A DNA stretch of 64,000 bases from Hyphomicrobiaceae bacterium (lineage in GTDB: Bacteria > Pseudomonadota > Alphaproteobacteria > Rhizobiales > Hyphomicrobiaceae), in the NCBI GenBank assembly GCA_025359185.1, contig JANYHF010000025.1, positions 62,001 through 126,000 on the forward strand. Direction: 5' to 3'. Position 1 is the stretch's first letter; every line of letters begins with the position of its first letter. A model generated the notes under the pieces. That model saw nothing but the letters and a program-made list of their open reading frames with translations. It was not told the DNA's origin and ran no database searches. The position numbers and the translations under genes are program-made. This document shows positions 1 to 64,000 of this stretch, piece after piece.

Positions 1-605
1 CCGTACAGGGACTGCCCGGTCAGCTTGTCCGGTTCTCCGGAAATGGTGCCCGCAAGAACGATCTCTGCGGTGCCGATGCGGATCTTGTCGCCAGTCTTTA
101 GGCCGAGCCGCTCCAGCAGTAACGAATCGCAGACGGCCGTGCCGGATTGGGCCAAGATCACAGCGAGAGCCGCGCCGTTGCCAAGGGTCACGGCTCCAAC
201 CAGCGGATACTGTCTGTCGACAGATTTCACCTCCACAATGGCTTGGTGGCTTCCTGAGCCTGCGGTCCCCCCCGTCCGCGCCATCGCCCGCAGCGTCGCT
301 ATTTCGCTGACATGGCCCTGTTGCGCCAGCCAGGCACGTTCATCCGTGCGCGCCCGCAAATGCATCCGCGACAGCGCGAAATCGCCGCCGAGCAGTTCGC
401 GGCCGTGGTCATCCAGCGCCGCCACGATGGAATCCTCAATGCCGCCCACGCCTACGGTTGCCGCCACGCCCAGAGCGACGCAAGCGATCAGCACATACAA
501 CCCATGCAGGCCCCCTCGAAATTCGCGCAACGCCAGCTTGAGAGCCAAGCGCCAGCCCAAGCCGCGCGTCTGATCTTGGGAGGTATTGGCCAGGGTCAGA
601 TTCAT
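1..605 (-). CDS. ybbP: ABC transporter permease, YbbP type (C-terminus outside window)
   Basis: This is the N-terminal part of an inner-membrane permease; the gene runs off the left edge. It begins at an ATG that overlaps the stop of the ATPase gene (ATGA), so the two are translationally coupled. After a cytoplasmic leader there is one hydrophobic segment at about residues 35-52 (GLYVLIACVALGVAATVGVG), followed by a soluble region (GGDFALSRMHLR, then LLLERLGLKTGDKIRIG) typical of the periplasmic domain of large FtsX/MacB-like permeases. With ybbA and a divergent tesA it reproduces the E. coli tesA/ybbA-ybbP arrangement. The transported substrate is unknown; a role in moving lipids or lipoproteins is only inferred from the permease class. 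Confidence 0.85.
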   Translation of the reverse strand, partial: MNLTLANTSQDQTRGLGWRLALKLALREFRGGLHGLYVLIACVALGVAATVGVGGIEDSIVAALDDHGRELLGGDFALSRMHLRARTDERAWLAQQGHVSEIATLRAMARTGGTAGSGSHQAIVEVKSVDRQYPLVGAVTLGNGAALAVILAQSGTAVCDSLLLERLGLKTGDKIRIGTAEIVLAGTISGEPDKLTGQSLY

Positions 606-1288
606 GCCGCCTCCTGGATCTGGCCGTCGCGCATGGCGATGCTGCGGCTGCAATGACGGGCGAGTTCGGTGTCGTGCGTGACCAGCACCAGCGTCATGTC
701 GCGGCGGCGGTGCAGGTCGAACAGCAGGCTGACGATTTCGGCGCCGGTTTTGGCATCGAGATTGCCGGTGGGTTCGTCGGCCAGCAGGATCGGCGGCTCG
801 ACCACCAAGGCGCGGGCGATGGCGACGCGCTGTTGTTCGCCGCCCGACATTTCAGCTGGCTGATGGCGGGCGCGGTGGCTGAGCCCGACTTCGTCCAGCG
901 CCTTGGCCGCGCGGCTCATCGCATCGGCACCACCAGCCAGCTCCAGCGGAAGGGCGACATTTTCCAGCGCCGTCATGGTCGGCACCAGATGAAACGACTG
1001 GAATACGATGCCAATCGAGCGGCCGCGCATCCGGGCTAGATCGTTCTCTGACCGGCCAGTAAAATCCTCGCCCGCAACCGTGACACGGCCCGCGCTTGCC
1101 CGCTCCAGCCCAGCTATGATCATCAACAATGAGGACTTGCCCGATCCGCTCGGCCCTAAGATCCCGACAGATTCGCCAGCCAAGATCGTACAACTGACCC
1201 CACGTAAGATATCGACTGACCCGGCACGGCTGCCCAACGTCAGGCTGACATCTTTGAGACGGATGATCGGATCTATAGACTTTTGCAT
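602..1288 (-). CDS. ybbA: ABC transporter ATP-binding protein, YbbA/LolD type
   Basis: This 228-aa ATPase powers the YbbP permease encoded next to it. Walker A is GPSGSGKSS at about residues 45-53, the signature is MSGGEQQR near 147, and Walker B with its downstream motif is [12 protein letters not shown] near 166. The length and the ADEPTGNLD motif are typical of the MacB/LolD/YbbA group, which drive mechanotransmission-type permeases rather than classical importers. The gene is divergent from tesA with only 47 bp between the two starts, so both promoters must lie in or overlap that gap. Confidence 0.93.
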
Positions 1289-1335
1289 GAGTCTGTTATG
1301 GCCTTGGCGAGAGATGACGCAGACCTAAAAGGAGA

Positions 1336-1989
1336 ATGGGCTTGATTGATAGCCGAATGCTGTGGCTGAAGGCCGCTGGGGCCGCGTTCGTCGCGCTAAA
1401 CCTGTTTGTAACGCCCGCCGTGGCGCGGCCGATCAAGCTGGTGGCGCTGGGCGACAGCATCACGGCTGGCCTTGGGCTGAAACCAGGCGACACCTATGTC
1501 GATCACCTGCAAATTGCTTTACGCGCCAAGGGCCTTGACGTCGAAATCGCCAATGCGGGCGTTTCGGGCGACACCTCGAGCGATGGTCTCGACCGGGTAG
1601 ATTGGTCAGTGCCCGATGGCACGGACGGCGTCATCCTGGCGCTTGGTGCCAATGACATGCTGCGCGGCATCGATCCGGCTGTGACCGTCAAGGCCCTCAC
1701 TGAAATTGTCACGAAGTTGAAGGCCCACAAGGTCGAAGTGCTGCTGGTTGGAATGCTGGCTCCGGCCAATCTCGGCGAGGCCTACCGCGTTACCTTCAAC
1801 CGCATTTTCCCCGATCTTGCCGCCAAGCAGGGCCTAGATCTTTATCCGTTCCTGCTGCAAGGCGTGGCCCGGCGCGCCGACCTCAATCAGGATGATGGCA
1901 TTCATCCCAATGCCAAGGGCGCTGCCGTGCTCGCCGAGGCGATGCTACCAGCCGTCTTGCAGTTCGCCCAGCGGATTGCCAAGAAGTAG
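1336..1989 (+). CDS. tesA: Arylesterase / multifunctional lysophospholipase L1 (GDSL hydrolase)
   Basis: This is an SGNH/GDSL esterase, probably periplasmic. An N-terminal hydrophobic signal sequence ends near PAVA at about residue 30. Block I (LGDSITAG), the Gly block (NAGVSGDTSSDG), block III (LGANDML) and the catalytic DGIHPN block near the C-terminus are all visible. It hydrolyses acyl esters and lysophospholipids in characterised relatives. The start is uncertain: a GGAG at 1331-1334 sits only one base before ATG 1336, so the in-frame TTG at 1342 or ATG at 1357 may be the real start. It is divergent from ybbA-ybbP, as in E. coli. Confidence 0.92.
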   Translation: MGLIDSRMLWLKAAGAAFVALNLFVTPAVARPIKLVALGDSITAGLGLKPGDTYVDHLQIALRAKGLDVEIANAGVSGDTSSDGLDRVDWSVPDGTDGVILALGANDMLRGIDPAVTVKALTEIVTKLKAHKVEVLLVGMLAPANLGEAYRVTFNRIFPDLAAKQGLDLYPFLLQGVARRADLNQDDGIHPNAKGAAVLAEAMLPAVLQFAQRIAKK

Positions 1990-2008
1990 TGGCAGATTAG
2001 GGGAGGTC

Positions 2009-2581
2009 ATGTTGCCGAGATTGTTCTCAGCATTTCAGCTGCCCGAGGCCGTTGAAGACTGGCTGTCTGGACTTGAGATCGAGATGCACGGCGCGCGCTG
2101 GGCCAACCCCGATAATTTCCACGTCACCATCCGCTTTTTCGGCGACGTCGATGGCCATGTTGCGGACGACATTGTCGCTGGCCTGGAGAGCAGCTATCCG
2201 CCCGCGTTTGAAGCGCGCATCAAGGGCTTGAGCTGCTTTGGCGGCGACCGGCCACGGGCGCTGGTGGCGGAGATCGAGGCAGGGCCAGAACTCGCGGCGC
2301 TGTACCGCGCCCACGAGCGCATCGCTCAATCAGCGGGCCTGCCCCCCGAGAGACGGAAATACGCGCCGCACGTCACTCTTGCCCGGCTGGACGGCGCACG
2401 GCCCGACACCATCGCCCGGTTCATCCAGTCGGTCAGCGAACCCACGCTGCCAGCCTTTGTGGTCAACGAAATCGTGCTGCTGTCGGCCCGCCCCGGAACG
2501 GGCGGCGGACCCTATGTACCCGAAGCCACCTTCAACCTCGCGCGCGACACGGCCGGCATATTGAAATCGACCGTCGCCTGA
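2009..2581 (+). CDS. thpR: RNA 2',3'-cyclic phosphodiesterase
   Basis: This is a 190-aa member of the 2H phosphoesterase family that opens 2',3'-cyclic phosphates on RNA, sometimes called LigT. Both catalytic HxTx motifs are present: HVTI at about residues 38-41 and HVTL near 125-128. The ATG at 2009 is preceded by a strong GGGGAGG; an upstream in-frame extension into tesA has no ribosome binding site and was not used. Its last 70 bp overlap the end of the convergent phosphatase-like gene on the other strand. Confidence 0.9.
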   Translation: MLPRLFSAFQLPEAVEDWLSGLEIEMHGARWANPDNFHVTIRFFGDVDGHVADDIVAGLESSYPPAFEARIKGLSCFGGDRPRALVAEIEAGPELAALYRAHERIAQSAGLPPERRKYAPHVTLARLDGARPDTIARFIQSVSEPTLPAFVVNEIVLLSARPGTGGGPYVPEATFNLARDTAGILKSTVA

Positions 2582-3048
2582 TCGATCACTTCCAGCAAGC
2601 CGCGGAGGGCTAGATGGAGGAAATCCATCAGATCGTCGAATGCATCGGCATCCAATCCGTCGGCCTGCGGAAAATCCGCGCTGCCGATCCAGGGCGCGAA
2701 ATCGAGCAGCAGGTGCACCTTCTGGCTGGTCCCCACGGGTGCAGCCGCTTCCAGTGCATCTTTGCTGGCTTGATCCATCGCCAGCATCAGATCGAACAAC
2801 TTGAAGTCGTGGGCTGCGATCACCCTAGCCCGATGATCATCGAACCAGATGTGATTACGGTTCGCCGACGTCAGCATGGCTGTGCCGGGCATCTGCCTGG
2901 TTGGAGACTCAACCGTGTCCGCCGCATCGAGCAGAAAATCGTCAAGACGATCCTCTTCGGCGATTAGGTGGCGCATGGCCCCGAGTGCAAGGCGGGAGCG
3001 GAAGTCGTTGCCGGGGCAAACAAAGAGGATGCGTGTTTGGGTCATCAT
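2512..3048 (-). CDS. Divergent low-molecular-weight protein-tyrosine-phosphatase-like protein
   Basis: This 178-aa protein has the fold signature of LMW-PTPases. The N-terminal [12 protein letters not shown] keeps the C-x5-R-S phosphate loop, and AMDQASKD matches the MD segment seen in the middle of the family. The usual CxGNxCRSP loop is changed: the second Cys and the Pro are missing, and the DPY general-acid motif near the C-terminus is not recognisable (SADFPQADG occupies that area). It may be a weak phosphatase, or may bind phosphate without catalysis. It overlaps thpR tail to tail by 70 bp. An alternative start is Met2 at 3045. Confidence 0.72.
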
Positions 3049-3155
3049 TCCGTCTTACGAATCAGAGCAGACACACCCTTGACATGCTCGCGACTCTATC
3101 GGCAAGCCACCAACGCAGTGATTTGCCGCCGCAAGCCATGGAGGAGAATAAAGCA

Positions 3156-3437
3156 GTGGACAAATTAACCGGAGCTGAACGCACTACGGCGCTAAACGGG
3201 CTGCCAGATTGGACGCTTGTTTCTGGCCGCGACGCCATAAAAAAATCATTCAAATTCAAAGACTTCAGTGAGGCCTGGGGCTTCATGAGCCGTGTCGCGT
3301 TGCTGGCTGAAAAGCTCGATCACCATCCGGAGTGGAGCAATGTCTGGAACCGGGTGGAGATCACGTTATCCACGCATGATGCAGGCGGCCTAACGCAGCG
3401 GGACATAGCGCTGGCTGACGCCATTGGCCGGCTTTAG
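3156..3437 (+). CDS. 4a-hydroxytetrahydrobiopterin (pterin-4a-carbinolamine) dehydratase
   Basis: This 93-aa protein belongs to the PCD/DCoH family, which dehydrates 4a-hydroxy-tetrahydropterins during pterin recycling. The active-site block [18 protein letters not shown] followed by [13 protein letters not shown] carries the His-His-Pro and THDxGGLT motifs. The GTG at 3156 was chosen because GGAGGAGA lies nine bases upstream and the resulting N-terminus (DKLTGAER) fits the family; ATG 3138 is the alternative. No phenylalanine hydroxylase is in the window, so a role with molybdopterin or folate-type pterins is possible. The last 48 bp overlap the convergent DUF2865 gene. Confidence 0.88.
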
Positions 3438-4301
3438 GGCAAATCCCGAGGCGGCTGCCGTTGCCGGTGCGGTCATGGCCGCAATTGCCGCTGCAGCAAC
3501 CTGTGGCGCCGTCTTCCGTTTGGGCTTGGCCGTGATCATGACGACGGGCGCGGCTGGTAACGTTGCTGCGTTGGCGGCAATTGCACCGTCGGCGGCGGCC
3601 ACAACGGGCTCGGGGCCAACCCCATCGCCGGACTCGGCCGGGGCCATCGCCGCCAGTTGCGCCCGTGCAGCTGCTTCGGCCGCCGCATAATCTTCATGCC
3701 GCTGCACTTCGCTGCTCGACCATGGATCGGGCTTGCACCGGCAACTGGGGTTCAAACTCTTGCGATATGCGAAAGCCTTGTCGATGGAACTGTAGGCTTT
3801 GCCGTCGAGACCCACCAGTTGGCCAGCATCTGAATCGCCGATGGGCTGATAGAAGAGTTTGGCGGGTTGCTGGCAGCTGGACTCGCAGGTGGCATTGTCT
3901 CCGCGGAAGCGGGACATCGGCGCAGATTCACTGATTGGCCAGTAATAACCGTCGCACAGGCGCACGCAGACGGTGCGGTAGGACAATGAGTGCTTGGCGC
4001 CGTTGTCTTGGCTGCCACCCGCATAGGGGTACATCGGATTGTCGCGGTTGCTGACATGCCGGGCGGTGACGTCAGCGGGTGCGTTGGACGGGCGGTTGGT
4101 CACAATAGCTGGCAAGCGCGGCTGCGTGACAGGGCTGGCTGGTGCGAAGATCGAGAAGAATTGTTGCAGCAGGCCGGGGGGCTTTGGCGCAGAGGCTGCG
4201 CTGGCCGGGAGATCCGGCGCGAGTGCCATCGGCACTGCGAGCGCGACAGAAATGAGAAAGCCGGCCGTATAGGGCCGAGCAGTATTACGCTTTAACGCCA
4301 T
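3390..4301 (-). CDS. DUF2865 exported protein
   Basis: This 303-aa protein of unknown function has an N-terminal signal or membrane segment ([15 protein letters not shown], then an Ala-rich stretch). The DUF2865 core follows: [15 protein letters not shown], then paired cysteines in NATCESSC and NPSCRCKPD. Four or more conserved cysteines suggest disulfides in the periplasm. The C-terminal third is low-complexity Ala/Pro/Lys sequence. The ATG at 4301 puts the signal sequence at the N-terminus; an upstream in-frame start at 4436 would bury it. DUF2865 proteins are mostly known from Rhizobiales, which supports the taxonomic reading. Confidence 0.82.
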
Positions 4302-4483
4302 GACTGAACGCACACGCTGAACAACGCTACACGGGGGGGGGCCGGCCGTCGAACACTGCGGCAGGTCCCGAGATAGAGTTCTGCGCTCGAATGGCAAACA
4401 TTCCCTAAACGGCTGCACCGTTGCAGACACGGCCATAGGATCGGGGCTACGATCTTAGGATCAGTCCCCCAAAGGGTTCCGCC

Positions 4484-5911
4484 ATGCCCAAACCAACCGA
4501 CCCGAGCCAGTTGACCGCAACCGAGATGGTGGCTTTGTTCCGCCGTGGCGACCTTTCGCCGGTCGAAGTCGCTAAGGCTGCTTTGGCGCGCATCAACAGT
4601 TGCGATGGGGTCGTCAACGCCTTCTGCCATGTGGATGCCGATGGGGCTCTCGCTTCGGCGCGCGCCAGCCAAGGACGCTGGAAAAAGGGCGAGCCGAAGG
4701 GCCTGATTGATGGCGTGCCAGCCACCATCAAAGATCTGACCACGGTGCATGGCTGGCCGACGCGGCGCGGATCAAAACTTACTGATGCCAAAGATATCGC
4801 GGGCGTCGATGCCCCCGCGGTAGCCCGGTTGCGCGAACATGGGGCCGTGCTGCTGGGTAAGACGACCACGCCGGAGTTTGGCTGGAAGGGCGTCACCGAC
4901 AATCCGCTGACTGGCGTCACGCGAAATCCCTGGAACACCGATCGCACATCGGGCGGTTCCTCAGGCGGCGCGGCGGTGGCGGCGGTGCTGGGCATGGGCA
5001 CGCTGCATACGGGCACGGACGGTGCGGGCTCTGTTCGCATTCCGTCAGCTTTCACTGGCTGCTTCGGGGTGAAGCCGACCTACGGCCGCATTCCGCTCTA
5101 TCCGGCGTCGTTGATGGGCACGCTAGCTGTCCTCGGGCCGATGACACGCACAGTGGCCGATGCCGCGCTGATGATGTCGGTTATGGCCGCCCCCGACATG
5201 CTCGATGTCACAGCCGATCGTTCTTTGGCTCCGGACTACCGCATTGGCCTTGAGGGTGGCGTCAAAGGCCTGCGAATCGCCTGCTCACCACGCCTCGGCG
5301 GCCATGTGACGCGCATCGACCCTGAAATTGAGGCCGCCATCCGGTCCGCCGTGGCTGTGTTCGAAGTTCTTGGCGCGCATGTCACTGAGGCTGACCCAGA
5401 ATTGCCTGGCGACATGGAAGAGGTGCTACTGACGCAATGGAGCGCAGGCAGCGCTGCCATCCTCGATGGTTATGGCAAAGGCGCAGGCGGCGTTTGCGAC
5501 CCCGGTTATGTGCGCATGGCCGAGCGCGGCCGCAAAGTGACCGGCGCCGATTTCGTCCGCGCCACCGCTCGCCGGGCTACGATGCATATTGCAATGGCGG
5601 AGTTCCACCAGAAATTTGATCTGCTGATCACGCCCACCTTGCCGCTTCCCGCCTTCGAAGCTGGCCGCGATACGCCCGCTGACGGCAGCTACGGCGCTGA
5701 CTGGTGGGCGTGGACGCCGTTCACCTATCCGTTCAACCTGACACAACAGCCGGGTGCGTCATGCCCTGCGGGCTTCACCAAGGCGGGCCTACCGATTGGC
5801 CTGCAAATCGTCGGCCCGCTCGGTGCCGATGCGCTCGTGCTGCGCGCGGCCCGCGCCTTCGAAATCGCCCGTCCCTTCAAGATGTGCGATCAGATCCGCC
5901 AACGCCCGTAG
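4484..5911 (+). CDS. Amidase (amidase-signature family)
   Basis: This 475-aa amidase-signature hydrolase shows the Lys-cisSer-Ser triad: Lys83 in TIKDLT, the Ser pair of GGSSGG at about 159-160, and Ser183 in GTDGAGSVRIP. The glycine-rich signature region spans about 155-190. It hydrolyses an amide, but the substrate is not predictable from sequence. It lacks linked GatC/GatB genes, so it is not taken to be GatA. The gene stands alone; its last 22 bp overlap the end of convergent yidD. Confidence 0.9.
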   Translation: MPKPTDPSQLTATEMVALFRRGDLSPVEVAKAALARINSCDGVVNAFCHVDADGALASARASQGRWKKGEPKGLIDGVPATIKDLTTVHGWPTRRGSKLTDAKDIAGVDAPAVARLREHGAVLLGKTTTPEFGWKGVTDNPLTGVTRNPWNTDRTSGGSSGGAAVAAVLGMGTLHTGTDGAGSVRIPSAFTGCFGVKPTYGRIPLYPASLMGTLAVLGPMTRTVADAALMMSVMAAPDMLDVTADRSLAPDYRIGLEGGVKGLRIACSPRLGGHVTRIDPEIEAAIRSAVAVFEVLGAHVTEADPELPGDMEEVLLTQWSAGSAAILDGYGKGAGGVCDPGYVRMAERGRKVTGADFVRATARRATMHIAMAEFHQKFDLLITPTLPLPAFEAGRDTPADGSYGADWWAWTPFTYPFNLTQQPGASCPAGFTKAGLPIGLQIVGPLGADALVLRAARAFEIARPFKMCDQIRQRP

Positions 5912-6165
5912 CGCCACGGCGCAAACCGGTACCGCTCGGCGCGAATGTCCGGTGGGGGATCATAACCGCTGGAGCCCCAGGGATTGCAGCGCACGATGCG
6001 TGCGAGCCCAAGCCAGAACCCGCGCCACGGCCCGTTCCGGTCGATGGCTTCCAACGCATACTCCGAACACGTCGGCAAATGCCGGCACTGCCGCCCGATC
6101 AGTCCCGACAGCGTATAGCGATAGAGAATGATCGGCACCTTCAACAGGGCCGCCCCAAAATTCAT
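5890..6165 (-). CDS. yidD: Membrane protein insertion efficiency factor YidD
   Basis: This 91-aa protein has the invariant YidD core CRHLPTCSEYALEAI followed by RIVRCNPW and GYDP. It is a peripheral inner-membrane protein that assists YidC-dependent insertion. Its ATG overlaps the stop of the cupin gene (ATGA), so it is the last gene of a nifU-like/cupin/yidD operon. The usual neighbours rnpA, rpmH and yidC are not here; in many alphaproteobacteria yidD instead follows a NifU-like gene, as in this window. Confidence 0.93.
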   Translation of the reverse strand: MNFGAALLKVPIILYRYTLSGLIGRQCRHLPTCSEYALEAIDRNGPWRGFWLGLARIVRCNPWGSSGYDPPPDIRAERYRFAPWRYGRWRI

Positions 6166-6626
6166 TCGAAGGGCCGGCCGGTCTTGCGGCGCATGGCGAA
6201 TTTGCCGCCGACTTTGGTGGCGTGCATGTCCACGTCGGGATACGTGCACTGATCCACCTGCGCGCGCGTGCCGATTTCAAGATAGGTCACTGGCTTGTCC
6301 GACTTGTTGACCAGCTGATGCCCGTTTTCCTCGTTGGCGGGAAACGAGACGGCCATGCCCGGCTTGAGCACCTGCTCGCCCTCGTTGCTGATCAGTGTGA
6401 TGTCGCCTTCGAGAATGTAGCAGAACTCGTCTTCCGCCACATGCCAATGGCGATGCGACGAGGCGGCCCCCGGCGCTAAGGTCGTCACGTTGACACCAAA
6501 TTGCGTCAGGCCCATCAGATCGGTTAGCGCGCGCTTAGAGCGCCCCTCGACCATCTTGGCCAGCTCTTTGGGATATATTGTACCCGTGCGGGCTTCGACC
6601 GTCGCGGGATCAATTACCTTTGCCAT
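6162..6626 (-). CDS. Cupin-domain protein
   Basis: This is a small (154 aa) single-domain cupin. Motif 1 is SSHRHWHVAEDEFCYILEG (three His plus Glu, the usual metal ligands) and motif 2 lies around GMAVSFPANEENGHQLVN. It resembles oxalate-decarboxylase-like and other sugar- or acid-binding cupins, but the ligand is unknown. ATG 6626 is preceded by GAGGAGCG and follows the NifU-like stop by 11 bp; the GTG at 6641 is less likely. It sits between a NifU-like protein and YidD in one operon. Confidence 0.82.
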   Translation of the reverse strand: MAKVIDPATVEARTGTIYPKELAKMVEGRSKRALTDLMGLTQFGVNVTTLAPGAASSHRHWHVAEDEFCYILEGDITLISNEGEQVLKPGMAVSFPANEENGHQLVNKSDKPVTYLEIGTRAQVDQCTYPDVDMHATKVGGKFAMRRKTGRPFE

Positions 6627-6637
6627 GTCTGCGCTCC

Positions 6638-7096
6638 TCACTCCGCCGCGGACGCCACCGCCCGCTTGGCTTCAATTTCGCTGATTGCCTTCTCAAGGGC
6701 ATCGAACACCAGCAGCGTCGAGGCGTGTCGCCCCTTGACGTCGCGCACCGGCTCCAGCGCCGCCAGATCCTGCCACTTGCCCGTTGGAGGTGCACCATTC
6801 TCTTTCAGCATCTTGCGCATTTGTTGCCCGGCAGCCCGAACCTCGGAGGCAGTTGAGCCGACCGCATGGGCAGCCACCACAGCAGCCGAAGACTGCCCAA
6901 GCAGGCACGCTTTCACACTCTGGCCATAGTCGCTGATCACATCGCCCGTCATTTTCACGTCGAGCGTAATCGTGGACCCGCACAGCTTGGAATGTGCTGT
7001 TGCAGTGGCATCGGGGTGCGTCAGACGCAGGTTGCGCGTCGTGTTGGCGGCCAGTTCCAAAATGCGCTGGCTATAAATATCTTCGAGGGCGGTCAT
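6638..7096 (-). CDS. IscU/NifU-like iron-sulfur scaffold-family protein
   Basis: This 152-aa protein has the IscU/NifU N-terminal fold. The first ligand Cys is in HSKLCGSTITLDVK (about residue 39) and the second is in SVKACLLGQSSA (about 64). The place of the third scaffold Cys holds VKGRHASTLLVF, with no cysteine, so canonical cluster assembly is doubtful. It is the first gene of the operon with the cupin and yidD. Alphaproteobacterial relatives share the missing third Cys as far as I recall, so this is probably a distinct subfamily rather than local damage. Confidence 0.8.
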   Translation of the reverse strand: MTALEDIYSQRILELAANTTRNLRLTHPDATATAHSKLCGSTITLDVKMTGDVISDYGQSVKACLLGQSSAAVVAAHAVGSTASEVRAAGQQMRKMLKENGAPPTGKWQDLAALEPVRDVKGRHASTLLVFDALEKAISEIEAKRAVASAAE

Positions 7097-7351
7097 CGTC
7101 CGGAACCTTCACGTATACGCTATTGGCGGCTGCTCTTGCGGGCCTCCTGGCCTGTCTATATATCCTACCTCATGCAGTTGGCGAAAGCTGGTCTCGTGCG
7201 GAGGTGTCAGAACCGCCTCTTGTTCGTGCACCTATGCCGCTGAGGGCGATGACGTCGCCTCCATCGAGACCTAGACCATATGGATACGAGATCGCGGCGC
7301 GGACGTTCAGGGCCATTTCCCCCGACCCGAGCCGCCATGAAGGGCATTGCT

Positions 7352-7996
7352 ATGGACATGAGCGTTGTCAAAAAGAGAAACGGCAAGAGCGTCAAGGCCG
7401 AACCGTCGCGGCCAGTCGCTCTCAAACGCCCGAGCCGCGACGAGGCCGAAGCTGCCGTGCGCACGCTCATCGCCTGGGCTGGTGATGATCCGACCCGTGA
7501 AGGATTGCTTGATACACCCAAGCGCGTGGTCAATGCCTACACCGAATTCTTCAGCGGCTACGAGCAGGACCCGGTCGAAGCGCTTGACCGTACATTTGAG
7601 GAAGTCGGCGGCTATGACGACATCGTCATGCTGCGCGATATCGCCGTAAATTCCCATTGCGAGCACCACATGATCCCGTTCATCGGCAAGGCGCATGTTG
7701 CCTATCTGCCGGGCGATAACGTCGTCGGTATCTCCAAACTTGCCCGTGTTATCGAAATCTTTGCCCGTCGCTTGCAAACCCAAGAGACGATGACCGCGCA
7801 GATCGTTGCGGCCATCGACACGGCGTTGGCCCCGCGCGGCGTCGCCATCATGATCGAAGCGGTGCACCAATGTATGTCGTTGCGAGGCGTGCATAAGCCG
7901 AATGTGGCGACCATTACCACCCAGTTCACGGGCAGCTTTCGCACGGACACAGTCTTGCAGCAGCGCTTCATGTCGCTGGTCAATCACGGGCGATAA
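7352..7996 (+). CDS. folE: GTP cyclohydrolase I
   Basis: This 214-aa type I enzyme makes 7,8-dihydroneopterin triphosphate from GTP, the first step of folate synthesis. Zinc ligands are visible in [11 protein letters not shown] and in HQCMSLRGV. The substrate-binding [20 protein letters not shown] block and the C-terminal region complete the domain. ATG 7352 is preceded by GAAGGG and gives a basic N-terminal tail of about 25 residues; ATG 7337 is an alternative. It supplies the folate used by the one-carbon cluster at 27-33 kb. Confidence 0.95.
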
Positions 7997-8040
7997 CCCT
8001 CGGGTCCTGGTCTAAGCCTGTGGCGCCTTGGGAGCTGGGC

Positions 8041-9015
8041 ATGGAGCTTGCACCTGTCCCGTCATTGCAAACGCTTCTGAGGGCGAGGGGAATGATGGCC
8101 CGTGGCAAAATTGGTCTGGCGCTGGGCGGCGGTGTGGCGCGCGGCTGGGCGCATATCGGCGTACTGCACGCGCTGGAAAAGGCGGGAATCCGCCCCGATA
8201 TCGTCGTCGGCACGTCCATCGGCGCTGTGGCTGGCGGCTGTTATGTCGGCGGCAAGTTGGACGCGCTCGAATCTTTCGCCCGTTCGCTGACCCGGCGCAA
8301 AGTCTTCGGCTTTCTCGATTTCAACCTATCGGGCTCGGGCCTCATCTCCGGCGACCGGCTACAGGACCTGCTTAATCTGCATCTTGGCCAGACCCAAGTT
8401 GAAAACCTGGAACGCAAATTCGTGGCCGTGGCGACCGAGATCGGCAGCGGCCACGAAGTCTGGCTGTCACGCGGCAGCCTGGTTGGCGCCATGCGCGCGT
8501 CCTATGCGCTGCCCGGCATCTTCAAACCCGTGAAACTCGACGGCCGCTGGCTGTTTGATGGCGCCATTGTCAACCCGATACCCGTATCGGTGTGCCGGGC
8601 TATGGGCGCGTCCGTGGTGATCGCCGTCAACTTGCAACACGATGTTTTCGGCAAGGGTTCGGTGTTGACTGACAATCTGATCGGCCTCGATGATAGCGAC
8701 GAGGAGCCGGCGGCGGCCAAATCAGATCCGAAAGGCGGCGGCGCGTTGCGGTTGCTGCATCGCCAGTTTTTTGGCCAGGGCGCCGGTGATGCGCCGGGCA
8801 TTTCAACCGTGATGATGGAAGCCTTCAACATCACCCAGGACCGCATTGCGCGCTCTCGCCTTGCGGGTGACCCGCCCGACTTCACTATTGCCCCGCGGCT
8901 CAGCAATTTCAGTTCGTTCGACTTCCACCGCGCCGACGAACTGATCGCGCTGGGTGTTTCGGCGACAGAGCGAGCCCTGGAAGACATCCGCGAGACGGTC
9001 GGCGCTGTGGCCTGA
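8041..9015 (+). CDS. Patatin-like phospholipase family protein (RssA type)
   Basis: This 324-aa protein has the patatin catalytic dyad: the oxyanion loop GLALGGGVARGWAH, the nucleophile elbow VGTSIGAV (GxSxG) and the Asp in LFDGAIVNPIPV. These are acyl hydrolases acting on phospholipids or related lipids; RssA-type members are cytoplasmic or membrane-associated. The region after about residue 220 is variable and acidic. The start may be GTG 8020, ATG 8041 (with GGAG upstream) or ATG 8092 just before the conserved domain. It follows folE by 44 bp but is functionally unrelated. Confidence 0.88.
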   Translation: MELAPVPSLQTLLRARGMMARGKIGLALGGGVARGWAHIGVLHALEKAGIRPDIVVGTSIGAVAGGCYVGGKLDALESFARSLTRRKVFGFLDFNLSGSGLISGDRLQDLLNLHLGQTQVENLERKFVAVATEIGSGHEVWLSRGSLVGAMRASYALPGIFKPVKLDGRWLFDGAIVNPIPVSVCRAMGASVVIAVNLQHDVFGKGSVLTDNLIGLDDSDEEPAAAKSDPKGGGALRLLHRQFFGQGAGDAPGISTVMMEAFNITQDRIARSRLAGDPPDFTIAPRLSNFSSFDFHRADELIALGVSATERALEDIRETVGAVA

Positions 9016-9106
9016 CGCGGCCCTCGATTTACGCGCTTTCCTCAGCTTGGCAACGCCGCGCCATGATCGGCTTGCCTTCCTGGTCCGTCCGCGCGCAATT
9101 GTGGGT

Positions 9107-10495
9107 ATGCACAGGCAATCGATCATTGTACCTCTGGTCGTGGCCGCCGGATTGTTCATGGAAAACATGGACCAGACGGTGATCGCCACCAGTCTGCCAG
9201 CGATGGCGCTTGATCTCGGTACGGATCCGGTCACGCTGAAGCTTGCCTTCACGTCCTATCTCCTCAGCCTTGCCGTGTTCATTCCTGTCAGCGGCTGGAC
9301 CGCTGACCGGTTCGGCGCCCGCACGATTTTCCAACTGGCAATGCTGGTGTTCACGCTTGGGTCGATCGGTTGCGGCATGGCCCAATCGCTGACGAGCTTG
9401 ATCGTGTTCCGGATGCTGCAAGGCGTCGGCGGCGCCATGATGGTGCCGGTCGCTCGCCTGATCATCCTGCGCTTGGTGCCCCGCTCCGAAATGCTGACGG
9501 CGCTTGCCTATCTCACCATGCCCGCCTTGATCGGCCCAGTTGTCGGCCCGCCACTGGGAGGCTTCATCACCACCTACTGGCATTGGCGCTGGATTTTCTG
9601 GATCAACGTACCGGTTTGCCTGCTGGGCCTGGTGCTGGCGTTTCTCTATTTGCCGTTGGTGCGGGATGCGCATCGCGAACGGCTGGATTGGCTGGGGTTC
9701 ATTCTGACGGCGACGGCGCTGAGTTCGCTGCTGTTCGGCGTGACGTTGATCGGCCGCGCCTCGGTGTCGTGGAGCCTGACGCTTGGGCTGCTGATGATTG
9801 GCAGTGTGATAGCCTGGCTTTATATGCGTCATGCCAAACGGACGGCGCATCCCATCCTCGACCTGACGCTGCTGGCGACGCCAACGTTCCAATCGGGCGT
9901 CGTGGGTGGGGGGCTTTTCCGCATTGGCATCGGCGCATTGCCATTCCTTTTGCCGCTGCTTTTGCAGCTTGGCTTCGGCTTCACTCCTTTTCAGTCCGGT
10001 TCGCTCACCTTCGCGGCGGCCGCTGGCGCCATCGCCATGAAGACAACCGCGCAGCCGATCCTCGGCCGGTTCGGCTTTCGGCGGGTCCTCATTGCCAACG
10101 GCATCGCCAGTGCCATGTTCATGGCCGCGTCGGGCCTCTTCACGGCCACCACAGCGCCCATCATCATGCTCGCCGTACTACTGGCAGGCGGCTTTCTGAG
10201 GTCCCTGCAATTCACAGCCCTCAACGCCATCACCTTTGCCGACATTGAGCCCAAACGCCTCAGTGCCGCTTCCAGTCTCGCCAGCGTTGCCCAGCAGTTG
10301 TCGAGTTCGCTCGGTGTGTCGATCGCCGCCTTCGTGCTGGAGGCGGCCCAGCACTGGCGCGGCGAAACGGCCCTGCGGACGGACGACTTCGCTATTGCTT
10401 TTGCCGTGCTTTCGGTGATTTCCGCGCTGTCCGTTCTCGTCCATGCGGGCCTCACGCCAGAAGCCGGCAATGACCTGATCCCCCGGCCACGCTGA
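9107..10495 (+). CDS. MFS drug-efflux transporter, DHA2/EmrB-QacA type
   Basis: This 462-aa membrane protein has many transmembrane segments, probably 14, and the DHA2 motifs: the first helix ends with ENMDQTVIATSLPAM, motif A reads GWTADRFGAR, and motif C appears around LIGPVVGPPLGG. Members export drugs or toxic metabolites by proton antiport. ATG 9107 gives a short N-terminus before helix 1; GTG 9101 is also possible. No EmrA-like membrane fusion partner or regulator is adjacent, since lexA follows. Confidence 0.9.
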   Translation: MHRQSIIVPLVVAAGLFMENMDQTVIATSLPAMALDLGTDPVTLKLAFTSYLLSLAVFIPVSGWTADRFGARTIFQLAMLVFTLGSIGCGMAQSLTSLIVFRMLQGVGGAMMVPVARLIILRLVPRSEMLTALAYLTMPALIGPVVGPPLGGFITTYWHWRWIFWINVPVCLLGLVLAFLYLPLVRDAHRERLDWLGFILTATALSSLLFGVTLIGRASVSWSLTLGLLMIGSVIAWLYMRHAKRTAHPILDLTLLATPTFQSGVVGGGLFRIGIGALPFLLPLLLQLGFGFTPFQSGSLTFAAAAGAIAMKTTAQPILGRFGFRRVLIANGIASAMFMAASGLFTATTAPIIMLAVLLAGGFLRSLQFTALNAITFADIEPKRLSAASSLASVAQQLSSSLGVSIAAFVLEAAQHWRGETALRTDDFAIAFAVLSVISALSVLVHAGLTPEAGNDLIPRPR

Positions 10496-10527
10496 TTTTT
10501 CCGTTGCAGATGCAGATAAGGCTTGTG

Positions 10528-10542
10528 GAACATTGAGCGAAC
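10528..10542. promoter_or_regulatory. LexA (SOS) box upstream of lexA
   Basis: The sequence GAAC-ATTGAGC-GAAC is a perfect GAAC-N7-GAAC direct repeat, the reverse complement of the alphaproteobacterial SOS box GTTC-N7-GTTC. It lies 78 bp before the lexA start, where autorepression is expected. A degenerate copy, GTTC-N7-GTGC, follows at 10554-10568. Confidence 0.85.
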
Positions 10543-10576
10543 ATATATGCATTGTTCACTCTTTGTGCAAAGTGGA

Positions 10577-10595
10577 CGGAACATCCGACGTTCCG
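10577..10595. promoter_or_regulatory. Inverted repeat CGGAAC-N7-GTTCCG before lexA
   Basis: The arms CGGAAC and GTTCCG are perfect reverse complements separated by 7 bp. The site is only 25 bp before the lexA ATG, so bound protein would block transcript elongation or initiation. It may be a second LexA contact site with inverted rather than direct half-sites, or a site for another protein. Confidence 0.45.
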
Positions 10596-10620
10596 CCATG
10601 CAACTCAAGCGGAGCCCGCC

Positions 10621-11364
10621 ATGCTGACTGCCAAGCAGAAGGATCTGCTGCTGTTCATACATTCAAGGATGCAAGAGTCCGGCATCCCGCCCAGCTTTGA
10701 TGAGATGAAAGTCGCGCTCAATCTCAAATCCAAATCGGGCATCCATCGCATGATCGTCGGGTTGGAGGAGCGGGGTTTTATCCGCCGGCTGCCCAACCGG
10801 GCGCGGGCGCTGGAAGTGGTGAAGTTGCCCGATTCAATGCCAGCTGCGTCCAGGAACAGCAAAGTTGCGAGCCCGCCAGCCGCCCCTCAGCCACTTCCTG
10901 CCGAGCGAAGTTTCACGCCCAGTGTCGTCGAAGGATCCTATGGCCGTGGCATAGCAACGCCCAAATCGACCAGTTATCGAGGCGCTGTCTCAGTGCCCGT
11001 GATGGGGCGGATCGCGGCCGGTGTTCCGATCGAAGCCATTCAGAACCACGAATATGATATTGAAGTGCCGCCCGACATGGTGCTTGGCGGCGAGCACTTC
11101 GCCCTCGAAGTGAAGGGCGATTCGATGATCAACGCCGGCATCCTCGAAAATGATGTGGTGATCATCCGCCGGGGCGAAACGGCTGGTAGCGGCGATATTG
11201 TGGTGGCGCTGGTTGAGGGCGAGGAGGCGACGCTGAAGCGGCTCCGGCGCAAGGGCGCGTCGATAGCGCTGGAAGCAGCCAACCCGGCGTATGAGACGCG
11301 CATATTCGGCCCCGACCAGATCAATGTTCAGGGCAAGCTGGTGGGTCTGATCCGGCGGTACTGA
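10621..11364 (+). CDS. lexA: LexA repressor
   Basis: This 247-aa SOS repressor and self-cleaving peptidase has an N-terminal winged helix-turn-helix (residues 1-70), an unusually long Pro/Ala/Ser linker (about 72-118) and an S24 peptidase domain. The Ala133-Gly134 cleavage bond lies in RIAAGVPI, the catalytic Ser168 in KGDSMI, and Lys206 in EATLKRL. AGCGGAG precedes the ATG. The upstream SOS box shows autoregulation. It is convergent with comEC, followed by gltX, a gene order I know from Rhizobiales. Confidence 0.97.
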
Positions 11365-11412
11365 CTGGTCGGGTTGGGTTGAACAGTTTGCGGTCTCCAT
11401 GGGAGGGCGGCA

Positions 11413-13929
11413 TCAGCCGTTGGCTGAGGATGCGGCCGGAGTAGTTGAGGCAGGCTCGGGGCTACTGCGTGCTGAACGTGCGGCCGGGATCGTTGCGGGA
11501 TCAGAGCTGGGCGTGGACGGTGGCTTTTTGTGAGGTTTGTTTTTGTTTGCCGCCGGTTTGTGAGTCGATGGCGCATGGGCCGAAAATTTGTGGGTCAGCG
11601 ACGGGCTGTATTTGTGGCCGCTATACCTGTGATCGCCAGTTTTGGAGGCACCGTGTTGCCAGCCCGGTGTCGCCAGATCTTCGATGGCACTTGAGCGGTC
11701 ATAGAGCGTGGCCATTTGCGCCCAGGGCCGGTCGCCACGACCGGCCGCGACGTTGGCGAGTATGGGACCAGCCGCCGTCATCCGAATGGTGTGCGCTCCG
11801 CCGACCCTGAGGTCGCGGATATCGAGGACAAGCGCCGGTCCTTTGCATGGACCTGGCTGCCGGTATCGCAGGATGACAATCGCCGCGTTGGCGCAATCGT
11901 CCTGCAACGACGCCGGTCCATCCGAAATCGCCACCACCTTGCCATGAACGAGAGCCGTACACCCCAGAGTGTCGCAGCGGAACCCGTCGCCATTTTGAAT
12001 GGCGTCCGCTCCCCGGCCATCAGCATCGGCCTCAAGCCATTGCGCCAGCTGGAATTTCGCTCCGGCGACCGGCATTGCCGATAGGCCGCCGCCCGGCAGC
12101 CGGATTGCCACCGGCGTGCCCTCACGGCCGATCAGAATATCTGGCGCATCGCTGCGCACGGCCAACAGCATCCCCGCCGCCACGCCCGCCAGCCCCAGCC
12201 AGCGCCAGCCAAACCGCCAAAGGCACAACCATGCGCCGCCTAACGTGATCGCGGCCAGTGCCGACACAGGCATCTGCGGCACCAGTACCACGGCCCCGGG
12301 CAATGCACTCACGCGTTCGGCAATCCACAGCATCGCGGCAACGCAACTATCGACTAGCACGAGTGGCCCGGCTTCCAGCCCGAACGGCATTGCCATCAGC
12401 ACCAGTGCCACCAGCGGCATGATGATCAGATTGAAGAGCGGCTCGGCGAATACATTTGCGAGCACGCCATAAACCGGCAAGCGATGGAACGTAAACAGAG
12501 TATAGGGCGAGACCGCAATCGTCGCGATCATGGTCGCAGCCAGCGTCTCGCGCGGGATCGTCACGGCCAACCGTGCCGCCCGCTCCACCCAGGGCGGCCA
12601 GCTCACTGCTTTGCCGGCCTGCCGCCGCAGCTCAAGCTTGTGGCGCGCCGGAAGTTCGCCCGGCCGGTGCTGGTCGCGCGCCCACTCATAGGCCGCCATC
12701 AGCGCCACCACGGCCGAAAACGACATCTGGAAACTCGGGTCCATCATCGTTTCGGGCGCGGGCAGGAGCAAGCACAGCGCGGCGATGGCGAGGTTGCGCA
12801 TTGACAATGCGGGACGGTCGAGGAGCACAGCCAGGAGGCCTATCGCGACCATCACATAGGCCCGGCTGGTGGCGCTGCCGCATCCCGAGATCAGCAGATA
12901 GAACGTCGCCCCAGCAAGCCCTACGCCGGTCGCCAGCTTCTTCACCGGCCATCGCAAAGCGACGCTCGGAAAGGCGGCCAGCAGCGATCGTGTAAGCGCA
13001 AACAGCGACCCCGCCATCAGGGTGATCTGGAGGCCGGAAATCGCCAGAATATGCGACAGCCCGCTATCGCGCAGCGCCTCGGTAATATCGCGCGGGATCG
13101 ACTTCTGTTCGCCGGTGACGATGGCGTCGGTGATGATGCCGCTCTTGCCCGGCAGCGCAGTGGTGATGCGCAGGCTGATATCTTCGCGCATCCGCTCAAC
13201 GAACGTCCGGCACTGGGTCCACCAGGGCATCGCTGACGGTTGCGGATCGGGCACCGGCCGCCCGATGGTGAAGCCAACGCCGCCCACACCGGCAAACCAG
13301 GCCTGGCGGGCAAAATCATAGCCGAACGGTTCGGACGGCTGCGGTGGCGGCTGCAGCATCGCCTTCACGATGAGTGCGTCGCCCGCCAGCACGCCGGTAT
13401 TGCTGTAGCGCGAACTCACCCGCACGCGCAGCGGCGTTGCTTCCGCCGCCACGCCCTCGATGCTCGCGACACGGATGGTATAGCGCACGCCCTTCTCGGC
13501 CCGCCGCTCGACGAGCTCCACCCAGCCATGCACCACCTGCACGCGCTTGGAATAGCCGACGACCGGTCCGCGCATCCATTCGACGCGCGCTTTGGCGGCC
13601 GTGAAACCGATGGCCAAACTCAGCAGCGCGCCCGTGCAGGCGAGTGCCATCACGCCGTGCCGCAAAGCCATCCTGAGGCCGATGGCCGCCACCAAAGGGG
13701 CAAGCGCAAACAACCAGCCCGGCTCAAACGGCAGGCCGAAATAGACGCCGATTCCCACACCAGCGAACACCGGCACCCAAAGGAACCAGCGATTCTGCTC
13801 GGCATCAAGCAGCGCCAACACGCCGCTGAAGGTGAGCGTGCGCGTCGCATAGCGGCGCAATGCGATGGCCGGATTGACGCCGGAAACCCCCGCAAGCCAC
13901 AACTCGGACCTGGCGCCCAGCACCCCCAT
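11413..13929 (-). CDS. comEC: ComEC/Rec2-family DNA-uptake channel protein
   Basis: This 838-aa inner-membrane protein would form the channel for single-stranded DNA entry in transformation. An N-terminal membrane region and OB-like domain (about residues 120-200) precede the competence domain, recognised by GLSHILAISGLQITLMAG and LISGCGSATSRAYVM. The C-terminal part lacks the HxHxDH motif of a metallo-beta-lactamase domain. It ends in about 70 residues of Lys/Pro/Ser/Ala-rich low complexity. Most alphaproteobacteria keep comEC without proven competence, so function is inferred. It is divergent from gltX. Confidence 0.9.
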   Translation of the reverse strand: MGVLGARSELWLAGVSGVNPAIALRRYATRTLTFSGVLALLDAEQNRWFLWVPVFAGVGIGVYFGLPFEPGWLFALAPLVAAIGLRMALRHGVMALACTGALLSLAIGFTAAKARVEWMRGPVVGYSKRVQVVHGWVELVERRAEKGVRYTIRVASIEGVAAEATPLRVRVSSRYSNTGVLAGDALIVKAMLQPPPQPSEPFGYDFARQAWFAGVGGVGFTIGRPVPDPQPSAMPWWTQCRTFVERMREDISLRITTALPGKSGIITDAIVTGEQKSIPRDITEALRDSGLSHILAISGLQITLMAGSLFALTRSLLAAFPSVALRWPVKKLATGVGLAGATFYLLISGCGSATSRAYVMVAIGLLAVLLDRPALSMRNLAIAALCLLLPAPETMMDPSFQMSFSAVVALMAAYEWARDQHRPGELPARHKLELRRQAGKAVSWPPWVERAARLAVTIPRETLAATMIATIAVSPYTLFTFHRLPVYGVLANVFAEPLFNLIIMPLVALVLMAMPFGLEAGPLVLVDSCVAAMLWIAERVSALPGAVVLVPQMPVSALAAITLGGAWLCLWRFGWRWLGLAGVAAGMLLAVRSDAPDILIGREGTPVAIRLPGGGLSAMPVAGAKFQLAQWLEADADGRGADAIQNGDGFRCDTLGCTALVHGKVVAISDGPASLQDDCANAAIVILRYRQPGPCKGPALVLDIRDLRVGGAHTIRMTAAGPILANVAAGRGDRPWAQMATLYDRSSAIEDLATPGWQHGASKTGDHRYSGHKYSPSLTHKFSAHAPSTHKPAANKNKPHKKPPSTPSSDPATIPAARSARSSPEPASTTPAASSANG

Positions 13930-14013
13930 GGCAGCCGGCCTTACTCCTCCTGCCGGCCTGTGCTAGAGGACGGCAACGCATTACTCACCTGACCTTTTAC
14001 AACGGCCTTCGAC

Positions 14014-15435
14014 ATGACCGCTCAAATCGTCACCCGCTTCGCGCCCTCGCCAACCGGCTTCCTGCATATCGGCGGCGCGCGCACTGCCCTGTTCAACTGG
14101 CTTTACGCGCGCGGCCGGGGCGGCAAGTTCCTGCTCCGCATCGAGGATACCGATCGCGAGCGTTCGACGGAGCCCGCCGTCGCTGCGATCCTCGATGGGC
14201 TGCAATGGCTTGGGCTGACCTGGGACGATCTGCCTGTGTATCAATTTGCCCGGGCGCGCCGTCACCAGGAGATCGCCCAGTCGCTTTTGGCGTCGGGTCA
14301 TGCTTACCGCTGCTATTGTACGCCTACGGAGCTTGACGCCATGCGCGAAGCCGCCAGGGCCCAAGGCCGGCCGCCTGTCTATGACGGTACCTGGCGCGAC
14401 CGCGACTCCAAGCTCGCCCCCCCGGGCGTGAAGCCGTCGATCCGCTTCAAGTCGCCCCGCACAGGTGAGACGGTGATCGATGATCAGGTGCAGGGCCGCG
14501 TCATATTCAAGAACGAGAGCCTCGACGATCTGATCATTCTGCGCAGTGATGGCAATCCGACGTACAATCTGTCGGTGGTTGTCGATGATCACGATATGGG
14601 CATCACGCACATTATCCGTGGCGACGATCACCTGACCAATGCGGCCCGGCAATCGCAAATTTATGCGGCTATGGGCTGGACCCGGCCCGTCTTTGCGCAT
14701 GTGCCGCTGATCCACGGGCCTGACGGCGCCAAACTGTCCAAGCGGCATGGCGCGCTCGGCGTCGATGCCTATAGAGACATGGGTTATCTGCCTGTGGCCC
14801 TGCGCAATTATCTGATCCGGCTCGGTTGGTCGCATGGCGATGACGAATTTATTTCGGCTGAACAAATGCTCAAATGGTTCGATCTGCCTGCCATCGGCCG
14901 CAGTCCGGCGCGCTTCGATTTTCTGAAGCTCGCCAATGTCAACGGCTATTACATGCGCGTGGCGCCGGACACGGATCTGATCGCGGCGTTGCGCGAGATG
15001 CTGCCGAATTCGGCCGATCACGCGGATCTCGCAAGCCGCATGACGGACGCCGATTGGACGCGGCTGCTTGGAGCGATGCCGGGACTGAAGGAGCGCGCCA
15101 AAACGCTGGTGGAGCTGATGGCAAGCGCTGGCTACCTGTTCGCGGTGCGGCCACTAGCGATGGAACCGGAAGCGCAGAAATTGCTTGGGCCTGATGGAAA
15201 AGCTGCCCTGCAAGGCGCGCTCAACGTTCTGGAGGTTGCCACAGTCTGGCAGGCACCGGCTTTGGAGGCCGCCATGAAAACCCATGCAGAAGCGGCCGGA
15301 TTGAAGCTTGGCAAGCTCGCCCAGCCCTTGCGGGCGGCACTGACAGGCCGGGCCACCTCGCCCGGCATCTTCGATGTGCTAGTGAGCCTTGGCCGCGACG
15401 AAGCACTGGCGCGGATTCGCGATCAGGCGGTTTGA
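14014..15435 (+). CDS. gltX: Glutamyl-tRNA synthetase
   Basis: This 473-aa class I synthetase charges tRNA-Glu. The HIGH motif is in [19 protein letters not shown], the KMSKS motif is [13 protein letters not shown] (about 243-255), and the anticodon-binding helical domain fills the C-terminus. The length is normal for the discriminating or non-discriminating bacterial enzymes, which sequence alone does not separate. In relatives gltA (citrate synthase) often follows; here a small secreted protein on the opposite strand follows instead. Confidence 0.97.
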
Positions 15436-15443
15436 TCGCGCGC

Positions 15444-15683
15444 TCAGACGCAGACCTTCAGCAGTGAAATCCAGTGCGTGCCAGCCGGGCAGCGGTGCCG
15501 GTTACGCTCGCACTTGAAATAGTAAAAGCTGTAATGCCAGCCATTGCCGCAGAGCAGGCCCCGGACCGGGATGAGGCTGAGTTCGCTTGGCCCGGCCGGT
15601 GCCGGAAGCGTGACGGCATTGGCAGAACCCATCATTGAGCAGAGCATCAGGTTGATGACAAAGGATTGGGTCAATCGCAGCAT
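15444..15683 (-). CDS. Small secreted cysteine-containing protein, unknown function
   Basis: This 79-aa protein is not recognised. It has a clear signal peptide with cleavage likely after GSANA at about residue 23. The mature part is about 55 residues with four cysteines (GLLCGNGWHYS, FKCERNRHRC, LLKVC), enough for two disulfides, and many aromatic and basic residues. It ends 8 bp from the gltX stop on the opposite strand. Similar short Cys-containing exported proteins are common in Rhizobiales; no role can be assigned. Confidence 0.65.
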   Translation of the reverse strand: MLRLTQSFVINLMLCSMMGSANAVTLPAPAGPSELSLIPVRGLLCGNGWHYSFYYFKCERNRHRCPAGTHWISLLKVCV

Positions 15684-15749
15684 CGCAACCTCCGTGGATG
15701 GGTTGGGCGTTCATTGCCTATTGGCGGATCGATTCGCTAGGTGAGGCCT

Positions 15750-16952
15750 TTAGGATGTCTCTGTTTGGTGCGTCGTCTTCCAGCGCTCGCGCCACGCGAT
15801 GACGGCGACAAACACGGCCAGCAGAAATGCGACGGAGTAGGGGAAGCCGTCTGGCCCGAAGGCCTGCATGGTCCAGCCCGTGAGCAGGGCCCCAACCAGC
15901 GCACCGGCGCCCCACATGCTGGCAATCGCGGCGGTTCCGGTCACCAGATCGCGGCCGGTGAAACGTTCGCCAACTTCCGATAGCGCCACTGTGTACATGC
16001 CGGACGATGAAGTTCCGATGATCATCAGTATAACCCATTGCATGGGCGTCCCCATCACGGACGGGAGCAGCGCTGTGAACACGGCCGTAACCACCACGCA
16101 GCCGGTCATCACCACGCGCTTGGACAGATGATCGGCTAGCCAGCCGATGGGAAATTGCAGCGCCACATTACCCAGCACAAGGATCGTCAGCGTCAATGCT
16201 GCCGTCTGCTGATCAAGCCCTTTGCGCAGCGCATACAGTGGCAGGAAGCCAAGGCAGGCGGCGTCAAACAACGCAAACATTGCCACGGAGAGCAGGAGTA
16301 CGGGCGCGCGGACAAAGAAGGAAAACACTGAACTCGCAGACGCTCCGTGTTCATTGTCTGAGTATTCCGGCTCTTTGACTGAGAGCACCGGCACCGTGGC
16401 CGCCGCCAGCACCACCGCACCAATCGCAAATGGCAGAATGCCAGCGATGCCGGTGACCGCGATCAGCGCCGGGCCTAGCCCGAAACTGGCAGCGAGGATG
16501 CTCGAATAGACGGCCACCACCCGTGAGCGGTACTCGCCATCCGCCGACTGGATGATCCAGGCCTCGCTGATGGAGAACAGCGTGGACACGGCGATTCCCT
16601 GAACGATCCGGAGAATAAACCAGCCCCAGAAAATAGGCGTTAACGGATAGATGAGGACAATCACCGCTGCGAGCAAGGCCGCAATCACCAGCACCCGTTT
16701 GGCGCCGAAGCGCAAGGCCAACGGCGGCACGATGACGCCCGAAAGGAGGATGCCGACCGGCTGCATCGCCGTGTTGAGACCGATCCATTGCGAACTGACG
16801 CCGGCCCGTTCCATGAGGAGCGCCAGCAGCGGAAACATTTCACCCAGTGCGAAACCGAACACGGTAACGCAGGCAACAGCCGCCAGCAGATTGCGCCAGC
16901 GGATGCGCTCGGCCTCGACGGCGATGCGGACCTCGTCTGATTGTCCCGCCAC
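15750..16952 (-). CDS. MFS transporter (YcaD-like, 12-TM)
   Basis: This 400-aa membrane protein appears to have twelve transmembrane segments in two halves. Motif-A-like loops appear as PLALRFGAKRVLV in the first half and GWLADHLSKRVVM in the second. It resembles YcaD/sugar-efflux-like MFS proteins, but the substrate is unknown. It starts with GTG three bases after the GST gene stop, so the two form an operon with GST first, suggesting export of a conjugate or xenobiotic; that link is inference. Confidence 0.85.
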   Translation of the reverse strand: MAGQSDEVRIAVEAERIRWRNLLAAVACVTVFGFALGEMFPLLALLMERAGVSSQWIGLNTAMQPVGILLSGVIVPPLALRFGAKRVLVIAALLAAVIVLIYPLTPIFWGWFILRIVQGIAVSTLFSISEAWIIQSADGEYRSRVVAVYSSILAASFGLGPALIAVTGIAGILPFAIGAVVLAAATVPVLSVKEPEYSDNEHGASASSVFSFFVRAPVLLLSVAMFALFDAACLGFLPLYALRKGLDQQTAALTLTILVLGNVALQFPIGWLADHLSKRVVMTGCVVVTAVFTALLPSVMGTPMQWVILMIIGTSSSGMYTVALSEVGERFTGRDLVTGTAAIASMWGAGALVGALLTGWTMQAFGPDGFPYSVAFLLAVFVAVIAWRERWKTTHQTETS

Positions 16953-16955
16953 GGA

Positions 16956-17570
16956 TCAAGCCTTCGCAACCGGCCGGGCGGGCAGCGGCACATAACCCTT
17001 CAAAGCTTCGATACGCTTGAACCAGGCGGTGATTGCAGGGTAGGCGTCGTGTGTCATGCCGCCCATCGAGACGAGAGACGCATAAGGATAGCAGGCCACA
17101 TCGGCGATGGTGGAATGAGAAGTTACCAGCCAGTTGCGGCCGGTGAGGCTGGCCTCCAGGACGCTCAGCACACCGCTGGCTTTCTCCTGCGCCTCGGCGA
17201 GGTTGCCCGGCCGGAGGCCAAGCCCGATGGCGCGAACTGCTGCGAGGGTATTGAGAATTTCGTTGTTGGCGTAGGCGAGCCACTGCTGCACCTCGGCCAT
17301 GCCGGCAGGGGAGGCCGGATACCACGTACGCGCCGCGTCATATTTGGCGGCAAGATAGACCAGCACCGCATTGCTGTCGCGTATGATCGTGCCCGCATCA
17401 TCCAGCACGGGAACATGGTGCAAGGGATTGATGGCGAGGAACCAGGGTTCCATCTGCTCCTTCTTGGAGAGATCGACCGTGTGCTTCTTGTATTCCACGC
17501 CGAGCAGGCCAAACAGCAATCGCGCCTTGTAGCAATTGCCGCTGCGTTCCATGTCGTAAAGGGTGATCAT
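16956..17570 (-). CDS. Glutathione S-transferase family protein
   Basis: This 204-aa protein has an N-terminal thioredoxin-like domain (ITLYDMERSGNCYKARLL, then NPLHHVPVLDD with the cis-Pro and the DSNAVLVYLA glutathione-binding segment). An all-helical C-terminal domain follows (TIADVACYPYASL). The Ser-Gly-Asn-Cys near residue 10 marks the likely catalytic area of bacterial beta/theta-like GSTs. It probably conjugates or reduces electrophiles with glutathione. It is first in an operon with the MFS transporter. Confidence 0.9.
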   Translation of the reverse strand: MITLYDMERSGNCYKARLLFGLLGVEYKKHTVDLSKKEQMEPWFLAINPLHHVPVLDDAGTIIRDSNAVLVYLAAKYDAARTWYPASPAGMAEVQQWLAYANNEILNTLAAVRAIGLGLRPGNLAEAQEKASGVLSVLEASLTGRNWLVTSHSTIADVACYPYASLVSMGGMTHDAYPAITAWFKRIEALKGYVPLPARPVAKA

Positions 17571-17704
17571 CGGGTGCTCCTTGCGGGTTGTTCGAGGTAT
17601 TCCAGTGATGCTTCAGCGTGATTGCGCGTAAACTTGGGTAGTTTGCGCCGATTGAGCGTACTTTGCCCAGGGTTAACGGCACTTGCAGCTGCAACGGCGC
17701 TAAC

Positions 17705-18859
17705 TCACCCCACCTTAAGGTGCAACGGCGAACGCGACAGGCTCTCATTGCCCGTCGCGTTAACCAGATAGGTCTGCGCTGGCGTCACAGCCACGCCGGC
17801 CTCGTTGTCGAAAATGATCATGTGCATGAAGAACACCATGCCCGGCTCCAGCACCACGGGATTGCCTGTATACAGCATTGGCCAGTCCATCCAGTTCGGC
17901 GCAAAGGTTGTGCCCAGACTATAGCCGCAGGCATTCATCCGGCAGTCTGTCATACCAGCCGCATCGCACACCCTGGCATAGGCATCGAACACGCTGCCCA
18001 CCGTCTGGCCCGGCCGCAACTGCTCTTCACACGCATTAAGAGCCTCCAGTGCCACCTCCTGCATCTCCACCTGCCGGGCGGGCGGCTTGCCGACGACCAG
18101 TGTACGCATCATCGCAGAGTGGTAGTGACGGAACGTGCCCGCCCACTCCAGCGTCAACTGATCGTTCGCCGCCAGATGCCGCCGTCCGGAGGAATACCGG
18201 CACAGCAACGCCACGGGCCCAGAGCCGACGATGAACTCGTTGGCGGGCTCATCTCCGTCGCCGCGTAAAATGGCCGAATGCATCGCCGCCGAAATATCGC
18301 CGTCGAAGCCGCCGGGCTTCACGAGCGCCACCGCCGCATCATAGGCGTCGTCGGCCAGCGCGGCCGCACGGCGCACATAGGCGATCTCGGCCGCACTCTT
18401 GACGACGCGCAGCCGCGAGACCAGCATCGAGGCATCCGTCAGGGTGCAGAACCCGTCCAGCGCCGCTTCCAGCCGCTTGCCGTTCGCCGCCGTCAATCCG
18501 TAGGCATCATATTCGACACCAAGCCGCTTGCCCTTGCAACCATGCGCCTCAAGAAGCGCCCGCAGCTCCAGCGCCGGATTCGCGCCGTCACGGTCGCGCC
18601 AGATGCGGATATCCTCAATATCTGACGTCAATTGTGCCTGCCGCAGGTCGGGCGCCCGTGTCAGCAACGTACGTATTGATCCGTCGGCCGATACATACAG
18701 GCACTGGAAAAACACGAAGCCAAAGGTATCATAACCCGTCAGGTAGTACATGCTCTCCTGGCGGAACATGAGCAGGCCATCGACGCCGTCACGCTGCATG
18801 GCGTCGCAGGCGCGGCGGCGGCGGGCGGCAAGTTCGGTGGCGGTGAAATGGATGGGCAT
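17705..18859 (-). CDS. M24-family creatinase/ectoine-hydrolase-like protein lacking metal ligands
   Basis: This 384-aa protein has a creatinase N-terminal domain (about 1-140) and a pita-bread M24 domain (about 155-380). None of the five metal ligands of aminopeptidase P or prolidase is kept. The Asp-Asp region reads LEWAGTFRHYHSAMMRT, the His region CGYSLGTTF, and the two Glu regions EPGMVFFMHMI and VTPAQTYLV. This matches metal-independent creatinase and DoeA-type ectoine hydrolase more than a peptidase, so a C-N hydrolase acting on a small amidine or cyclic compound is likelier. No ectoine genes are nearby. Confidence 0.8.
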   Translation of the reverse strand: MPIHFTATELAARRRRACDAMQRDGVDGLLMFRQESMYYLTGYDTFGFVFFQCLYVSADGSIRTLLTRAPDLRQAQLTSDIEDIRIWRDRDGANPALELRALLEAHGCKGKRLGVEYDAYGLTAANGKRLEAALDGFCTLTDASMLVSRLRVVKSAAEIAYVRRAAALADDAYDAAVALVKPGGFDGDISAAMHSAILRGDGDEPANEFIVGSGPVALLCRYSSGRRHLAANDQLTLEWAGTFRHYHSAMMRTLVVGKPPARQVEMQEVALEALNACEEQLRPGQTVGSVFDAYARVCDAAGMTDCRMNACGYSLGTTFAPNWMDWPMLYTGNPVVLEPGMVFFMHMIIFDNEAGVAVTPAQTYLVNATGNESLSRSPLHLKVG

Positions 18860-18951
18860 GGCTGGGCTCCGGCGACGATTGCCGCTAGCAACGCTGGAAG
18901 TGCGGCGGCTGTCAAATCTGTAGTGGCACGCGCCGTCTTTGTGACCTCATC

Positions 18952-19376
18952 TTGAGGAACGCCATTTTCGGCGCGTTCGCGGGCTGGATCGATATTGCGG
19001 CGGCGCTTGGCGCAACGGCGGCGCGGGTGATCGCGGGCAAGCAGCTGCCGGCACCGGAGGCTTTGCGCGGTCGGTCGTGGGGCCGCAGCGGCTTGGCAGG
19101 CAGGGAAACGCGGCGAGCGCCGTCGCTGGCGACGTGGGCTTCCTCGCCGACATGGGAAATTGGGAGGGTGCGGACAAATACGAAAAGCTCGCCGCTGTGT
19201 TCGGCCGCGCCGAGCGCTGCCACACCAAAGCACACCTTGTCGCCGGGCTGGCGATGGACCGCGAGGACTACGTCCACTGCCTGGAAGCGGAGAACGAAGG
19301 CGGGTATTCTGGTCCGCATACGCTTGTTTACGAAGGTGACGACAACGAGTGGGCCGGCATCGACTCGGCTCGATGG
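18952..19376 (+). pseudogene. Decayed sugar phosphate isomerase/epimerase (TIM-barrel, AP-endonuclease family 2) gene
   Basis: Two stretches in different frames look like one former protein. In the first frame, about 18982-19068 reads GWIDIAAALGATAARVIAGK followed by QLPAPEALR. In another frame, about 19104-19370 reads GDVGFLADMGNWEGADKYEK and later [34 protein letters not shown]. These resemble the central and C-terminal strands of xylose-isomerase-like barrels. The N-terminus and a middle part of perhaps 60-80 codons are missing. A short palindromic repeat (19374-19395) abuts the 3' end. This fills the gap between the M24 gene and panB. Confidence 0.65.
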
Positions 19377-19395
19377 GTCCAGGGCATGAGACCCA
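19374..19395. repeat. Short palindromic repeat ending the pseudogene
   Basis: TGGGTC (19374-19379) pairs with GACCCA (19390-19395) around a 10-base centre and is followed by GGATGACAG. The GGGATGAC-type ending resembles the repeat at 61752-61897. It lies at the 3' end of the decayed isomerase. Confidence 0.4.
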
Positions 19396-19495
19396 GGATG
19401 ACAGCCCAAGTGTGATCGAAACGACACGCTCTCCCGCAGCGCAGCAAATCGTGCATAATGCGGACAGCCGCCGCCCGCCCCGCCACGGAGCCCCC

Positions 19496-20368
19496 ATGTC
19501 CGCCACAACCGCCGCCCCCGCCCGCCGCACCACGGCGCCTGCCATCACCGCCCGCAAGGGCGGCGACCCCATCGTCTCTCTCACTGCCTACCACGCCCAC
19601 ACCGCCCGCATCGCCGACCCCTATGTGGATTTCCTACTGGTCGGCGACAGCCTTGGCATGGTGATGCATGGCTACGAATCTACCATCCCGGTGCCGCTGG
19701 ACCTTATGATCATGCATGGGCGGGCGGTCATGCGGGGCTCGCAGAAGGCCCTCATCGTGGTGGATATGCCCTTCGGCACCTATGAGGAGAGCCCCGGCGT
19801 CGCCTTTCGCAACGCGGCGCGGGTGATGAAGGAGACCGACTGTGGGGCCATCAAGCTCGAAGGCGGGCGGCGGATGGCGGAAACCATCCGATTCCTCACC
19901 GAGCGCGGCGTGCCGGTGATGGCGCATATCGGCCTGACGCCGCAGTCGATCCATGTGCTCGGGGGGTATAAAACGCAAGGCAAGACACTCGATGCCTGGG
20001 CGGCAATCGAGGAAGATGCAAAAATCGTCACCGAGGCGGGGGCGTTCGCGGTGGTGCTGGAAGCGATGGCCGAGCCGTTGGCGGCCAAGATCACCCGCGA
20101 TATCGCCATCCCGACCATCGGCATCGGGGCGTCGGCGCGGTGCGATGGGCAGATCCTGGTCATGGAGGACATGCTCGGCCTGTCGCCCAGGGTGCCGAAG
20201 TTCGTGAAAGAGTTCGGCAAGGTGGCCGAGGCCATCGAGGGCGCGATCAAGGCTTACGCCGGGGAGGTGAAGGCGCGGTCATTTCCGGAAGCTGCCAACA
20301 CCTATGCGCTCGCTGAGCCCGATGGCCCCAGCAAAGCCGCGAAAAAGCCAAAGAGTCCGGGTGCTTGA
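19496..20368 (+). CDS. panB: 3-methyl-2-oxobutanoate hydroxymethyltransferase
   Basis: This 290-aa enzyme transfers a hydroxymethyl group from methylene-THF to ketoisovalerate, the first committed step to pantothenate. Motifs are [11 protein letters not shown], the metal-binding [37 protein letters not shown] and the catalytic-Glu region [11 protein letters not shown]. The ATG at 19496 has GGAG eight bases upstream. A Lys/Pro-rich tail extends the C-terminus. It uses the same folate pool as the MetF genes. panC is not in the window. Confidence 0.96.
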
Positions 20369-20473
20369 TGCGGCGACGGCAACCGTATTCCCGTTTTCTT
20401 TGCACCGGCTCCGCACACGCGCTATCACCGTCCTTGAAGCCATTGAGTCCGGTCCGCAAAAGGCGTTTTACGA

Positions 20474-21196
20474 ATGTCCAATACCGATGTCGTCCGCGAG
20501 GTGGATGAAGAGCTGCGCCGCGAGCAGTATGAGAAGCTGTGGAACGAGTACCGCAGCTGGATTTTGACGGCGGCCGCAGTCGTGATCGCCGTGGTCGCAG
20601 GCTACAAGGGTTATCAAGGCTATCAGGCGCGCCAGGCCGCTACGGCAGGCGCGCAGTTCGACGCTGCGGCAACGCTGTTGCGCGACGGCAAGAAGGATGA
20701 GGCGATGAAGGCCTACGAGGCCATCGCTGCCAATGGCGCGGGCGCTTATGCGGGGCTTGCCGGGCTGCGGCTGGCGGCGATGACTGGCGAGGCTGGCAAA
20801 ACCGATGACGCGCTCGCCCGCTATGAGGCCCTGGGCAAATCCTCGTCGATGGACGACACCTTGCGCGGGTTCGCGCAGATCCAGGCCGCGCAGTTGCGCC
20901 TCGACAAGGCCGATTTCGCTGAAATGCAGACCCGGCTGACAGATCTCTCCAGGCCCGAAGGCGCGTGGCGGCAGTCGGCGCGCCAGCTGTTGGGCCTCAG
21001 CGCCTACAAAGCTGGCAAGCTGACGGAGGCCAGGGATTATTTCTCAGCCATGCTCGGCGATAAGCTCGGCCGCGGGCCGTCCTCGCAGGTGGCCGAGATG
21101 ATGAGTGAGTTGATCCTGGCAGCGACGGCAACGCCGGTGGTGGTTCCCTCTGCAACTCCGGCCGCCACGCCCGCCGTGACGACCAAAACCAATTAA
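20474..21196 (+). CDS. YfgM-like tetratricopeptide membrane protein
   Basis: This 240-aa protein has a cytoplasmic N-terminal amphipathic segment (REVDEELRREQYEKLWNEY), one transmembrane helix at about residues 29-47, and a periplasmic TPR-like region (about 58-210). It ends in a Thr/Pro/Ala tail. YfgM-type proteins anchor to the inner membrane, bind the Sec translocon and pass clients to periplasmic chaperones. It precedes bamB by 12 bp, the order found in many proteobacteria, which supports the call. Confidence 0.82.
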   Translation: MSNTDVVREVDEELRREQYEKLWNEYRSWILTAAAVVIAVVAGYKGYQGYQARQAATAGAQFDAAATLLRDGKKDEAMKAYEAIAANGAGAYAGLAGLRLAAMTGEAGKTDDALARYEALGKSSSMDDTLRGFAQIQAAQLRLDKADFAEMQTRLTDLSRPEGAWRQSARQLLGLSAYKAGKLTEARDYFSAMLGDKLGRGPSSQVAEMMSELILAATATPVVVPSATPAATPAVTTKTN

Positions 21197-21208
21197 GGAC
21201 TGCCCTGC

Positions 21209-22576
21209 ATGGCCCGCATGACCCGAACGCTCGCAATCCTCGCCGTCGGTGTTGCAGTTGCGTCGGGCGTGCAGGGTTGCGCGTCGTCCCTCGACGAAGA
21301 TTCATCATCGAGCTTCGCGCTGCCCAAACTGGTAGATCTGAACCCGTTCCAGATCAGCAAAGCGCCGCTGCCGGGCAAGCGTATTGCCGTGCTGACCTCC
21401 GAGGACACGCTCAACACGCGCATGGAGGAGACGACCGGCGCGATCGCGATTCCACCGCCGCAGCAGCTGTCCGAGTGGGCGACACCGGGCGGGATGCCGA
21501 GTAATGCCCCTGGGCATCTGGCGCTAAACGGGTCATTGCGTACGCTGTGGACAGCCGAGGCAGGCACAGGCTCCAGTTCGGTCGCCAAGCTGACGGCGAG
21601 CCCGATTGTGCATCAGGGCCGCGTTTATGTTTTTGACGCTGCTTCGCACGTTGCGGCGTTTTCGGCGTCGGGCGGGTCACGCGCCTGGAGTGTGAAGGTG
21701 TCGCCCGACGGCGAAAGCGAAACCAAAGCCTTTGGCGGCGGCATCGCGGCCGAGGGCGGGCGCGTGTTTGCGGTGACCGGCTTTGGCACGGCGGTGGCGT
21801 TGGATGCGGCGACGGGCGCACGGCTTTGGGAAAAGAAGCTCGGCGCACCGTTCCACTCGGCCCCCACCGTCACCGATGGCCGCATGTTTGCGACCAACAC
21901 CGATGGCCAGGTTGTTTGCCTCGCGGTCGCCGACGGCACCGTGCTCTGGACCTATCACGGCGTGCCGCAATCGTCGGCCGCGCTGCTCTCCAATACGCGG
22001 CCCGCTGTCAGCGGTGACGCTGTGGTCGTGCCGTTCACCTCAGGCGATCTGGTGTCGCTGAAAACCGATAGCGGCCAGCCGGTCTGGTCTGATACGCTGA
22101 ACGGCGCCCGCGCCAGTGCGTCCATTGCCTCGCTGAGCGACCCTGCGAGCCCCGTCGCCACTGGGGGCAGCGTCTACGCCGTCAGCCGCTCCGGCCGTAT
22201 GATTTCCACCAATGAGGACACGGGTGTGCGCGCCTGGTCAATGAACGTCGCCAGTGTGCAGACACCCTGGGTAGCAGGCGACGCGGTCTATGTGGTGGAT
22301 ATCACCGGCCGGCTGTTGGCGCTGAAAAGGACCAATGGCGAAATCCGCTGGGCGGTGAAGCTGCCGGGTGAGGCCAAAGTCTGGAGCGGCCCGGTGCTGG
22401 CTGGCAGTAAACTCTGGGTGACGTCGTCAAAGGGTAAGCTGGTGGGTGTCGATCCTACGACCGGCAAGCCCGTCGCTGAACGCGATCTTGGCGCGCCGCT
22501 GTACCTCGCCCCCGTCGTCGCCGATGGCCGCATGTATGTGCTCACCGACCGCGCGAGTCTGGTGGCGATAGAGTAG
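21209..22576 (+). CDS. bamB: Outer-membrane assembly lipoprotein BamB (PQQ-repeat beta propeller)
   Basis: This 455-aa lipoprotein has a signal peptide with lipobox VQGC at about residues 21-24. Repeated PQQ-like blades follow from about residue 110 (GRVYVFDAASHVAAF, GTAVALDAATGARLWEK, GQVVCLAVADGTVLW, GRLLALKRTNGEIRW). BamB is a scaffold of the BAM complex that inserts beta-barrel proteins into the outer membrane. It is cotranscribed with the YfgM-like gene. The GTPase gene der, often the next gene, is absent; a convergent rhomboid gene ends 6 bp away. Confidence 0.92.
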   Translation: MARMTRTLAILAVGVAVASGVQGCASSLDEDSSSSFALPKLVDLNPFQISKAPLPGKRIAVLTSEDTLNTRMEETTGAIAIPPPQQLSEWATPGGMPSNAPGHLALNGSLRTLWTAEAGTGSSSVAKLTASPIVHQGRVYVFDAASHVAAFSASGGSRAWSVKVSPDGESETKAFGGGIAAEGGRVFAVTGFGTAVALDAATGARLWEKKLGAPFHSAPTVTDGRMFATNTDGQVVCLAVADGTVLWTYHGVPQSSAALLSNTRPAVSGDAVVVPFTSGDLVSLKTDSGQPVWSDTLNGARASASIASLSDPASPVATGGSVYAVSRSGRMISTNEDTGVRAWSMNVASVQTPWVAGDAVYVVDITGRLLALKRTNGEIRWAVKLPGEAKVWSGPVLAGSKLWVTSSKGKLVGVDPTTGKPVAERDLGAPLYLAPVVADGRMYVLTDRASLVAIE

Positions 22577-22582
22577 CCTCGT

Positions 22583-23206
22583 TCAGCCGCCGCTGAAATG
22601 GCTTATCAGCACCGCCAGCGCGTCCGGGCGCAGCAGCAAGGTCAGCACGATGCCTGCGAGCGCCCCGCCGAGATGCGCCTCGTGGGCAATGCCATCGCGC
22701 GCATCGTCGCGAACTTGAAACGATGAGTAGCCTATATAGAACACCGCATAGATGAAGGCCGGGATGCCGATCGGCAGTGGGAAGATCGTGATCTTCGAGA
22801 ACGGCTGGAACACGCAAAACGACAGCAGCACGCCGCAGATCGCGCCCGACGCGCCAAGTGACGAATATCCGCGCTGCCAGCGTTTCAGCACTAGCGTCAG
22901 CCCATTGGCGGCCAATTCGCTGCCGAAATAGAGGATGAGGAACGGGATCAGCCCCATGTAGCTTTCGACGACGGGTCCGAAGACATACAACGTGTACATA
23001 TTGAATAGGAGATGGATCGGGTCGCCATGCACGAAACCCGAGGTGATCAGCCGGTAGTATTCCCTGCGGCTGAGCACCCGCCCGACATCGAGGTCGAACT
23101 GGTTGTTGAGATTGCGGTCAACCGTGAAAGCGTAACCGCTGACCAGGATATTGACGATCAACAGCGCATAGGTCGCTGGCGCTTCGAGCATCTGCGCGGT
23201 GTCCAT
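22583..23206 (-). CDS. Rhomboid family intramembrane serine protease
   Basis: This 207-aa polytopic membrane protein has six likely transmembrane segments. The catalytic Ser120 is in SLGASGAICG, the catalytic His178 in AHEAHLGGALAG, and the HLLFNMYTLYVFG segment near residues 65-77 carries the HxxxN element. It cleaves membrane-embedded helices of unknown partners. ATG 23206 has AGGGGACG upstream; an in-frame start 33 bp earlier is less likely. Confidence 0.92.
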   Translation of the reverse strand: MDTAQMLEAPATYALLIVNILVSGYAFTVDRNLNNQFDLDVGRVLSRREYYRLITSGFVHGDPIHLLFNMYTLYVFGPVVESYMGLIPFLILYFGSELAANGLTLVLKRWQRGYSSLGASGAICGVLLSFCVFQPFSKITIFPLPIGIPAFIYAVFYIGYSSFQVRDDARDGIAHEAHLGGALAGIVLTLLLRPDALAVLISHFSGG

Positions 23207-23376
23207 TGGTGTCGTCCCCTGTCCAAGCCCACAAGCCAACTACCGCCCCGCCTTCGTCCCGTCCACTGCAAAGCAAAGATGCAAGAGCACGCGCTGCCAT
23301 GACGACGACGGAATCGAACGTTTGCGCACGCCATTCCGCTTGACTTCGGCCCCGTTCGGGCCTTCGCCTCGCGGCC

Positions 23377-24252
23377 ATGAACTACCGCCACATTTATCAT
23401 GCCGGAAACTTCGCCGATGTGCTCAAGCACGCCGTGCTGGCGCTCATTATTGAGTACATGAAGCAAAAGGACGCGCCGTTCCGTGTCATCGATACCCATG
23501 CAGGCGTCGGGCGCTATGATTTGCTCTCGGTGCAGGCGGGTAAGACCAACGAATGGCAGGGCGGTATCGGCCGCATCCTCGGGCCGGATGCGCCGCCGTT
23601 GCCGCCGGACATCGCGGCGCTACTTGCGCCCTACCTCGCCATCGTGCGCGAATTCAACGCCGGCAATACGCTCACCGCCTATCCAGGATCGCCCGAACTC
23701 GCGCGCCGCCTGCTGCGCCCCACGGATGCGTTGATCGTCAATGAGTTGCACCCGGATGATCATGCCGAGCTGCTGGACCTGTTCATGCGTGCTGCGCAAG
23801 TCAAGGTGCTGCAACTCGATGCCTGGGTGGCGGTGAAGGCACTCCTGCCGCCCAAAGAGCGCCGCGGCCTGGTGTTGATCGATCCGCCCTATGAGGAAAC
23901 GGGTGAACTCGCCCGGCTGGCTCGCGGCCTCACCCAAGCGCTGACCCGGTTTGCGACGGGAACTTTCGTGCTGTGGTATCCGGTGAAAGACATGCCGCCC
24001 GTCGAAGAGTTTCACGTCTCGCTCAAAAACCTCGGGCTCGCCAGGTCGCTGCGGATTGAGCTCTACACCCGCGCGCCGGACATGGCCGAACGCCTCAACG
24101 GCTGCGGCTTGCTGGTGATCAATCCTCCGTGGACGCTGCAAGATCAGATGCAGACGCTGCTGCCGTTCCTGTCCAGACGCCTCGCCAACGGACCTGGCGG
24201 CGGTTGGCTGGTTTATCGGTCGATCCCCCTACATGCTCCCCGGCCATCATGA
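23377..24252 (+). CDS. rlmJ: 23S rRNA (adenine-2030-N6)-methyltransferase
   Basis: This 291-aa SAM-dependent methyltransferase of the RlmJ/YhiR family methylates A2030 of 23S rRNA. The N-terminal NYRHIYHAGNFADVLKHAVL is diagnostic. The SAM site is in VIDTHAGVGRYDL, and the catalytic DPPY motif appears as VLIDPPYEE near residue 170. In some bacteria it was described as ComJ, a protein needed to use extracellular DNA. It stands alone between rhomboid and bactofilin. Confidence 0.94.
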   Translation: MNYRHIYHAGNFADVLKHAVLALIIEYMKQKDAPFRVIDTHAGVGRYDLLSVQAGKTNEWQGGIGRILGPDAPPLPPDIAALLAPYLAIVREFNAGNTLTAYPGSPELARRLLRPTDALIVNELHPDDHAELLDLFMRAAQVKVLQLDAWVAVKALLPPKERRGLVLIDPPYEETGELARLARGLTQALTRFATGTFVLWYPVKDMPPVEEFHVSLKNLGLARSLRIELYTRAPDMAERLNGCGLLVINPPWTLQDQMQTLLPFLSRRLANGPGGGWLVYRSIPLHAPRPS

Positions 24253-24365
24253 AAAGGCACCGAAGATTTCTGTTCATAACCCGCGTCTTCGTTTGACGGG
24301 CTAAGGGTAAGCACCAGATGCTCCGGCCGTCCTCATCAGTGTGTGCGGAGCGGGAGCTTTGAACC

Positions 24366-24935
24366 ATGTTCAGTCGTAAGGCCGGTAAGGTCACCAACAT
24401 CGACGACGACAAACCCCGTATATTCGAAAAGTCGCTCACCACCGCCATCAAGGACGCGGTGCCCGCTTACGGCTCAGCCGTTATTCCTGATGCGCCGGAT
24501 GACGGCACCGAAGGCGAAGTGATCATCGGCCGGGGCACGCGCGTGTTCGGCTCCATCGCCGATTGCCGCCAGCTCAATGTGTATGGCGTGCTGGAGGCCG
24601 ATGTGGTCGCCGAAGTCGTCGTGGTGCGCGTCGGTGGCGGCATCAAGGGCAAGGTGGAAGCTCAGAACGCCGAGATCCACGGCACCATCGAGGGCAGCCT
24701 CGTCGTGCACGAGCACCTCGACATTCGCGAAACGGCGAATGTGCTTGGCGATCTGGTCTATCAGACGCTTTCGGTGGCTCGCGGCGCCACGGTGCTGGGC
24801 AGCATTCAGGCGCAGCAGGAAAAGCCGGTGGTTGATCCCACGGTACAGATGATCGCGGCCAGTTCGGGCCGCAACGGCGCCGCCAACGGCTACCACGGCG
24901 AAATGGACATCACCCTTCCGAGCAGCTCGAATTAG
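24366..24935 (+). CDS. Bactofilin (DUF583) cytoskeletal protein
   Basis: This 189-aa protein has a charged N-terminal tail, a central beta-helix of about 100 residues (residues 55-155) with repeating hydrophobic periodicity (VFGSIADCRQLNVYGVLEAD, then VRVGGGIKGKVEAQNAEIHG), and a disordered C-terminal tail. Bactofilins polymerise without nucleotide and position envelope-synthesis machinery, for example in stalks or cell shape. The common partner, an M23 peptidase, is not adjacent. Confidence 0.93.
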   Translation: MFSRKAGKVTNIDDDKPRIFEKSLTTAIKDAVPAYGSAVIPDAPDDGTEGEVIIGRGTRVFGSIADCRQLNVYGVLEADVVAEVVVVRVGGGIKGKVEAQNAEIHGTIEGSLVVHEHLDIRETANVLGDLVYQTLSVARGATVLGSIQAQQEKPVVDPTVQMIAASSGRNGAANGYHGEMDITLPSSSN

Positions 24936-24959
24936 TCGCGCGTTGCGGGCACGGCGGCG

Positions 24960-25433
24960 TCACGCCTTGCCCATCGCATCCCACCGTTTCTGCATCTCGT
25001 CTGGCAGCACCTCTTCGGTCTTCTCACTGATGAACCAGCTGTAGCCGAACGGATCGGCCAACATGCCCTGGCGGCAGCCGTGGAACTGCTGCTCCAGCTT
25101 GCGCAGTTGGGTGGCCCCACTTTTCAGTGCTGCGGCGAATACGGCTTCGGCGTCCGCCACGTCCAGGTGCAGCTTCACCGGCGTGCCTCCTACGCTGTCA
25201 GGCGCGACGGCGCCAAAATCCGGATACTCGTCCGAAAGCATCAGCAGCCCATTGCCGATGCGCAGCTCCGCATGGCCGATCTTGCCGCTGGCGGGATCGA
25301 CAAGCCGGAACAGCTCCTTGGCACTGAACGCCTTCTTGTAGAACGCTGTGGCCGCGTTGGCGTCGCGCACGGCGATGTACGGTATCAGCCCGCCAGCGCC
25401 AGCGGCGGCGTGAGGCACTTTGGTCATTGCCAT
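24960..25433 (-). CDS. VOC-family (glyoxalase/PhnB-like) protein
   Basis: This 157-aa protein has two beta-alpha-beta-beta-beta modules. It shows the PhnB-like start LIPYIAVRDANAATAFYKKA, the central LHLDVADAEAVFAAALKSGA, and the end MLADPFGYSWFISEKTEEV. PhnB-type relatives bind metal and small metabolites, but no specific reaction can be given. It is divergent from a TetR gene with a palindrome between them, so it is the likely repression target. Confidence 0.88.
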   Translation of the reverse strand: MAMTKVPHAAAGAGGLIPYIAVRDANAATAFYKKAFSAKELFRLVDPASGKIGHAELRIGNGLLMLSDEYPDFGAVAPDSVGGTPVKLHLDVADAEAVFAAALKSGATQLRKLEQQFHGCRQGMLADPFGYSWFISEKTEEVLPDEMQKRWDAMGKA

Positions 25434-25457
25434 CTCCTGGCTTTCATATTAAATTAC

Positions 25458-25472
25458 GTTACGCATCGTAAC
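25458..25472. promoter_or_regulatory. Palindromic operator candidate in the VOC/TetR divergon
   Basis: GTTACG-CAT-CGTAAC is a perfect inverted repeat with 6-bp arms. It extends outward with TTA (25454-25456) and TAA (25474-25476) after one mismatch on each side. It lies centrally in the 51-bp gap between the two start codons, in an AT-rich patch, as expected for a TetR operator controlling both genes. Confidence 0.72.
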
Positions 25473-25484
25473 ATAATAGAAACC

Positions 25485-26078
25485 ATGCCACCTGTCAATC
25501 CTCAGCCAAAGCTACGCGGCCGTCCACGCAACACCTTGGCGCGGGAGGCGATGCTGAGGGCGGCCGCCCAACTCATCGAACAGGGCGGTATCGGCGCCGT
25601 CACCATGGAGGCCGTGGCGCTGCGTGCTGGCGTCGGCAAACCCACGGTGTACCGGAATTGGCCCAACCGCGAGGCGCTGGCCATGGCGGCTCTGCTGGCC
25701 ACGGCGGATTTGAACACCACGGTGCGTCAAACCGTTTCGGCGCTGGACGATCTCAGGCGGCAGCTGCGCAAGGTCGCGCGCGTCTTCACATCGCCGCAGG
25801 GCCGCAACGCTGCATTGATGGCAGCCTCTGCTGACAGCGACAGCGAACTTTCGAAGGCCTTCCGCAATCAGGTGATGCAGGCCAGCCGCGAAGAGGGCCG
25901 CGCCTTGCTGGTACGGGCGACGGCCGAGGGCGAAATCCGGCCAGGATTTCTGATCGAAGTCGTCCTCGACATGATCTATGGGCCGGTGTTCTACCGGCTG
26001 ATGATGGGGCACGCGCCAGTGGGCGAACAGTTCACAGCTGAATTGCTGGAGCAGGTGCTCCGCGGGCTGCGCGATTGA
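25485..26078 (+). CDS. TetR/AcrR family transcriptional regulator
   Basis: This 197-aa regulator has an N-terminal helix-turn-helix (about 15-60; GRPRNTLAREAMLRAA, then GVGKPTVYRNWPNREALAMA) and an all-helical ligand-binding domain with a TetR_C_11-like feel (ALLVRATAEGEIRPG, DMIYGPVFYRLMMGH). The YRNWPNREAL wording is typical of repressors related to those of drug or aromatic metabolism. It is divergent from the VOC gene and likely represses both. Confidence 0.92.
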   Translation: MPPVNPQPKLRGRPRNTLAREAMLRAAAQLIEQGGIGAVTMEAVALRAGVGKPTVYRNWPNREALAMAALLATADLNTTVRQTVSALDDLRRQLRKVARVFTSPQGRNAALMAASADSDSELSKAFRNQVMQASREEGRALLVRATAEGEIRPGFLIEVVLDMIYGPVFYRLMMGHAPVGEQFTAELLEQVLRGLRD

Positions 26079-26086
26079 GCGCGGTC

Positions 26087-26251
26087 TCAAAAGCAATTGG
26101 GCAGCTGGCTGAGGATTCGGGCGAGATAGAGGATCTCGCCGTTGCGCGCCCAGAGTACCATGGCAGCCAGGGTGAGAACCACAAACCCAGCTGCGCCTGC
26201 ATAGGCGAGCCGAATTTCGCGTTTTGACAAACTCCTGCGGTCATCCGCCAC
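26087..26251 (-). CDS. 54-aa single-pass membrane protein downstream of sco1
   Basis: This short reading frame starts with GTG inside the end of sco1 (11-bp overlap) and codes 54 residues. A basic N-terminus (DDRRSLSKREIRL) precedes one hydrophobic helix at about 17-35 (YAGAAGFVVLTLAAMVLWA). The tail is NGEILYLARILSQLPNCF with a penultimate Cys. The overlap implies translational coupling to sco1, and the end is 8 bp from the convergent TetR stop. Length and topology suggest a small assembly or accessory membrane protein, but no family is recognised. Confidence 0.6.
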   Translation of the reverse strand: MADDRRSLSKREIRLAYAGAAGFVVLTLAAMVLWARNGEILYLARILSQLPNCF

Positions 26252-26882
26252 TGATCAGCTCCTTCAGCCGCGACAATGCCGCCGCCGATGTCTCACCGAA
26301 GCCGATCACCGTCTTGAAGTCACCGCTGGCCGTCATCAGGTAGATCGCGGCGGTGTGGTCCATACCGTAGTCGGCACCCTTCTCATCGTTCCTTTTGGCG
26401 TAAACTCGGTAGGCGATGAGCGTCTTGGCAATATCCGCTTCGCTGCCAGTGAGGGCGAGGATGCGCGGATCAAACGCCTTCATATAGTCGGCCATCGCCG
26501 CCACCGTGTCGCGGGCAGGATCAACGGTAACGAACACCAGCCGCAGCTGGCTTGCGTCAGGCCCGAGCGCTTGCAGCCAGCCGGTCATATCCGAGAGCGT
26601 GGTCGGGCAAACGTCAGGGCAATGGGTATAGCCGAAGAAGATGGCGTAGGGTTTGCCCGCGAGATCAGCGTCGGTGACGCGCTTGCCGGTGACATCCAGC
26701 AACGAAAACGGCCCGCCGACAGCGCGCTCCTGCGTGAGCAAGCCCGGCGCGAGGCCCAGCAAAGATGGCGCAAACCGCCACAAGCCCGCCAGCGCCGCGA
26801 GCACAAGCAACGCCAACCAGAGGCGGCTGAAGCGCGGGCGGGGGACGTAGTGCTCGGGCTGTGTATTGGGTTCGCCGCTCAT
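26241..26882 (-). CDS. SCO1/SenC family copper-binding thioredoxin-fold protein
   Basis: This 213-aa membrane-anchored periplasmic protein delivers copper to, or reduces, the CuA site of cytochrome oxidase. One transmembrane helix lies at about 20-38. The copper motif CPDVC is at about 88-92 (FFGYTHCPDVCPTTLSD), and the third ligand His is in YGMDHTAAIYL near 175. ATG 26882 was chosen because longer in-frame extensions lack the anchor at the N-terminus. Oxidase genes are not in the window. Confidence 0.93.
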   Translation of the reverse strand: MSGEPNTQPEHYVPRPRFSRLWLALLVLAALAGLWRFAPSLLGLAPGLLTQERAVGGPFSLLDVTGKRVTDADLAGKPYAIFFGYTHCPDVCPTTLSDMTGWLQALGPDASQLRLVFVTVDPARDTVAAMADYMKAFDPRILALTGSEADIAKTLIAYRVYAKRNDEKGADYGMDHTAAIYLMTASGDFKTVIGFGETSAAALSRLKELISGG

Positions 26883-27038
26883 TGCGAGACATCCTTTTCG
26901 CGTTATCCTTATCCTATCACTGTTTGGCCGGAATCCGCCGCACCTATGTCGCGGACAGGACGTCGCAACTGGACGGTTCGCGGCACTTTGTTGGCGCGAC
27001 CTACGACACCTCCACGCCAGCCAAACGGACCCCACCCC

Positions 27039-27626
27039 ATGTACGCAGTCCGCCGTTTCGCTGTGCGCCACTCGCGGTTCGTTGAGCGCTTTTATCAGAG
27101 CTTCGAACGCGTGATCATATCGCTTGATCCTATCTTCCGGCGCATCGGCTATGGGCGGCTGGAAAAGCCGGTGGCGTTCACCGAGAAGGTGGTGAAGGGC
27201 TTCCTGTTCGACTGCAAAATGTGCGGGCAATGCGTGCTGTCCTCGACTGGCATGTCGTGCCCGATGAATTGCCCCAAGACCCTGCGCAATGGCCCCTGCG
27301 GCGGAGTGCGCGAGGGTGGGTTCTGCGAGGTGAAGCCGGAAATGCGTTGCGTCTGGGTCGATGCGTGGGATGGGGCGAGCCGCATGAACGAGGGGGCTGA
27401 GCGCATTAAGATCGTCCAGCCGCCGGTCGATAGGGCGCTGGAGGGCTCGTCGGCCTGGCTGCGGGTGGCACGCGAGAAGGCCGAAGCTCATTCATCCGTT
27501 CCTGCCAACACCGGCAAACAAACCATCGCCGACGCCTTCAAACGCGCCCGCGAGTTCGAGCCTGCCTCCGCGCCGCTGGCCAGCGAACCCAAGACCGCCA
27601 GCACGACGCCGGAACGTTTGAAATGA
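27039..27626 (+). CDS. Methylene-THF reductase C-terminal-type (MetV-like) cysteine-rich protein
   Basis: This 195-aa protein carries the MTHFR C-terminal/MetV domain. Eight cysteines lie at about 59, 62, 65, 74, 78, 87, 96 and 104, within DCKMCGQCVLSSTGMSCP and NCPKTLRNGPCGG. Such clusters can hold zinc or iron-sulfur centres. In acetogens MetV partners MetF as the electron-input subunit of methylene-THF reductase. Here a MetF-like gene follows 108 bp downstream, so a MetVF-type complex is likely. The C-terminal 60 residues are low complexity. It is divergent from sco1. Confidence 0.82.
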   Translation: MYAVRRFAVRHSRFVERFYQSFERVIISLDPIFRRIGYGRLEKPVAFTEKVVKGFLFDCKMCGQCVLSSTGMSCPMNCPKTLRNGPCGGVREGGFCEVKPEMRCVWVDAWDGASRMNEGAERIKIVQPPVDRALEGSSAWLRVAREKAEAHSSVPANTGKQTIADAFKRAREFEPASAPLASEPKTASTTPERLK

Positions 27627-27661
27627 CACTAAACGGATTTTCAAGTTGCTTTGGGATGACA

Positions 27662-27717
27662 CGCCCCACCCCATCCTGTCCTTCCCCCCTTGCAGGGGAG
27701 GGATAGGGTTGGGGGTG
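27662..27717. repeat. Dispersed C-rich palindrome, copy 1 (family A)
   Basis: The element reads CGCCCCACCCC on the left and GGGTTGGGGGTG on the right, with CTTCCCCCC and GGGGAGGGA inside, giving an imperfect hairpin. Related copies are at 35211-35260, 53574-53705 and 54255-54319. It sits between the MetV-like and MetF-like genes. Confidence 0.7.
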
Positions 27718-27734
27718 CCAGTTCGGTTAAGCCA

Positions 27735-28766
27735 ATGGACCACCCGATGACCCCCCTCCAAACGCCCGAACCGTATGACCCGGTCCTGCATCCGCCCTTG
27801 CAGCCGCTGCCCGGCCACAAATCCGGTTCCATCCTCGAGCGGGCGCTGCGGCGCGGCTGGTTCGCCATCACGGCTGAGCTCAACCCGCCCGACAGCGCCG
27901 ATCCGCGCGACGTGCTGAAGGCCGCCGAGCCGCTGAAGGCCGTCGCCGACGCCATCAATGCAACCGATGCCTCGGGCGCCAACTGCCATATGTCGTCAAT
28001 GGGCATCTGCTCCATCCTGTCGCGCGCCGGTATGGGCATTGTGTTGCAGATTTCCTGCCGCGACCGCAACCGCATCGCCATCCAGGGCGACGTGCTGGGC
28101 GCGGCGGCCATGGGCGTCGGCAACATCCTGTGCCTGACCGGCGATGGCGTCGGCGTGGGCGATCAGCCGGGTGCCAAGCCTGTGTTCGATTTCGATTGCA
28201 TGAGTTTGCTGCGTACCCTGAAGACCATGCGCGACGAGGGCCAGTTCCTGTCCGGCCGCAAACTCTCGACGCCGCCGGACATCTTCCTGGGTGCAGCCGA
28301 GAACCCATGCATTCCTCCGTATGAGTATCGTGCCGCCCGCCTGGAGAAGAAAGTGCGCGCGGGCGCCGATTTCATCCAGACCAATTACATTTTTGACGTC
28401 GAGCGCTTCCGCACGTTTATGAATCAGGTACGGGACATGGGCCTCGACAAAAAGGTGTTCATTCTGGCGGGTGTCGGCCCGCTGGCATCTGCGAAAACCG
28501 CCCGCTGGATGCGAGCCAACGTGCCGGGCATCCATATCCCCGACACTATCATCGACCGGCTGGAGCGCGCCGCCAAACCTGCCGAGGAAGGCAAGAAGCT
28601 CTGCATCGATATCATCGGCCAGGTGCGCGAGATCGAAGGCGTGGCGGGCGTGCACATCATGGCCTACCGCCGCGAGCATTTGGTGGGCGAAATCATCGAA
28701 GAGAGCGGCATCCTGAAGGAACGGCTGGCGGCCAAGGGAGCCCCTAACCCAACGCCGTCAGCCTGA
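27735..28766 (+). CDS. Methylenetetrahydrofolate reductase-like protein (MetF family, partner of MetV-like protein)
   Basis: This 343-aa TIM-barrel protein belongs to the MetF flavoprotein family but is distant from the classical enzyme at 31.3 kb. Visible family elements are WFAITAELNPPDSADP near residue 40, LQISCRDRNRIAIQGD, the NILCLTGDG strand, and ADFIQTNYIFDVERF. The C-terminal half is longer than in E. coli MetF. Its place after the MetV-like gene suggests the two act together on methyl-THF, possibly in the oxidative direction. The start could also be ATG 27747; the ribosome binding site is weak. Confidence 0.85.
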   Translation: MDHPMTPLQTPEPYDPVLHPPLQPLPGHKSGSILERALRRGWFAITAELNPPDSADPRDVLKAAEPLKAVADAINATDASGANCHMSSMGICSILSRAGMGIVLQISCRDRNRIAIQGDVLGAAAMGVGNILCLTGDGVGVGDQPGAKPVFDFDCMSLLRTLKTMRDEGQFLSGRKLSTPPDIFLGAAENPCIPPYEYRAARLEKKVRAGADFIQTNYIFDVERFRTFMNQVRDMGLDKKVFILAGVGPLASAKTARWMRANVPGIHIPDTIIDRLERAAKPAEEGKKLCIDIIGQVREIEGVAGVHIMAYRREHLVGEIIEESGILKERLAAKGAPNPTPSA

Positions 28767-28887
28767 GGAGCGAGCTTTGGCAAGCGTCTCGGATGAAGGC
28801 GCCGCCGCGGCGAGATACGTCGAAGATCTCGGCATGGGCTGATCAAGCGCTCGCGGTCGCGGTGCGAAGACAAGCACTAGATCGATC

Positions 28888-29587
28888 TCAGTCGATCACT
28901 GCCCAGCCGAACGCGAGCAGCGGCGCGGCCTTGTTGGCGAACTTGGCCAGCGTCTCAATCAGCGCCGCGCTTTTGATTTCGGCAGCGGAAAGGTCCTGTT
29001 TCACGTACCAGGATTTCAGCTTCAGCGTTCCGGCCAGTCCCGGCGGGGCGGTCTCGAACCCCTTTGGCAGCCGCGTGATCGCATCCGTGGTCTCAAGCAG
29101 CCAACCCCGCGCGCCTCAATGCCGCCTCGACCTTGGCCCAGGCATTGGGGTCCTCGACCACCGCGCGGCGCAGCTTCGCGAGCACGGGCGGTTCGGGCAT
29201 GTAGAAGCCTGCCACCACCATCGATCCCGCGGGGTCGATATGGACGTAGAGCGAGCCGGGCGCCATCTTCTCGCCATTGCGGCTGAGCACCGCCCCGGCA
29301 TGAGTCTTGTACGGAGATTTGTCCTTCGAAAACCGCACATCGCGATGAATGCGGAACATCGACTTCTTCGGATCGGCGCCCAGCGGCAGCTTGGCCTTGG
29401 CCAGGCGCGGAGCCAGCGTGGCCGCCAGCGAGATCAGCGGATCGCGGACGGCGGTTTCGTAGCGGGCCTTGTTGGCGTTGAACCACGCGCGCTCGTTGTT
29501 GGCTGAGAGCTCGCGCAAGAAGGCGAGCGCGTCCGGCGGGAAACCGATGAATGGCGGGGGCGGGAAGGGTTCGGCGAGGCTGGGCAT
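28888..29587 (-). pseudogene. DUF2461 family protein, frameshifted
   Basis: The first 164 codons (29587 to 29093) form a good DUF2461 N-terminal and central part (FPPDALAFLRELSANNERAW, SMFRIHRDVRFSKDKSPYKT, GSLYVHIDPAGSMVVAGFY) and then hit a stop. The missing C-terminus continues in a neighbouring frame down to the stop at 28888, reading LETTDAITRLPKGF, LKLKSWYVKQDLSAAEI, KAAPLLAFGWAVID. Removing one base from the run of four C at 29105-29108 restores one 232-codon frame. This is either a recent frameshift or a homopolymer sequencing error. The biochemical role of DUF2461 is unknown. Confidence 0.82.
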
Positions 29588-29655
29588 GGGGGCTCGCAGG
29601 GGAGTGCAATTTCAGAACGCGTCTGTTCTTGCCAGAAGCGCATGGGCGACGCCAG

Positions 29656-29726
29656 CCAATGGGGTCAGACCCCTTTTTTGGTAGCGGCGCGAACGGTGCT
29701 TGCATCATGGGGTCTGACCCCATTGG
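29656..29726. repeat. GGGGTCAGACCCC inverted repeat pair (family B)
   Basis: The 18-mer CCAATGGGGTCAGACCCC (29656-29673) has its exact reverse complement at 29709-29726, 35 bp apart. A single copy of the same 18-mer is at 31148-31165, and shorter copies flank the hslO start. The left copy is followed by T6, so it could act as a terminator-like hairpin between the DUF2461 remnant and the Rid gene. Confidence 0.8.
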
Positions 29727-29753
29727 TCTTGCTCCAGCGGTGCGCAATACCCG

Positions 29754-30242
29754 CTACTTCAGGAAGACGACCGCTTCCACCTCGAAGAGCATGGGGTCAA
29801 TTGCAAGCTCGGGAACGGGAACTAGAGTCTGCGCCGGCAGCGCCTTGCCGAACATGTCCGTGACGGCCTTGGTCAGCACTTCGAGCTTGGTCATATCGTG
29901 GTCGACCACGAAGACCGTGAGCTTGGCGACTTGATCGGGCCGGGCGCCGAGCGCATCGAGAGCCTTGCGCAAATTTGCGTAGGCCTGCTTCACTTGGACG
30001 GCGAAGTCGGGCGACAAGGCCCCGGCGCCATCTTGGCCGCCCTGCCCCGAGACATAGGCCACGCGCGCGTCGCGCGGCGCGATCACCGCTGTGCTGTAGC
30101 CATTTGTCGATGGGTCAAAGAGGCTTTGCGGATTGACGATGGTTAGCTTGTCCGCATTTTCGCCAGCTGCGGCTGCGGTCGGGAACGCGATGGACATGAC
30201 GATTAATCCTCCAATAACGACCAAAGTCTTCAAGTTTGGCAA
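29754..30242 (-). CDS. Exported Rid-family (YjgF-like) protein
   Basis: This 162-aa protein has a signal peptide (hydrophobic stretch VVIGGLIVMSIAFPTAAAAG, cleavage near residue 26) and then a Rid domain (VAYVSGQGGQDGAG, QAYANLRKALDALGA, FVVDHDMTKL). The catalytic Arg that RidA uses to bind carboxylates, found in the xVxxARLP strand, is replaced: VPVPELAIDP has Glu there. It should not act as a classical enamine/imine deaminase. A periplasmic Rid protein is unusual. It is divergent from the WYL regulator. Confidence 0.85.
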   Translation of the reverse strand: MPNLKTLVVIGGLIVMSIAFPTAAAAGENADKLTIVNPQSLFDPSTNGYSTAVIAPRDARVAYVSGQGGQDGAGALSPDFAVQVKQAYANLRKALDALGARPDQVAKLTVFVVDHDMTKLEVLTKAVTDMFGKALPAQTLVPVPELAIDPMLFEVEAVVFLK

Positions 30243-30380
30243 GCCAGTCTCCTTGCAGTGTCCGGCTACCGGCGAACCGCGACGGGTGCGACTTGTTCAC
30301 CGGTGTCGCGGTCAGTGCGAATTGAATACGGTGACCCTGCTGCCAGCATGCTGTCAGCAGTGATCGTATAGGGGGAGGGC

Positions 30381-31067
30381 ATGCGCCGCGCGGACCGCCT
30401 ATTTCAGATCATCCAGGTGCTGCGGCGCACGTCCAAGCCATTGACGGCCGACGCCATCGCCGCCGAGCTGGAGACCTCGAAGCGCACCGTCTACCGCGAC
30501 ATCGCCACGCTTATTGGGCAGCGCGTGCCCATTCGGGGTGAGGCCGGCATCGGCTATGTGCTGGACGGCGGCTTCGACATGCCGCCGCTGATGCTCACCG
30601 CCGACGAGGTCGAGGCGGCCGTGCTTGGCGCGCAGTGGGTCGCCAGCGCGGGCGATCCGGCGCTGGCTCGCGCCGCCCAGGATCTCATCGCCAAGATTGC
30701 CGCGACAGTTCCGGCGCGACTGCGCATCTTCGTCGCCGAATCCGCGGTCACCACGCCCCAGGCCTGCGGTCCTAAGGTGGACACCATCGACGTCGCGCGT
30801 CTTAGGGCCTGGTGCAAGGCCGGGCGCAAGCTCGTCCTTGGCTATCGCGACGAAAACGACCGGGTGACGGAGCGCACGGTCTGGCCGTTCCTGGTCGGCT
30901 ACCGCGAGGCCAGCCGGGTCTTCGTTGCCTGGTGCGAACTGCGCGAAGACTTCCGCACCTTCCGGGCCGATCGCGTGGTCACGGCGCAGTTTCTCGACGA
31001 GCGATATGCGGTCAGACCCAGCGCGCTGCGGGCCAATTGGCATGCGGCTAGCGAAGGCCGCGTATGA
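30381..31067 (+). CDS. YafY-type HTH/WYL-domain transcriptional regulator
   Basis: This 228-aa regulator has an N-terminal DeoR-like HTH (RRADRLFQIIQVLRR, then LETSKRTVYRDIATL) and a C-terminal WYL ligand-binding domain (about 140-215; KLVLGYRDENDRVTERTVWP and FVAWCELREDFRTFRADRV). It is divergent from the exported Rid gene with 138 bp between starts, so that gene is its likely target. WYL domains often sense nucleotides or small metabolites; the ligand here is unknown. Confidence 0.92.
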   Translation: MRRADRLFQIIQVLRRTSKPLTADAIAAELETSKRTVYRDIATLIGQRVPIRGEAGIGYVLDGGFDMPPLMLTADEVEAAVLGAQWVASAGDPALARAAQDLIAKIAATVPARLRIFVAESAVTTPQACGPKVDTIDVARLRAWCKAGRKLVLGYRDENDRVTERTVWPFLVGYREASRVFVAWCELREDFRTFRADRVVTAQFLDERYAVRPSALRANWHAASEGRV

Positions 31068-31147
31068 CCGGCGGCAGGGGCAGCACACCGTGGCTGCGGC
31101 GGCCGCCGTCACCGACCCCGCTCTCTCGGCAGCGGCAGGCGCGAGGG

Positions 31148-31165
31148 CCAATGGGGTCAGACCCC
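31148..31165 (+). repeat. Family B repeat, single copy (CCAATGGGGTCAGACCCC)
   Basis: This is identical over 18 bp to the repeat at 29656-29673 and is followed by a related TTTGG...AGCGGC sequence. It sits in the 251-bp gap between the convergent yafY-like and metF genes, where I see no gene. Confidence 0.8.
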
Positions 31166-31318
31166 TTTGGCGCAGCGGCACCACCATCGAGCGCGATACG
31201 ACAGCGACCATCGCCGATGGCACCGGCGTCCGTATTCCCGTCCCCGAAACTGTCGACGATCTGCACGGGATTGTCGACGATGTGGAGGGGAGGGGCATGC
31301 CAAGGCATATGTGCCGTG

Positions 31319-32194
31319 TCAGGCCGCGCTCGCCCCCCTTGCCGCTCTGCCTAGCCCCAGCGCCTGGCAGGCCGCTTCCGGCATCTCGGCGTCGTTCAGC
31401 GTGAACAGGTGGATATGCGGCGCCCCACCGGCGATCAGGCCTTCGATCTGGCGGTTGAACACGTCCTGGCCAATCTTGCGGTTTTCCTCCTGGCTGGTTA
31501 CGCCCGCGAACCGCTCATGCAGCCATTGCGGCACGTTTGCGCCACAGCGGGCCGCAAAGCCCTTCATCTTCTCGAAGTCCATCACTGGCAGCACGCCGGG
31601 CACGACCGGGATCACAACGCCTTCGGCTGCCGCCTCGTCCAAAAACCGGAAATACACGTCGTTATCGAAGAAAAACTGCGTGATGGCGCGTTTTGCCCCC
31701 GCGTCCTCCTTGCGGGCCAGCATTTCGATGCCGCCTTCGGCTGATGGCGTATCGGGATGCGGCTCCGGGTAGGCCGACACCGAAATGTCAAAGCCCCAGA
31801 CCCGGTTGAGGCTGGCGACGAACGCGGGTGTCGAATGGTAAAACCCCGCGCCGCCATGCCGGTCGCCGGGTTTTCCCGGTGGCGGATCGCCGCGCAGCGC
31901 CACCACATGGGTGATGCCATTGGACCGGAGTTGCCCGGCGTAGGTCGCGACCTGGAAAATCGGCGTTGAGACATAAGTCAAATGCGACGCCGTTGGCACG
32001 CCGGTCGCGCCCTGGATGGCGAGGACCGCATTCAGAGTCGGATCTGACGTGGTCCCGCCAGCCCCATAGGTCACGGTCATGAAGGCTGGGCCGAGCTTGG
32101 CCAGCCGCGCCGCCGTGCGATCCAGCGCCTCGCGGGCCTTGTCCGACCGGGGCGGGAAAAATTCAAAACTGACAGAAATGTCGCGTCTGGACAT
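31319..32194 (-). CDS. metF: 5,10-methylenetetrahydrofolate reductase
   Basis: This 291-aa classical MetF reduces methylene-THF to methyl-THF with NADH via FAD. Motifs are VSFEFFPPRSDKA with the catalytic Glu, FMTVTYGAGGTTSD, THVVALRGDPP and the GVLPVMDF strand. ATG 32194 has GAGG upstream; an in-frame extension of 12 codons was rejected. It is a second, clearly different MetF paralogue in this cluster and is likely the biosynthetic enzyme feeding methionine synthesis. It is divergent from the methyltransferase gene. Confidence 0.94.
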   Translation of the reverse strand: MSRRDISVSFEFFPPRSDKAREALDRTAARLAKLGPAFMTVTYGAGGTTSDPTLNAVLAIQGATGVPTASHLTYVSTPIFQVATYAGQLRSNGITHVVALRGDPPPGKPGDRHGGAGFYHSTPAFVASLNRVWGFDISVSAYPEPHPDTPSAEGGIEMLARKEDAGAKRAITQFFFDNDVYFRFLDEAAAEGVVIPVVPGVLPVMDFEKMKGFAARCGANVPQWLHERFAGVTSQEENRKIGQDVFNRQIEGLIAGGAPHIHLFTLNDAEMPEAACQALGLGRAARGASAA

Positions 32195-32309
32195 GTCGCC
32201 TCGCTGCGGGATGACCAAAAGACAATACATTCACTTCGCCTGATTTCTCGTTATACATCCGCACGCACACCGGCAACACATTAGGCAATGCCAGCCACAG
32301 GACACGCTC

Positions 32310-33281
32310 ATGACCAGAACCATTCTGCAATCTGCCACCAGGACCGTGATCATGGGCTTCGACCAGCCCTTCTGCGTCATCGGCGAGCGCATCAACCCGA
32401 CCGGCCGCAAGAAACTGGCCGCCGAGATGGTGGCCGGCAACTTCGATACGGTGCGCAAGGACGCGCTGGAGCAGGTGGCGGCGGGCGCACTGGTGCTCGA
32501 CGTCAATGCGGGCGTCACCACCGTCAACCCGAACGAGACCGAGCCCGCTTTGCTAGCCGCTACCATCCAACTTGTGCAGTCGATCGTGGATTGCCCGATC
32601 TGCATCGATTCATCGGTCCCCGATGCGCTAAAAGCTGGCCTCGCGGTTGTCAAAGGCCGGCCGATGGTCAACTCCATCACCGGCGAGGAGGACCGGCTCG
32701 AGATCATCATGCCGCTGCTGAAGAAGTACAACGTGCCGGTAATCGCTATCTCCAACGATGAGAACGGCATCTCCGAGAACCCGGACGTGCGCTTCGAGGT
32801 GGCCAAGAAGATCGTGCATCGCGCCTTGGATTTTGGCCTGAAGGCCGAGGACATCGTCGTCGATCCGCTGGTAATGCCGATCGGCGCCATGGGTACGGCC
32901 GGCTTGCAGGTCTGGCACCTCGTCCGCCGCCTGCGCGAGGAACTGAAGGTCAACACCTGCTGCGGCGCGTCCAACATCAGCTTCGGCCTGCCGCACCGGC
33001 ACGGCATCAACGCTGCCTTCCTGCCCATGGCCATCGCCAGCGGCATGACCAGCGCCATCATGAACCCCTGCCGCCCGCAAGAGATGGACGCCATCCGCGC
33101 CGCCAACGTTCTCATGGGTACGGACGCCCACTGCACCACATGGATCATGCACAACCGCGACCGGCCAGAGCCAGTGGCGGGCGCCGTATCGGCACCGGTA
33201 GGCGAGGCGGGCGCCGGGCCAGACGCGGGTGGCAGTGGCGGCAAGCGGCGCGGGGGGAGAGAGGCGAGACGAGGGGGGTGA
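32310..33281 (+). CDS. Methyltetrahydrofolate:corrinoid methyltransferase-like protein (AcsE/pterin-binding family)
   Basis: This 323-aa pterin-binding TIM barrel resembles AcsE, CmuB and the methyl-THF domain of MetH. Features are VIGERINPTGRKKLA near residue 24, LVLDVNAGVTTVN, the CIDSSVPDAL strand, NSITGEEDR, and NTCCGASNISFGLPHR, a phosphate/pterin-loop-like block. It moves methyl groups between a corrinoid protein and THF. The last 35 residues are a Gly/Arg-rich tail. No corrinoid protein or reactivase lies beside it; with the MetV/MetF pair it completes a methyl branch. Confidence 0.85.
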   Translation: MTRTILQSATRTVIMGFDQPFCVIGERINPTGRKKLAAEMVAGNFDTVRKDALEQVAAGALVLDVNAGVTTVNPNETEPALLAATIQLVQSIVDCPICIDSSVPDALKAGLAVVKGRPMVNSITGEEDRLEIIMPLLKKYNVPVIAISNDENGISENPDVRFEVAKKIVHRALDFGLKAEDIVVDPLVMPIGAMGTAGLQVWHLVRRLREELKVNTCCGASNISFGLPHRHGINAAFLPMAIASGMTSAIMNPCRPQEMDAIRAANVLMGTDAHCTTWIMHNRDRPEPVAGAVSAPVGEAGAGPDAGGSGGKRRGGREARRGG

Positions 33282-33543
33282 GGTTGTCGTCAAAAGCCCG
33301 GCAAGACAGGCGATGGGCGCGCTGTTGTTCAACGGCCCGCACCCGCGTGGCGCAGCCGTGGTGTTTCTTGAACGTCTGCTGCTCAGGGCAGACCGTGCAA
33401 GCCCAACAAGCCAGTATGTTTACGGGTCACCCCAAGCGGTCCGGTTCTCGACCCGTTCTTCCAACGGACGGTGTAGGGGGAGCTTCGGACACCGGTCGAC
33501 GGCCGATGGCAATCGTCTGCCCGGCCAAAATTCAGCCCACCCC

Positions 33544-34050
33544 CTACTCCGCCCCCTTGGCAATCGGTTCTTGATAACTCAGCCCCATATCCCACGGAAA
33601 ATAGATCCACGTGTCTTGCGACACTTCCGTGATGAAGGTGTCGATCGTCGGCACGCCGGCGGGTTTCGCGTACACCGTCGCAAAATGCGCCTCTGGCAGC
33701 ATCTCGCGGATAACCTTGGCGGTTTTGCCCGTATCGGTCAGGTCATCCACAACCAGGATGCCCTTGCCTTTGCCATTGCCATGGGCGCGGATATGGGCAC
33801 CGATTTCCTTAATGACGGTCAGCGCGCCCTGCTTGTCGTCGTGGTCGTAGCTGGCCACACACACGGTCTCGATCAGCCGCACATTCAGCTCGCGGGCAAC
33901 GATGGCGGCTGGCACCAGGCCGCCGCGGGTGATGCAGACGATGGCGTGGAACGGCCCCTTGTCGGCCAGCCGCCAAGCCAGCGCCCGGGCGTCCCGGTGA
34001 AACTGATCCCAGGACACCGGAAAGGCTTTTGGAGGGGCGGATGAGGACAT
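33544..34050 (-). CDS. gpt: Xanthine-guanine phosphoribosyltransferase
   Basis: This 168-aa type I PRTase salvages xanthine and guanine. The PRPP loop is [13 protein letters not shown] near residue 98, and [20 protein letters not shown] near residues 37-56 carries the pyrophosphate-binding RGG. The C-terminal [12 protein letters not shown] matches the XGPRT purine-binding hood. It precedes nothing in operon: zapE lies 24 bp upstream on the same strand and the two may be cotranscribed. The 262 bp between its end and the methyltransferase gene hold no gene that I can support. Confidence 0.93.
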
Positions 34051-34074
34051 GCTCAGGTTCCTTGCCTGTGGCCG

Positions 34075-35184
34075 CTACGCGACTGGTACAGCTTGCGGAC
34101 GCGAGGCCTCCAGATAGTCTTGTGAGCGCATTTCCACCAAGCGCGAAGCCGTGCGGCCGAAAGCCTCGGCTCCGTCGCCCTGTGGATAAAGCGCGCCGGG
34201 TTCGGCGGCCGCCGAGGCAATCAGGCGGATGCGCAGGTCGTAGAGCGCGTCGATGAGCAGGATGAACCGGCGCGCCTCGTTGCGCTGCTCGGGGGATAAA
34301 ACGGGGATTGATTCTAAGATCAGAGTATGGAAGTTCGCGGCGAGGGCGCGGTAATCGGCGGCCCCCAGCGGCTGCCCGCAAAGTTCTGCGAACGTCATCC
34401 AGGCGGTTCCTTCGGCGGCGCGGGGAATTCGCAATTTGTGGCCCTGCACGTCCAGGCTGCGTGGGCTGCCGTCTGCACCGCCCGTGAGCAAGCTCCAGGC
34501 CTCGGTGAGGCCGGCCGCCGCCACCGCATCGGCCGGCGTGAAGTACAGCCGCCGTCCCATCAGCTTACGCATCCGGTAGTCTTGCGCCGACAGCAGCTCC
34601 AGTGTGGCGGTGCGCTCCGTCAAGAGCCTCACGAAGGGCAGGAACAATGGGCGGTTCAAACCATCACGATACAGATCGTTTGGCGCCGTATTCGACGTGG
34701 TGATCAGTACCGCGCCTTCCGCGAACAGCGCCTCGAACAGCCGGCTGAGGATCATGGCGTCGGCGATGTCGTTGACCTGGAACTCGTCGAGGCAGATCAG
34801 CAGCCCCTTGCGGGCTATCGCGCGTGCAGCCCCAGGGATCGGATCGCCCGTGCCCGCCTCACGGGCGGTTTCAATAGCCGCGTGCGCCTCGGCCATGAAG
34901 GCATCAAAATGCAGACGCCGCTTGGATTTTATCGCCAAGTTGCGAAAGAACAGGTCCATCAGCATGGTCTTGCCACGCCCGACAGCGCCGTAGATGTAGA
35001 GGCCCGTGGGGGCATCGCGGCGGCCAAAACCCAAAAATGATCCGAATGCGGAGTTCGGCCGGTAGCGCTCCAGCGCGTCCGCGAGACGCTGCAAAGCAGA
35101 CACGGCAGTAACCTGTGCTGCATCCGGTGCAATCGTGCCGCCCGCCAGCAGGGCCTCATATGTCGAAATCAGCCGGTTCTTCAT
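34075..35184 (-). CDS. zapE: Cell division AFG1-like ATPase ZapE
   Basis: This 369-aa P-loop ATPase has Walker A GAVGRGKTM at about 66-74, Walker B LLICLDEFQVNDIADA near 123, and sensor-like TTSNTAPNDLY. It belongs to the AFG1/ZapE family: in E. coli it acts at the FtsZ ring under low oxygen and heat, while mitochondrial relatives help degrade respiratory subunits. ATG 35184 was chosen over an in-frame start 45 bp upstream because the family starts close to this point. Alphaproteobacterial zapE usually precedes mdh; here gpt follows. Confidence 0.93.
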   Translation of the reverse strand: MKNRLISTYEALLAGGTIAPDAAQVTAVSALQRLADALERYRPNSAFGSFLGFGRRDAPTGLYIYGAVGRGKTMLMDLFFRNLAIKSKRRLHFDAFMAEAHAAIETAREAGTGDPIPGAARAIARKGLLICLDEFQVNDIADAMILSRLFEALFAEGAVLITTSNTAPNDLYRDGLNRPLFLPFVRLLTERTATLELLSAQDYRMRKLMGRRLYFTPADAVAAAGLTEAWSLLTGGADGSPRSLDVQGHKLRIPRAAEGTAWMTFAELCGQPLGAADYRALAANFHTLILESIPVLSPEQRNEARRFILLIDALYDLRIRLIASAAAEPGALYPQGDGAEAFGRTASRLVEMRSQDYLEASRPQAVPVA

Positions 35185-35210
35185 GCGGGGTTCCGGCTTG
35201 ACTGCGCTGC

Positions 35211-35260
35211 TTTCCCGCCCCAACCTCATCCCCGGCCAAGGCTGGGGATGGGGCGGGAAA
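35211..35260. repeat. Dispersed C-rich palindrome, copy 2 (family A)
   Basis: TTTCCCGCCC (35211-35220) pairs with GGGCGGGAAA (35251-35260), and CATCCCC pairs with GGGGATG inside. It lies just upstream of zapE and shares the TTCCCGCCCC arm with the copies at 53.6 and 54.3 kb. Confidence 0.7.
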
Positions 35261-35282
35261 TCCTTACATAGTCAACCAAATG

Positions 35283-35627
35283 CTAATTCGCCGGCGCTAT
35301 TTTGCCGAGCCGGACCAGCCGCTCCCGGATACCGTTACTGGTCCGCAGATGCAACGCCGCCAGCGCCTCGACATTGTGCCCGGCCGTGAAGCGTTCACTG
35401 AGACGGGTGTCCTCGTCGGGGTGCCACGGCTTGCCGACGTTTTCAGGCAGCTGCTTGCGGCGGCGTTCGCGCCATTCTTCGCGCTCCAGCGCCCGGGCGG
35501 CCACGAACATGGCGCGGATCACATCGGGCTGCTGATACGGCCCAGCCAGCGGCAGCTCCTCGCCGGTATGCGGATCATGCCCGTCGGCGAGCGCCCGCAC
35601 GATCTTCAAGGCCTGTTCGATGTCCAT
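35283..35627 (-). CDS. Conserved hypothetical protein with C-terminal SANT/HTH-like region
   Basis: This 114-aa protein has two parts. The N-terminal part (DIEQALKIVRALADGHDPHT, then QQPDVIRAMFVAARALE) is typical of a proteobacterial family of unknown function. The C-terminal part, KPWHPDEDTRLSERFTAG followed by RTSNGIRERLVRLGKI, looks like a SANT/Myb-like helix-turn-helix with a basic last helix. DNA binding is possible but unproven. The start is taken at MDIEQ; ATG 35639 is also possible. Confidence 0.7.
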   Translation of the reverse strand: MDIEQALKIVRALADGHDPHTGEELPLAGPYQQPDVIRAMFVAARALEREEWRERRRKQLPENVGKPWHPDEDTRLSERFTAGHNVEALAALHLRTSNGIRERLVRLGKIAPAN

Positions 35628-35720
35628 GCCGCGCACCATATGTCTTTGCCACGCCGAACAAAGAGCATAAGCAGCCCCGGCCGGTTGCGTAAAGCCCATA
35701 TTGGGAGTTTGTGCAGAGCA

Positions 35721-36353
35721 TCAGATCGGATTGCCCTGCAATTCCTTATTGAGCGCATCGATGGATTGCTGCGCGCCGGTGTTTTGCGGATTGATCTCCA
35801 GCACCTTCTTGTAGGCGCTGAGGGCGCCGGCCTTGTCGCCTTTGGCCAGGCTGATCAGGCCTATCCCCGCGATCGCCCCGAAATGGCGGGGCTCGAGTGT
35901 CAACACCTTTTGGATGTCAGCCATCGAGCGGTCGAGTTTTTGCATGATATAAAGCAGCGTCGCGCGCTTGTTCCAGCCCTCGGCAAATTCAGGGGCTTTG
36001 GCGACCACCGTATCAAGAATGGCGAGCGACTCGTCATACTGCTGAACTTGCATCAGGATCGCGGCTTGCTGCACCAGCTTGTCGATGGCGGCATCGCCGG
36101 ACGACCCCCATGCGGCCCAGATCCTGGCTTCAAGGTCATGCGCCGTAGGGGCATCCTTGGCCTGTTTCAGCTGATCGAGCAGCACGGCAGCCGCCGCAAG
36201 CGCCGATCTACCAACTGGCATCGATTGCGCGCTGCCGCTGTCTTTCGGTTTGTCATCGGCCGAGGCTGGCAGAACGGCCAAGCCCGCCAAGGTGAACAGC
36301 GTCAGGGCTGCGAGCCCACGGCGAAACGTCTCGGTCAGGAATGTGTTGCGCAT
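35721..36353 (-). CDS. Exported tetratricopeptide-repeat protein
   Basis: This 210-aa protein has a signal peptide (RRGLAALTLFTLAGLAVLPASA, cleavage near residue 32) followed by at least three TPR-like units. The clearest are around QYDESLAILDTVVAKAPEFA, DRSMADIQKVLTLEPRHFGA and GDKAGALSAYKKVLEINPQN. It is probably periplasmic and serves protein contacts. The partner is unknown. It lies on the same strand as the TerB-like gene upstream, 70 bp away. Confidence 0.85.
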   Translation of the reverse strand: MRNTFLTETFRRGLAALTLFTLAGLAVLPASADDKPKDSGSAQSMPVGRSALAAAAVLLDQLKQAKDAPTAHDLEARIWAAWGSSGDAAIDKLVQQAAILMQVQQYDESLAILDTVVAKAPEFAEGWNKRATLLYIMQKLDRSMADIQKVLTLEPRHFGAIAGIGLISLAKGDKAGALSAYKKVLEINPQNTGAQQSIDALNKELQGNPI

Positions 36354-36423
36354 GACGCAGTGTAGGCCCAGGATTGGGCCGTGCACAACAGCGCCACGAT
36401 CACAACTCGCTGATCGCTCAGCC

Positions 36424-36837
36424 CTACTTCACCCTGTGCCTTGCCCGCGCGCCGCGTTCGATTGCGGCGACAATCAGCTTGGAGAGATCGAAGGTGTCGC
36501 GCAGCATGTCGAGAAAGCGCAACTCTTCCTGCTGCACTTTGAGATCGGCGGCGGCGACTTCCACGGCGAGCGCATAGGCCGTCTCGTGCATCCGCTCGGT
36601 AAGCGACTTCAACGCCAGATCGAGCACCTTCTTCAGGCCGTCCTTGCCCGACAGCAGCTTGCCGCAGGCTTCGGCCGTGGGGATCAGCTGCTCGACGTCG
36701 AATTCCTCGAACACCGGCAGTTGCGCGACGATGTTGCCGATGCGGCGCAGCTCGGCATCGGTGATAACGCCATCGACGGCGGCCGTGGTAACCATGACGT
36801 AGATGAGCGCTTCTTGCGGGGTGAGAGTCTTGGCCAT
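36424..36837 (-). CDS. TerB-family (tellurite-resistance/DUF533-like) protein
   Basis: This 137-aa helical protein has the TerB signature of an acidic metal-binding loop after the first helix (VMVTTAAVDGVITDAELRRI) and a second acidic region (VEVAAADLKVQQEELRFLDM). TerB domains bind metal ions and occur in stress and membrane-associated systems, but no ter cluster is here. It is a stand-alone TerB as seen in many alphaproteobacteria. The ATG at 36837 starts directly at the domain; longer frames upstream lack support. Confidence 0.85.
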   Translation of the reverse strand: MAKTLTPQEALIYVMVTTAAVDGVITDAELRRIGNIVAQLPVFEEFDVEQLIPTAEACGKLLSGKDGLKKVLDLALKSLTERMHETAYALAVEVAAADLKVQQEELRFLDMLRDTFDLSKLIVAAIERGARARHRVK

Positions 36838-36998
36838 TGGGGCTCCGGTGGGCGCATTGGACGGCGCCCGGGTGGATTGGGATCGTTCGATGCCTAGAGG
36901 AATTGGGGGAAGCTCGCAAGCAAGGTGCGCGGAAAGCATTAGCGGCGCGCTGGGCAGCAGGTATGATGGGAGTGCCGAAACTTCAAGGACGCCGGGCC

Positions 36999-37619
36999 AT
37001 GACGCCGACAGCACTGAAGCAGAGTGACATTCTCACGATCCCAGCCCGGCGCGGGCGGGCGGCGCGGCTCAGCAAGGGCCAGTCGATCAAGATCATCAAC
37101 ACCCATGGCTCGCAGGTGGTCGATACCTGGTGCTTCAACGCCGAGGACATGGGTGAGTTCCTGTCCAACGAGCATATGCGCCCGACCATCGGCACGATTT
37201 TTCCGCGCCAGGGCCATTTCCTCCACAGCAACCGCCGCCGTCCCATTCTCTTTTTTGCCGAGGACACCTCGCCCGGCATCCACGACACGCTCATTGCGGC
37301 CTGCGATGACTACCGCTATGGCCTGCTCGGCTGCACGGAGTATCATGATAACTGCACGGACAATCTGTATGCATCTCTGCGCCAGATCGGCCTGAAGTCA
37401 CCCGAGACGCCTTCGCCGCTCAATCTTTGGATGAACATTCCAGTGGCCAAGGATGGCGCGACGTCCTGGGGCGAACCGTTGTCGAAACCCGGCGACTATG
37501 TGGTGCTGCGAGCCGAGATGGATTGCATCGTCGCCATGTCCGCCTGCCCGCAGGATATGCTACCGATCAATGGCAAGGGGATGCAGCCGACCGAAGCGCA
37601 TTATCAGGTGTTGGGGTGA
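36999..37619 (+). CDS. DUF1989, urea-carboxylase-associated family protein
   Basis: This about 206-aa beta-rich protein has the DUF1989 pattern TIPARRGRAARLSKGQ, INTHGSQVVDTWCFNAEDMG, and NEHMRPTIGTIFPRQG, with conserved metal-type Cys/His residues in CTEYHDNCTDNLY. Relatives sit next to urea carboxylase and guanidine degradation genes, but neither is in this window. The gene stands alone. The start could also be at 36963 or 36966. Confidence 0.85.
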   Translation: MTPTALKQSDILTIPARRGRAARLSKGQSIKIINTHGSQVVDTWCFNAEDMGEFLSNEHMRPTIGTIFPRQGHFLHSNRRRPILFFAEDTSPGIHDTLIAACDDYRYGLLGCTEYHDNCTDNLYASLRQIGLKSPETPSPLNLWMNIPVAKDGATSWGEPLSKPGDYVVLRAEMDCIVAMSACPQDMLPINGKGMQPTEAHYQVLG

Positions 37620-37763
37620 CTTTCGGCGTCGTAGGGTACTCGCCGATGGAGGGCGACAGCCGGTCTCCCTGGTGCCGCGAGGTCGCTAACTCAAGGCGCC
37701 GCTTGACCCATGCCAGCGCGGGCCTACAGTCGCGCTAGATTGACCTCTTCCTTTGGAGTTCTG

Positions 37764-38894
37764 ATGCCCGCCGAATTGTCGCGAGCCACCGTGCTTGAAG
37801 CGCTGAAGACCGTTGCCGGACCCGATGGGCGCGGCAATCTAGTTGATCTTGGCCTCGTGTCCGAAGTCGTCCTTGCCAACCGCAAAGTCTACTTCTCAAT
37901 TTCTGTGCCTGCGGAGCGGGCGGCCAAGCTCGAGCCGTTGCGGCTTGCGGCCGAGGCGGCGGTGAAAAAGATCGGCGGCGTGGATTCGGTGAGTGCCGTG
38001 CTGACCGCGGAACGGTCGCAAGGTGCCCCGGCTGCCAAGCCTGTTGCCGGCGGCGCGGCCGCGCGTCCAGCCGCCCGCAACGCTCAAATCGTCGTCCCCG
38101 GCGTCAAGTACATCGTTGCGGTGGCTTCCGGCAAAGGCGGCGTCGGCAAATCCACTACCGCCGTCAACCTCGCGCTCGGTTTCCAGGCCATCGGCCGCAA
38201 GGTGGGATTGCTGGATGCTGATATCTATGGCCCCTCGGTGCCACGGCTGCTCGGGCTCAGCGGCAAACCGCAGATCCTCCAAGGTCGCACAATCAAGCCG
38301 ATGACCGGCTATGGCCTTGCCGTCATGTCGATGGGCTTTCTCGTCGATGAAGGCACGCCGGTGATCTGGCGCGGGCCGATGGTGATCTCGGCGCTGACGC
38401 AGATGCTGAAGGATGTCGCCTGGGGCAATCTCGATGTGCTGGTCGTCGACATGCCACCGGGTACTGGCGACGTGCAGATCACCATGGCGCAGCAGGTGCC
38501 CCTGGCCGGCGCGGTGATCGTATCAACGCCGCAGGATCTGGCGCTGATCGACGCGCGCAAAGGACTCGCCATGTTCCAGCAGGTGAGTGTTCCAGTGCTG
38601 GGGTTCGTTGAAAACATGAGCTACTTTATTTGCCCCTCTTGCGGCACACGCTCGGACATTTTTTCTCACGGCGGGGCGCGGCATGATGCGGAGCGGCTCG
38701 GCGTGCCGTTCCTGGGTGAAATCCCGCTGCATATGGAGATCCGCGAGAAATCTGATCTGGGTACGCCCATTGTTGCTGCCGCGCCGGACAGTCCGCATTC
38801 GGCCATTTACCGGGATGTTGCAACGCGATGCTGGGCAGCACTGGAGGGCGGAACAACGGGCGCCAAGGCCGCGCCAAGGATCGTCATCGAATGA
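37764..38894 (+). CDS. mrp: Mrp/ApbC-type iron-sulfur cluster carrier ATPase
   Basis: This 376-aa P-loop protein has an N-terminal DUF59 domain (residues 1-85), an Ala/Pro linker, and the Mrp ATPase domain with deviant Walker A SGKGGVGKST at about 122-131. Walker B is in VLVVDMPPGTGD, and the CPSC cluster-binding motif is in YFICPSCGTRSDIF. It carries 4Fe-4S clusters to target proteins. Its stop overlaps the DUF971 start (ATGA), and that gene in turn overlaps phoR. Confidence 0.95.
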   Translation: MPAELSRATVLEALKTVAGPDGRGNLVDLGLVSEVVLANRKVYFSISVPAERAAKLEPLRLAAEAAVKKIGGVDSVSAVLTAERSQGAPAAKPVAGGAAARPAARNAQIVVPGVKYIVAVASGKGGVGKSTTAVNLALGFQAIGRKVGLLDADIYGPSVPRLLGLSGKPQILQGRTIKPMTGYGLAVMSMGFLVDEGTPVIWRGPMVISALTQMLKDVAWGNLDVLVVDMPPGTGDVQITMAQQVPLAGAVIVSTPQDLALIDARKGLAMFQQVSVPVLGFVENMSYFICPSCGTRSDIFSHGGARHDAERLGVPFLGEIPLHMEIREKSDLGTPIVAAAPDSPHSAIYRDVATRCWAALEGGTTGAKAAPRIVIE

Positions 38895-39259
38895 GCGATT
38901 CTGGCAAGGACATTTGGCCAACCGAGATCAAACTCGCCGCTGGCAAGCGCGCGCTGACGATTGCGTTCGATGACGGCACGAGTTTCGAAATCCCAGCCGA
39001 ACTCCTGCGCGTGATGAGCCCCAGCGCCGAGGTGCAAGGCCATTCGCCCGAGCAGCGCGTGACCGTGGGCAACAAGCGCAACGTAGGCATCCGCGACGTG
39101 CGGGCCATTGGCAACTACGCGGTGCAGATTGTTTTCGACGATGGCCACGACACCGGCTTCTACCGCTGGGCCTATCTGCATGATCTTGGCCGTCACGAAA
39201 GCGACCACTGGCAGCGCTATCTTGATGATCTCGCCGCCAAAGGACTGGTCCGGGGCTGA
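38891..39259 (+). CDS. DUF971 (gamma-butyrobetaine hydroxylase N-terminal-like) protein
   Basis: This 122-aa protein is a free-standing DUF971 domain, recognised by the IWPTEIKL start, LLRVMSPSAEVQGHSP, VGIRDVRAIGNYAVQIVFDD and the GFYRWAYLHDLG end. The domain is also fused to Mrp or to oxygenases in other organisms and is thought to act with iron-sulfur carriers. It overlaps mrp upstream and phoR downstream (TGATG), so translation of all three is coupled. Confidence 0.9.
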   Translation: MSDSGKDIWPTEIKLAAGKRALTIAFDDGTSFEIPAELLRVMSPSAEVQGHSPEQRVTVGNKRNVGIRDVRAIGNYAVQIVFDDGHDTGFYRWAYLHDLGRHESDHWQRYLDDLAAKGLVRG

Positions 39260-40302
39260 TGGCAACGGTTGATTGGCCGATTGTTCTGGACGCCCTGCCG
39301 GATGCCGCCGTGCTGCTCGACGGCTACGCGCTGGTTGCCGGATTCAACGCCAAGGCAGCCGAGTTGTTCCCGCAGCTCCAGATGAGAGTGCCGGTTTCGG
39401 CCCTCAGCCGTAATCCCGATCTGCTTTTGGGCATCGCCCTGGTGCGGCGGGGTGGCGAACAGATGACCGTGCAATTCAGTGAGCGGGTGCCGCTGGAGCG
39501 CGCCATGCTGGCGACGCTCTCCAATGTGTCAACGACAAGCGCCAGCACCGCCGCGCCTGCGCTGCTGATGATCATCCGTGACCTGACAGAAGCCAGCCGT
39601 ATCGACCGCATGCGCACCGATTTCGTCGCGAACGCCAGCCACGAACTGCGCACGCCGCTGGCCTCGATCATCGGCTTCATCGAGACGCTGCAAGGCGCCG
39701 CCAAGACCGATCCAGCGGCCCGCGACAAGTTTCTCGCGATCATGGCTCTACAAGCACAGCGCATGAAGCGGCTGGTGGACGATCTCATGAGCCTCTCCAA
39801 GGTTGAAATGCATGCTCATGTGATGCCGCGTGGCGAGGTGGATCTCAACCATGTCGTGGCGCATGTGCGCGAGGCGCTGGAGCCGCTGGCCAAGGCCGAG
39901 GCCATTACCCTGACGTCGCATCCGCTCACTGGCCGCGCATTAGTGCAGGGCGACCGCGACGAACTGGTACAAGTGTTCCAGAATCTGATCCACAACGCCA
40001 TCCGCTACGGCCGCTCAGGCGGCAGCGTGTCGGTGGGCATCGAACGGGCGGGCCGGTCCCTGCGCGTGCGCGTGACCGACGACGGCCCTGGCATCGCCCC
40101 GCAGCACCTGCCTCGCCTCACCGAGCGGTTCTACCGCGTCGATGTGGCCGCCAGCCGCCGCAAAGAGGGGACCGGGCTTGGGCTTGCCATCGCCAAGCAT
40201 GTGGTGCAGCGGCATCGCGGCGAGCTCGACATCCGCTCGGAGCTTGGCAATGGGTCAGCCTTTACGGTGACGCTGCCTGAATTACTTATTGAAAAACAAT
40301 AG
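39259..40302 (+). CDS. phoR: Phosphate-regulon sensor histidine kinase PhoR, without membrane helices
   Basis: This 347-aa kinase has a PAS-like N-terminal region (about 1-110), HisKA with phospho-acceptor His128 in NASHELRTPLAS, and a HATPase domain with N box (HNAIRYG), G1 (DDGPGIAP) and G2 (GTGLGLAIAKH). It phosphorylates PhoB in low phosphate. I see no transmembrane segment, so sensing is probably through cytoplasmic contact with PstB/PhoU rather than a membrane domain of its own. pstS follows after 87 bp. Confidence 0.9.
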   Translation: MATVDWPIVLDALPDAAVLLDGYALVAGFNAKAAELFPQLQMRVPVSALSRNPDLLLGIALVRRGGEQMTVQFSERVPLERAMLATLSNVSTTSASTAAPALLMIIRDLTEASRIDRMRTDFVANASHELRTPLASIIGFIETLQGAAKTDPAARDKFLAIMALQAQRMKRLVDDLMSLSKVEMHAHVMPRGEVDLNHVVAHVREALEPLAKAEAITLTSHPLTGRALVQGDRDELVQVFQNLIHNAIRYGRSGGSVSVGIERAGRSLRVRVTDDGPGIAPQHLPRLTERFYRVDVAASRRKEGTGLGLAIAKHVVQRHRGELDIRSELGNGSAFTVTLPELLIEKQ

Positions 40303-40389
40303 CTTGCATTGTCACAATTGTTTCGCTGGTATGCGCTACTCATAGCTTGGCTGCAGTAGGGTACTGCCCGCTCAGATGGAGATATTTCA

Positions 40390-41439
40390 GTGAATTCGAA
40401 GGTTCAGTCGCTCGCGATTGGCGCAGCAATCGCCGTCATCACTATGGCTGGCCCAGCTTTCGCCGGCCGCGATCAGGTCAAGGTCGCCGGCTCATCGACG
40501 GTGCTGCCGTACGCCAACATCGTTGCTGAGAACTTCGGCAAGCAGGGCAAATTCAAGACCCCCATCGTCGAAAGTGGCGGCACAGGCGCGGGCATCAAGC
40601 AGTTCTGCACGGGCCTGGGCGAAGACAAGATCGACATCGCCAACGCCTCGCGCGCCATGAAGCCTGAGGAACGCGCTGATTGCGAAAAGGCCGGCGTCAA
40701 GGACATCGTTGAAGTCAAGTTCGGCTATGATGGCGTTGTGTTCGCGTCGGATGCCAAAGGCCCGGCTCTTGAGTTCACAGCCAAGGATCTGTTCAGCGCT
40801 CTCGCCCTCCAGATCGTCAAGGACGGCAAGCTAATCGACAATCCCAACAAGACCTGGAAGGACGTCGACGCCAAGTTCCCCGAATGGCCAATCATGGCGT
40901 TCGTCCCCGGCGAAAAGCACGGCACGCGCGAAGTGTTCGAGCAGAAGCTGCTCCATGCCGGCTGCAAGACCAGTGGCGCCCGCGCCGAAATCGAGAAGGC
41001 TAACGCAGCAGCGGACAAGGGCGCCGTCGACAAGCTCTGCGCCAAGATGCGCAAGGACGGTGCGGCCGTTGACATCGATGGCGACTACACCGAGACCCTC
41101 GCCCGCCTCCAGAGCAACAAGCAGGCCGTGGGCGTGTTTGGTCTTTCATTCTACGAGAGCAACACCGACAAGCTGCGCGTCGCCACAGTCGAAGGCGTGA
41201 AGCCCTCGGCCGCCAGCGTCGCCGAAGGCAAGTATCCCGTCTCGCGCCCGCTGTTCTTCTATGTCAAGAAGGCGCATGTCGGCGTCATCCCGGGACTGAA
41301 GGAATACGTCAACTTCTTCGTCAGTGCAAAGAACATCGGCGCCAAGGGTCCGCTGGTGAAGGCTGGCCTCGTGCCGCTGCCCGACGCTGAGCTGAAGGCA
41401 ATGGAAGCTGTTGCTAAAGAAATGACGGTTATGAAGTAA
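40390..41439 (+). CDS. pstS: Phosphate ABC transporter substrate-binding protein
   Basis: This 349-aa periplasmic protein binds inorganic phosphate. It has a signal peptide (cleavage after PAFA near residue 25) and the phosphate-binding AGSSTVLPYANIVAENF and ESGGTGAGIKQFC loops. It starts with GTG preceded by GGAG about 12 bases upstream. The gene is followed by a strong GC hairpin before pstC, which likely sets a higher level of PstS than of the membrane components. PhoB control is expected, but I could not identify a convincing Pho box in the 87-bp upstream gap. Confidence 0.95.
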   Translation: MNSKVQSLAIGAAIAVITMAGPAFAGRDQVKVAGSSTVLPYANIVAENFGKQGKFKTPIVESGGTGAGIKQFCTGLGEDKIDIANASRAMKPEERADCEKAGVKDIVEVKFGYDGVVFASDAKGPALEFTAKDLFSALALQIVKDGKLIDNPNKTWKDVDAKFPEWPIMAFVPGEKHGTREVFEQKLLHAGCKTSGARAEIEKANAAADKGAVDKLCAKMRKDGAAVDIDGDYTETLARLQSNKQAVGVFGLSFYESNTDKLRVATVEGVKPSAASVAEGKYPVSRPLFFYVKKAHVGVIPGLKEYVNFFVSAKNIGAKGPLVKAGLVPLPDAELKAMEAVAKEMTVMK

Positions 41440-41462
41440 GCGACTGTAGATTTACGAGTTTA

Positions 41463-41488
41463 GCCGCCGGCAGTTCTCTGCCGGCGGC
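41463..41488 (+). promoter_or_regulatory. GC-rich hairpin between pstS and pstC
   Basis: GCCGCCGGCAG (41463-41473) pairs perfectly with CTGCCGGCGGC (41478-41488) across a TTCT loop. No U-run follows, so it is not a classic terminator. It probably stabilises the pstS transcript end or partly terminates transcription ahead of pstC. Confidence 0.75.
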
Positions 41489-41513
41489 GGTGTGCGAACC
41501 CTGAGGGCCGGCC

Positions 41514-42977
41514 GTGACGCGACTTCTACTCAGCGCTCTCATCCTCGCCTTGGGCGGAGCCGCTTATGGTCTGGCCACAGACCGCGCCCGTCAATTGTCG
41601 GGCGGGAAACTATCAAATTTGCATTCGCGGCTGTCCTACTACGGATTTTTCGTGGCGCTGTGGACCGTTCTGCCCGCTCTTTTACTTGTTATCGCCTGGT
41701 CGATCGCCGAGCCTATGGTCATGCACAGCGTGGTCCAAAGCCAGTTGCCCGCGGACATTTTGACGAAGTCCAAAGCTGAAGTGGCTATGGTCGACAGCAG
41801 CATCGGCACCATCGCCGATGGTTTCCAGCGTCTGACGCCCACTGAACTTGCAGCCGCTCTGGCCTCGAAGACCTCGCTAGTTGACCTGCTCGGCAGCAAG
41901 GGTGTGGCGTTGGGCACCGAGCCTGAGGCCTTTCAGATTGCTGCGGCACAGCAGTTGAACAGGTGGTCTGATCTCAGCCGCTACGGTATCACTACCATTG
42001 CCCTTGGTTTGGCCGCGCTTGGCTTCGTGCTGTCGATGTTCCGGCTCACCGGTAAGTTGCGCGCGCGCAACGCGGTCGAGAAAATCATGCTTGCGGGTTT
42101 GGTGGGTGCGTCAACGGTCGCCATCCTCACCACGGCTGGAATCGTGCTGTCGATGCTGTTGGAAACCATACATTTCTTCCAAAAGGTTCCGCCGCAGGAC
42201 TTCTTTCTCAGCACTGTCTGGGATCCGCGCTTTTCGGCAGCGGGCAGCACGGGCACCGCTGGCGGTCAATTTGGACTACTGCCACTGCTGTGGGGCACGA
42301 CCTATATCTCGCTGGTGGCGCTCGTCGTCGCCGTGCCCATCGGACTGTTGGCGGCGATCTATATGTCCGAGTATGCGAGCAAGCGTGTCCGCACCGTCGT
42401 CAAACCAATGCTGGAGCTTCTGGCGGGCATTCCGACGATTGTCTACGGCCTGTTCGCCCTTATCAGTTTCGGGCCGTTTCTGCGCGACGCCGGCGCTGCC
42501 ATCGGCGTGCCGGTCTCGGCGTCGAGCGTGCTGACGGCCGGTTTCGTCATGGGCATCATGCTAATCCCGTTCGTGTCGTCGTTGTCCGATGACGTCATTA
42601 ACGCCGTGCCGCAAACTTTGCGTGACGGCTCACTTGGCCTCGGCGCCACGCGCTCTGAAACGATCAAGCAAGTGGTGCTGCCGGCGGCGCTGCCCGGCGT
42701 CATCGGGGCAGTGCTGCTGGCGGCGTCCCGCGCGATCGGTGAGACGATGATCGTGGTGCTGGCCGCCGGTATCGCCGCCAACATCACAGTCAATCCGCTG
42801 CAACCAGTCACCACTATGACGGTGAAAATCGTCAGCCAGCTGACCGGCGACCTCGAATTCAATAGCCCGCAGACACTTGTCGCCTTCGCACTAGGGCTGA
42901 CGCTGTTCACCATCACGCTTGGGCTCAACATCTACGCCCTCAGCGTGGTACGTCGCTTCCGGGAGCATTACGAGTGA
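41514..42977 (+). CDS. pstC: Phosphate ABC transporter permease PstC, long form
   Basis: This 487-aa permease has a long N-terminal extension (about 190 residues with two or more membrane helices) before the transporter core. The core EAA-type loop is SLGLGATRSETIKQVVLPAA, with helices on both sides. The extended form is known in alphaproteobacteria. It starts with GTG. It overlaps pstA by 4 bp (GTGA), so the two permeases are translationally coupled and form the PstCA channel. Confidence 0.94.
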   Translation: MTRLLLSALILALGGAAYGLATDRARQLSGGKLSNLHSRLSYYGFFVALWTVLPALLLVIAWSIAEPMVMHSVVQSQLPADILTKSKAEVAMVDSSIGTIADGFQRLTPTELAAALASKTSLVDLLGSKGVALGTEPEAFQIAAAQQLNRWSDLSRYGITTIALGLAALGFVLSMFRLTGKLRARNAVEKIMLAGLVGASTVAILTTAGIVLSMLLETIHFFQKVPPQDFFLSTVWDPRFSAAGSTGTAGGQFGLLPLLWGTTYISLVALVVAVPIGLLAAIYMSEYASKRVRTVVKPMLELLAGIPTIVYGLFALISFGPFLRDAGAAIGVPVSASSVLTAGFVMGIMLIPFVSSLSDDVINAVPQTLRDGSLGLGATRSETIKQVVLPAALPGVIGAVLLAASRAIGETMIVVLAAGIAANITVNPLQPVTTMTVKIVSQLTGDLEFNSPQTLVAFALGLTLFTITLGLNIYALSVVRRFREHYE

Positions 42978-44299
42978 CCGATGTGACCGTTGACACAGGC
43001 TACACGTCGCCTTCGATCTCGGCCCTCGATCCTGAAGCCGTGCGCCGCCGCGTGGCGCAACGCCGGGCCGCCGAGTGGCGGTTCCAGGCCTATGGCGTCG
43101 CGGCCATCACGTTTGGCCTCCTGTGTGTCGCCTTGCTCTTTACTGTGATCGTTGCCAAGGGCTGGCCGGCCTTTCTGCAAAGCACTCTAAAGCTGGAGGT
43201 CGCATTCGATCCTGCGGTGATTGATCCAGCCGGCAAGCGGGTTACCGACGACATTATGGCGGCGGACTATCAGGCACTCGCAGCGGCCGCGATTTACAAG
43301 CAGCTCGGCATCGCCCCGGATGACGCTGTGGCCACGGCGCTTGCGGATGGTCTGTTGTCCACCGGCGCCGATGTCGATTTGCGCAAGCTGGTGTTGGCAG
43401 ACCCCTCTATCATTGGCAAAACGCAAAGTGTCTACCTGCTGGCCAATGGCAATGTGGATGCGGTGCTCAAGGGGGCCATCGACCGGGCCGTGCCCGAGGC
43501 GAGCCGCCAAATCAAGGATCAGCAACTCGCTTGGGTTGACCAACTCGTGACGGGCGGGCGGCTGAGCAAGGCCTTCAACTGGGGCTTGTTCACGCGCGGC
43601 GCGTCGAGCCAGCCGGAGACGGCGGGCCTCGGCGTCGCCGTCATCGGTTCGTTCTTCATGATGATCACAGTGTTGTTGGTCGCGGTGCCGCTGGGCGTGG
43701 CGGCTGCCATCTATCTTGAAGAATTCGCCGCTAAGAACCGATGGACTGATTTTGTCGAGGTTAACATCAGCAACCTCGCGGCGGTTCCCTCGATTGTGTT
43801 CGGGCTTCTCGGTCTCGCCATCCTGATCAATTTCGTGGGCCTGCCACGCTCGGCATCGCTGGTCGGTGGCCTCGTGCTGGCCCTGATGACGCTCCCCACC
43901 GTGATCATCGCCGCCCGCGCCGCCATCACCGCCGTGCCGCCATCGATCCGGCAGGCAGCGCTCGGCATCGGCGCGTCCAAGATGCAATCGATTTTCCATC
44001 ATGTGCTGCCGCTGGCGATGCCGGGCATTCTGACAGGTACGATCATCGGGCTCGCTAAGGCGCTGGGTGAAACCGCACCGCTGCTGATGATCGGCATGGT
44101 TGCGTTCGTCGTTGATTATCCGCGCACGCCGCTTGATCCGGCAACAGCGCTGCCGGTGCAAATCTATATGTGGTCCACGGCCCAGGAGCGCGGTTTCGTT
44201 GAGCGCACGTCGGGCGCCACCATGGTCCTGCTGGTGTTCCTGCTGGCCATGAATCTGATCGCCGTCATTCTTCGCCGGAGGTTCGAGCGCAAATGGTAG
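42974..44299 (+). CDS. pstA: Phosphate ABC transporter permease PstA, long form
   Basis: This 441-aa permease has a DUF3333-type N-terminal region (cytoplasmic start, one helix near 35-55, then a periplasmic domain to about 215). The transport core carries the EAA loop [20 protein letters not shown]. It starts with GTG inside the pstC stop and overlaps pstB by 7 bp. The extension size matches other alphaproteobacterial PstA proteins, so it is not a fusion peculiar to this strain. Confidence 0.94.
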
Positions 44300-45120
44300 C
44301 CGCATCAGACGCAAGCGTTCTCAACGGGTCCGGTGCCAAAACCCTCACCGGGCCGGGCGCGCATTCTGGCAAGATTTCCGCACGTGATGTTAACGTCTTC
44401 TACGGCGAGAATCAGGCGTTGAAGTCCGTCAACGTTGGGATTCCCGAGCGCAGCGTGATGGCTTTCATCGGCCCATCAGGCTGCGGAAAATCCACGTTTC
44501 TGCGCTGCATCAACCGCATGAACGACACCATTGCGGGCTGCCGCGTCACTGGCAAGATTACGCTCGATAACGAGGACATTTACGACTCCAAGCTCGATGT
44601 TGTGCAACTGCGCGCGCGTGTCGGCATGGTGTTTCAGAAACCTAACCCGTTTCCAAAATCGATCTTTGACAACATCGCTTACGGCCCGCGGATCCACGGT
44701 TTAGCGCAGTCCAAGACGGACCTGGAGGGGATAGTCACGGCGAGCCTGAAAAAGGCCGGCCTATGGGACGAAGTCAAAGACCGGTTGAAAGAGCAAGGCA
44801 CAGGCCTTTCCGGCGGCCAGCAGCAGCGTTTGTGCATCGCCCGGGCGATTGCCGTCGGCCCAGAAGTCATCCTGATGGACGAGCCATGCTCGGCGCTCGA
44901 CCCCATCGCTACCGCGCGTATCGAGGAGTTGATCGACGATCTGCGCAAGAATTTCACCATCGTCATCGTTACCCATTCGATGCAGCAGGCGGCGCGCGTA
45001 TCTCAGCATACGGCGTTTTTCCATCTCGGCAGCCTTGTCGAGAAAGGCGAAACGCAACAGATCTTCATGGCGCCAACCGACAAGCGCACCCAGGACTACA
45101 TCACCGGCCGCATTGGCTGA
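44293..45120 (+). CDS. pstB: Phosphate ABC transporter ATPase
   Basis: This 275-aa ATPase has Walker [13 protein letters not shown] at about 56-67, the PstB-specific [12 protein letters not shown]-loop region, the signature LSGGQQQRL, and Walker [14 protein letters not shown]. It drives PstCA and together with PhoU reports transporter state to PhoR. A 30-residue polar N-terminal extension precedes the usual start; an internal Met is not obvious, so the ATG overlapping pstA was kept. Confidence 0.96.
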
Positions 45121-45137
45121 AGCGACGGAGCCGGACC

Positions 45138-45863
45138 ATGCCCGAACACGCACATATTGTTACGTCGTTTGAAGACGAGTTGCGCTCGCTCGACAACCGG
45201 ATCGCCGAAATGGGCGGACTGGCCGAGCGGCTGGTGGATCAATCGTTCGAGGCGCTCGACAAGCGCGACACGCGGCTGGCGGAACTTGCCATTGCCAGCG
45301 ATCTTGCCATCGACAGACATGAGCGTGAGGTGGAATCACAAGCGATTGCCATGATCGGCCGCCGCCAGCCGATGGCGCTCGATCTGCGCCATATCACCAC
45401 CGCGATAAAGGTGGCGGGCGATCTGGAGCGCGTAGGTGATCTCGCCAAGAACATCGCCAAGCGGGCACTGGCCGTCGCGAACGAGCCGCGGCCCAAGCAG
45501 CTGATGGGCGGCATCGGCCATATGACGGAAATCGCGCAACGGCAATTGAAGGACGTGCTTGACGCCTATGCCATGCGCGACGCCGAGAAGGCTGAAGCCG
45601 TGTGGCGCAATGATGGCCTGATCGATGCGCTCTACAACTCGCTGTTCCGCGAGTTGCTCACCTACATGATGGAAGACCCGCGCAATATCGGGCTATGCAC
45701 GCATCTTCTTTTTGCCGCCAAGAACCTCGAACGCATCGGCGATCACGCCACCAATATCGCCGAGACGACGTATTTTCTGGTGACCGGCGCGCAACTGGCC
45801 GAGGACCGTCCCAAGGGCGACACGACAAGCTCAACGGCCATCACCGATCGGACGTCATCATGA
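45138..45863 (+). CDS. phoU: Phosphate signalling protein PhoU
   Basis: This 241-aa protein has two PhoU three-helix bundles with metal-binding E/DxxxD repeats: VAGDLERVGDLAKNIAKRA near residue 95 and KNLERIGDHATNIAET near 198. It holds PhoR in the phosphatase state when phosphate is plentiful by linking PstB and PhoR. The end overlaps phoB by ATGA. A polar, Asp/Thr-rich C-terminal tail follows the second bundle. Confidence 0.95.
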   Translation: MPEHAHIVTSFEDELRSLDNRIAEMGGLAERLVDQSFEALDKRDTRLAELAIASDLAIDRHEREVESQAIAMIGRRQPMALDLRHITTAIKVAGDLERVGDLAKNIAKRALAVANEPRPKQLMGGIGHMTEIAQRQLKDVLDAYAMRDAEKAEAVWRNDGLIDALYNSLFRELLTYMMEDPRNIGLCTHLLFAAKNLERIGDHATNIAETTYFLVTGAQLAEDRPKGDTTSSTAITDRTSS

Positions 45864-46549
45864 CGGCTAAGATTTTAGTCGTGGAAGACGACGGTTCGAT
45901 CAATATGCTGGTGCGATACAATCTAGAGGCTGCGGGCTTCGTGGTTGATGTCGTGGAAACCGGCGAGGACGCCGAAATCGCAGTTCGCGAGACGCAACCC
46001 GATTTGATGGTTCTGGATTGGATGCTGCCGGGCCTGTCGGGCATCGAACTTTGCCGCCGGCTACGCGCAGGCCGGCAAACCCGCGGCTTGCCGATTCTAA
46101 TGCTGACGGCACGCGGCGAAGAAGGTGACCGCATCCGGGGCCTGACCACGGGCGCCGACGATTACGTGACGAAACCGTTTTCGCCAGCCGAACTGACGGC
46201 GCGCATTAAGGCGCTGTTGCGGCGTTCCAGCCCGGATCGCCTCGCGGACAAGATTACGGTTGGGGACATCGAGCTTGATCGTGAAGCGCACCGGGTCGTG
46301 CGCAGCGGCCGCGAACTTCGGCTGGGGCCGACTGAATTCCGGCTGCTGGAGTTCTTCATGCGCAGCCCAGGCCGCGTGCTGAGCCGGAACCAGTTGCTCG
46401 ACGGCGTCTGGGGCCGCGATGTCTATGTAGATGAGCGCACAGTGGACGTCCACATCGGCCGCCTGCGCAGAAGCCTCATCCGTGGCCGCGAGCGCGACCC
46501 TATCCGCACTGTGCGCGGAGCCGGCTATGTGTTCAGTGAAAGAGAATAA
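45860..46549 (+). CDS. phoB: Phosphate-regulon response regulator PhoB
   Basis: This 229-aa OmpR-class regulator has a receiver domain with phospho-acceptor Asp53 (MVLDWMLPG), acidic pair VEDD and Lys in VTKPF. A winged-helix DNA-binding domain follows (about 130-228, LGPTEFRLLEFFMRSPGRV, ERTVDVHIGRLRRSL, TVRGAGYVF). It activates pst and other pho genes. It is the last gene of the block and ends against the gcrA terminator. Confidence 0.95.
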   Translation: MTAKILVVEDDGSINMLVRYNLEAAGFVVDVVETGEDAEIAVRETQPDLMVLDWMLPGLSGIELCRRLRAGRQTRGLPILMLTARGEEGDRIRGLTTGADDYVTKPFSPAELTARIKALLRRSSPDRLADKITVGDIELDREAHRVVRSGRELRLGPTEFRLLEFFMRSPGRVLSRNQLLDGVWGRDVYVDERTVDVHIGRLRRSLIRGRERDPIRTVRGAGYVFSERE

Positions 46550-46637
46550 ACCTACTTGGGTTTCCGCTATGGCCACATCCGGCGCCGCTGGCGGCCGGCT
46601 CCCGGAACGGGAGTCGTCAGCGGCAAACAAAAGAATA

Positions 46638-46665
46638 CCGGAGACCGCCCCCCAGCGGTCTCCGG
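46638..46665 (-). terminator. Rho-independent terminator of gcrA (shared with phoB end)
   Basis: CCGGAGACCGC (46638-46648) and GCGGTCTCCGG (46655-46665) form a perfect 11-bp stem with a 6-base loop. On the minus strand the stem is followed by TATTCTTTTGTTTG, a U-rich tract, so it terminates gcrA. Without a U-run on the plus side, it is weaker for phoB. Confidence 0.82.
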
Positions 46666-46707
46666 CATCACCCCGCAGTCCAACGCCCCCAAACCCCGAT
46701 GGCTCAA

Positions 46708-47265
46708 TCAGCCGTTGCTGACGAGCTTAGCTACATCCACTGGCCGTGCCGGTTCGCGGCGGCGGCTCTGCGCCGGCTGGAACGCCCGGCGTGCGTGGAA
46801 CTCGCAGTAAGGCAGCCCATCCAGCTTGCCCTTTCCGCAAAAATGAAATTCCTCGTGCTGCGGATCGCCAATCGGCCACCGGCAGCTGGTTTCCTTGAGG
46901 GTGAGGATCGAGGCGCGCTCTTCGAGCGGGATCACCAGCTCTTCAAAGGTTCGGCTGAACGGCTCGGCGCTGAAATCGGCCGCCCCAAACGGCGTTCCGA
47001 AGCTGTTTTGGGTGCCGTTCGGGTTCTGATACCTCAGCACTTTGTTCGGACGCTTGTTTGCGCCAGGACGTGCCGCCACATTCTTTCGCGGCCGCAGGGC
47101 CTTAGGCCGCGACACTGTCGCTCTGCCTGCGAGGCCGAGGCGATGTACCTTGCCGATCACGGCATTGCGCGTGACTTCACCGAGGCGCGTTGCGATCTGG
47201 CTGGCGCTCAAACCCTCGCTCCAGAGCTTCTTCAGCTGTTCGACGCGCTCTTCGGTCCAAGCCAT
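46708..47265 (-). CDS. gcrA: Cell-cycle regulator GcrA
   Basis: This 185-aa protein has the GcrA N-terminal helix-turn-helix domain (WTEERVEQLKKLWSEGLSAS, then RNAVIGKVHRLGL) and the C-terminal sigma-factor-binding part with CRWPIGDP, FCGKGK and PYCEFHARRAF (zinc-like Cys/His set). GcrA works with sigma-70 at promoters carrying CcrM-methylated GANTC sites and is limited to alphaproteobacteria. It is divergent from argD-argF-hslO, a neighbourhood conserved in Rhizobiales as I know it. Confidence 0.95.
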   Translation of the reverse strand: MAWTEERVEQLKKLWSEGLSASQIATRLGEVTRNAVIGKVHRLGLAGRATVSRPKALRPRKNVAARPGANKRPNKVLRYQNPNGTQNSFGTPFGAADFSAEPFSRTFEELVIPLEERASILTLKETSCRWPIGDPQHEEFHFCGKGKLDGLPYCEFHARRAFQPAQSRRREPARPVDVAKLVSNG

Positions 47266-47766
47266 CGCTGTCCCCGATGTCCCCAATTGAATGGACACAA
47301 TACTATCCTTTCGGGCACAACAGCCCGTCACGAGGCGAACGCATGTTCAGGGCTGGGCCGACAAAAGACCCGCGCCAACAGACGCCGCACAGATTTCAAG
47401 AAACGCTATACTTGGGAGACTTGCCGGGTCCGGACACGTCGATAGGCACTTACGCGAATTACACTCGGACACATCGGCTCAACTGAGTTAACATTACATC
47501 AACCAATCTTGCCGGCGCAAGCCCACATCGAATCAAGGCGGTGGCTTGCGGTGCACGGCGTGGCGAATTTGTCACGTGGGCATTGTGTGGCAGAGGCGGA
47601 ATATCCGCGAATCTTGCTGCCAGTACGGGCTCTGCGCAAGCCGTCCGCCGCATCCAAATCGTTGACTTTGTGTGGATGAGCACCGTATCAACAGCTTTGA
47701 TGCCGCTTCGGCCGAAGGCGGCATTTTGATTTTCCGGACCAGACTGTCATTCAACGGGCCAAGCTC
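47266..47766. other. 501-bp gcrA/argD intergenic region
   Basis: No convincing gene is visible. The region should hold the divergent gcrA and argD promoters. It carries two GAATC sites (GANTC, the CcrM/GcrA class) at 47530-47534 and 47609-47613, and a terminator-like hairpin at 47700-47724. The reading frames present are short and start or end inside that hairpin, so I do not count them as genes. Confidence 0.7.
47700..47734 (+). terminator. Terminator-like hairpin upstream of argD
   Basis: ATGCCGC-TTCGG (47700-47711) pairs with CCGAA-g-GCGGCAT (47712-47724) with one bulged G, and the plus strand continues TTTGATTTT. It has the form of a Rho-independent terminator reading towards argD, 32 bp before its start. 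It may end an untranslated leader or small RNA, or act as an attenuator. Confidence 0.65.
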
Positions 47767-48951
47767 ATGATGTCCGCCGCCGTGCTCCCGACCTATGCCC
47801 GCCAGGACCTTGTGTTCGAGCGGGGCGAGGGCGTGTGGCTGGAGACCACGGCCGGGACGCGCTATCTCGATTTTTCCGGCGGCGTTGCCGTCTCAGCACT
47901 CGGCCACGCGCACCCGCATCTGGTTTCAGCGCTGACCGAGCAAGCGGGCAAACTCTGGCACACCTCCAACCTGTTCCGCATCGCCGGTCAGGAACGGCTG
48001 GCCGAGCGCCTGTGCGCAGCCACCTTCGCCGACCGCGTGTTCTTCTGCAATAGCGGCGCCGAAGCGCTCGAAGGCGCCATCAAGCTGGCGCGGCGCTATC
48101 ATTATGTAAAGGGCGCGCCTGAGCGGTTCCGCATCATCACCTTCGAGGGCGCCTTCCATGGCCGCACCTTGGCGACAGTGTCAGCGGGCAATCAGAAAAA
48201 ACATCTTGAAGGCTTCGGCCCCAAGGTCGATGGCTTCGATCATGTGGCAGAATTTGACATCGCTCCTGTTGAAGCTGCGATCACGCACGAAACCGCAGGC
48301 ATCCTGATCGAGCCGATCCAGGGTGAAGGCGGCATCAAGGTCGTGCCGGCGCAGTTTCTGCAACAGTTGCGCAACATTTGTGACAAGCACAGCCTGCTGC
48401 TGATGCTCGACGAAGTGCAATGCGGCATGGGGCGGACGGGCAAGCTCTTTGCGCATGAAGGGGCGGGCATCACGCCCGACATCATGAGCATCGCCAAGGG
48501 GCTGGGCGGGGGTTTCCCGATCGGCGCGTTCCTGGCCACCGAGAAAACTGCCGTCGGCATGACAGCAGGCACCCACGGCTCGACCTTTGGCGGCAATCCG
48601 CTGGCGATGGCGGTGGGCAATGCCGTCCTCGATATCGTGCTGTCGCCCGGATTCCTGGACGAGGTCGCCCGCAAAGGCCTGCTGCTCAAACAGCGCCTGG
48701 CTGAAATCAAGGACCGCTATCCCCACGTAATCGAGGATGTGCGCGGGCAAGGCCTGATGGTTGGCCTTAAACTGAAAGTTCCGCTGGGCGACATGATCAC
48801 GGCTGTGACCCGCGAGCACCTGCTCGCCGTTCCTGCTGGCGACAGTGTGATGCGTCTGCTGCCCGCGTTGATTGTGTCAGATGACGAAATCGGCGAGGCC
48901 GTGCAGCGTATCGGACGCGCGGCCGCAACTTGGAATGGAAAGAGCGCATGA
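47767..48951 (+). CDS. argD: Acetylornithine / succinyldiaminopimelate aminotransferase
   Basis: This 394-aa class III PLP aminotransferase makes N-acetylornithine for arginine synthesis. The PLP Lys is in [17 protein letters not shown] near residue 245. [14 protein letters not shown] holds the Asp binding the pyridine nitrogen, and [17 protein letters not shown] binds phosphate. The ATG may be 47767 or 47770. It overlaps argF by ATGA. A terminator-like hairpin precedes it. Confidence 0.95.
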
Positions 48952-49943
48952 CCGCGCAAAGGACAGCAACAATGGCCGCTAAAAAGGCCGCTCCGCCGAT
49001 CGCCAAGGCTATCAAGCCCAAGATCCGGCATTTTCTCGACTTGTCGGATTTCGATAGCTCAACCTTGCGCAAGATGATCGACAACGCCCACGCCATGAAA
49101 GCGGCCGGGCGGCGCGTTCCTGTTGCCATGCGTCCTGAGGGCATCGAAGACAAAGTGCTGTTGATGGTGTTCGAGAAACCCTCGACCCGCACGCGCATCT
49201 CATTCGACCTCGCCATGCGCCAGTTGGGCGGCCAGAGCCTCGCGCCGCTCAATGCGTCGGATTTGCAATTGGGCCGTGGCGAGACCGTCGCCGATACGGC
49301 CCGGGTGCTGTCGCGCTATGGCGACGTCATCATGCTGCGCGCCAACTCGCACGAAAAGCTGTTGGATTTGGCGGCTAATTCACGCGTGCCCGTCATCAAT
49401 GGCCTCACCGATCTCAGCCACCCGTGCCAGCTCATGGCCGACATCCTCACCTTCGAGGAGAACAAGGGCAAGATCGCCGGGTCCACTGTCGCCTGGGTCG
49501 GCGATGGCAACAATGTCGCCACCTCGTGGATTCATGCCGCCGTGCGGTTTGGCTTCAAACTTCGCTTGGGCGTGCCGCCACAACTCAATCCGCCTGCTGC
49601 CGTGCTCGAGTGGGCGCGGGCCGAGGGCGGCAAGGTTGAACTCACCGACGATCCCGACGCCGCTGTGCGCGGGGCCGATTGCGTGGTGACGGATACTTGG
49701 GTCTCGATGGGTCAGACAGATACCAGCCGCAGAAAGCAGCTGCTCGGGCCCTACAGCGTCGACAAGGGCCTTCTGCGGCTGGCCTCCAAGGACGCGATTT
49801 TCCTGCATGATCTGCCCGCCTATCGCGGGCACGAGGTCAGCGCCGAAGTCATCGATGGCCCGCAGTCGCGCGTTTGGGACGAGGCCGAAAACCGCCTGCA
49901 CGCGCAGAAGGCGATTTTGGCCTGGTGCCTAGGCAAGGATTGA
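48948..49943 (+). CDS. argF: Ornithine carbamoyltransferase
   Basis: This 331-aa enzyme forms citrulline from ornithine and carbamoyl phosphate. The carbamoyl-phosphate loop is [12 protein letters not shown] near residue 83, the [12 protein letters not shown] block follows near 163, and [12 protein letters not shown] and DTWVSMGQ complete the ornithine site. A Lys/Ala-rich leader of about 25 residues precedes the usual start; ATG 48972 is an alternative. One unusual point is [12 protein letters not shown] in place of the common HCLPA: the Cys is Asp here. Confidence 0.94.
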
Positions 49944-49955
49944 GAGTGGCGGTGT

Positions 49956-50018
49956 CCCGGGGTCAGACCCGGGTAACACTGGTCAAGCGGGGAGAGGTCT
50001 CACCATGGGTCTGACCCC
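49956..50018. repeat. Family B repeat pair at the hslO start
   Basis: GGGGTCAGACCC (49959-49970) has its reverse complement GGGTCTGACCCC at 50007-50018. They bracket the argF-hslO gap. The ATG of hslO (50005) lies at the edge of the right arm, so the first codons of hslO are repeat-derived. Confidence 0.75.
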
Positions 50019-51030
50019 AAGCAACCTGCCCATCAACCCCGCCGCCGGACCATTGCCCGACGACGTCGCGCTGCCGTTCCGGGCCGAAGCCTCCGGCGTC
50101 ATGGGCCGCCTCGTGCGGATGGGCGCGTCGGCGGATGAAATCCTCACACGCCACAACTACCCCGAGCCGGTCACCAAAATCCTTGGTGCCGCCCTCGCGC
50201 TTGCCGCCATGCTCGGCGCGGCGTTGAAAACCGATGCCAAGATCATTCTCCAGACCAAAACCGATGGCCCGCTGAACCTGCTGGTTGTCAGCTGCGAGAG
50301 TCCCGGCAAACTGCGCGGCTACGCCAATTTCAACGCCGTTAGTCTGGCTGGGCTGGAGACCGAGGGGGGTGTATCGGAGGCCAAACTGCTCGGTGACGGC
50401 CACCTTGCCCTGACCATCGATCCCGGCGGCGACCAGGACCGCCACCAGGGCATCGTCGAACTGAAAGGCCAGACGCTGGAGGAAGCCGCGCTCGCCTATT
50501 TCCGCCAGTCGATCCAGCTGCCGACGTTCATACGTCTGGCCGTCGCCAAGCACTTTGTGTCGGGCGGCCCGCAAGGCCGTGGCTGGCATTGGCGCGCCGG
50601 CGGGCTGATGGTCCAGCACCTCTCGTCCGAAGGCGGCGCGGGCCTGCCCGACCGCGACATCCTGAAAGGCGACGGTACTGGCCGCGAGGACGACGACGAT
50701 TGGGAGCGTACGCGGATTTTAGCGTCCACCGTCGAGGACCACGAGCTGGTTGACCCTCTGTTAGCCCCCGAACGCCTGTTGTTCCGCCTGTTCCACGAGG
50801 AAGGCATCCGCGCCTACAACGCGACGCCGCTGACCGCCCAGTGCAACTGCTCGCATGAGCGGCTGGCGGGGATATTATCGCAGTTCAAACCGGACGAGAT
50901 CGCCGGGATGGTGGAGGCCGACGGGATGATCCGCGCCAAGTGCGAGTTCTGCTCGACGGGGTATGTGTTTGCGAAGGAGGAGCTGGTGGTGAAGGTGGGG
51001 CGCGGGAGTAGTACCCACTATCAGGAGTAG
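50005..51030 (+). CDS. hslO: Redox-regulated chaperone Hsp33
   Basis: This 341-aa chaperone is switched on by oxidation. The N-terminal domain starts at DDVALPFRAEASGVMGR, and the C-terminal zinc site is CNC (TAQCNCSHERLAG) plus CEFC (RAKCEFCSTGY), giving the CxC/CxxC pair. The first about 15 residues come from a palindromic repeat and are not family-conserved. It closes the argD-argF-hslO operon. Confidence 0.95.
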   Translation: MGLTPSNLPINPAAGPLPDDVALPFRAEASGVMGRLVRMGASADEILTRHNYPEPVTKILGAALALAAMLGAALKTDAKIILQTKTDGPLNLLVVSCESPGKLRGYANFNAVSLAGLETEGGVSEAKLLGDGHLALTIDPGGDQDRHQGIVELKGQTLEEAALAYFRQSIQLPTFIRLAVAKHFVSGGPQGRGWHWRAGGLMVQHLSSEGGAGLPDRDILKGDGTGREDDDDWERTRILASTVEDHELVDPLLAPERLLFRLFHEEGIRAYNATPLTAQCNCSHERLAGILSQFKPDEIAGMVEADGMIRAKCEFCSTGYVFAKEELVVKVGRGSSTHYQE

Positions 51031-51072
51031 ATAGCAGGGTTGACGCTCAAGGAAGCTCGCCGGGGGCGTCAC

Positions 51073-51095
51073 GGCGCTAGACGGTAGCTAGCGCC
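51073..51095. promoter_or_regulatory. Hairpin downstream of hslO
   Basis: GGCGCTAG (51073-51080) pairs with CTAGCGCC (51088-51095) around a 7-base loop. There is no U-run on either strand. It lies 43 bp past the hslO stop and covers the stop codon of the small minus-strand frame. It could help end the hslO transcript. Confidence 0.5.
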
Positions 51096-51240
51096 CCAGC
51101 CGTGCAACACGCTGCTTGATCAGCCCCCCGCCCAGATCCGCGCCGCCCAGATCCGCGCCGCTCAGGCCGCGCCTGGCGCGATCAACAGCCTCTGCGAGCG
51201 CCGCGCTGCTGATAGGTTCCTTCCGGCAAAAGCGCTCCAT
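51088..51240 (-). CDS. Possible 50-aa peptide with pentapeptide-repeat motif (or gene remnant)
   Basis: A 50-codon frame reads ALAEAVDRARRGLSGADLGG then ADLGGGLIKQRVARLGR. The two ADLGG units look like pentapeptide repeats (A[D/N]LxX). The DNA shows this as a 15-bp tandem repeat. A stop lies shortly upstream in frame, and no ribosome binding site is obvious. It is either a short peptide gene or the end of a lost pentapeptide-repeat protein. The rest of the 446-bp hslO-fusA gap holds nothing else that I recognise apart from the hairpin and, presumably, the promoter of the next gene. Confidence 0.35.
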   Translation of the reverse strand: MERFCRKEPISSAALAEAVDRARRGLSGADLGGADLGGGLIKQRVARLGR

Positions 51241-51476
51241 TGCCTTGATCGCCTAGACTGGCGTCTGCAAGCCGCTCAAGCCCGAACACTATAGCCTTTT
51301 GTGCTAAATAAGGCCGGTGTCCGGGAGCGGTGCCTTGTGCAATACCCGTCTTTCTTCTGCGTTTTCGCAACATCCCCCTTGCCAACGACCCCTTCCCCGC
51401 GTCACCTTAGCGCACCGGGGCTGAGGCGCCCGTCCGGTCGCCGCCGCCCCCTGACAGAACCATCAGGGAGGAAGAC

Positions 51477-53537
51477 ATGAGTGACACTGTTCACACTGCC
51501 GGCACCCCAGCCGGCCGGCAATCGCGGCTGATCTCGCTGGTGGGGCCCTATCTGTCGGGCAAGACCACGCTCCTCGAAGCCATCCTCGCGCGCACCGGGG
51601 CCATTGCGCGCCAGGGCACCATCGCGGGCAATTCAACGATTGGAGACGCATCGCCCGAGGCGCGCGCGCACAAGATGAGCGTCGAGATGAATGTCGCCAG
51701 CGCCGAGTTCATGGGCGATACGTACACGTTTCTGGATTGTCCGGGGTCGATCGAATTTCAGCAGGACACCGCCGCCGCGCTGCTCGCGTCCGACGCCGTC
51801 GTGGTGGTGTGCGAGCCCGATCCTAAGAAAGTGCCGGCGCTGCAGCTGATCCTGCGCCAGCTGGAAGACCACGGAATCCCTCATTTCCTGTTCCTCAACA
51901 AGATCGACAAGGCCGAGATGCGGGTGCGCGATCTCATCCCGGTGTTGCAACCGGCCAGCCGGTTACCGCTGGTGCTGCGGCAGGTCCCGATCTGGAAGGA
52001 CGGCATCGCCACCGGGTTTGTCGACCTCGCGCTGGAGCGTGCGTTCGTCTACCGCGAGCACGCCGAAAGCGAAGTGATTGAGATTCCAAAGGATTTGGCT
52101 GACCGCAAGCACGAGGCGCGGTTCCAGATGCTGGAGAAGCTGGCCGATTATGACGATGCGCTGATGGAACAGCTGCTCGCCGACATTCCTCCGCCCAGGG
52201 ACAAAATTTTCGATGATCTGAAGCAGGAGCTGAAGGACGGGAAAATCTGCCCGGTGCTGCTGGGGTCGGCCGAGAATGGCAACGGCATTCTGCGGTTGAT
52301 GAAGGCGCTGCGGCATGAAGCGCCTGATGTGAGTACGACGGCAAAACGCCTGGGGCTGGACAAAGTGAAATCAGCCGCCTACGTGCTGAAAACACTGCAT
52401 ACGGCGCATGGCGGCAAGCAGTCGGTGACGCGGGTGATCGCAGGCGAGTTCGGCGACGGCACGACGGTGCAAGGGGCGCATAAGGAGGAACGGATTGCGG
52501 GCGTGTTCATGCTGAAGGGCCAGGAGGCGATCAAGCGCGGCGCAGCGCACGCGGGCGAGACGGTGGCGTTCGGGCGGCTGGAAGGCGTCGCGACCGGTGA
52601 GCTGATAACCACTGAGAAGGCCGCGCTCGGACAGATCGTGCGCGTTTCGGTGCCAGAGCCCGTCATGCATATCGCCATCGGCGTCAAGGAGAAGAAGGAC
52701 GAGGTGAAGCTGACGGCGGCCGTGCACAAGATCGTCGAGGAGGACCCGTCGCTTAGGTTCACACACGAGGCCGAGACCGCGCAAATGGTGCTGTCGGGCC
52801 AGGGCGAGATGCATTTGCGGGTGGCGCAGGAGCGGCTCATGCGCAAATATGGCGTGCTCGTCGAAGTGAAGCCAAGGCAGGTGCCCTATAAGGAGACGAT
52901 CAGGAAGAGCATCAGTCTGCGTGGACGCCACAAGAAGCAATCAGGGGGACACGGACAGTTCGGCGACGTGGTGCTTGAGATCAAGCCGTTACCGCGTGGA
53001 GAAGGCTTCCAGTTCGAGGAGCGGATCACCGGCGGCGTGGTGCCACGCAATTTCTTCGGCTCGGTTGAAATCGGTGTGTCCGACTATCTCAAGCAGGGGC
53101 CGCTCGGCTTCCAGGTGGTGGACGTGCATGTGGCGTTGACGGATGGGTCCTATCACTCCGTGGACAGCTCCGACATGGCGTTCCGGCAGGCAGGCCGCCT
53201 CGCCATGGTGGAGGGGATGCCGCAGTGCTCGCCAGTGCTGCTGGAACCGGTGATGTCAGTCGAAATCGCTGTGCCCTCGGACGCGACGGCCAAGATCAAC
53301 AGCATCATTTCCGGGCGGCGCGGGCAGATCCTTGGCTTTGACGGACGGCCGGGCTGGGATGGCTGGGACTTGGTGCACGCGCAACTGCCCGAGGCCGAGA
53401 TCCAGAACCTGATCATCGAGCTGCGTTCGGCGACCTCGGGCGTTGGAACGTTCACGGCTAAGTTCGATCACCTGGCTGAGATCAGTGGGCGGATCGCCGA
53501 TCTTGTGCTCGCCAGCCACGCCAAAGTGGCGGCGTGA
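51477..53537 (+). CDS. Elongation factor G-like GTPase (FusA paralogue)
   Basis: This 686-aa protein has the EF-G domain order. G1 is GPYLSGKTT at 23-31, G3 is DCPGS at 87-91, and G4 is NKID at 141-144. Domain II and the IV/V region follow (RGRHKKQSGGHGQFGDVVLE, then SDMAFRQAGRLAMVEGMP). G1 deviates from the AHxxxGKT of true EF-G, and no rps12/rps7/tuf genes are near. It belongs to the atypical EF-G-like group of unclear function. GGGAGGAAG lies just before the ATG. Confidence 0.9.
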   Translation: MSDTVHTAGTPAGRQSRLISLVGPYLSGKTTLLEAILARTGAIARQGTIAGNSTIGDASPEARAHKMSVEMNVASAEFMGDTYTFLDCPGSIEFQQDTAAALLASDAVVVVCEPDPKKVPALQLILRQLEDHGIPHFLFLNKIDKAEMRVRDLIPVLQPASRLPLVLRQVPIWKDGIATGFVDLALERAFVYREHAESEVIEIPKDLADRKHEARFQMLEKLADYDDALMEQLLADIPPPRDKIFDDLKQELKDGKICPVLLGSAENGNGILRLMKALRHEAPDVSTTAKRLGLDKVKSAAYVLKTLHTAHGGKQSVTRVIAGEFGDGTTVQGAHKEERIAGVFMLKGQEAIKRGAAHAGETVAFGRLEGVATGELITTEKAALGQIVRVSVPEPVMHIAIGVKEKKDEVKLTAAVHKIVEEDPSLRFTHEAETAQMVLSGQGEMHLRVAQERLMRKYGVLVEVKPRQVPYKETIRKSISLRGRHKKQSGGHGQFGDVVLEIKPLPRGEGFQFEERITGGVVPRNFFGSVEIGVSDYLKQGPLGFQVVDVHVALTDGSYHSVDSSDMAFRQAGRLAMVEGMPQCSPVLLEPVMSVEIAVPSDATAKINSIISGRRGQILGFDGRPGWDGWDLVHAQLPEAEIQNLIIELRSATSGVGTFTAKFDHLAEISGRIADLVLASHAKVAA

Positions 53538-53573
53538 GTGCAAAACCATGGAGTGGGGCGGGTTGTGAAGCCT

Positions 53574-53705
53574 TCCCGCCCCACCCCCATCGTGTCCTTC
53601 CCCCTTCAAGGGGGAAGGAACGCTAGTCCGAGACATGGTGCCTCCCTCCCATCCTGGGTCTCCTCCCCCTTGAGGGGGGAGGAACAAGGTGGGGGTGGGA
53701 CGGGA
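53574..53705. repeat. Dispersed C-rich palindromes, copies 3a/3b (family A)
   Basis: Left arm TTCCCGCCCCACCCCCA (53574-53590) pairs with TGGGGGTGGGACGGGAA at the right end (one mismatch). Two inner hairpins are CCTTCCCCCTT/AAGGGGGAAGG and CCTCCCCCTTGAGGGGGGAGG. The block fills most of the gap between the EF-G-like and VOC genes and could end transcription of the former. Confidence 0.8.
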
Positions 53706-53739
53706 AAGCCCTGAAGCAAGAAACCCAAGGAGATCTCTC

Positions 53740-54195
53740 ATGCCCGATGGCGGAACGGTCTGGTGGACCGAGCTGAATACTCACCACCCGGAGAAGGCGC
53801 GCAAATTTTATACATCCGTGTTTGGATGGGCCGCCAACGTCATGTCGATGGCGGATATGTCGCGTGCGCCCAAACCGGGTGAGCCCAGCTACACGACATT
53901 TATCAAGAACGGCCAACCGTCGCTTGGCTGCTTTACCATGGACGGTGAGATGTTCAAGAAAGTGCCTGATCATTGGTTCACGTATTTCCATTCGACCGAT
54001 GTGGATGCGAGCGTGACCGCCATCGTCGCTGCTGGCGGCAAGGTGCACCGTCCGCCGTGGGACGTACCGGGTGTCGGGCGCATGGCGATTGTCGCCGATG
54101 CGGGCGGGGCCGTGTTCGGTCTAGGCAAGCCGGCGATGATGGCGCCAGCGCCCGCCAAGACGGCAGCCCCAAAAGTCAAAAAGGCGAAATCATAA
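53740..54195 (+). CDS. VOC-family protein (glyoxalase/hydroxylase-like)
   Basis: This 151-aa protein has one VOC module pair: TVWWTELNTHHPEKARKFYT with FGWAANVMSM, then YFHSTDVDASVTAIVAAGGK and GRMAIVADAGGAVFGLG. It resembles the CFP-30/hydroxylase-like VOC branch. A Lys/Ala/Pro tail ends the protein. AAGGAG precedes ATG 53740. The gene stands between two family A palindromes. Substrate unknown. Confidence 0.87.
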   Translation: MPDGGTVWWTELNTHHPEKARKFYTSVFGWAANVMSMADMSRAPKPGEPSYTTFIKNGQPSLGCFTMDGEMFKKVPDHWFTYFHSTDVDASVTAIVAAGGKVHRPPWDVPGVGRMAIVADAGGAVFGLGKPAMMAPAPAKTAAPKVKKAKS

Positions 54196-54254
54196 CGGTC
54201 AGCTGAAGCGTTGCTGGCTGAGATGGAAACGGAGCGTGGTTCGCGGAGAAACAG

Positions 54255-54319
54255 CCCGCCCCACCCCCACCTTGTTCCTCCCCGTGGAGGGGGGAGGAAC
54301 AAGGTGGGGGTGGGGCGGG
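54255..54319. repeat. Perfect 29-bp hairpin, family A
   Basis: The left arm at 54255-54283 (begins CCCGCCCCACCCCCACC) is perfectly complementary to the right arm at 54291-54319, with a 7-base loop. It is the best-preserved copy of the family. The remaining 54320-54604 gap up to the LysR stop shows no gene that I can support. Confidence 0.9.
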
Positions 54320-54604
54320 AAGGCCCATCGATGGGGGTGCCTGCTTCAACCTCAGCCGGAAGGACTCTAGCGCCAAAGGCTCGGGGGGCCCAAACAGAAA
54401 GAGCCGGGACCAGGCCCGGCACAAGTTGGGTCTAGACACCTGTTGGGGTCAGGCGCGGCGCGGGGCGATTTGCCCGCGCAACCGTTGGCAAAAAGGGAGG
54501 AAATTGCCTTCGGGACTGTCAAGGACAGCGTTGCTATTATGCAGTCATGGTTTGCCCTGGCCTAGGGCCGGACTGGTATATCAGTCATGCGATGGCAGTA
54601 CGGC

Positions 54605-55525
54605 TTACGCCTTCCACTGGCGCGCTTTGGCGACCAGGAAGTCGCGGAACACATGCACGCGCTTGGAGTTTTTCAACTCTTCCGGGTACACAAAATAAGT
54701 CTGGCTCTCGGGCAGCTCGACATCCTTCAGAACACGGACGAGCGAGCCGTCGGCGCTGGCGAGGTAGTCAGGCAGCATGGCGATGCCGACGCCGTGCTGG
54801 GCGGCCAGCTTCAGGCCATAGACATTGTTCACCCTGAGTGCGCCCGGCCTGCCCTCCTGACCCTCGCGGCCCGCGGTCTCCAGATAGTTGATCTCGCGCG
54901 AATTATCGATCTGCGGCCCGCCGAAGATCAAGATGCGGTGATTGTCGAGATCCTCGATCTTGATCGGTTCGCCATGGCGCTTGATATACTCTGCTGAGGC
55001 GAATGCCTGGTAATGGACGGTGAACAGTGGCCGCCGGATCAGGTCGTTCTGGCGCGGTTCACGGAACCAGATGGCGACATCGGCTTCGCGCATTGGCAGA
55101 TCCAGCTCATCGTCGGTGAGGATGAACTGCAGGCGGATTTCCGGGTAGAGATCGATGAACTCACTGAGCCGTGGCGTCAGCCAGGCCGAGCCGAGCCCGA
55201 CGGCGGTGGTCACGCGCAGCTCGCCTGACGGCTTTGAATTGGCATCGGCAAGCAGGCTCGCGGCCTTTTGCAGCTTGGTGAACACCTCATGGGCGGCGCG
55301 GAACAACAGCTCGCCCTGCTCGGTGAGGACTAGCCCTCGGGCATGACGGTGGAACAGGGAGACGTTCAGCTCACGTTCCAGCGCGCTCACCTGGCGGCTG
55401 ACGGCCGACTGGCTCATATCCAGGGTGTCGCCGGCGTGGGTGAAACTGCCCGCTTCGGCCGCTGCGTGGAAGATCCGCAGCTTGTCCCAGTCCAAAGCGA
55501 AGCGGGTCGTACTGCTCTCACGCAT
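54605..55525 (-). CDS. LysR-family transcriptional regulator
   Basis: This 306-aa regulator has an N-terminal winged HTH (WDKLRIFHAAAEAGSFTHAG, then MSQSAVSRQVSALEREL) and a periplasmic-binding-like effector domain (about 95-300). ATG 55525 starts next to the domain; a 47-codon extension upstream would reach into trxB. It lies 56 bp downstream of trxB on the same strand. The trxB-lysR pairing is known in Rhizobiales. Confidence 0.92.
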   Translation of the reverse strand: MRESSTTRFALDWDKLRIFHAAAEAGSFTHAGDTLDMSQSAVSRQVSALERELNVSLFHRHARGLVLTEQGELLFRAAHEVFTKLQKAASLLADANSKPSGELRVTTAVGLGSAWLTPRLSEFIDLYPEIRLQFILTDDELDLPMREADVAIWFREPRQNDLIRRPLFTVHYQAFASAEYIKRHGEPIKIEDLDNHRILIFGGPQIDNSREINYLETAGREGQEGRPGALRVNNVYGLKLAAQHGVGIAMLPDYLASADGSLVRVLKDVELPESQTYFVYPEELKNSKRVHVFRDFLVAKARQWKA

Positions 55526-55581
55526 GGCGGCTCGCGGCTGGCTGGGGGCTTTCGGCACGGGTGGTTGAGCCCCTTTTGGAA

Positions 55582-56562
55582 TTACTCGGCTGCCCGTGAT
55601 GCCGATGGCATCTGGCTGGTTTCGGCGTGGGCAAGGAACCGCTCGGCATCGAGGGCCGCCATACAACCCATGCCTGCGGCGGTGACGGCCTGCCGGTAGA
55701 TGTCGTCGGTGACATCGCCAGCAGCAAACACACCAGGGATGTTGGTCGCGACCGTTCCAGGCTGCGTGATGATGTAACCGCTGGGCCTGAGGGCAATCTT
55801 GCCTTTAAAGACCTCCGTTGCCGGCGCGTGGCCGATGGCGATGAAGATCCCATCCACGGGCAGCGCCGTAATCTGGCCGGTCTTCATATTTTTCAGGCGC
55901 ACGCCCGTTACGGCGACCGGCTTCTGTGTTCCAGTCACCTCATCAAGGGCCGCATCCCAGATCACGTCGATCTTGGGATTATTGAACAGCCGCTCCTGCA
56001 AGATCTTCTCGGCGCGGAAGTGATCGCGGCGATGCACGACCGTGACCTTGCGCGCGAATTTGGTGAGGAACAGCGCTTCTTCGACGGCCGTATTGCCGCC
56101 ACCAACGACAACAACGTCTTTGCCGCGAAAGAAGAAGCCGTCGCAGGTGGCGCAGGCCGAGACACCGTGGCCCTTGAACTGATCTTCCGACGGCAAGCCC
56201 AGCCAGCGGGCTTGCGCGCCGGTGCAGATGATGACCGCATCGGCCGTGTAGGTGTCGCCCGAATCGCCCATCATCTTGAACGGGCGCCGTGTCAGGTCCA
56301 CATCGGTAATGGTGTCGGTGATGATCTCGGTGCCAACGTGCTCGGCCTGGGCCTGCATCTGCTCCATCAGCCAGGGCCCCTGGACGGTCGCGGCGAAGCC
56401 CGGATAGTTCTCGACGTCGGTAGTGATGGTAAGCTGACCGCCGGGCTGAATACCCTGGATCAGTATCGGTTTCAGCATGGCCCGGGCGGCATAAATGGCG
56501 GCCGTGTAGCCAGCCGGGCCCGAGCCGACGATCACGACCTTCGAATGGTGGTGTTTGCTCAT
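55582..56562 (-). CDS. trxB: Thioredoxin-disulfide reductase
   Basis: This 326-aa flavoenzyme reduces thioredoxin with NADPH. The FAD site is [19 protein letters not shown], the redox-active pair is Cys137/Cys140 in [10 protein letters not shown], the NADPH site is [14 protein letters not shown], and the C-terminal FAD loop is [15 protein letters not shown]. It is upstream of lysR, and hprK lies 124 bp further upstream on the same strand. A palindrome in that gap may control it. Confidence 0.96.
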
Positions 56563-56641
56563 AAGACCTCCGGCGCGGGGCTACGCGAAAGACGGGCAGG
56601 CAGCCTCAAAAAAAGGTGACCGCAGGCTAGTCGAGGCAAAG

Positions 56642-56660
56642 CTATGCAGTCAATGCATAG
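56642..56660. promoter_or_regulatory. Palindrome in the hprK-trxB gap
   Basis: CTATGCA-GTCAA-TGCATAG is a perfect inverted repeat with 7-bp arms, 80 bp before the trxB start. On the minus strand its centre reads TTGACT, a good -35-like hexamer, so a bound regulator would cover a trxB promoter. The -10 element is not clear. Confidence 0.5.
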
Positions 56661-56686
56661 GTGGGCGGGTTTACATCAAATCTTGT

Positions 56687-57139
56687 CTATTGCCGCTGCA
56701 CTGCACCCAACAGGAGTACCGCGATCTTGGCTGGCGTTGACGCATCGAATGCGTGCAGCCGGACGCAGGGAATGGCCACGGTTAGCAATTTGGCGCTGTG
56801 ATCTGGCTCCGGCATCCGGGGCACGTCCTGGCGCGGCACCAGATCCACAATCAGGCGGATCACGGCGGCATCGCGAACAGGCCAGGGCACAATACCGATG
56901 CCGCGCACCTCCAGCTTGCCAGCAATCGAGGCTGGCGCGCGCCCGGTGACCTCGTCTGCGTCCCGGCTCAGCACAACTTGATCGTCAGACACCAAGGACC
57001 ACGGCGACGGCGGAATGATCAACCGCAGCGCCAGATCGGACTTCCCGGACCCCGATGGACCGCGCAGCAATACGCCATCATTGCCAAGCGCCACCAGCGT
57101 GCCGTGCACGGTCTTGCCAGTTCGGCGATTGGCTTCCAC
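56687..57139 (-). CDS. hprK: HPr kinase/phosphorylase, short alphaproteobacterial form
   Basis: This 150-aa protein is only the catalytic domain of HprK, without the N-terminal domain of the Firmicute enzyme, as is normal in alphaproteobacteria. Walker A is GPSGSGKSD at 27-35; VSDDQVVL and GIGIVP follow. It phosphorylates HPr on Ser. It lies 53 bp after chvG on the same strand. The EIIA and HPr genes that often follow are not here; trxB follows instead. Confidence 0.92.
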   Translation of the reverse strand: MEANRRTGKTVHGTLVALGNDGVLLRGPSGSGKSDLALRLIIPPSPWSLVSDDQVVLSRDADEVTGRAPASIAGKLEVRGIGIVPWPVRDAAVIRLIVDLVPRQDVPRMPEPDHSAKLLTVAIPCVRLHAFDASTPAKIAVLLLGAVQRQ

Positions 57140-57192
57140 GGTCTGTGTTGCCTATCTCTGTGGTATTTGCATCGCAATTGAGAGGCTGCGCA

Positions 57193-59109
57193 CTACCGGC
57201 GCCCGTAGGACCGGACACGCTGCACCCGCTGGCCCTTGAGGGTGATGGTGGCTGGCAGCTGGACGCTGAAGCGAGCGCCCGCGACCCGGGTTTCGACGAC
57301 GCCAAGATCCGCCGTGCCGGTCCTATGCACCGTGTTCTCGATCTGGTTCTCGGCCCAGATCTTGCCTCCATGAGCTTTGACAATTTCCTCGCAAATACTG
57401 AGGCCCAGCCCCGAATTGTTACCAAAGGCGCTGACCGGGCGGTCGGTGTAAAAGCGATGGAAAATCCGCTCCAGATTGTCGGCGGGGATGCCCGGCCCCT
57501 GGTCCTCGATAGCAATGTGCACCATGCCGGCCTCGCGGCTCAACCGGATACGGACCTGGCCGTTGGGCGGCGAAAACGACAGAGCGTTGTCGAGTAGGTT
57601 CTTGAACACCTGACCCAGCCGCGTGTCATGGCCCAAAATGCGATAGGCTTGGGTTGGTTCAAGGTCGGTCTCATCCATGTGCAGTAGCACCCGCTGGTCG
57701 TGGCGCACATGCACGTCATTGAACATATCTGTCAGCGTCGTCAAAAGGTGGCTGAGGTCCACCGGCTTGGCGTCGTTGAGGGCCATATCGGCATCGGCGC
57801 GGGTGGCCTTGGAAATGTCGTCGATTAGCCGGGTCAGCCGTTTGACATCGTTTTGAATGGTATCTGTGAGAATCTTGCGATCCGAGTCGGTCTTGACCAC
57901 CGCAAGTGTCTCCGCCGCGCTGCGCACAGACGTCAGCGGATTTTTCAGCTCGTGCGCCACGTCGGCGGCAAAGCGCTCGCTCGACTCAATACGTTTGTAG
58001 AGCGCCTCAGTCATACTGCGCAGCGTGATCGAGAGATGCGCAATTTCATCGCCCCGGTCGCTGAGGTCGGGCAGGTCCTGGCGCCGTTTCAGATTGAGCT
58101 GCACCCGGTCGGCGGCATTGGCGAGCTGGCGCAACGGCAGCGCGATGGTGCCCGCCAGCAGCAATGACGTGATCGCCATGGCCAGCAGCCCGAGACCGCC
58201 GATCCACAGCACCGTCCGCCGCTCAGTCCACAACAGCTTATCGATTTCGGCTTCGCGCGTCGAAATCCAAAGCACGCCAAGCGTCTCTTTGCGTTTGACC
58301 GGCGTCAGAATGGAGATCGTGCGCCGGCCCCGGTCGTTCATCGTGATGATGGCAACGGACTTGCCTTTAACCGCTTCGGCAAATTCGGGGTAGGCCAGCA
58401 CGTTCTTGCGCCCGATGTCGCGGTAGACATGCAGGTCGGTGCCATCCATCCAGTCGCTGAGCCGGGTCCAGAAGCTCTTGATGATCTGGGTTTGTGGAGC
58501 GCTGCCCGCTTCGGTGCTGACATCCTGTTCTTCCTGGCTGTCATACATGAAGGTTCCGTCTGTGCGGAACAGGCGCATCCGCATCCCCGAACCGTCGACA
58601 ACCTGATGGGCGATTAGACTGAGCCGTTCGGGGCGAATGGGAAATTGCAGCGTATGGGTTGCTATTGCCTGGCGCAGTTCAGAGCTTTTGCCCGGCTCCA
58701 ACAGTTCGCTGTCGATGACCACGCGATCGGTCTCGCGGGTCGCCGTGGAAGCGATATAGCCTGCAACGATCTCGGCCTCCGAGACCATGCTTTCGAGCTT
58801 CGAACGTACAAAAGAGGCTTGGAACGGGCTGAAAAACAGGATGGCGAGTGTAAGGAGCAAGAGGCCGATCAAGTTGAGCGTGACGATCTTACCGACCACC
58901 GATCCATAGAACGGTCCGAGCCAGCGCTGCCGGGCCATCCAATCGAGCGCGGGCTCGGCGGCATTGGCGCAGACCCTGCCTAAGGCTCTCAAACCGGCGT
59001 TCAGCCAGGCCACGGCAGGCGCAATGGCGGCGTGAAATCGGCCGATATGTGGTTCCGCCGATGAACTGACAGCCATCAACGGGCGCAACAGGGCTTGGCG
59101 ATCGATCAT
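57193..59109 (-). CDS. chvG: Sensor histidine kinase ChvG (ExoS/BvrS type)
   Basis: This 638-aa membrane kinase has an N-terminal cytoplasmic segment, a first helix at about 74-93, a periplasmic sensor domain (94-298) and a second helix at about 300-321. HAMP follows, then HisKA with His386 in ADVAHELKNPLTS, and HATPase with NLLDNALSFS, DQGPGIP and GLGLSICEEIV. In rhizobia and Brucella it senses acid and envelope stress and controls exopolysaccharide and virulence genes, with ExoR as periplasmic inhibitor. It is cotranscribed with chvI (67 bp gap). Confidence 0.95.
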   Translation of the reverse strand: MIDRQALLRPLMAVSSSAEPHIGRFHAAIAPAVAWLNAGLRALGRVCANAAEPALDWMARQRWLGPFYGSVVGKIVTLNLIGLLLLTLAILFFSPFQASFVRSKLESMVSEAEIVAGYIASTATRETDRVVIDSELLEPGKSSELRQAIATHTLQFPIRPERLSLIAHQVVDGSGMRMRLFRTDGTFMYDSQEEQDVSTEAGSAPQTQIIKSFWTRLSDWMDGTDLHVYRDIGRKNVLAYPEFAEAVKGKSVAIITMNDRGRRTISILTPVKRKETLGVLWISTREAEIDKLLWTERRTVLWIGGLGLLAMAITSLLLAGTIALPLRQLANAADRVQLNLKRRQDLPDLSDRGDEIAHLSITLRSMTEALYKRIESSERFAADVAHELKNPLTSVRSAAETLAVVKTDSDRKILTDTIQNDVKRLTRLIDDISKATRADADMALNDAKPVDLSHLLTTLTDMFNDVHVRHDQRVLLHMDETDLEPTQAYRILGHDTRLGQVFKNLLDNALSFSPPNGQVRIRLSREAGMVHIAIEDQGPGIPADNLERIFHRFYTDRPVSAFGNNSGLGLSICEEIVKAHGGKIWAENQIENTVHRTGTADLGVVETRVAGARFSVQLPATITLKGQRVQRVRSYGRR

Positions 59110-59176
59110 TGGGTGTCCCCCCGAAGATCAGTCTCGAACCGCCGGACGCAAACCCGACCTAGACATCCCGGCACCC

Positions 59177-59884
59177 TCAGGCTTCCTTGAAGCGGTAGCC
59201 AACGCCATACAAGGTCTCGATCACATCGAAATTATCGTCGACTTCCTTGAATTTCTTGCGCAGCCGCTTGATGTGGCTGTCGATCGTGCGGTCGTCCACA
59301 TAAACCTGATCGTCATAGGCGGCGTCCATCAATGCGTCACGGCTTTTGACAACGCCGGGCCGCTGGGCAAGGGCTTGCAGGATCAGGAATTCGGTCACTG
59401 TGAGCGTGACGGCTTTGTTGTCCCAGTGGCAGGTATGGCGCTCCGGGTCCATCTTGAGGAGGCCGCGCTCCACGATGGCGGCCTGCTGGGCTGGCGTCAC
59501 AGGCGTATCCTTGACGCCCGATCGGCGCAGGATCGATTTCACGCGCTCCACAAGCAGCCGCTGCGAGAACGGCTTGGCGATATAGTCGTCGGCACCCATC
59601 TTGAGGCCGAACAGCTCGTCGATCTCCTCGTCCTTGGAGGTGAGGAATATCACCGGCATATCGCTGGTCTGGCGCAAGCGGCGTAAGAGCTCCATGCCAT
59701 CCATTTTCGGCATCTTGATATCGAAGATGGCGAGGTCCGCCGGGGTCTCCGTCAGGCCTTCTAAAGCCGCCGCACCGTCATTATAGGTACGGATCTTGTA
59801 GCCCTCGGCCTCCAGCGCCATGCGGAGCGAGTTGAGGATGTTCCTGTCGTCATCGACGAGCGCGATTGAGCTGTTGGTGCGCAT
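59177..59884 (-). CDS. chvI: Response regulator ChvI (ChvI/ExoS pathway)
   Basis: This 235-aa OmpR-class regulator has receiver Asp55 in [12 protein letters not shown], acidic group ALVDDD and YIAKPFS with the conserved Lys. A winged-helix effector domain fills about 135-233 ([43 protein letters not shown]). ATG 59884 fits the family; the frame also has an ATG 27 bp upstream. It is divergent from pckA, with 273 bp between the starts. Confidence 0.95.
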
Positions 59885-60157
59885 GTTTCCGCGTTTCCCA
59901 TTCCCTGGCATCAGTCCCTGGCCCCCGATAGGGCGGCAAGGTGGATGAATTGAGGCGAGGGCGGCCGTGTCATCGCCACCCGTCCAATCGCCCCGATACT
60001 AGCCAATTGTGGCGCTGAGGCAACATGCTTGGCCGTAAGAAGCGTGGACAGGCGCAGTGTCCCACCTCCCTTGCTGCAACCCTGGAGCTCACTTAGAGTA
60101 TGCTGACGCGTACTTGCCCCCGAGTCCGTCTGACTTTCGCCAGCGAGGGACGCCACC

Positions 60158-61741
<1,584 letters not shown>

Positions 61742-61751
61742 GGCTTTGGCA

Positions 61752-61897
61752 CCCGTCATCCCGTGTGCGGTGCGTCGCTCCTGTGCGGCGCGCCGCAGAC
61801 ACGGGATCTTGTTGGCCGGATGGGCGCAGGAGCTGCAGGCGAGGTTCCGGATCAGCGCCGCACCATGAAAGACGGTGCAGCGCATCTGGGATGACGG
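61752..61897. repeat. Interspersed palindromic element between pckA and spoVR (family C)
   Basis: The element opens with CCCGTCATCCCG and closes with GGGATGACGG, with inner pairs such as CGGCGCGCCG and several half-palindromes. It fills the 171-bp gap between two convergent genes and may serve as a bidirectional transcription end. Confidence 0.6.
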
Positions 61898-61912
61898 TTT
61901 GCCAATCGCGAA

Positions 61913-63484
61913 TCATGGCACTGGCAGGGCTTCGTGCTCTTTCAGCGTTTTGCCGGTGTCGGCGTCGATTTCCACCAGTTTGACGCGGTAGCCCCAGAGC
62001 TGCGCCAGGTGCTGCAAGGTGCGGTCGCACTGTTCTTTGTCGAGCAGCACGCCGTTGCGCACCGTATGCGAGACGACCAGCCGCCGGGCGCCGGACAAAT
62101 CGGCGTCGGTCACTTGCAGATCGGGATCATGCGCGCTGACGTCGTAATGGCTTGAGAGCGTGCGGCGGACACGGCGGTAGCCTTGCTCGTCGTGGATCGA
62201 GCGGACCAGGGCGGCGGGCGAACCGGCGGTGTCGCTGATTTCGAACAGCCGGAAATCGCGCATCACCTTGGGGCTGAGATATTGCAGCACGAAGCTGTCG
62301 TCGCGGAACTCCGCCCACGCCGTTTTTAGCGTGCCGAGCGCATCGCCGTTGCCCGCAAAATCCGGGAACCACTCGCGGTCCTCCGTGGTCGGCTCTTCGG
62401 CGATACGCTTGATGTCGCGCATCATGGCGTAGCCGAGCGCATAGGGATTGAGGCCGTTGAAATGCGGCTGATCGAAGCGTGGCTGGGTGACTACGGACGA
62501 ATGGCTGTGCAGGAATTCCAGCATCGAGCCTTCGGTGAGCTGGCCAAGCTCGTGCATCCGGTTGAGGATTTCGTAGTGCACGAACGTGGCGCAACCCTCA
62601 TTCATCAACTTGGTCTGGCGCTGGGGGTAGAAATACTGCGCCAGCATACGGACGATGCGCAAGAGCTCGCGCTGCCAGTCAGCGAGCTTGGGGGCGTTCT
62701 TTTCGAGGAAATAGAGCAGGTTTTCCTCGGGCAGGCCAAGCGCCGCGCCCTCTTGCGGCGTGCCGCCACCGCCGGTCTTCTTGGCCTCAGGCTCCGGCCC
62801 CGCGCCTTTGGGTACCGTGCGCCAGAGATCGCTGAACGTCGATTCCTCATACTCACGCCGTTGCTGCAGGCGCTCGCGCTCCTGCGCCAATGAGCGTACA
62901 CGCCGCTTACCAGGATGCCGGCTGATGCCTTGCTGCATCAGCGCGTGTGCCGAATCCATGACGGCTTCGACCGCTTCGAGCCCGTAATGCTCCTCGCATT
63001 CGCTGACGAACGACTTGGCGAACGACAGATAGTCGAGGATGGCGCCGGCGTCGGTCCACTGTTTGAACAGGTAGTTGTTCTTGAAGAAATGGTTGTGGCC
63101 GAAAGCGGCGTGGGCGAGCACCAGCACCTGCATGGTCATGGAGTTCTCTTCCATGATGTAGCTGATGCAAGGATCAGAATTGATGACGATCTCATAGGCC
63201 AGCGCCCGGTGACCGCGCTTGTACATCGCATCTTCACGCGCAAAATGCTTGCCGAACGACCAGTGCCGGTACATCTGCGGCATACCGATTGAGGCGTAGG
63301 CGTCCAGCATCTGCTCGGCGGTGATGACCTCGATCTGGTTGGGGTAGACGTCGAGCCCCATCTCGCCGATGGCGATCTCTTCGATGGCGGCGAAGGATTT
63401 TTTCAAGAGGTCGTAGCTCCACTCCGCGCCCTCATAGAGCGGTGCGACCTTGCCTTTGCGCTTTGCCGGTTTTGCTGTCGTCAT
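61913..63484 (-). CDS. SpoVR family protein (YcgB)
   Basis: This 523-aa protein has the SpoVR/YcgB domain over nearly all its length, recognised by AEWSYDLLKKSFAAIEEIA and MGLDVYPNQIEVITAEQMLD near the N-terminus, HWSFGKHFA, and NEGCATFVHYEILNRMHELG centrally. The biochemical function is unknown. It belongs to the conserved prkA-yeaH-spoVR stress set controlled by sigma-S or nitrogen status in other bacteria. The yeaH-like gene lies 121 bp upstream on the same strand. The insert after about residue 205 is charged and repetitive. Confidence 0.93.
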   Translation of the reverse strand: MTTAKPAKRKGKVAPLYEGAEWSYDLLKKSFAAIEEIAIGEMGLDVYPNQIEVITAEQMLDAYASIGMPQMYRHWSFGKHFAREDAMYKRGHRALAYEIVINSDPCISYIMEENSMTMQVLVLAHAAFGHNHFFKNNYLFKQWTDAGAILDYLSFAKSFVSECEEHYGLEAVEAVMDSAHALMQQGISRHPGKRRVRSLAQERERLQQRREYEESTFSDLWRTVPKGAGPEPEAKKTGGGGTPQEGAALGLPEENLLYFLEKNAPKLADWQRELLRIVRMLAQYFYPQRQTKLMNEGCATFVHYEILNRMHELGQLTEGSMLEFLHSHSSVVTQPRFDQPHFNGLNPYALGYAMMRDIKRIAEEPTTEDREWFPDFAGNGDALGTLKTAWAEFRDDSFVLQYLSPKVMRDFRLFEISDTAGSPAALVRSIHDEQGYRRVRRTLSSHYDVSAHDPDLQVTDADLSGARRLVVSHTVRNGVLLDKEQCDRTLQHLAQLWGYRVKLVEIDADTGKTLKEHEALPVP

Positions 63485-63511
63485 GCCAGTGACTATCCCC
63501 GCTAGGTCAAT

Positions 63512-63602
63512 AGAAGCGAATAGTGAGTAGCGAATAGCGAATAGAGCTCCAACTTCGCACGCTTTTTCCCCTATTCACTATTCGCTACTCCCTGTTCGCT
63601 CT
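63512..63602. repeat. AATAG-type inverted repeat between yeaH and spoVR (family D)
   Basis: AGCGAATAGTGAGTAGCGAATAG (63514 on, shown here by its repeated unit GCGAATAG) recurs three times on the left; CTATTCACTATTCGCTACTC and TTCGCT recur on the right in inverse orientation. The hairpin lies between two genes expected to be cotranscribed, so it may separate their expression levels. Confidence 0.7.
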
Positions 63603-63605
63603 TTC

Positions 63606-64000
63606 TTACGCCGCCTCCGCCGATCCGGAGAACAGCTCGCGGAACACGGGATAGATGTCGCTGGGCGACGACACGCGGCGCATGGCGAAATTCTCGTTGC
63701 CATCGACCAGCTCTTCGTAGCCGGTCCAGACCAGGCTGTCGGACATGCCGCCGCGCTGGTTCTCGGGCGCGACCTCGATATAGGCGAAATACTGCGTGAG
63801 CGGAAGGATGCCCTCCTGTAGCAGAGCCATGGCCTTGTCCATATCGTCGTCGAAGTTGTGACCATCGGAGGCTTGGGCCGTATAGATGTTCCAATCGGAC
63901 ACTGGATAGCGCTCCTTGACGATTTCCAGCATCTTATCGAACGCCGTCGAAATCACCGTACCGCCGGTTTCGGTGCCGCGGAAGAAGGTTTCCTCGTCCA
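63606..64000 (-). CDS. YeaH/YhbH family (DUF444) protein, C-terminal part
   Basis: The frame is open at the right window edge. At least 130 codons of a DUF444 protein are seen: DEETFFRGTETGGTVISTAF, then ERYPVSDWNIYTAQASDGHN with a von Willebrand-like DGxN, QYFAYIEVA and a DIYPVFRELF end. These proteins act with the PrkA serine kinase and SpoVR in stress survival. prkA should lie beyond the window on the same strand. Confidence 0.92.
   Translation of the reverse strand, partial: DEETFFRGTETGGTVISTAFDKMLEIVKERYPVSDWNIYTAQASDGHNFDDDMDKAMALLQEGILPLTQYFAYIEVAPENQRGGMSDSLVWTGYEELVDGNENFAMRRVSSPSDIYPVFRELFSGSAEAA

Follow-up and report, generated by a model that had tools for sequence, protein, structure and literature searches.

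Genes at the locus

The window analysed here, a 64,000-nucleotide stretch of the genome of a Hyphomicrobiaceae bacterium, carries four genes with predicted roles in tetrahydrofolate (THF)-linked methyl transfer (Table 1). A sequence-only reading of this DNA had named an eight-cysteine MetV-like protein, a MetF-like protein directly after it, a separate classical metF and a methyl-THF:corrinoid methyltransferase-like protein, and family models bear out all four. The metF2 frame is open already from a TTG at 27690 (27690-28766, +), with the ATG at 27735 as the probable start. The classical MetF falls slightly below the TIGR00676 cut-off (258 bits against 293.7).

Table 1. Features of the window and, in locus L006, two genes found elsewhere in the genome
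Feature	Position	Strand	Length	Assignment
metV-like	27039-27626	+	195 aa	PF12225/DUF5981, E 7.5e-26, 90 bits (cut-off 23)
metF2	27735-28766	+	343 aa	PF02219, E 1.7e-36
DUF2461 gene	29093-29587	-		Pfam
Rid-like gene	29754-30242	-		PF01042
HTH/WYL regulator	30381-31067	+		Pfam
classical metF, NAD(P)H-type MTHFR	31319-32230	-		PF02219, E 2.8e-66, 224 bits
mtgD	32310-33281	+		Pterin_bind, PF00809, E 4.9e-29
mtgC	L006:13458-14195			stand-alone, cap and B12 domains (B12-binding_2); PF02607 and PF02310 above cut-off
mtgE-like	L006:4578-5579			S-methyl_trans; PRK07534, 501.5 bits (cut-off 338)

The product of mtgD exceeds the NCBIfam model NF005719 for stand-alone MtgD-type methyltransferases (386.8 bits, cut-off 259) and, as judged by this score, is the methyl-THF:corrinoid methyltransferase MtgD, a module of MtgBCDE as known from Phaeobacter and Ruegeria. 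Its nearest solved structures are 4o0q (filed as a dihydropteroate synthase), 2yck, 2yci and 1q7m. A dihydropteroate synthase, which the earlier reading had itself raised as a competing identity, is rejected by TIGR01496 (29.2 bits against a cut-off of 162.6). The description 'AcsE-like' stands at the superfamily level but not for AcsE proper, given 135 bits to the CODH/ACS-specific model NF040758 (cut-off 370), and a one-piece MetH is rejected on model scores and on the location of its domains in separate frames.

Three further genes (DUF2461, Rid-like and WYL) lie between metF2 and metF. None of them was found by tblastn in the same-order locus L210, and a single match, a WYL in L143, was obtained over 132 related loci. 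They are rejected as members of the system on this distribution and are, judged from gene content, unrelated insertions, in agreement with the lack of a link supposed for Rid and WYL.

The MetV-like protein has eight cysteines in one conserved pattern, present in 103 of 104 MetV rows and kept in all 18 rows of alignment A2. Eight cysteines are enough for two 4Fe-4S clusters, which are predicted here; the protein would be the iron-sulfur partner in a MetVF-type oxidoreductase that interconverts methyl-THF and methylene-THF. Its AlphaFold2 model (pLDDT 86) has a helical N-terminus and a cysteine-rich middle. Sequence and fold searches of the PDB found nothing credible: the best Foldseek E-value for the model was 7.9, and the sole near-significant sequence match of the MetV profile was a zinc-finger protein (2ctd, E 0.016). 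Long MetV with an N-terminal domain is the acetogen form. A stretch of about 110 residues at the N-terminus is present in the MetV of L116 (228 aa) and missing from the 18 other aligned rows; the window MetV is thus a short form, with a helical N-terminus in its place.

As in MetVF-type (type II) enzymes, metV directly precedes an MTHFR-family gene, metF2. Of 80 related metV loci, 78 have metF2 within the stretch covered, in line with the view that the two proteins belong together. Among solved structures, the MetF2 model resembles those of MTHFRs, with 6fcx as the best match (E 2e-15). Read by eye, the alignment shows MetF2 with the same Glu and Asp as classical MetF; the Gln is replaced by Asn in the window and L210 copies and retained in L077 and L116. 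A repeat was considered as an explanation for the metV-metF2 spacer, but the spacer occurs only once in the window and does not recur in 11 stretches of the same genome.

Remaining parts of the system in the genome

The corrinoid protein, the RACo reactivase and the MttB-type methyltransferases, on whose presence the sequence-only reading depended, were all found elsewhere in the genome, with core genes spread over four contigs (C119, C26, C9 and C115) and MttBs over six more. The single B12-binding_2 protein is MtgC, which scores 427 bits to a profile built from 23 MtgC frames of related loci with its own sequence left out and lies under both NCBIfam MtgC cut-offs (208 of 370; 180.6 of 310). 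There is one RACo/RamA reactivase and one DUF1638 protein, as expected of an MtgBCDE system. The two Pterin_bind frames are the window mtgD (C119) and a separate frame of 277 bits on contig C107. S-methyl_trans frames are also two, on C71 and on C26, the contig of MtgC; the latter is MtgE-like and lies about 8 kb from mtgC. This MtgE assignment is weakened because Bmt of P. inhibens is reported to catalyse betaine/DMSP:homocysteine methyl transfer in vitro without a partner protein (PMC12366255).

Six MttB-family methyltransferases (PF06253) are encoded without internal stops, and therefore without a pyrrolysine-type TAG; their predicted substrates are N-methylated compounds. One is preceded by a soxA-type gene and another lies before a DMGDH-type FAD/GcvT protein. 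The sixth (on C66) is distant, at 361 bits against 641-713 for the other five.

No MetE was found in the genome, nor a one-piece MetH, the S-methyl_trans, Pterin_bind and B12-binding domains all being in different frames; these absences are not final because the genome is a draft of 125 contigs, 97% complete. MtgD is the sole candidate methyl-THF-binding module for methionine synthesis that was found, and the set is therefore probably dual-purpose. A dual role in methionine synthesis and growth on betaine has been reported for R. pomeroyi (PMC12478193). The proposal that the set would serve oxidation of methyl groups is partly borne out by the presence of the corrinoid protein, RACo and the MttBs, but had missed the methionine role.

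Conserved gene order and distribution

In L210, a locus of the same-order genome G234 (84% complete), mttB adjoins the genes mtgC-DUF1638-metV-metF2-metF(-)-mtgD-RACo; mttB also adjoins mtgC in the annotated clusters of S. meliloti and Paracoccus aminovorans. Identities between the L210 copies and those of our genome are 69-79% except for metF, with 75.9% for the window mtgD. The window classical metF is 51.9% identical to the antisense metF of L210 over 291 residues and pairs with it in the MTHFR tree (support 100/99), in which the window MetF2 clusters with other MetF2 rows (100/100). This tree carries long branches and comprises 80 of 132 MTHFR-like rows, namely every third named-genome MetF2 row and all others. 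Because the order metV-metF2-(metF, other strand)-mtgD recurs in L210, the grouping is not due to chance, and since L210 still holds the joined cluster, the window looks like such a cluster broken up. The genes of the system, now dispersed in this genome, thus probably formed a single cluster at an earlier time.

The profiles used for the locus survey, the tree and the identity comparisons were built from loci including the window MetV, MetF2, MetF and MtgD, which makes the scores of these four against them circular; the MtgC, RACo, VirF, DUF1638 and MttB of the same genome were left out.

Among 192 alphaproteobacterial genomes, our own included, MetV was found in 18, MtgD in 40, MttB in 43 and RACo in 47. 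All 40 MtgD genomes also have MttB, and all 40 have RACo; 3 of the 43 MttB genomes and 7 of the 47 RACo genomes are without MtgD. Fisher and hypergeometric P-values take no account of relatedness. MtgD accompanies MetV in 15 of 18 genomes (it is absent from G045, G053 and G107), and metV lies away from mtgD in two genomes having both (G131 and G164). Conversely, 27 of the 40 MtgD loci have no MetV beside mtgD. In the stretches read, a different MTHFR-like protein replaces MetV in 15 of the 40 mtgD clusters, never together with it, and stands directly beside mtgD in only nine of the 15. In ten of the 40 loci no MTHFR of any type looked for was seen, and contig ends truncate some of these stretches. 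Among the 80 named-genome loci nearest to the window MetV, 39 lack mtg genes in the sequence covered; of these, 25 have 5 kb or more on each side and 14 have under 5 kb on one of them. MetV is therefore not bound to the MtgBCDE system.

Proposed function and alternatives

Based on the observed gene presence, conserved order and co-occurrence, the four window genes likely make up the THF-linked part of a cobalamin methyl-transfer system of the MtgBCDE type. In the scheme that we infer for the substrates, the direction of flux, the MetV clusters and the split of labour between the two MetFs, several MttB-family (MtgB-like) enzymes would each move a methyl group from an N-methylated substrate onto the single corrinoid protein MtgC, whose cobalt would be kept active by RACo with DUF1638. 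MtgD would transfer the methyl group from MtgC to THF, and MetV-MetF2, as a flavin and iron-sulfur enzyme, would oxidise methyl-THF to methylene-THF, which would enter THF-linked C1 oxidation. When methionine is needed, the classical MetF would make methyl-THF, and MtgD, MtgC and MtgE would run backwards and pass the methyl group to homocysteine.

A role in methionine synthesis only, with MtgD, MtgC and MtgE replacing MetH, both MetF and MetV-MetF2 making methyl-THF and the MttBs unrelated, would fit the missing MetE and one-piece MetH, and fitness data for mutants of P. inhibens back a split methionine synthase (PMC5764234). It is nonetheless very improbable, as MtgD never occurs without MttB in the survey, mttB adjoins mtgC in L210 and in the S. 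meliloti and P. aminovorans clusters, and mtgC and mtgD mutants of R. pomeroyi are reported to fail on glycine betaine despite added methionine (PMC12478193). More credible, if still unlikely, is that MetV-MetF2 oxidises methyl-THF from any THF-linked demethylation in the cell (by DmdA-type, CmuA-type or sarcosine/DMG enzymes), its closeness to mtgD in the window being only a relic. The mtg-free metV loci, mostly with metF2, argue for it, and the window MetF2 shares its clade with many mtg-free copies. Without mtg genes, metV is accompanied by folD and serine-cycle genes (Paracoccaceae plasmid, a record outside the set of 80), by purU, folD and a DmdA-like gene (Halomonas) or by a CmuA-type gene (Notoacmeibacter). 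However, the L210 copy, of the same clade and order, is still inside an mtg cluster, and the chemistry would be the same as that proposed above, the difference being one of exclusivity only.

The DUF5981 protein might be a zinc or structural subunit that boosts a MetF2 using NAD(P)H like classical MetF. In the acetogen work, MetV is predicted to hold zinc besides iron-sulfur clusters and strongly stimulates MetF (PMC8760232), and the zinc-finger match and the lack of a credible fold match point the same way. Against this stand the conserved cysteines, sufficient for two clusters, and the MetVF of C. ljungdahlii, reported to have two 4Fe-4S clusters and not to use NAD(P)H (PMC8760232), which make such a subunit rather improbable. 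We tentatively suggest, as a speculative and somewhat doubtful extension, that the short MetV of aerobic Pseudomonadota makes a MetF-type enzyme an oxygen-tolerant iron-sulfur methyl-THF oxidase, in which MetV hands the electrons to an acceptor that is not NAD+. A respiratory carrier could take this part, or conceivably the ferredoxin domain of RACo, whose gene stands two genes downstream of metF2 in clusters of the common type; in the latter case, methyl oxidation would re-arm the cobalt that delivered the methyl group.

Betaine demethylation by MtgBCDE has been reported as a major ocean route (PMC12478193). A B12 methyl-transfer system that both makes methionine and strips methyl groups from betaines is an already known type, here with MetV as a predicted iron-sulfur partner for oxidation of the methyl group. 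In other lineages, a seemingly unrelated MTHFR-like enzyme occupies the same gene cluster instead of MetV-MetF2. In mtgD clusters, methyl-THF oxidation may thus be served by two or more distinct kinds of enzyme, one of them the acetogen-like MetV-MetF2. The electron acceptor of MetV-MetF2 decides the energy gained per methyl group, and culturable hosts exist (Sinorhizobium, Paracoccus).

Comparison with known systems

The genetics of MtgBCDE are known from Ruegeria (PMC12478193) and Phaeobacter (PMC5764234). As in these, MtgC, MtgD, MtgE, a RamA-like protein and DUF1638 are separate proteins here, there is more than one MttB-family protein, mtgD has a MetF paralogue next to it, and neither a one-piece MetH nor MetE was detected. 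The present system differs in the pairing of metF2 with a MetV subunit, in the antisense classical metF beside mtgD and in the spread of its core genes over four contigs and of its MttBs over six more. In Ruegeria, methyl-THF oxidation is assigned to MetF2 without MetV, and the main text of that paper has no match for 'MetV' or 'DUF5981' (PMC12478193). In the literature, as judged mainly from titles and the openings of abstracts, we found no description of MetV in aerobes or in an MtgBCDE system.

The second MetF of Methylobacterium extorquens CM4, compared by its description only, is likewise found with THF-linked C1 genes; it is distant from canonical MetF and required if the cells are to grow on the methyl substrate chloromethane, and no MetV is named in that description (PMC3621897). 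The type II MetVF of the acetogen Clostridium ljungdahlii resembles the window pair in that metV also directly precedes an MTHFR-family metF and MetV is an eight-cysteine DUF5981 protein (PMC8760232). The electron partner expected of type II enzymes is a ferredoxin-like carrier instead of NAD(P)H. No RnfC2 or Hdr gene is annotated near metV in the S. meliloti and P. aminovorans clusters. Unlike the acetogen enzyme, the short MetV has aerobes among its hosts, and the expected direction of the reaction is oxidation.

The set in the window and its proteins

The sequence-only reading had proposed an acetogen-like MetV, MetF and AcsE set beside a classical metF, serving methyl-group oxidation. All four proteins are real and were located in the window. 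DUF2461, Rid-like and HTH/WYL regulator genes intervene among them, and a short palindromic repeat around GGGGTCAGACCCC occurs as direct and inverted copies (29655-29676, 29709-29726 and 31147-31168) in the spacers adjoining the Rid and WYL genes.

Genes of the methyl-transfer set in the window
Gene	Product	Position	Remark
metV-like	DUF5981 (MetV-type) protein	27039-27626	
metF2	MTHFR-family protein	27735-28766	
metF	Classical MetF	31319-32230	Strand opposite to the other three
mtgD	Methyl-THF:corrinoid methyltransferase	32310-33281	NF005719

The top curated model for the methyltransferase scored 386.8 bits against a cut-off of 259. Among solved structures its nearest relatives are corrinoid/THF methyltransferases, one of these being the THF part of a bacterial methionine synthase; the top match, 4o0q, is filed as DHPS. 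Identities as CODH/ACS AcsE (135 bits, cut-off 370), DHPS (29 bits, cut-off 162.6) and full MetH (138 bits, cut-off 1011) were rejected.

An eight-cysteine pattern is shared by 103 of 104 MetV rows, and the sole exception, a long form (locus L116), also has eight cysteines with one spacing a residue longer. Unlike this long form, the window's MetV is without an N-terminal stretch; its AF2 model (pLDDT 86) is helical at the N-terminus, where residues 12-28 have a hydrophobic moment of 0.72, and the model matched no credible solved structure. The MetF2 model is an MTHFR barrel (pLDDT 87.9), best matched by human MTHFR (6fcx). For MetVF of C. ljungdahlii, passages of PMC8760232 report an iron and sulfide content that corresponds to about two 4Fe-4S clusters for each MetV, and electrons drawn from reduced ferredoxin, with NAD(P)H unused.

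In an 80-row tree, MetF2 (56 rows, support 100/100), the distant MTHFR-like protein MetF2R (15 rows, 100/100) and MetF (9 rows, 96/86) each formed one group, under a long-branch warning; since the labels came from profile scores, the tree tests consistency rather than function. The window's MetF2 pairs with a copy on a short contig (L121), and next out are L120 and the cluster copy of a relative (L210).

Remaining parts in the genome

The draft genome (4.04 Mb, 125 contigs, completeness 97.06) encodes, outside the window, all three protein types that the sequence-only reading had suggested seeking there: a corrinoid protein, a RACo reactivase and MttB-like methyltransferases. The only B12-binding_2 frame (mtgC) lies on contig C26, about 8 kb from mtgE; S-methyl_trans frames are on C26 and C71, and Pterin_bind frames on C107 and in the window. 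RACo (C9) and DUF1638 (C115) occur once each, and MetE had no match in this draft. A VirF-type (PF13769 family) protein is encoded near RACo (L016:7296-7748). Six MttB frames were found (C87, C72, C93, C113, C88 and, more distant, C66), two of them adjoining N-methyl-amine oxidation genes: on C93 a soxA-type gene (scanned) and a presumed soxG (by eye) precede mttB, and on C113 a DMGDH-like gene follows it. The MttB gene on C88 (L021:7740-10341) adjoins a pyridine-nucleotide-disulphide-oxidoreductase-type flavoprotein, by eye ferredoxin-NADP reductase-like.

The window looks like an mtg cluster that has been broken up. MetV matches were found in eight of 60 relatives, this genome included (one weak), and the closest, G234, belongs to the same order and is 84% complete. 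Its cluster (L210) reads mttB / mtgC-DUF1638-metV-metF2-metF(-)-mtgD-RACo, with the window's four genes in identical order and strands. Identities between the two genomes are 75.1% for MetV, 77.6% for MetF2, 51.9% for MetF, 75.9% for MtgD, 78.6% for MtgC and 69.3% for RACo. L210 has no DUF2461, Rid or WYL gene; by tblastn against 132 related loci, WYL had one match and the other two none. Among 100 script-called metV/metF2 pairs, 54 overlap by exactly 4 bases, 37 by more (counted from leftmost starts) and nine have a gap, the window's pair among them (63 bases from the leftmost start, 108 from the ATG).

Distribution among genomes

We surveyed 192 Alphaproteobacteria genomes, this one included (requested completeness at least 90%), of which 18 had DUF5981, 40 MtgD (E 1e-70 or better), 43 MttB and 47 RACo. 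Every MtgD genome had both MttB and RACo, and MtgD was absent from three MttB and seven RACo genomes. MtgD was present in 15 of the 18 MetV genomes (Fisher P 2.8e-9, relatedness ignored), the others being G045, G053 and G107. G107 has no MttB match; it carries (L116:6187-7856 and L117) the long MetV with its own MetF and a second set of distant MtgD-, RACo- and MtgC-like proteins with a short MetV-MetF2.

Forty MtgD loci from 39 other genomes were read. The metV-metF2 pair adjoins mtgD in 13, with RACo next in 12 of these. MetF2R takes its place in 15: in nine it is the immediate neighbour of mtgD, in five it comes right after RACo, and in one it lies farther off, past a metF. The two never occur together in the 40 loci (hypergeometric P 0.0004, relatedness ignored). 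A classical-type metF lies near mtgD in six, four of which also have MetF2R, and none of the three was seen in 10 of the 40 stretches. MetV lies apart from mtgD in two genomes; beside mtgD, G131 has MetF2R and G164 none of the MTHFR types sought. The single MetF2R scanned (L103:8903-9829) scored 34.6 bits against PF02219, and MetF2R may be the roseobacter metF2 type.

Among the best 80 of at least 570 confirmed named-genome matches to the window's MetV, metF2 lies within the stretch in 78 and mtgD in 38. The latter hold MtgC in 33, RACo in 34, DUF1638 in 36 and the small PF13769 protein (VirF) in all 38; its family name, 'virulence factor', looks misleading. Annotated records are in line with this: mttB / mtgC-DUF1638 ... 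virulence factor-metV-metF2-mtgD-(hypothetical)-ASKHA on S. meliloti pSymB, mttB / mtgC-DUF1638-metV-metF2-mtgD-ASKHA in P. aminovorans and, in a record beyond the 80, glyA ... folD-metV-metF2 on a Paracoccaceae plasmid. Three of the other 42 loci are clusters ending at a contig end; 39 show no mtg genes, and in 25 of these each flank is 5 kb or longer. Some of the 39 hold THF-linked C1 genes: clustering gave folD-type genes in five and purU-type in four, and one has a CmuA-type protein. DmdA-like proteins from these loci were seen in four of five tested, at 370-380 bits where the cut-off is 410. In two Halomonas stretches (L193:5290-8893, L159:8619-12357) MetV stands between a DmdA-like gene and purU-folD with no metF2 directly after; metF2 is absent from the 17-kb L193 stretch, L159 has a second metV-metF2 pair a few kb off, and MetV may here have another partner. 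Proteobacterial-looking metV-metF2 under Bacillota and Actinomycetota labels (L129, Oceanobacillus HTM 045; L177, Candidatus Planktophila) are likely mislabelled or contaminating contigs.

Proposed route and known systems

Beside the observed parts, gene order, co-occurrence and tree grouping of the set, a route can be proposed in which MttB enzymes would methylate MtgC, MtgD would pass the methyl group to THF, MetV-MetF2 would oxidise methyl-THF, and classical MetF would serve the methionine direction. In relatives, according to published genetic work, MtgC and MtgD serve methionine synthesis and betaine demethylation alike. As passages of PMC12478193 describe, mutants of R. pomeroyi in mtgC and in mtgD need methionine, and supplying it does not restore growth on glycine betaine; metF2, a metF paralogue downstream of mtgD, encodes the protein whose synthesis differed most on all three N-osmolytes, and as many as seven MttB-type genes are reported in bacteria with mtgC and mtgD. 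The methionine synthase of P. inhibens is in three parts and is accompanied by RamA-like and DUF1638 proteins (passages of PMC5764234). The terms 'MetV' and 'DUF5981' do not occur in the main text of PMC12478193, and the MetV subunit is not discussed in the papers found in the open-licence PMC literature. The parts list of MtgBCDE in P. inhibens and R. pomeroyi is identical to that of the window's genome, and the set belongs to a known type of system, here in a scattered arrangement.
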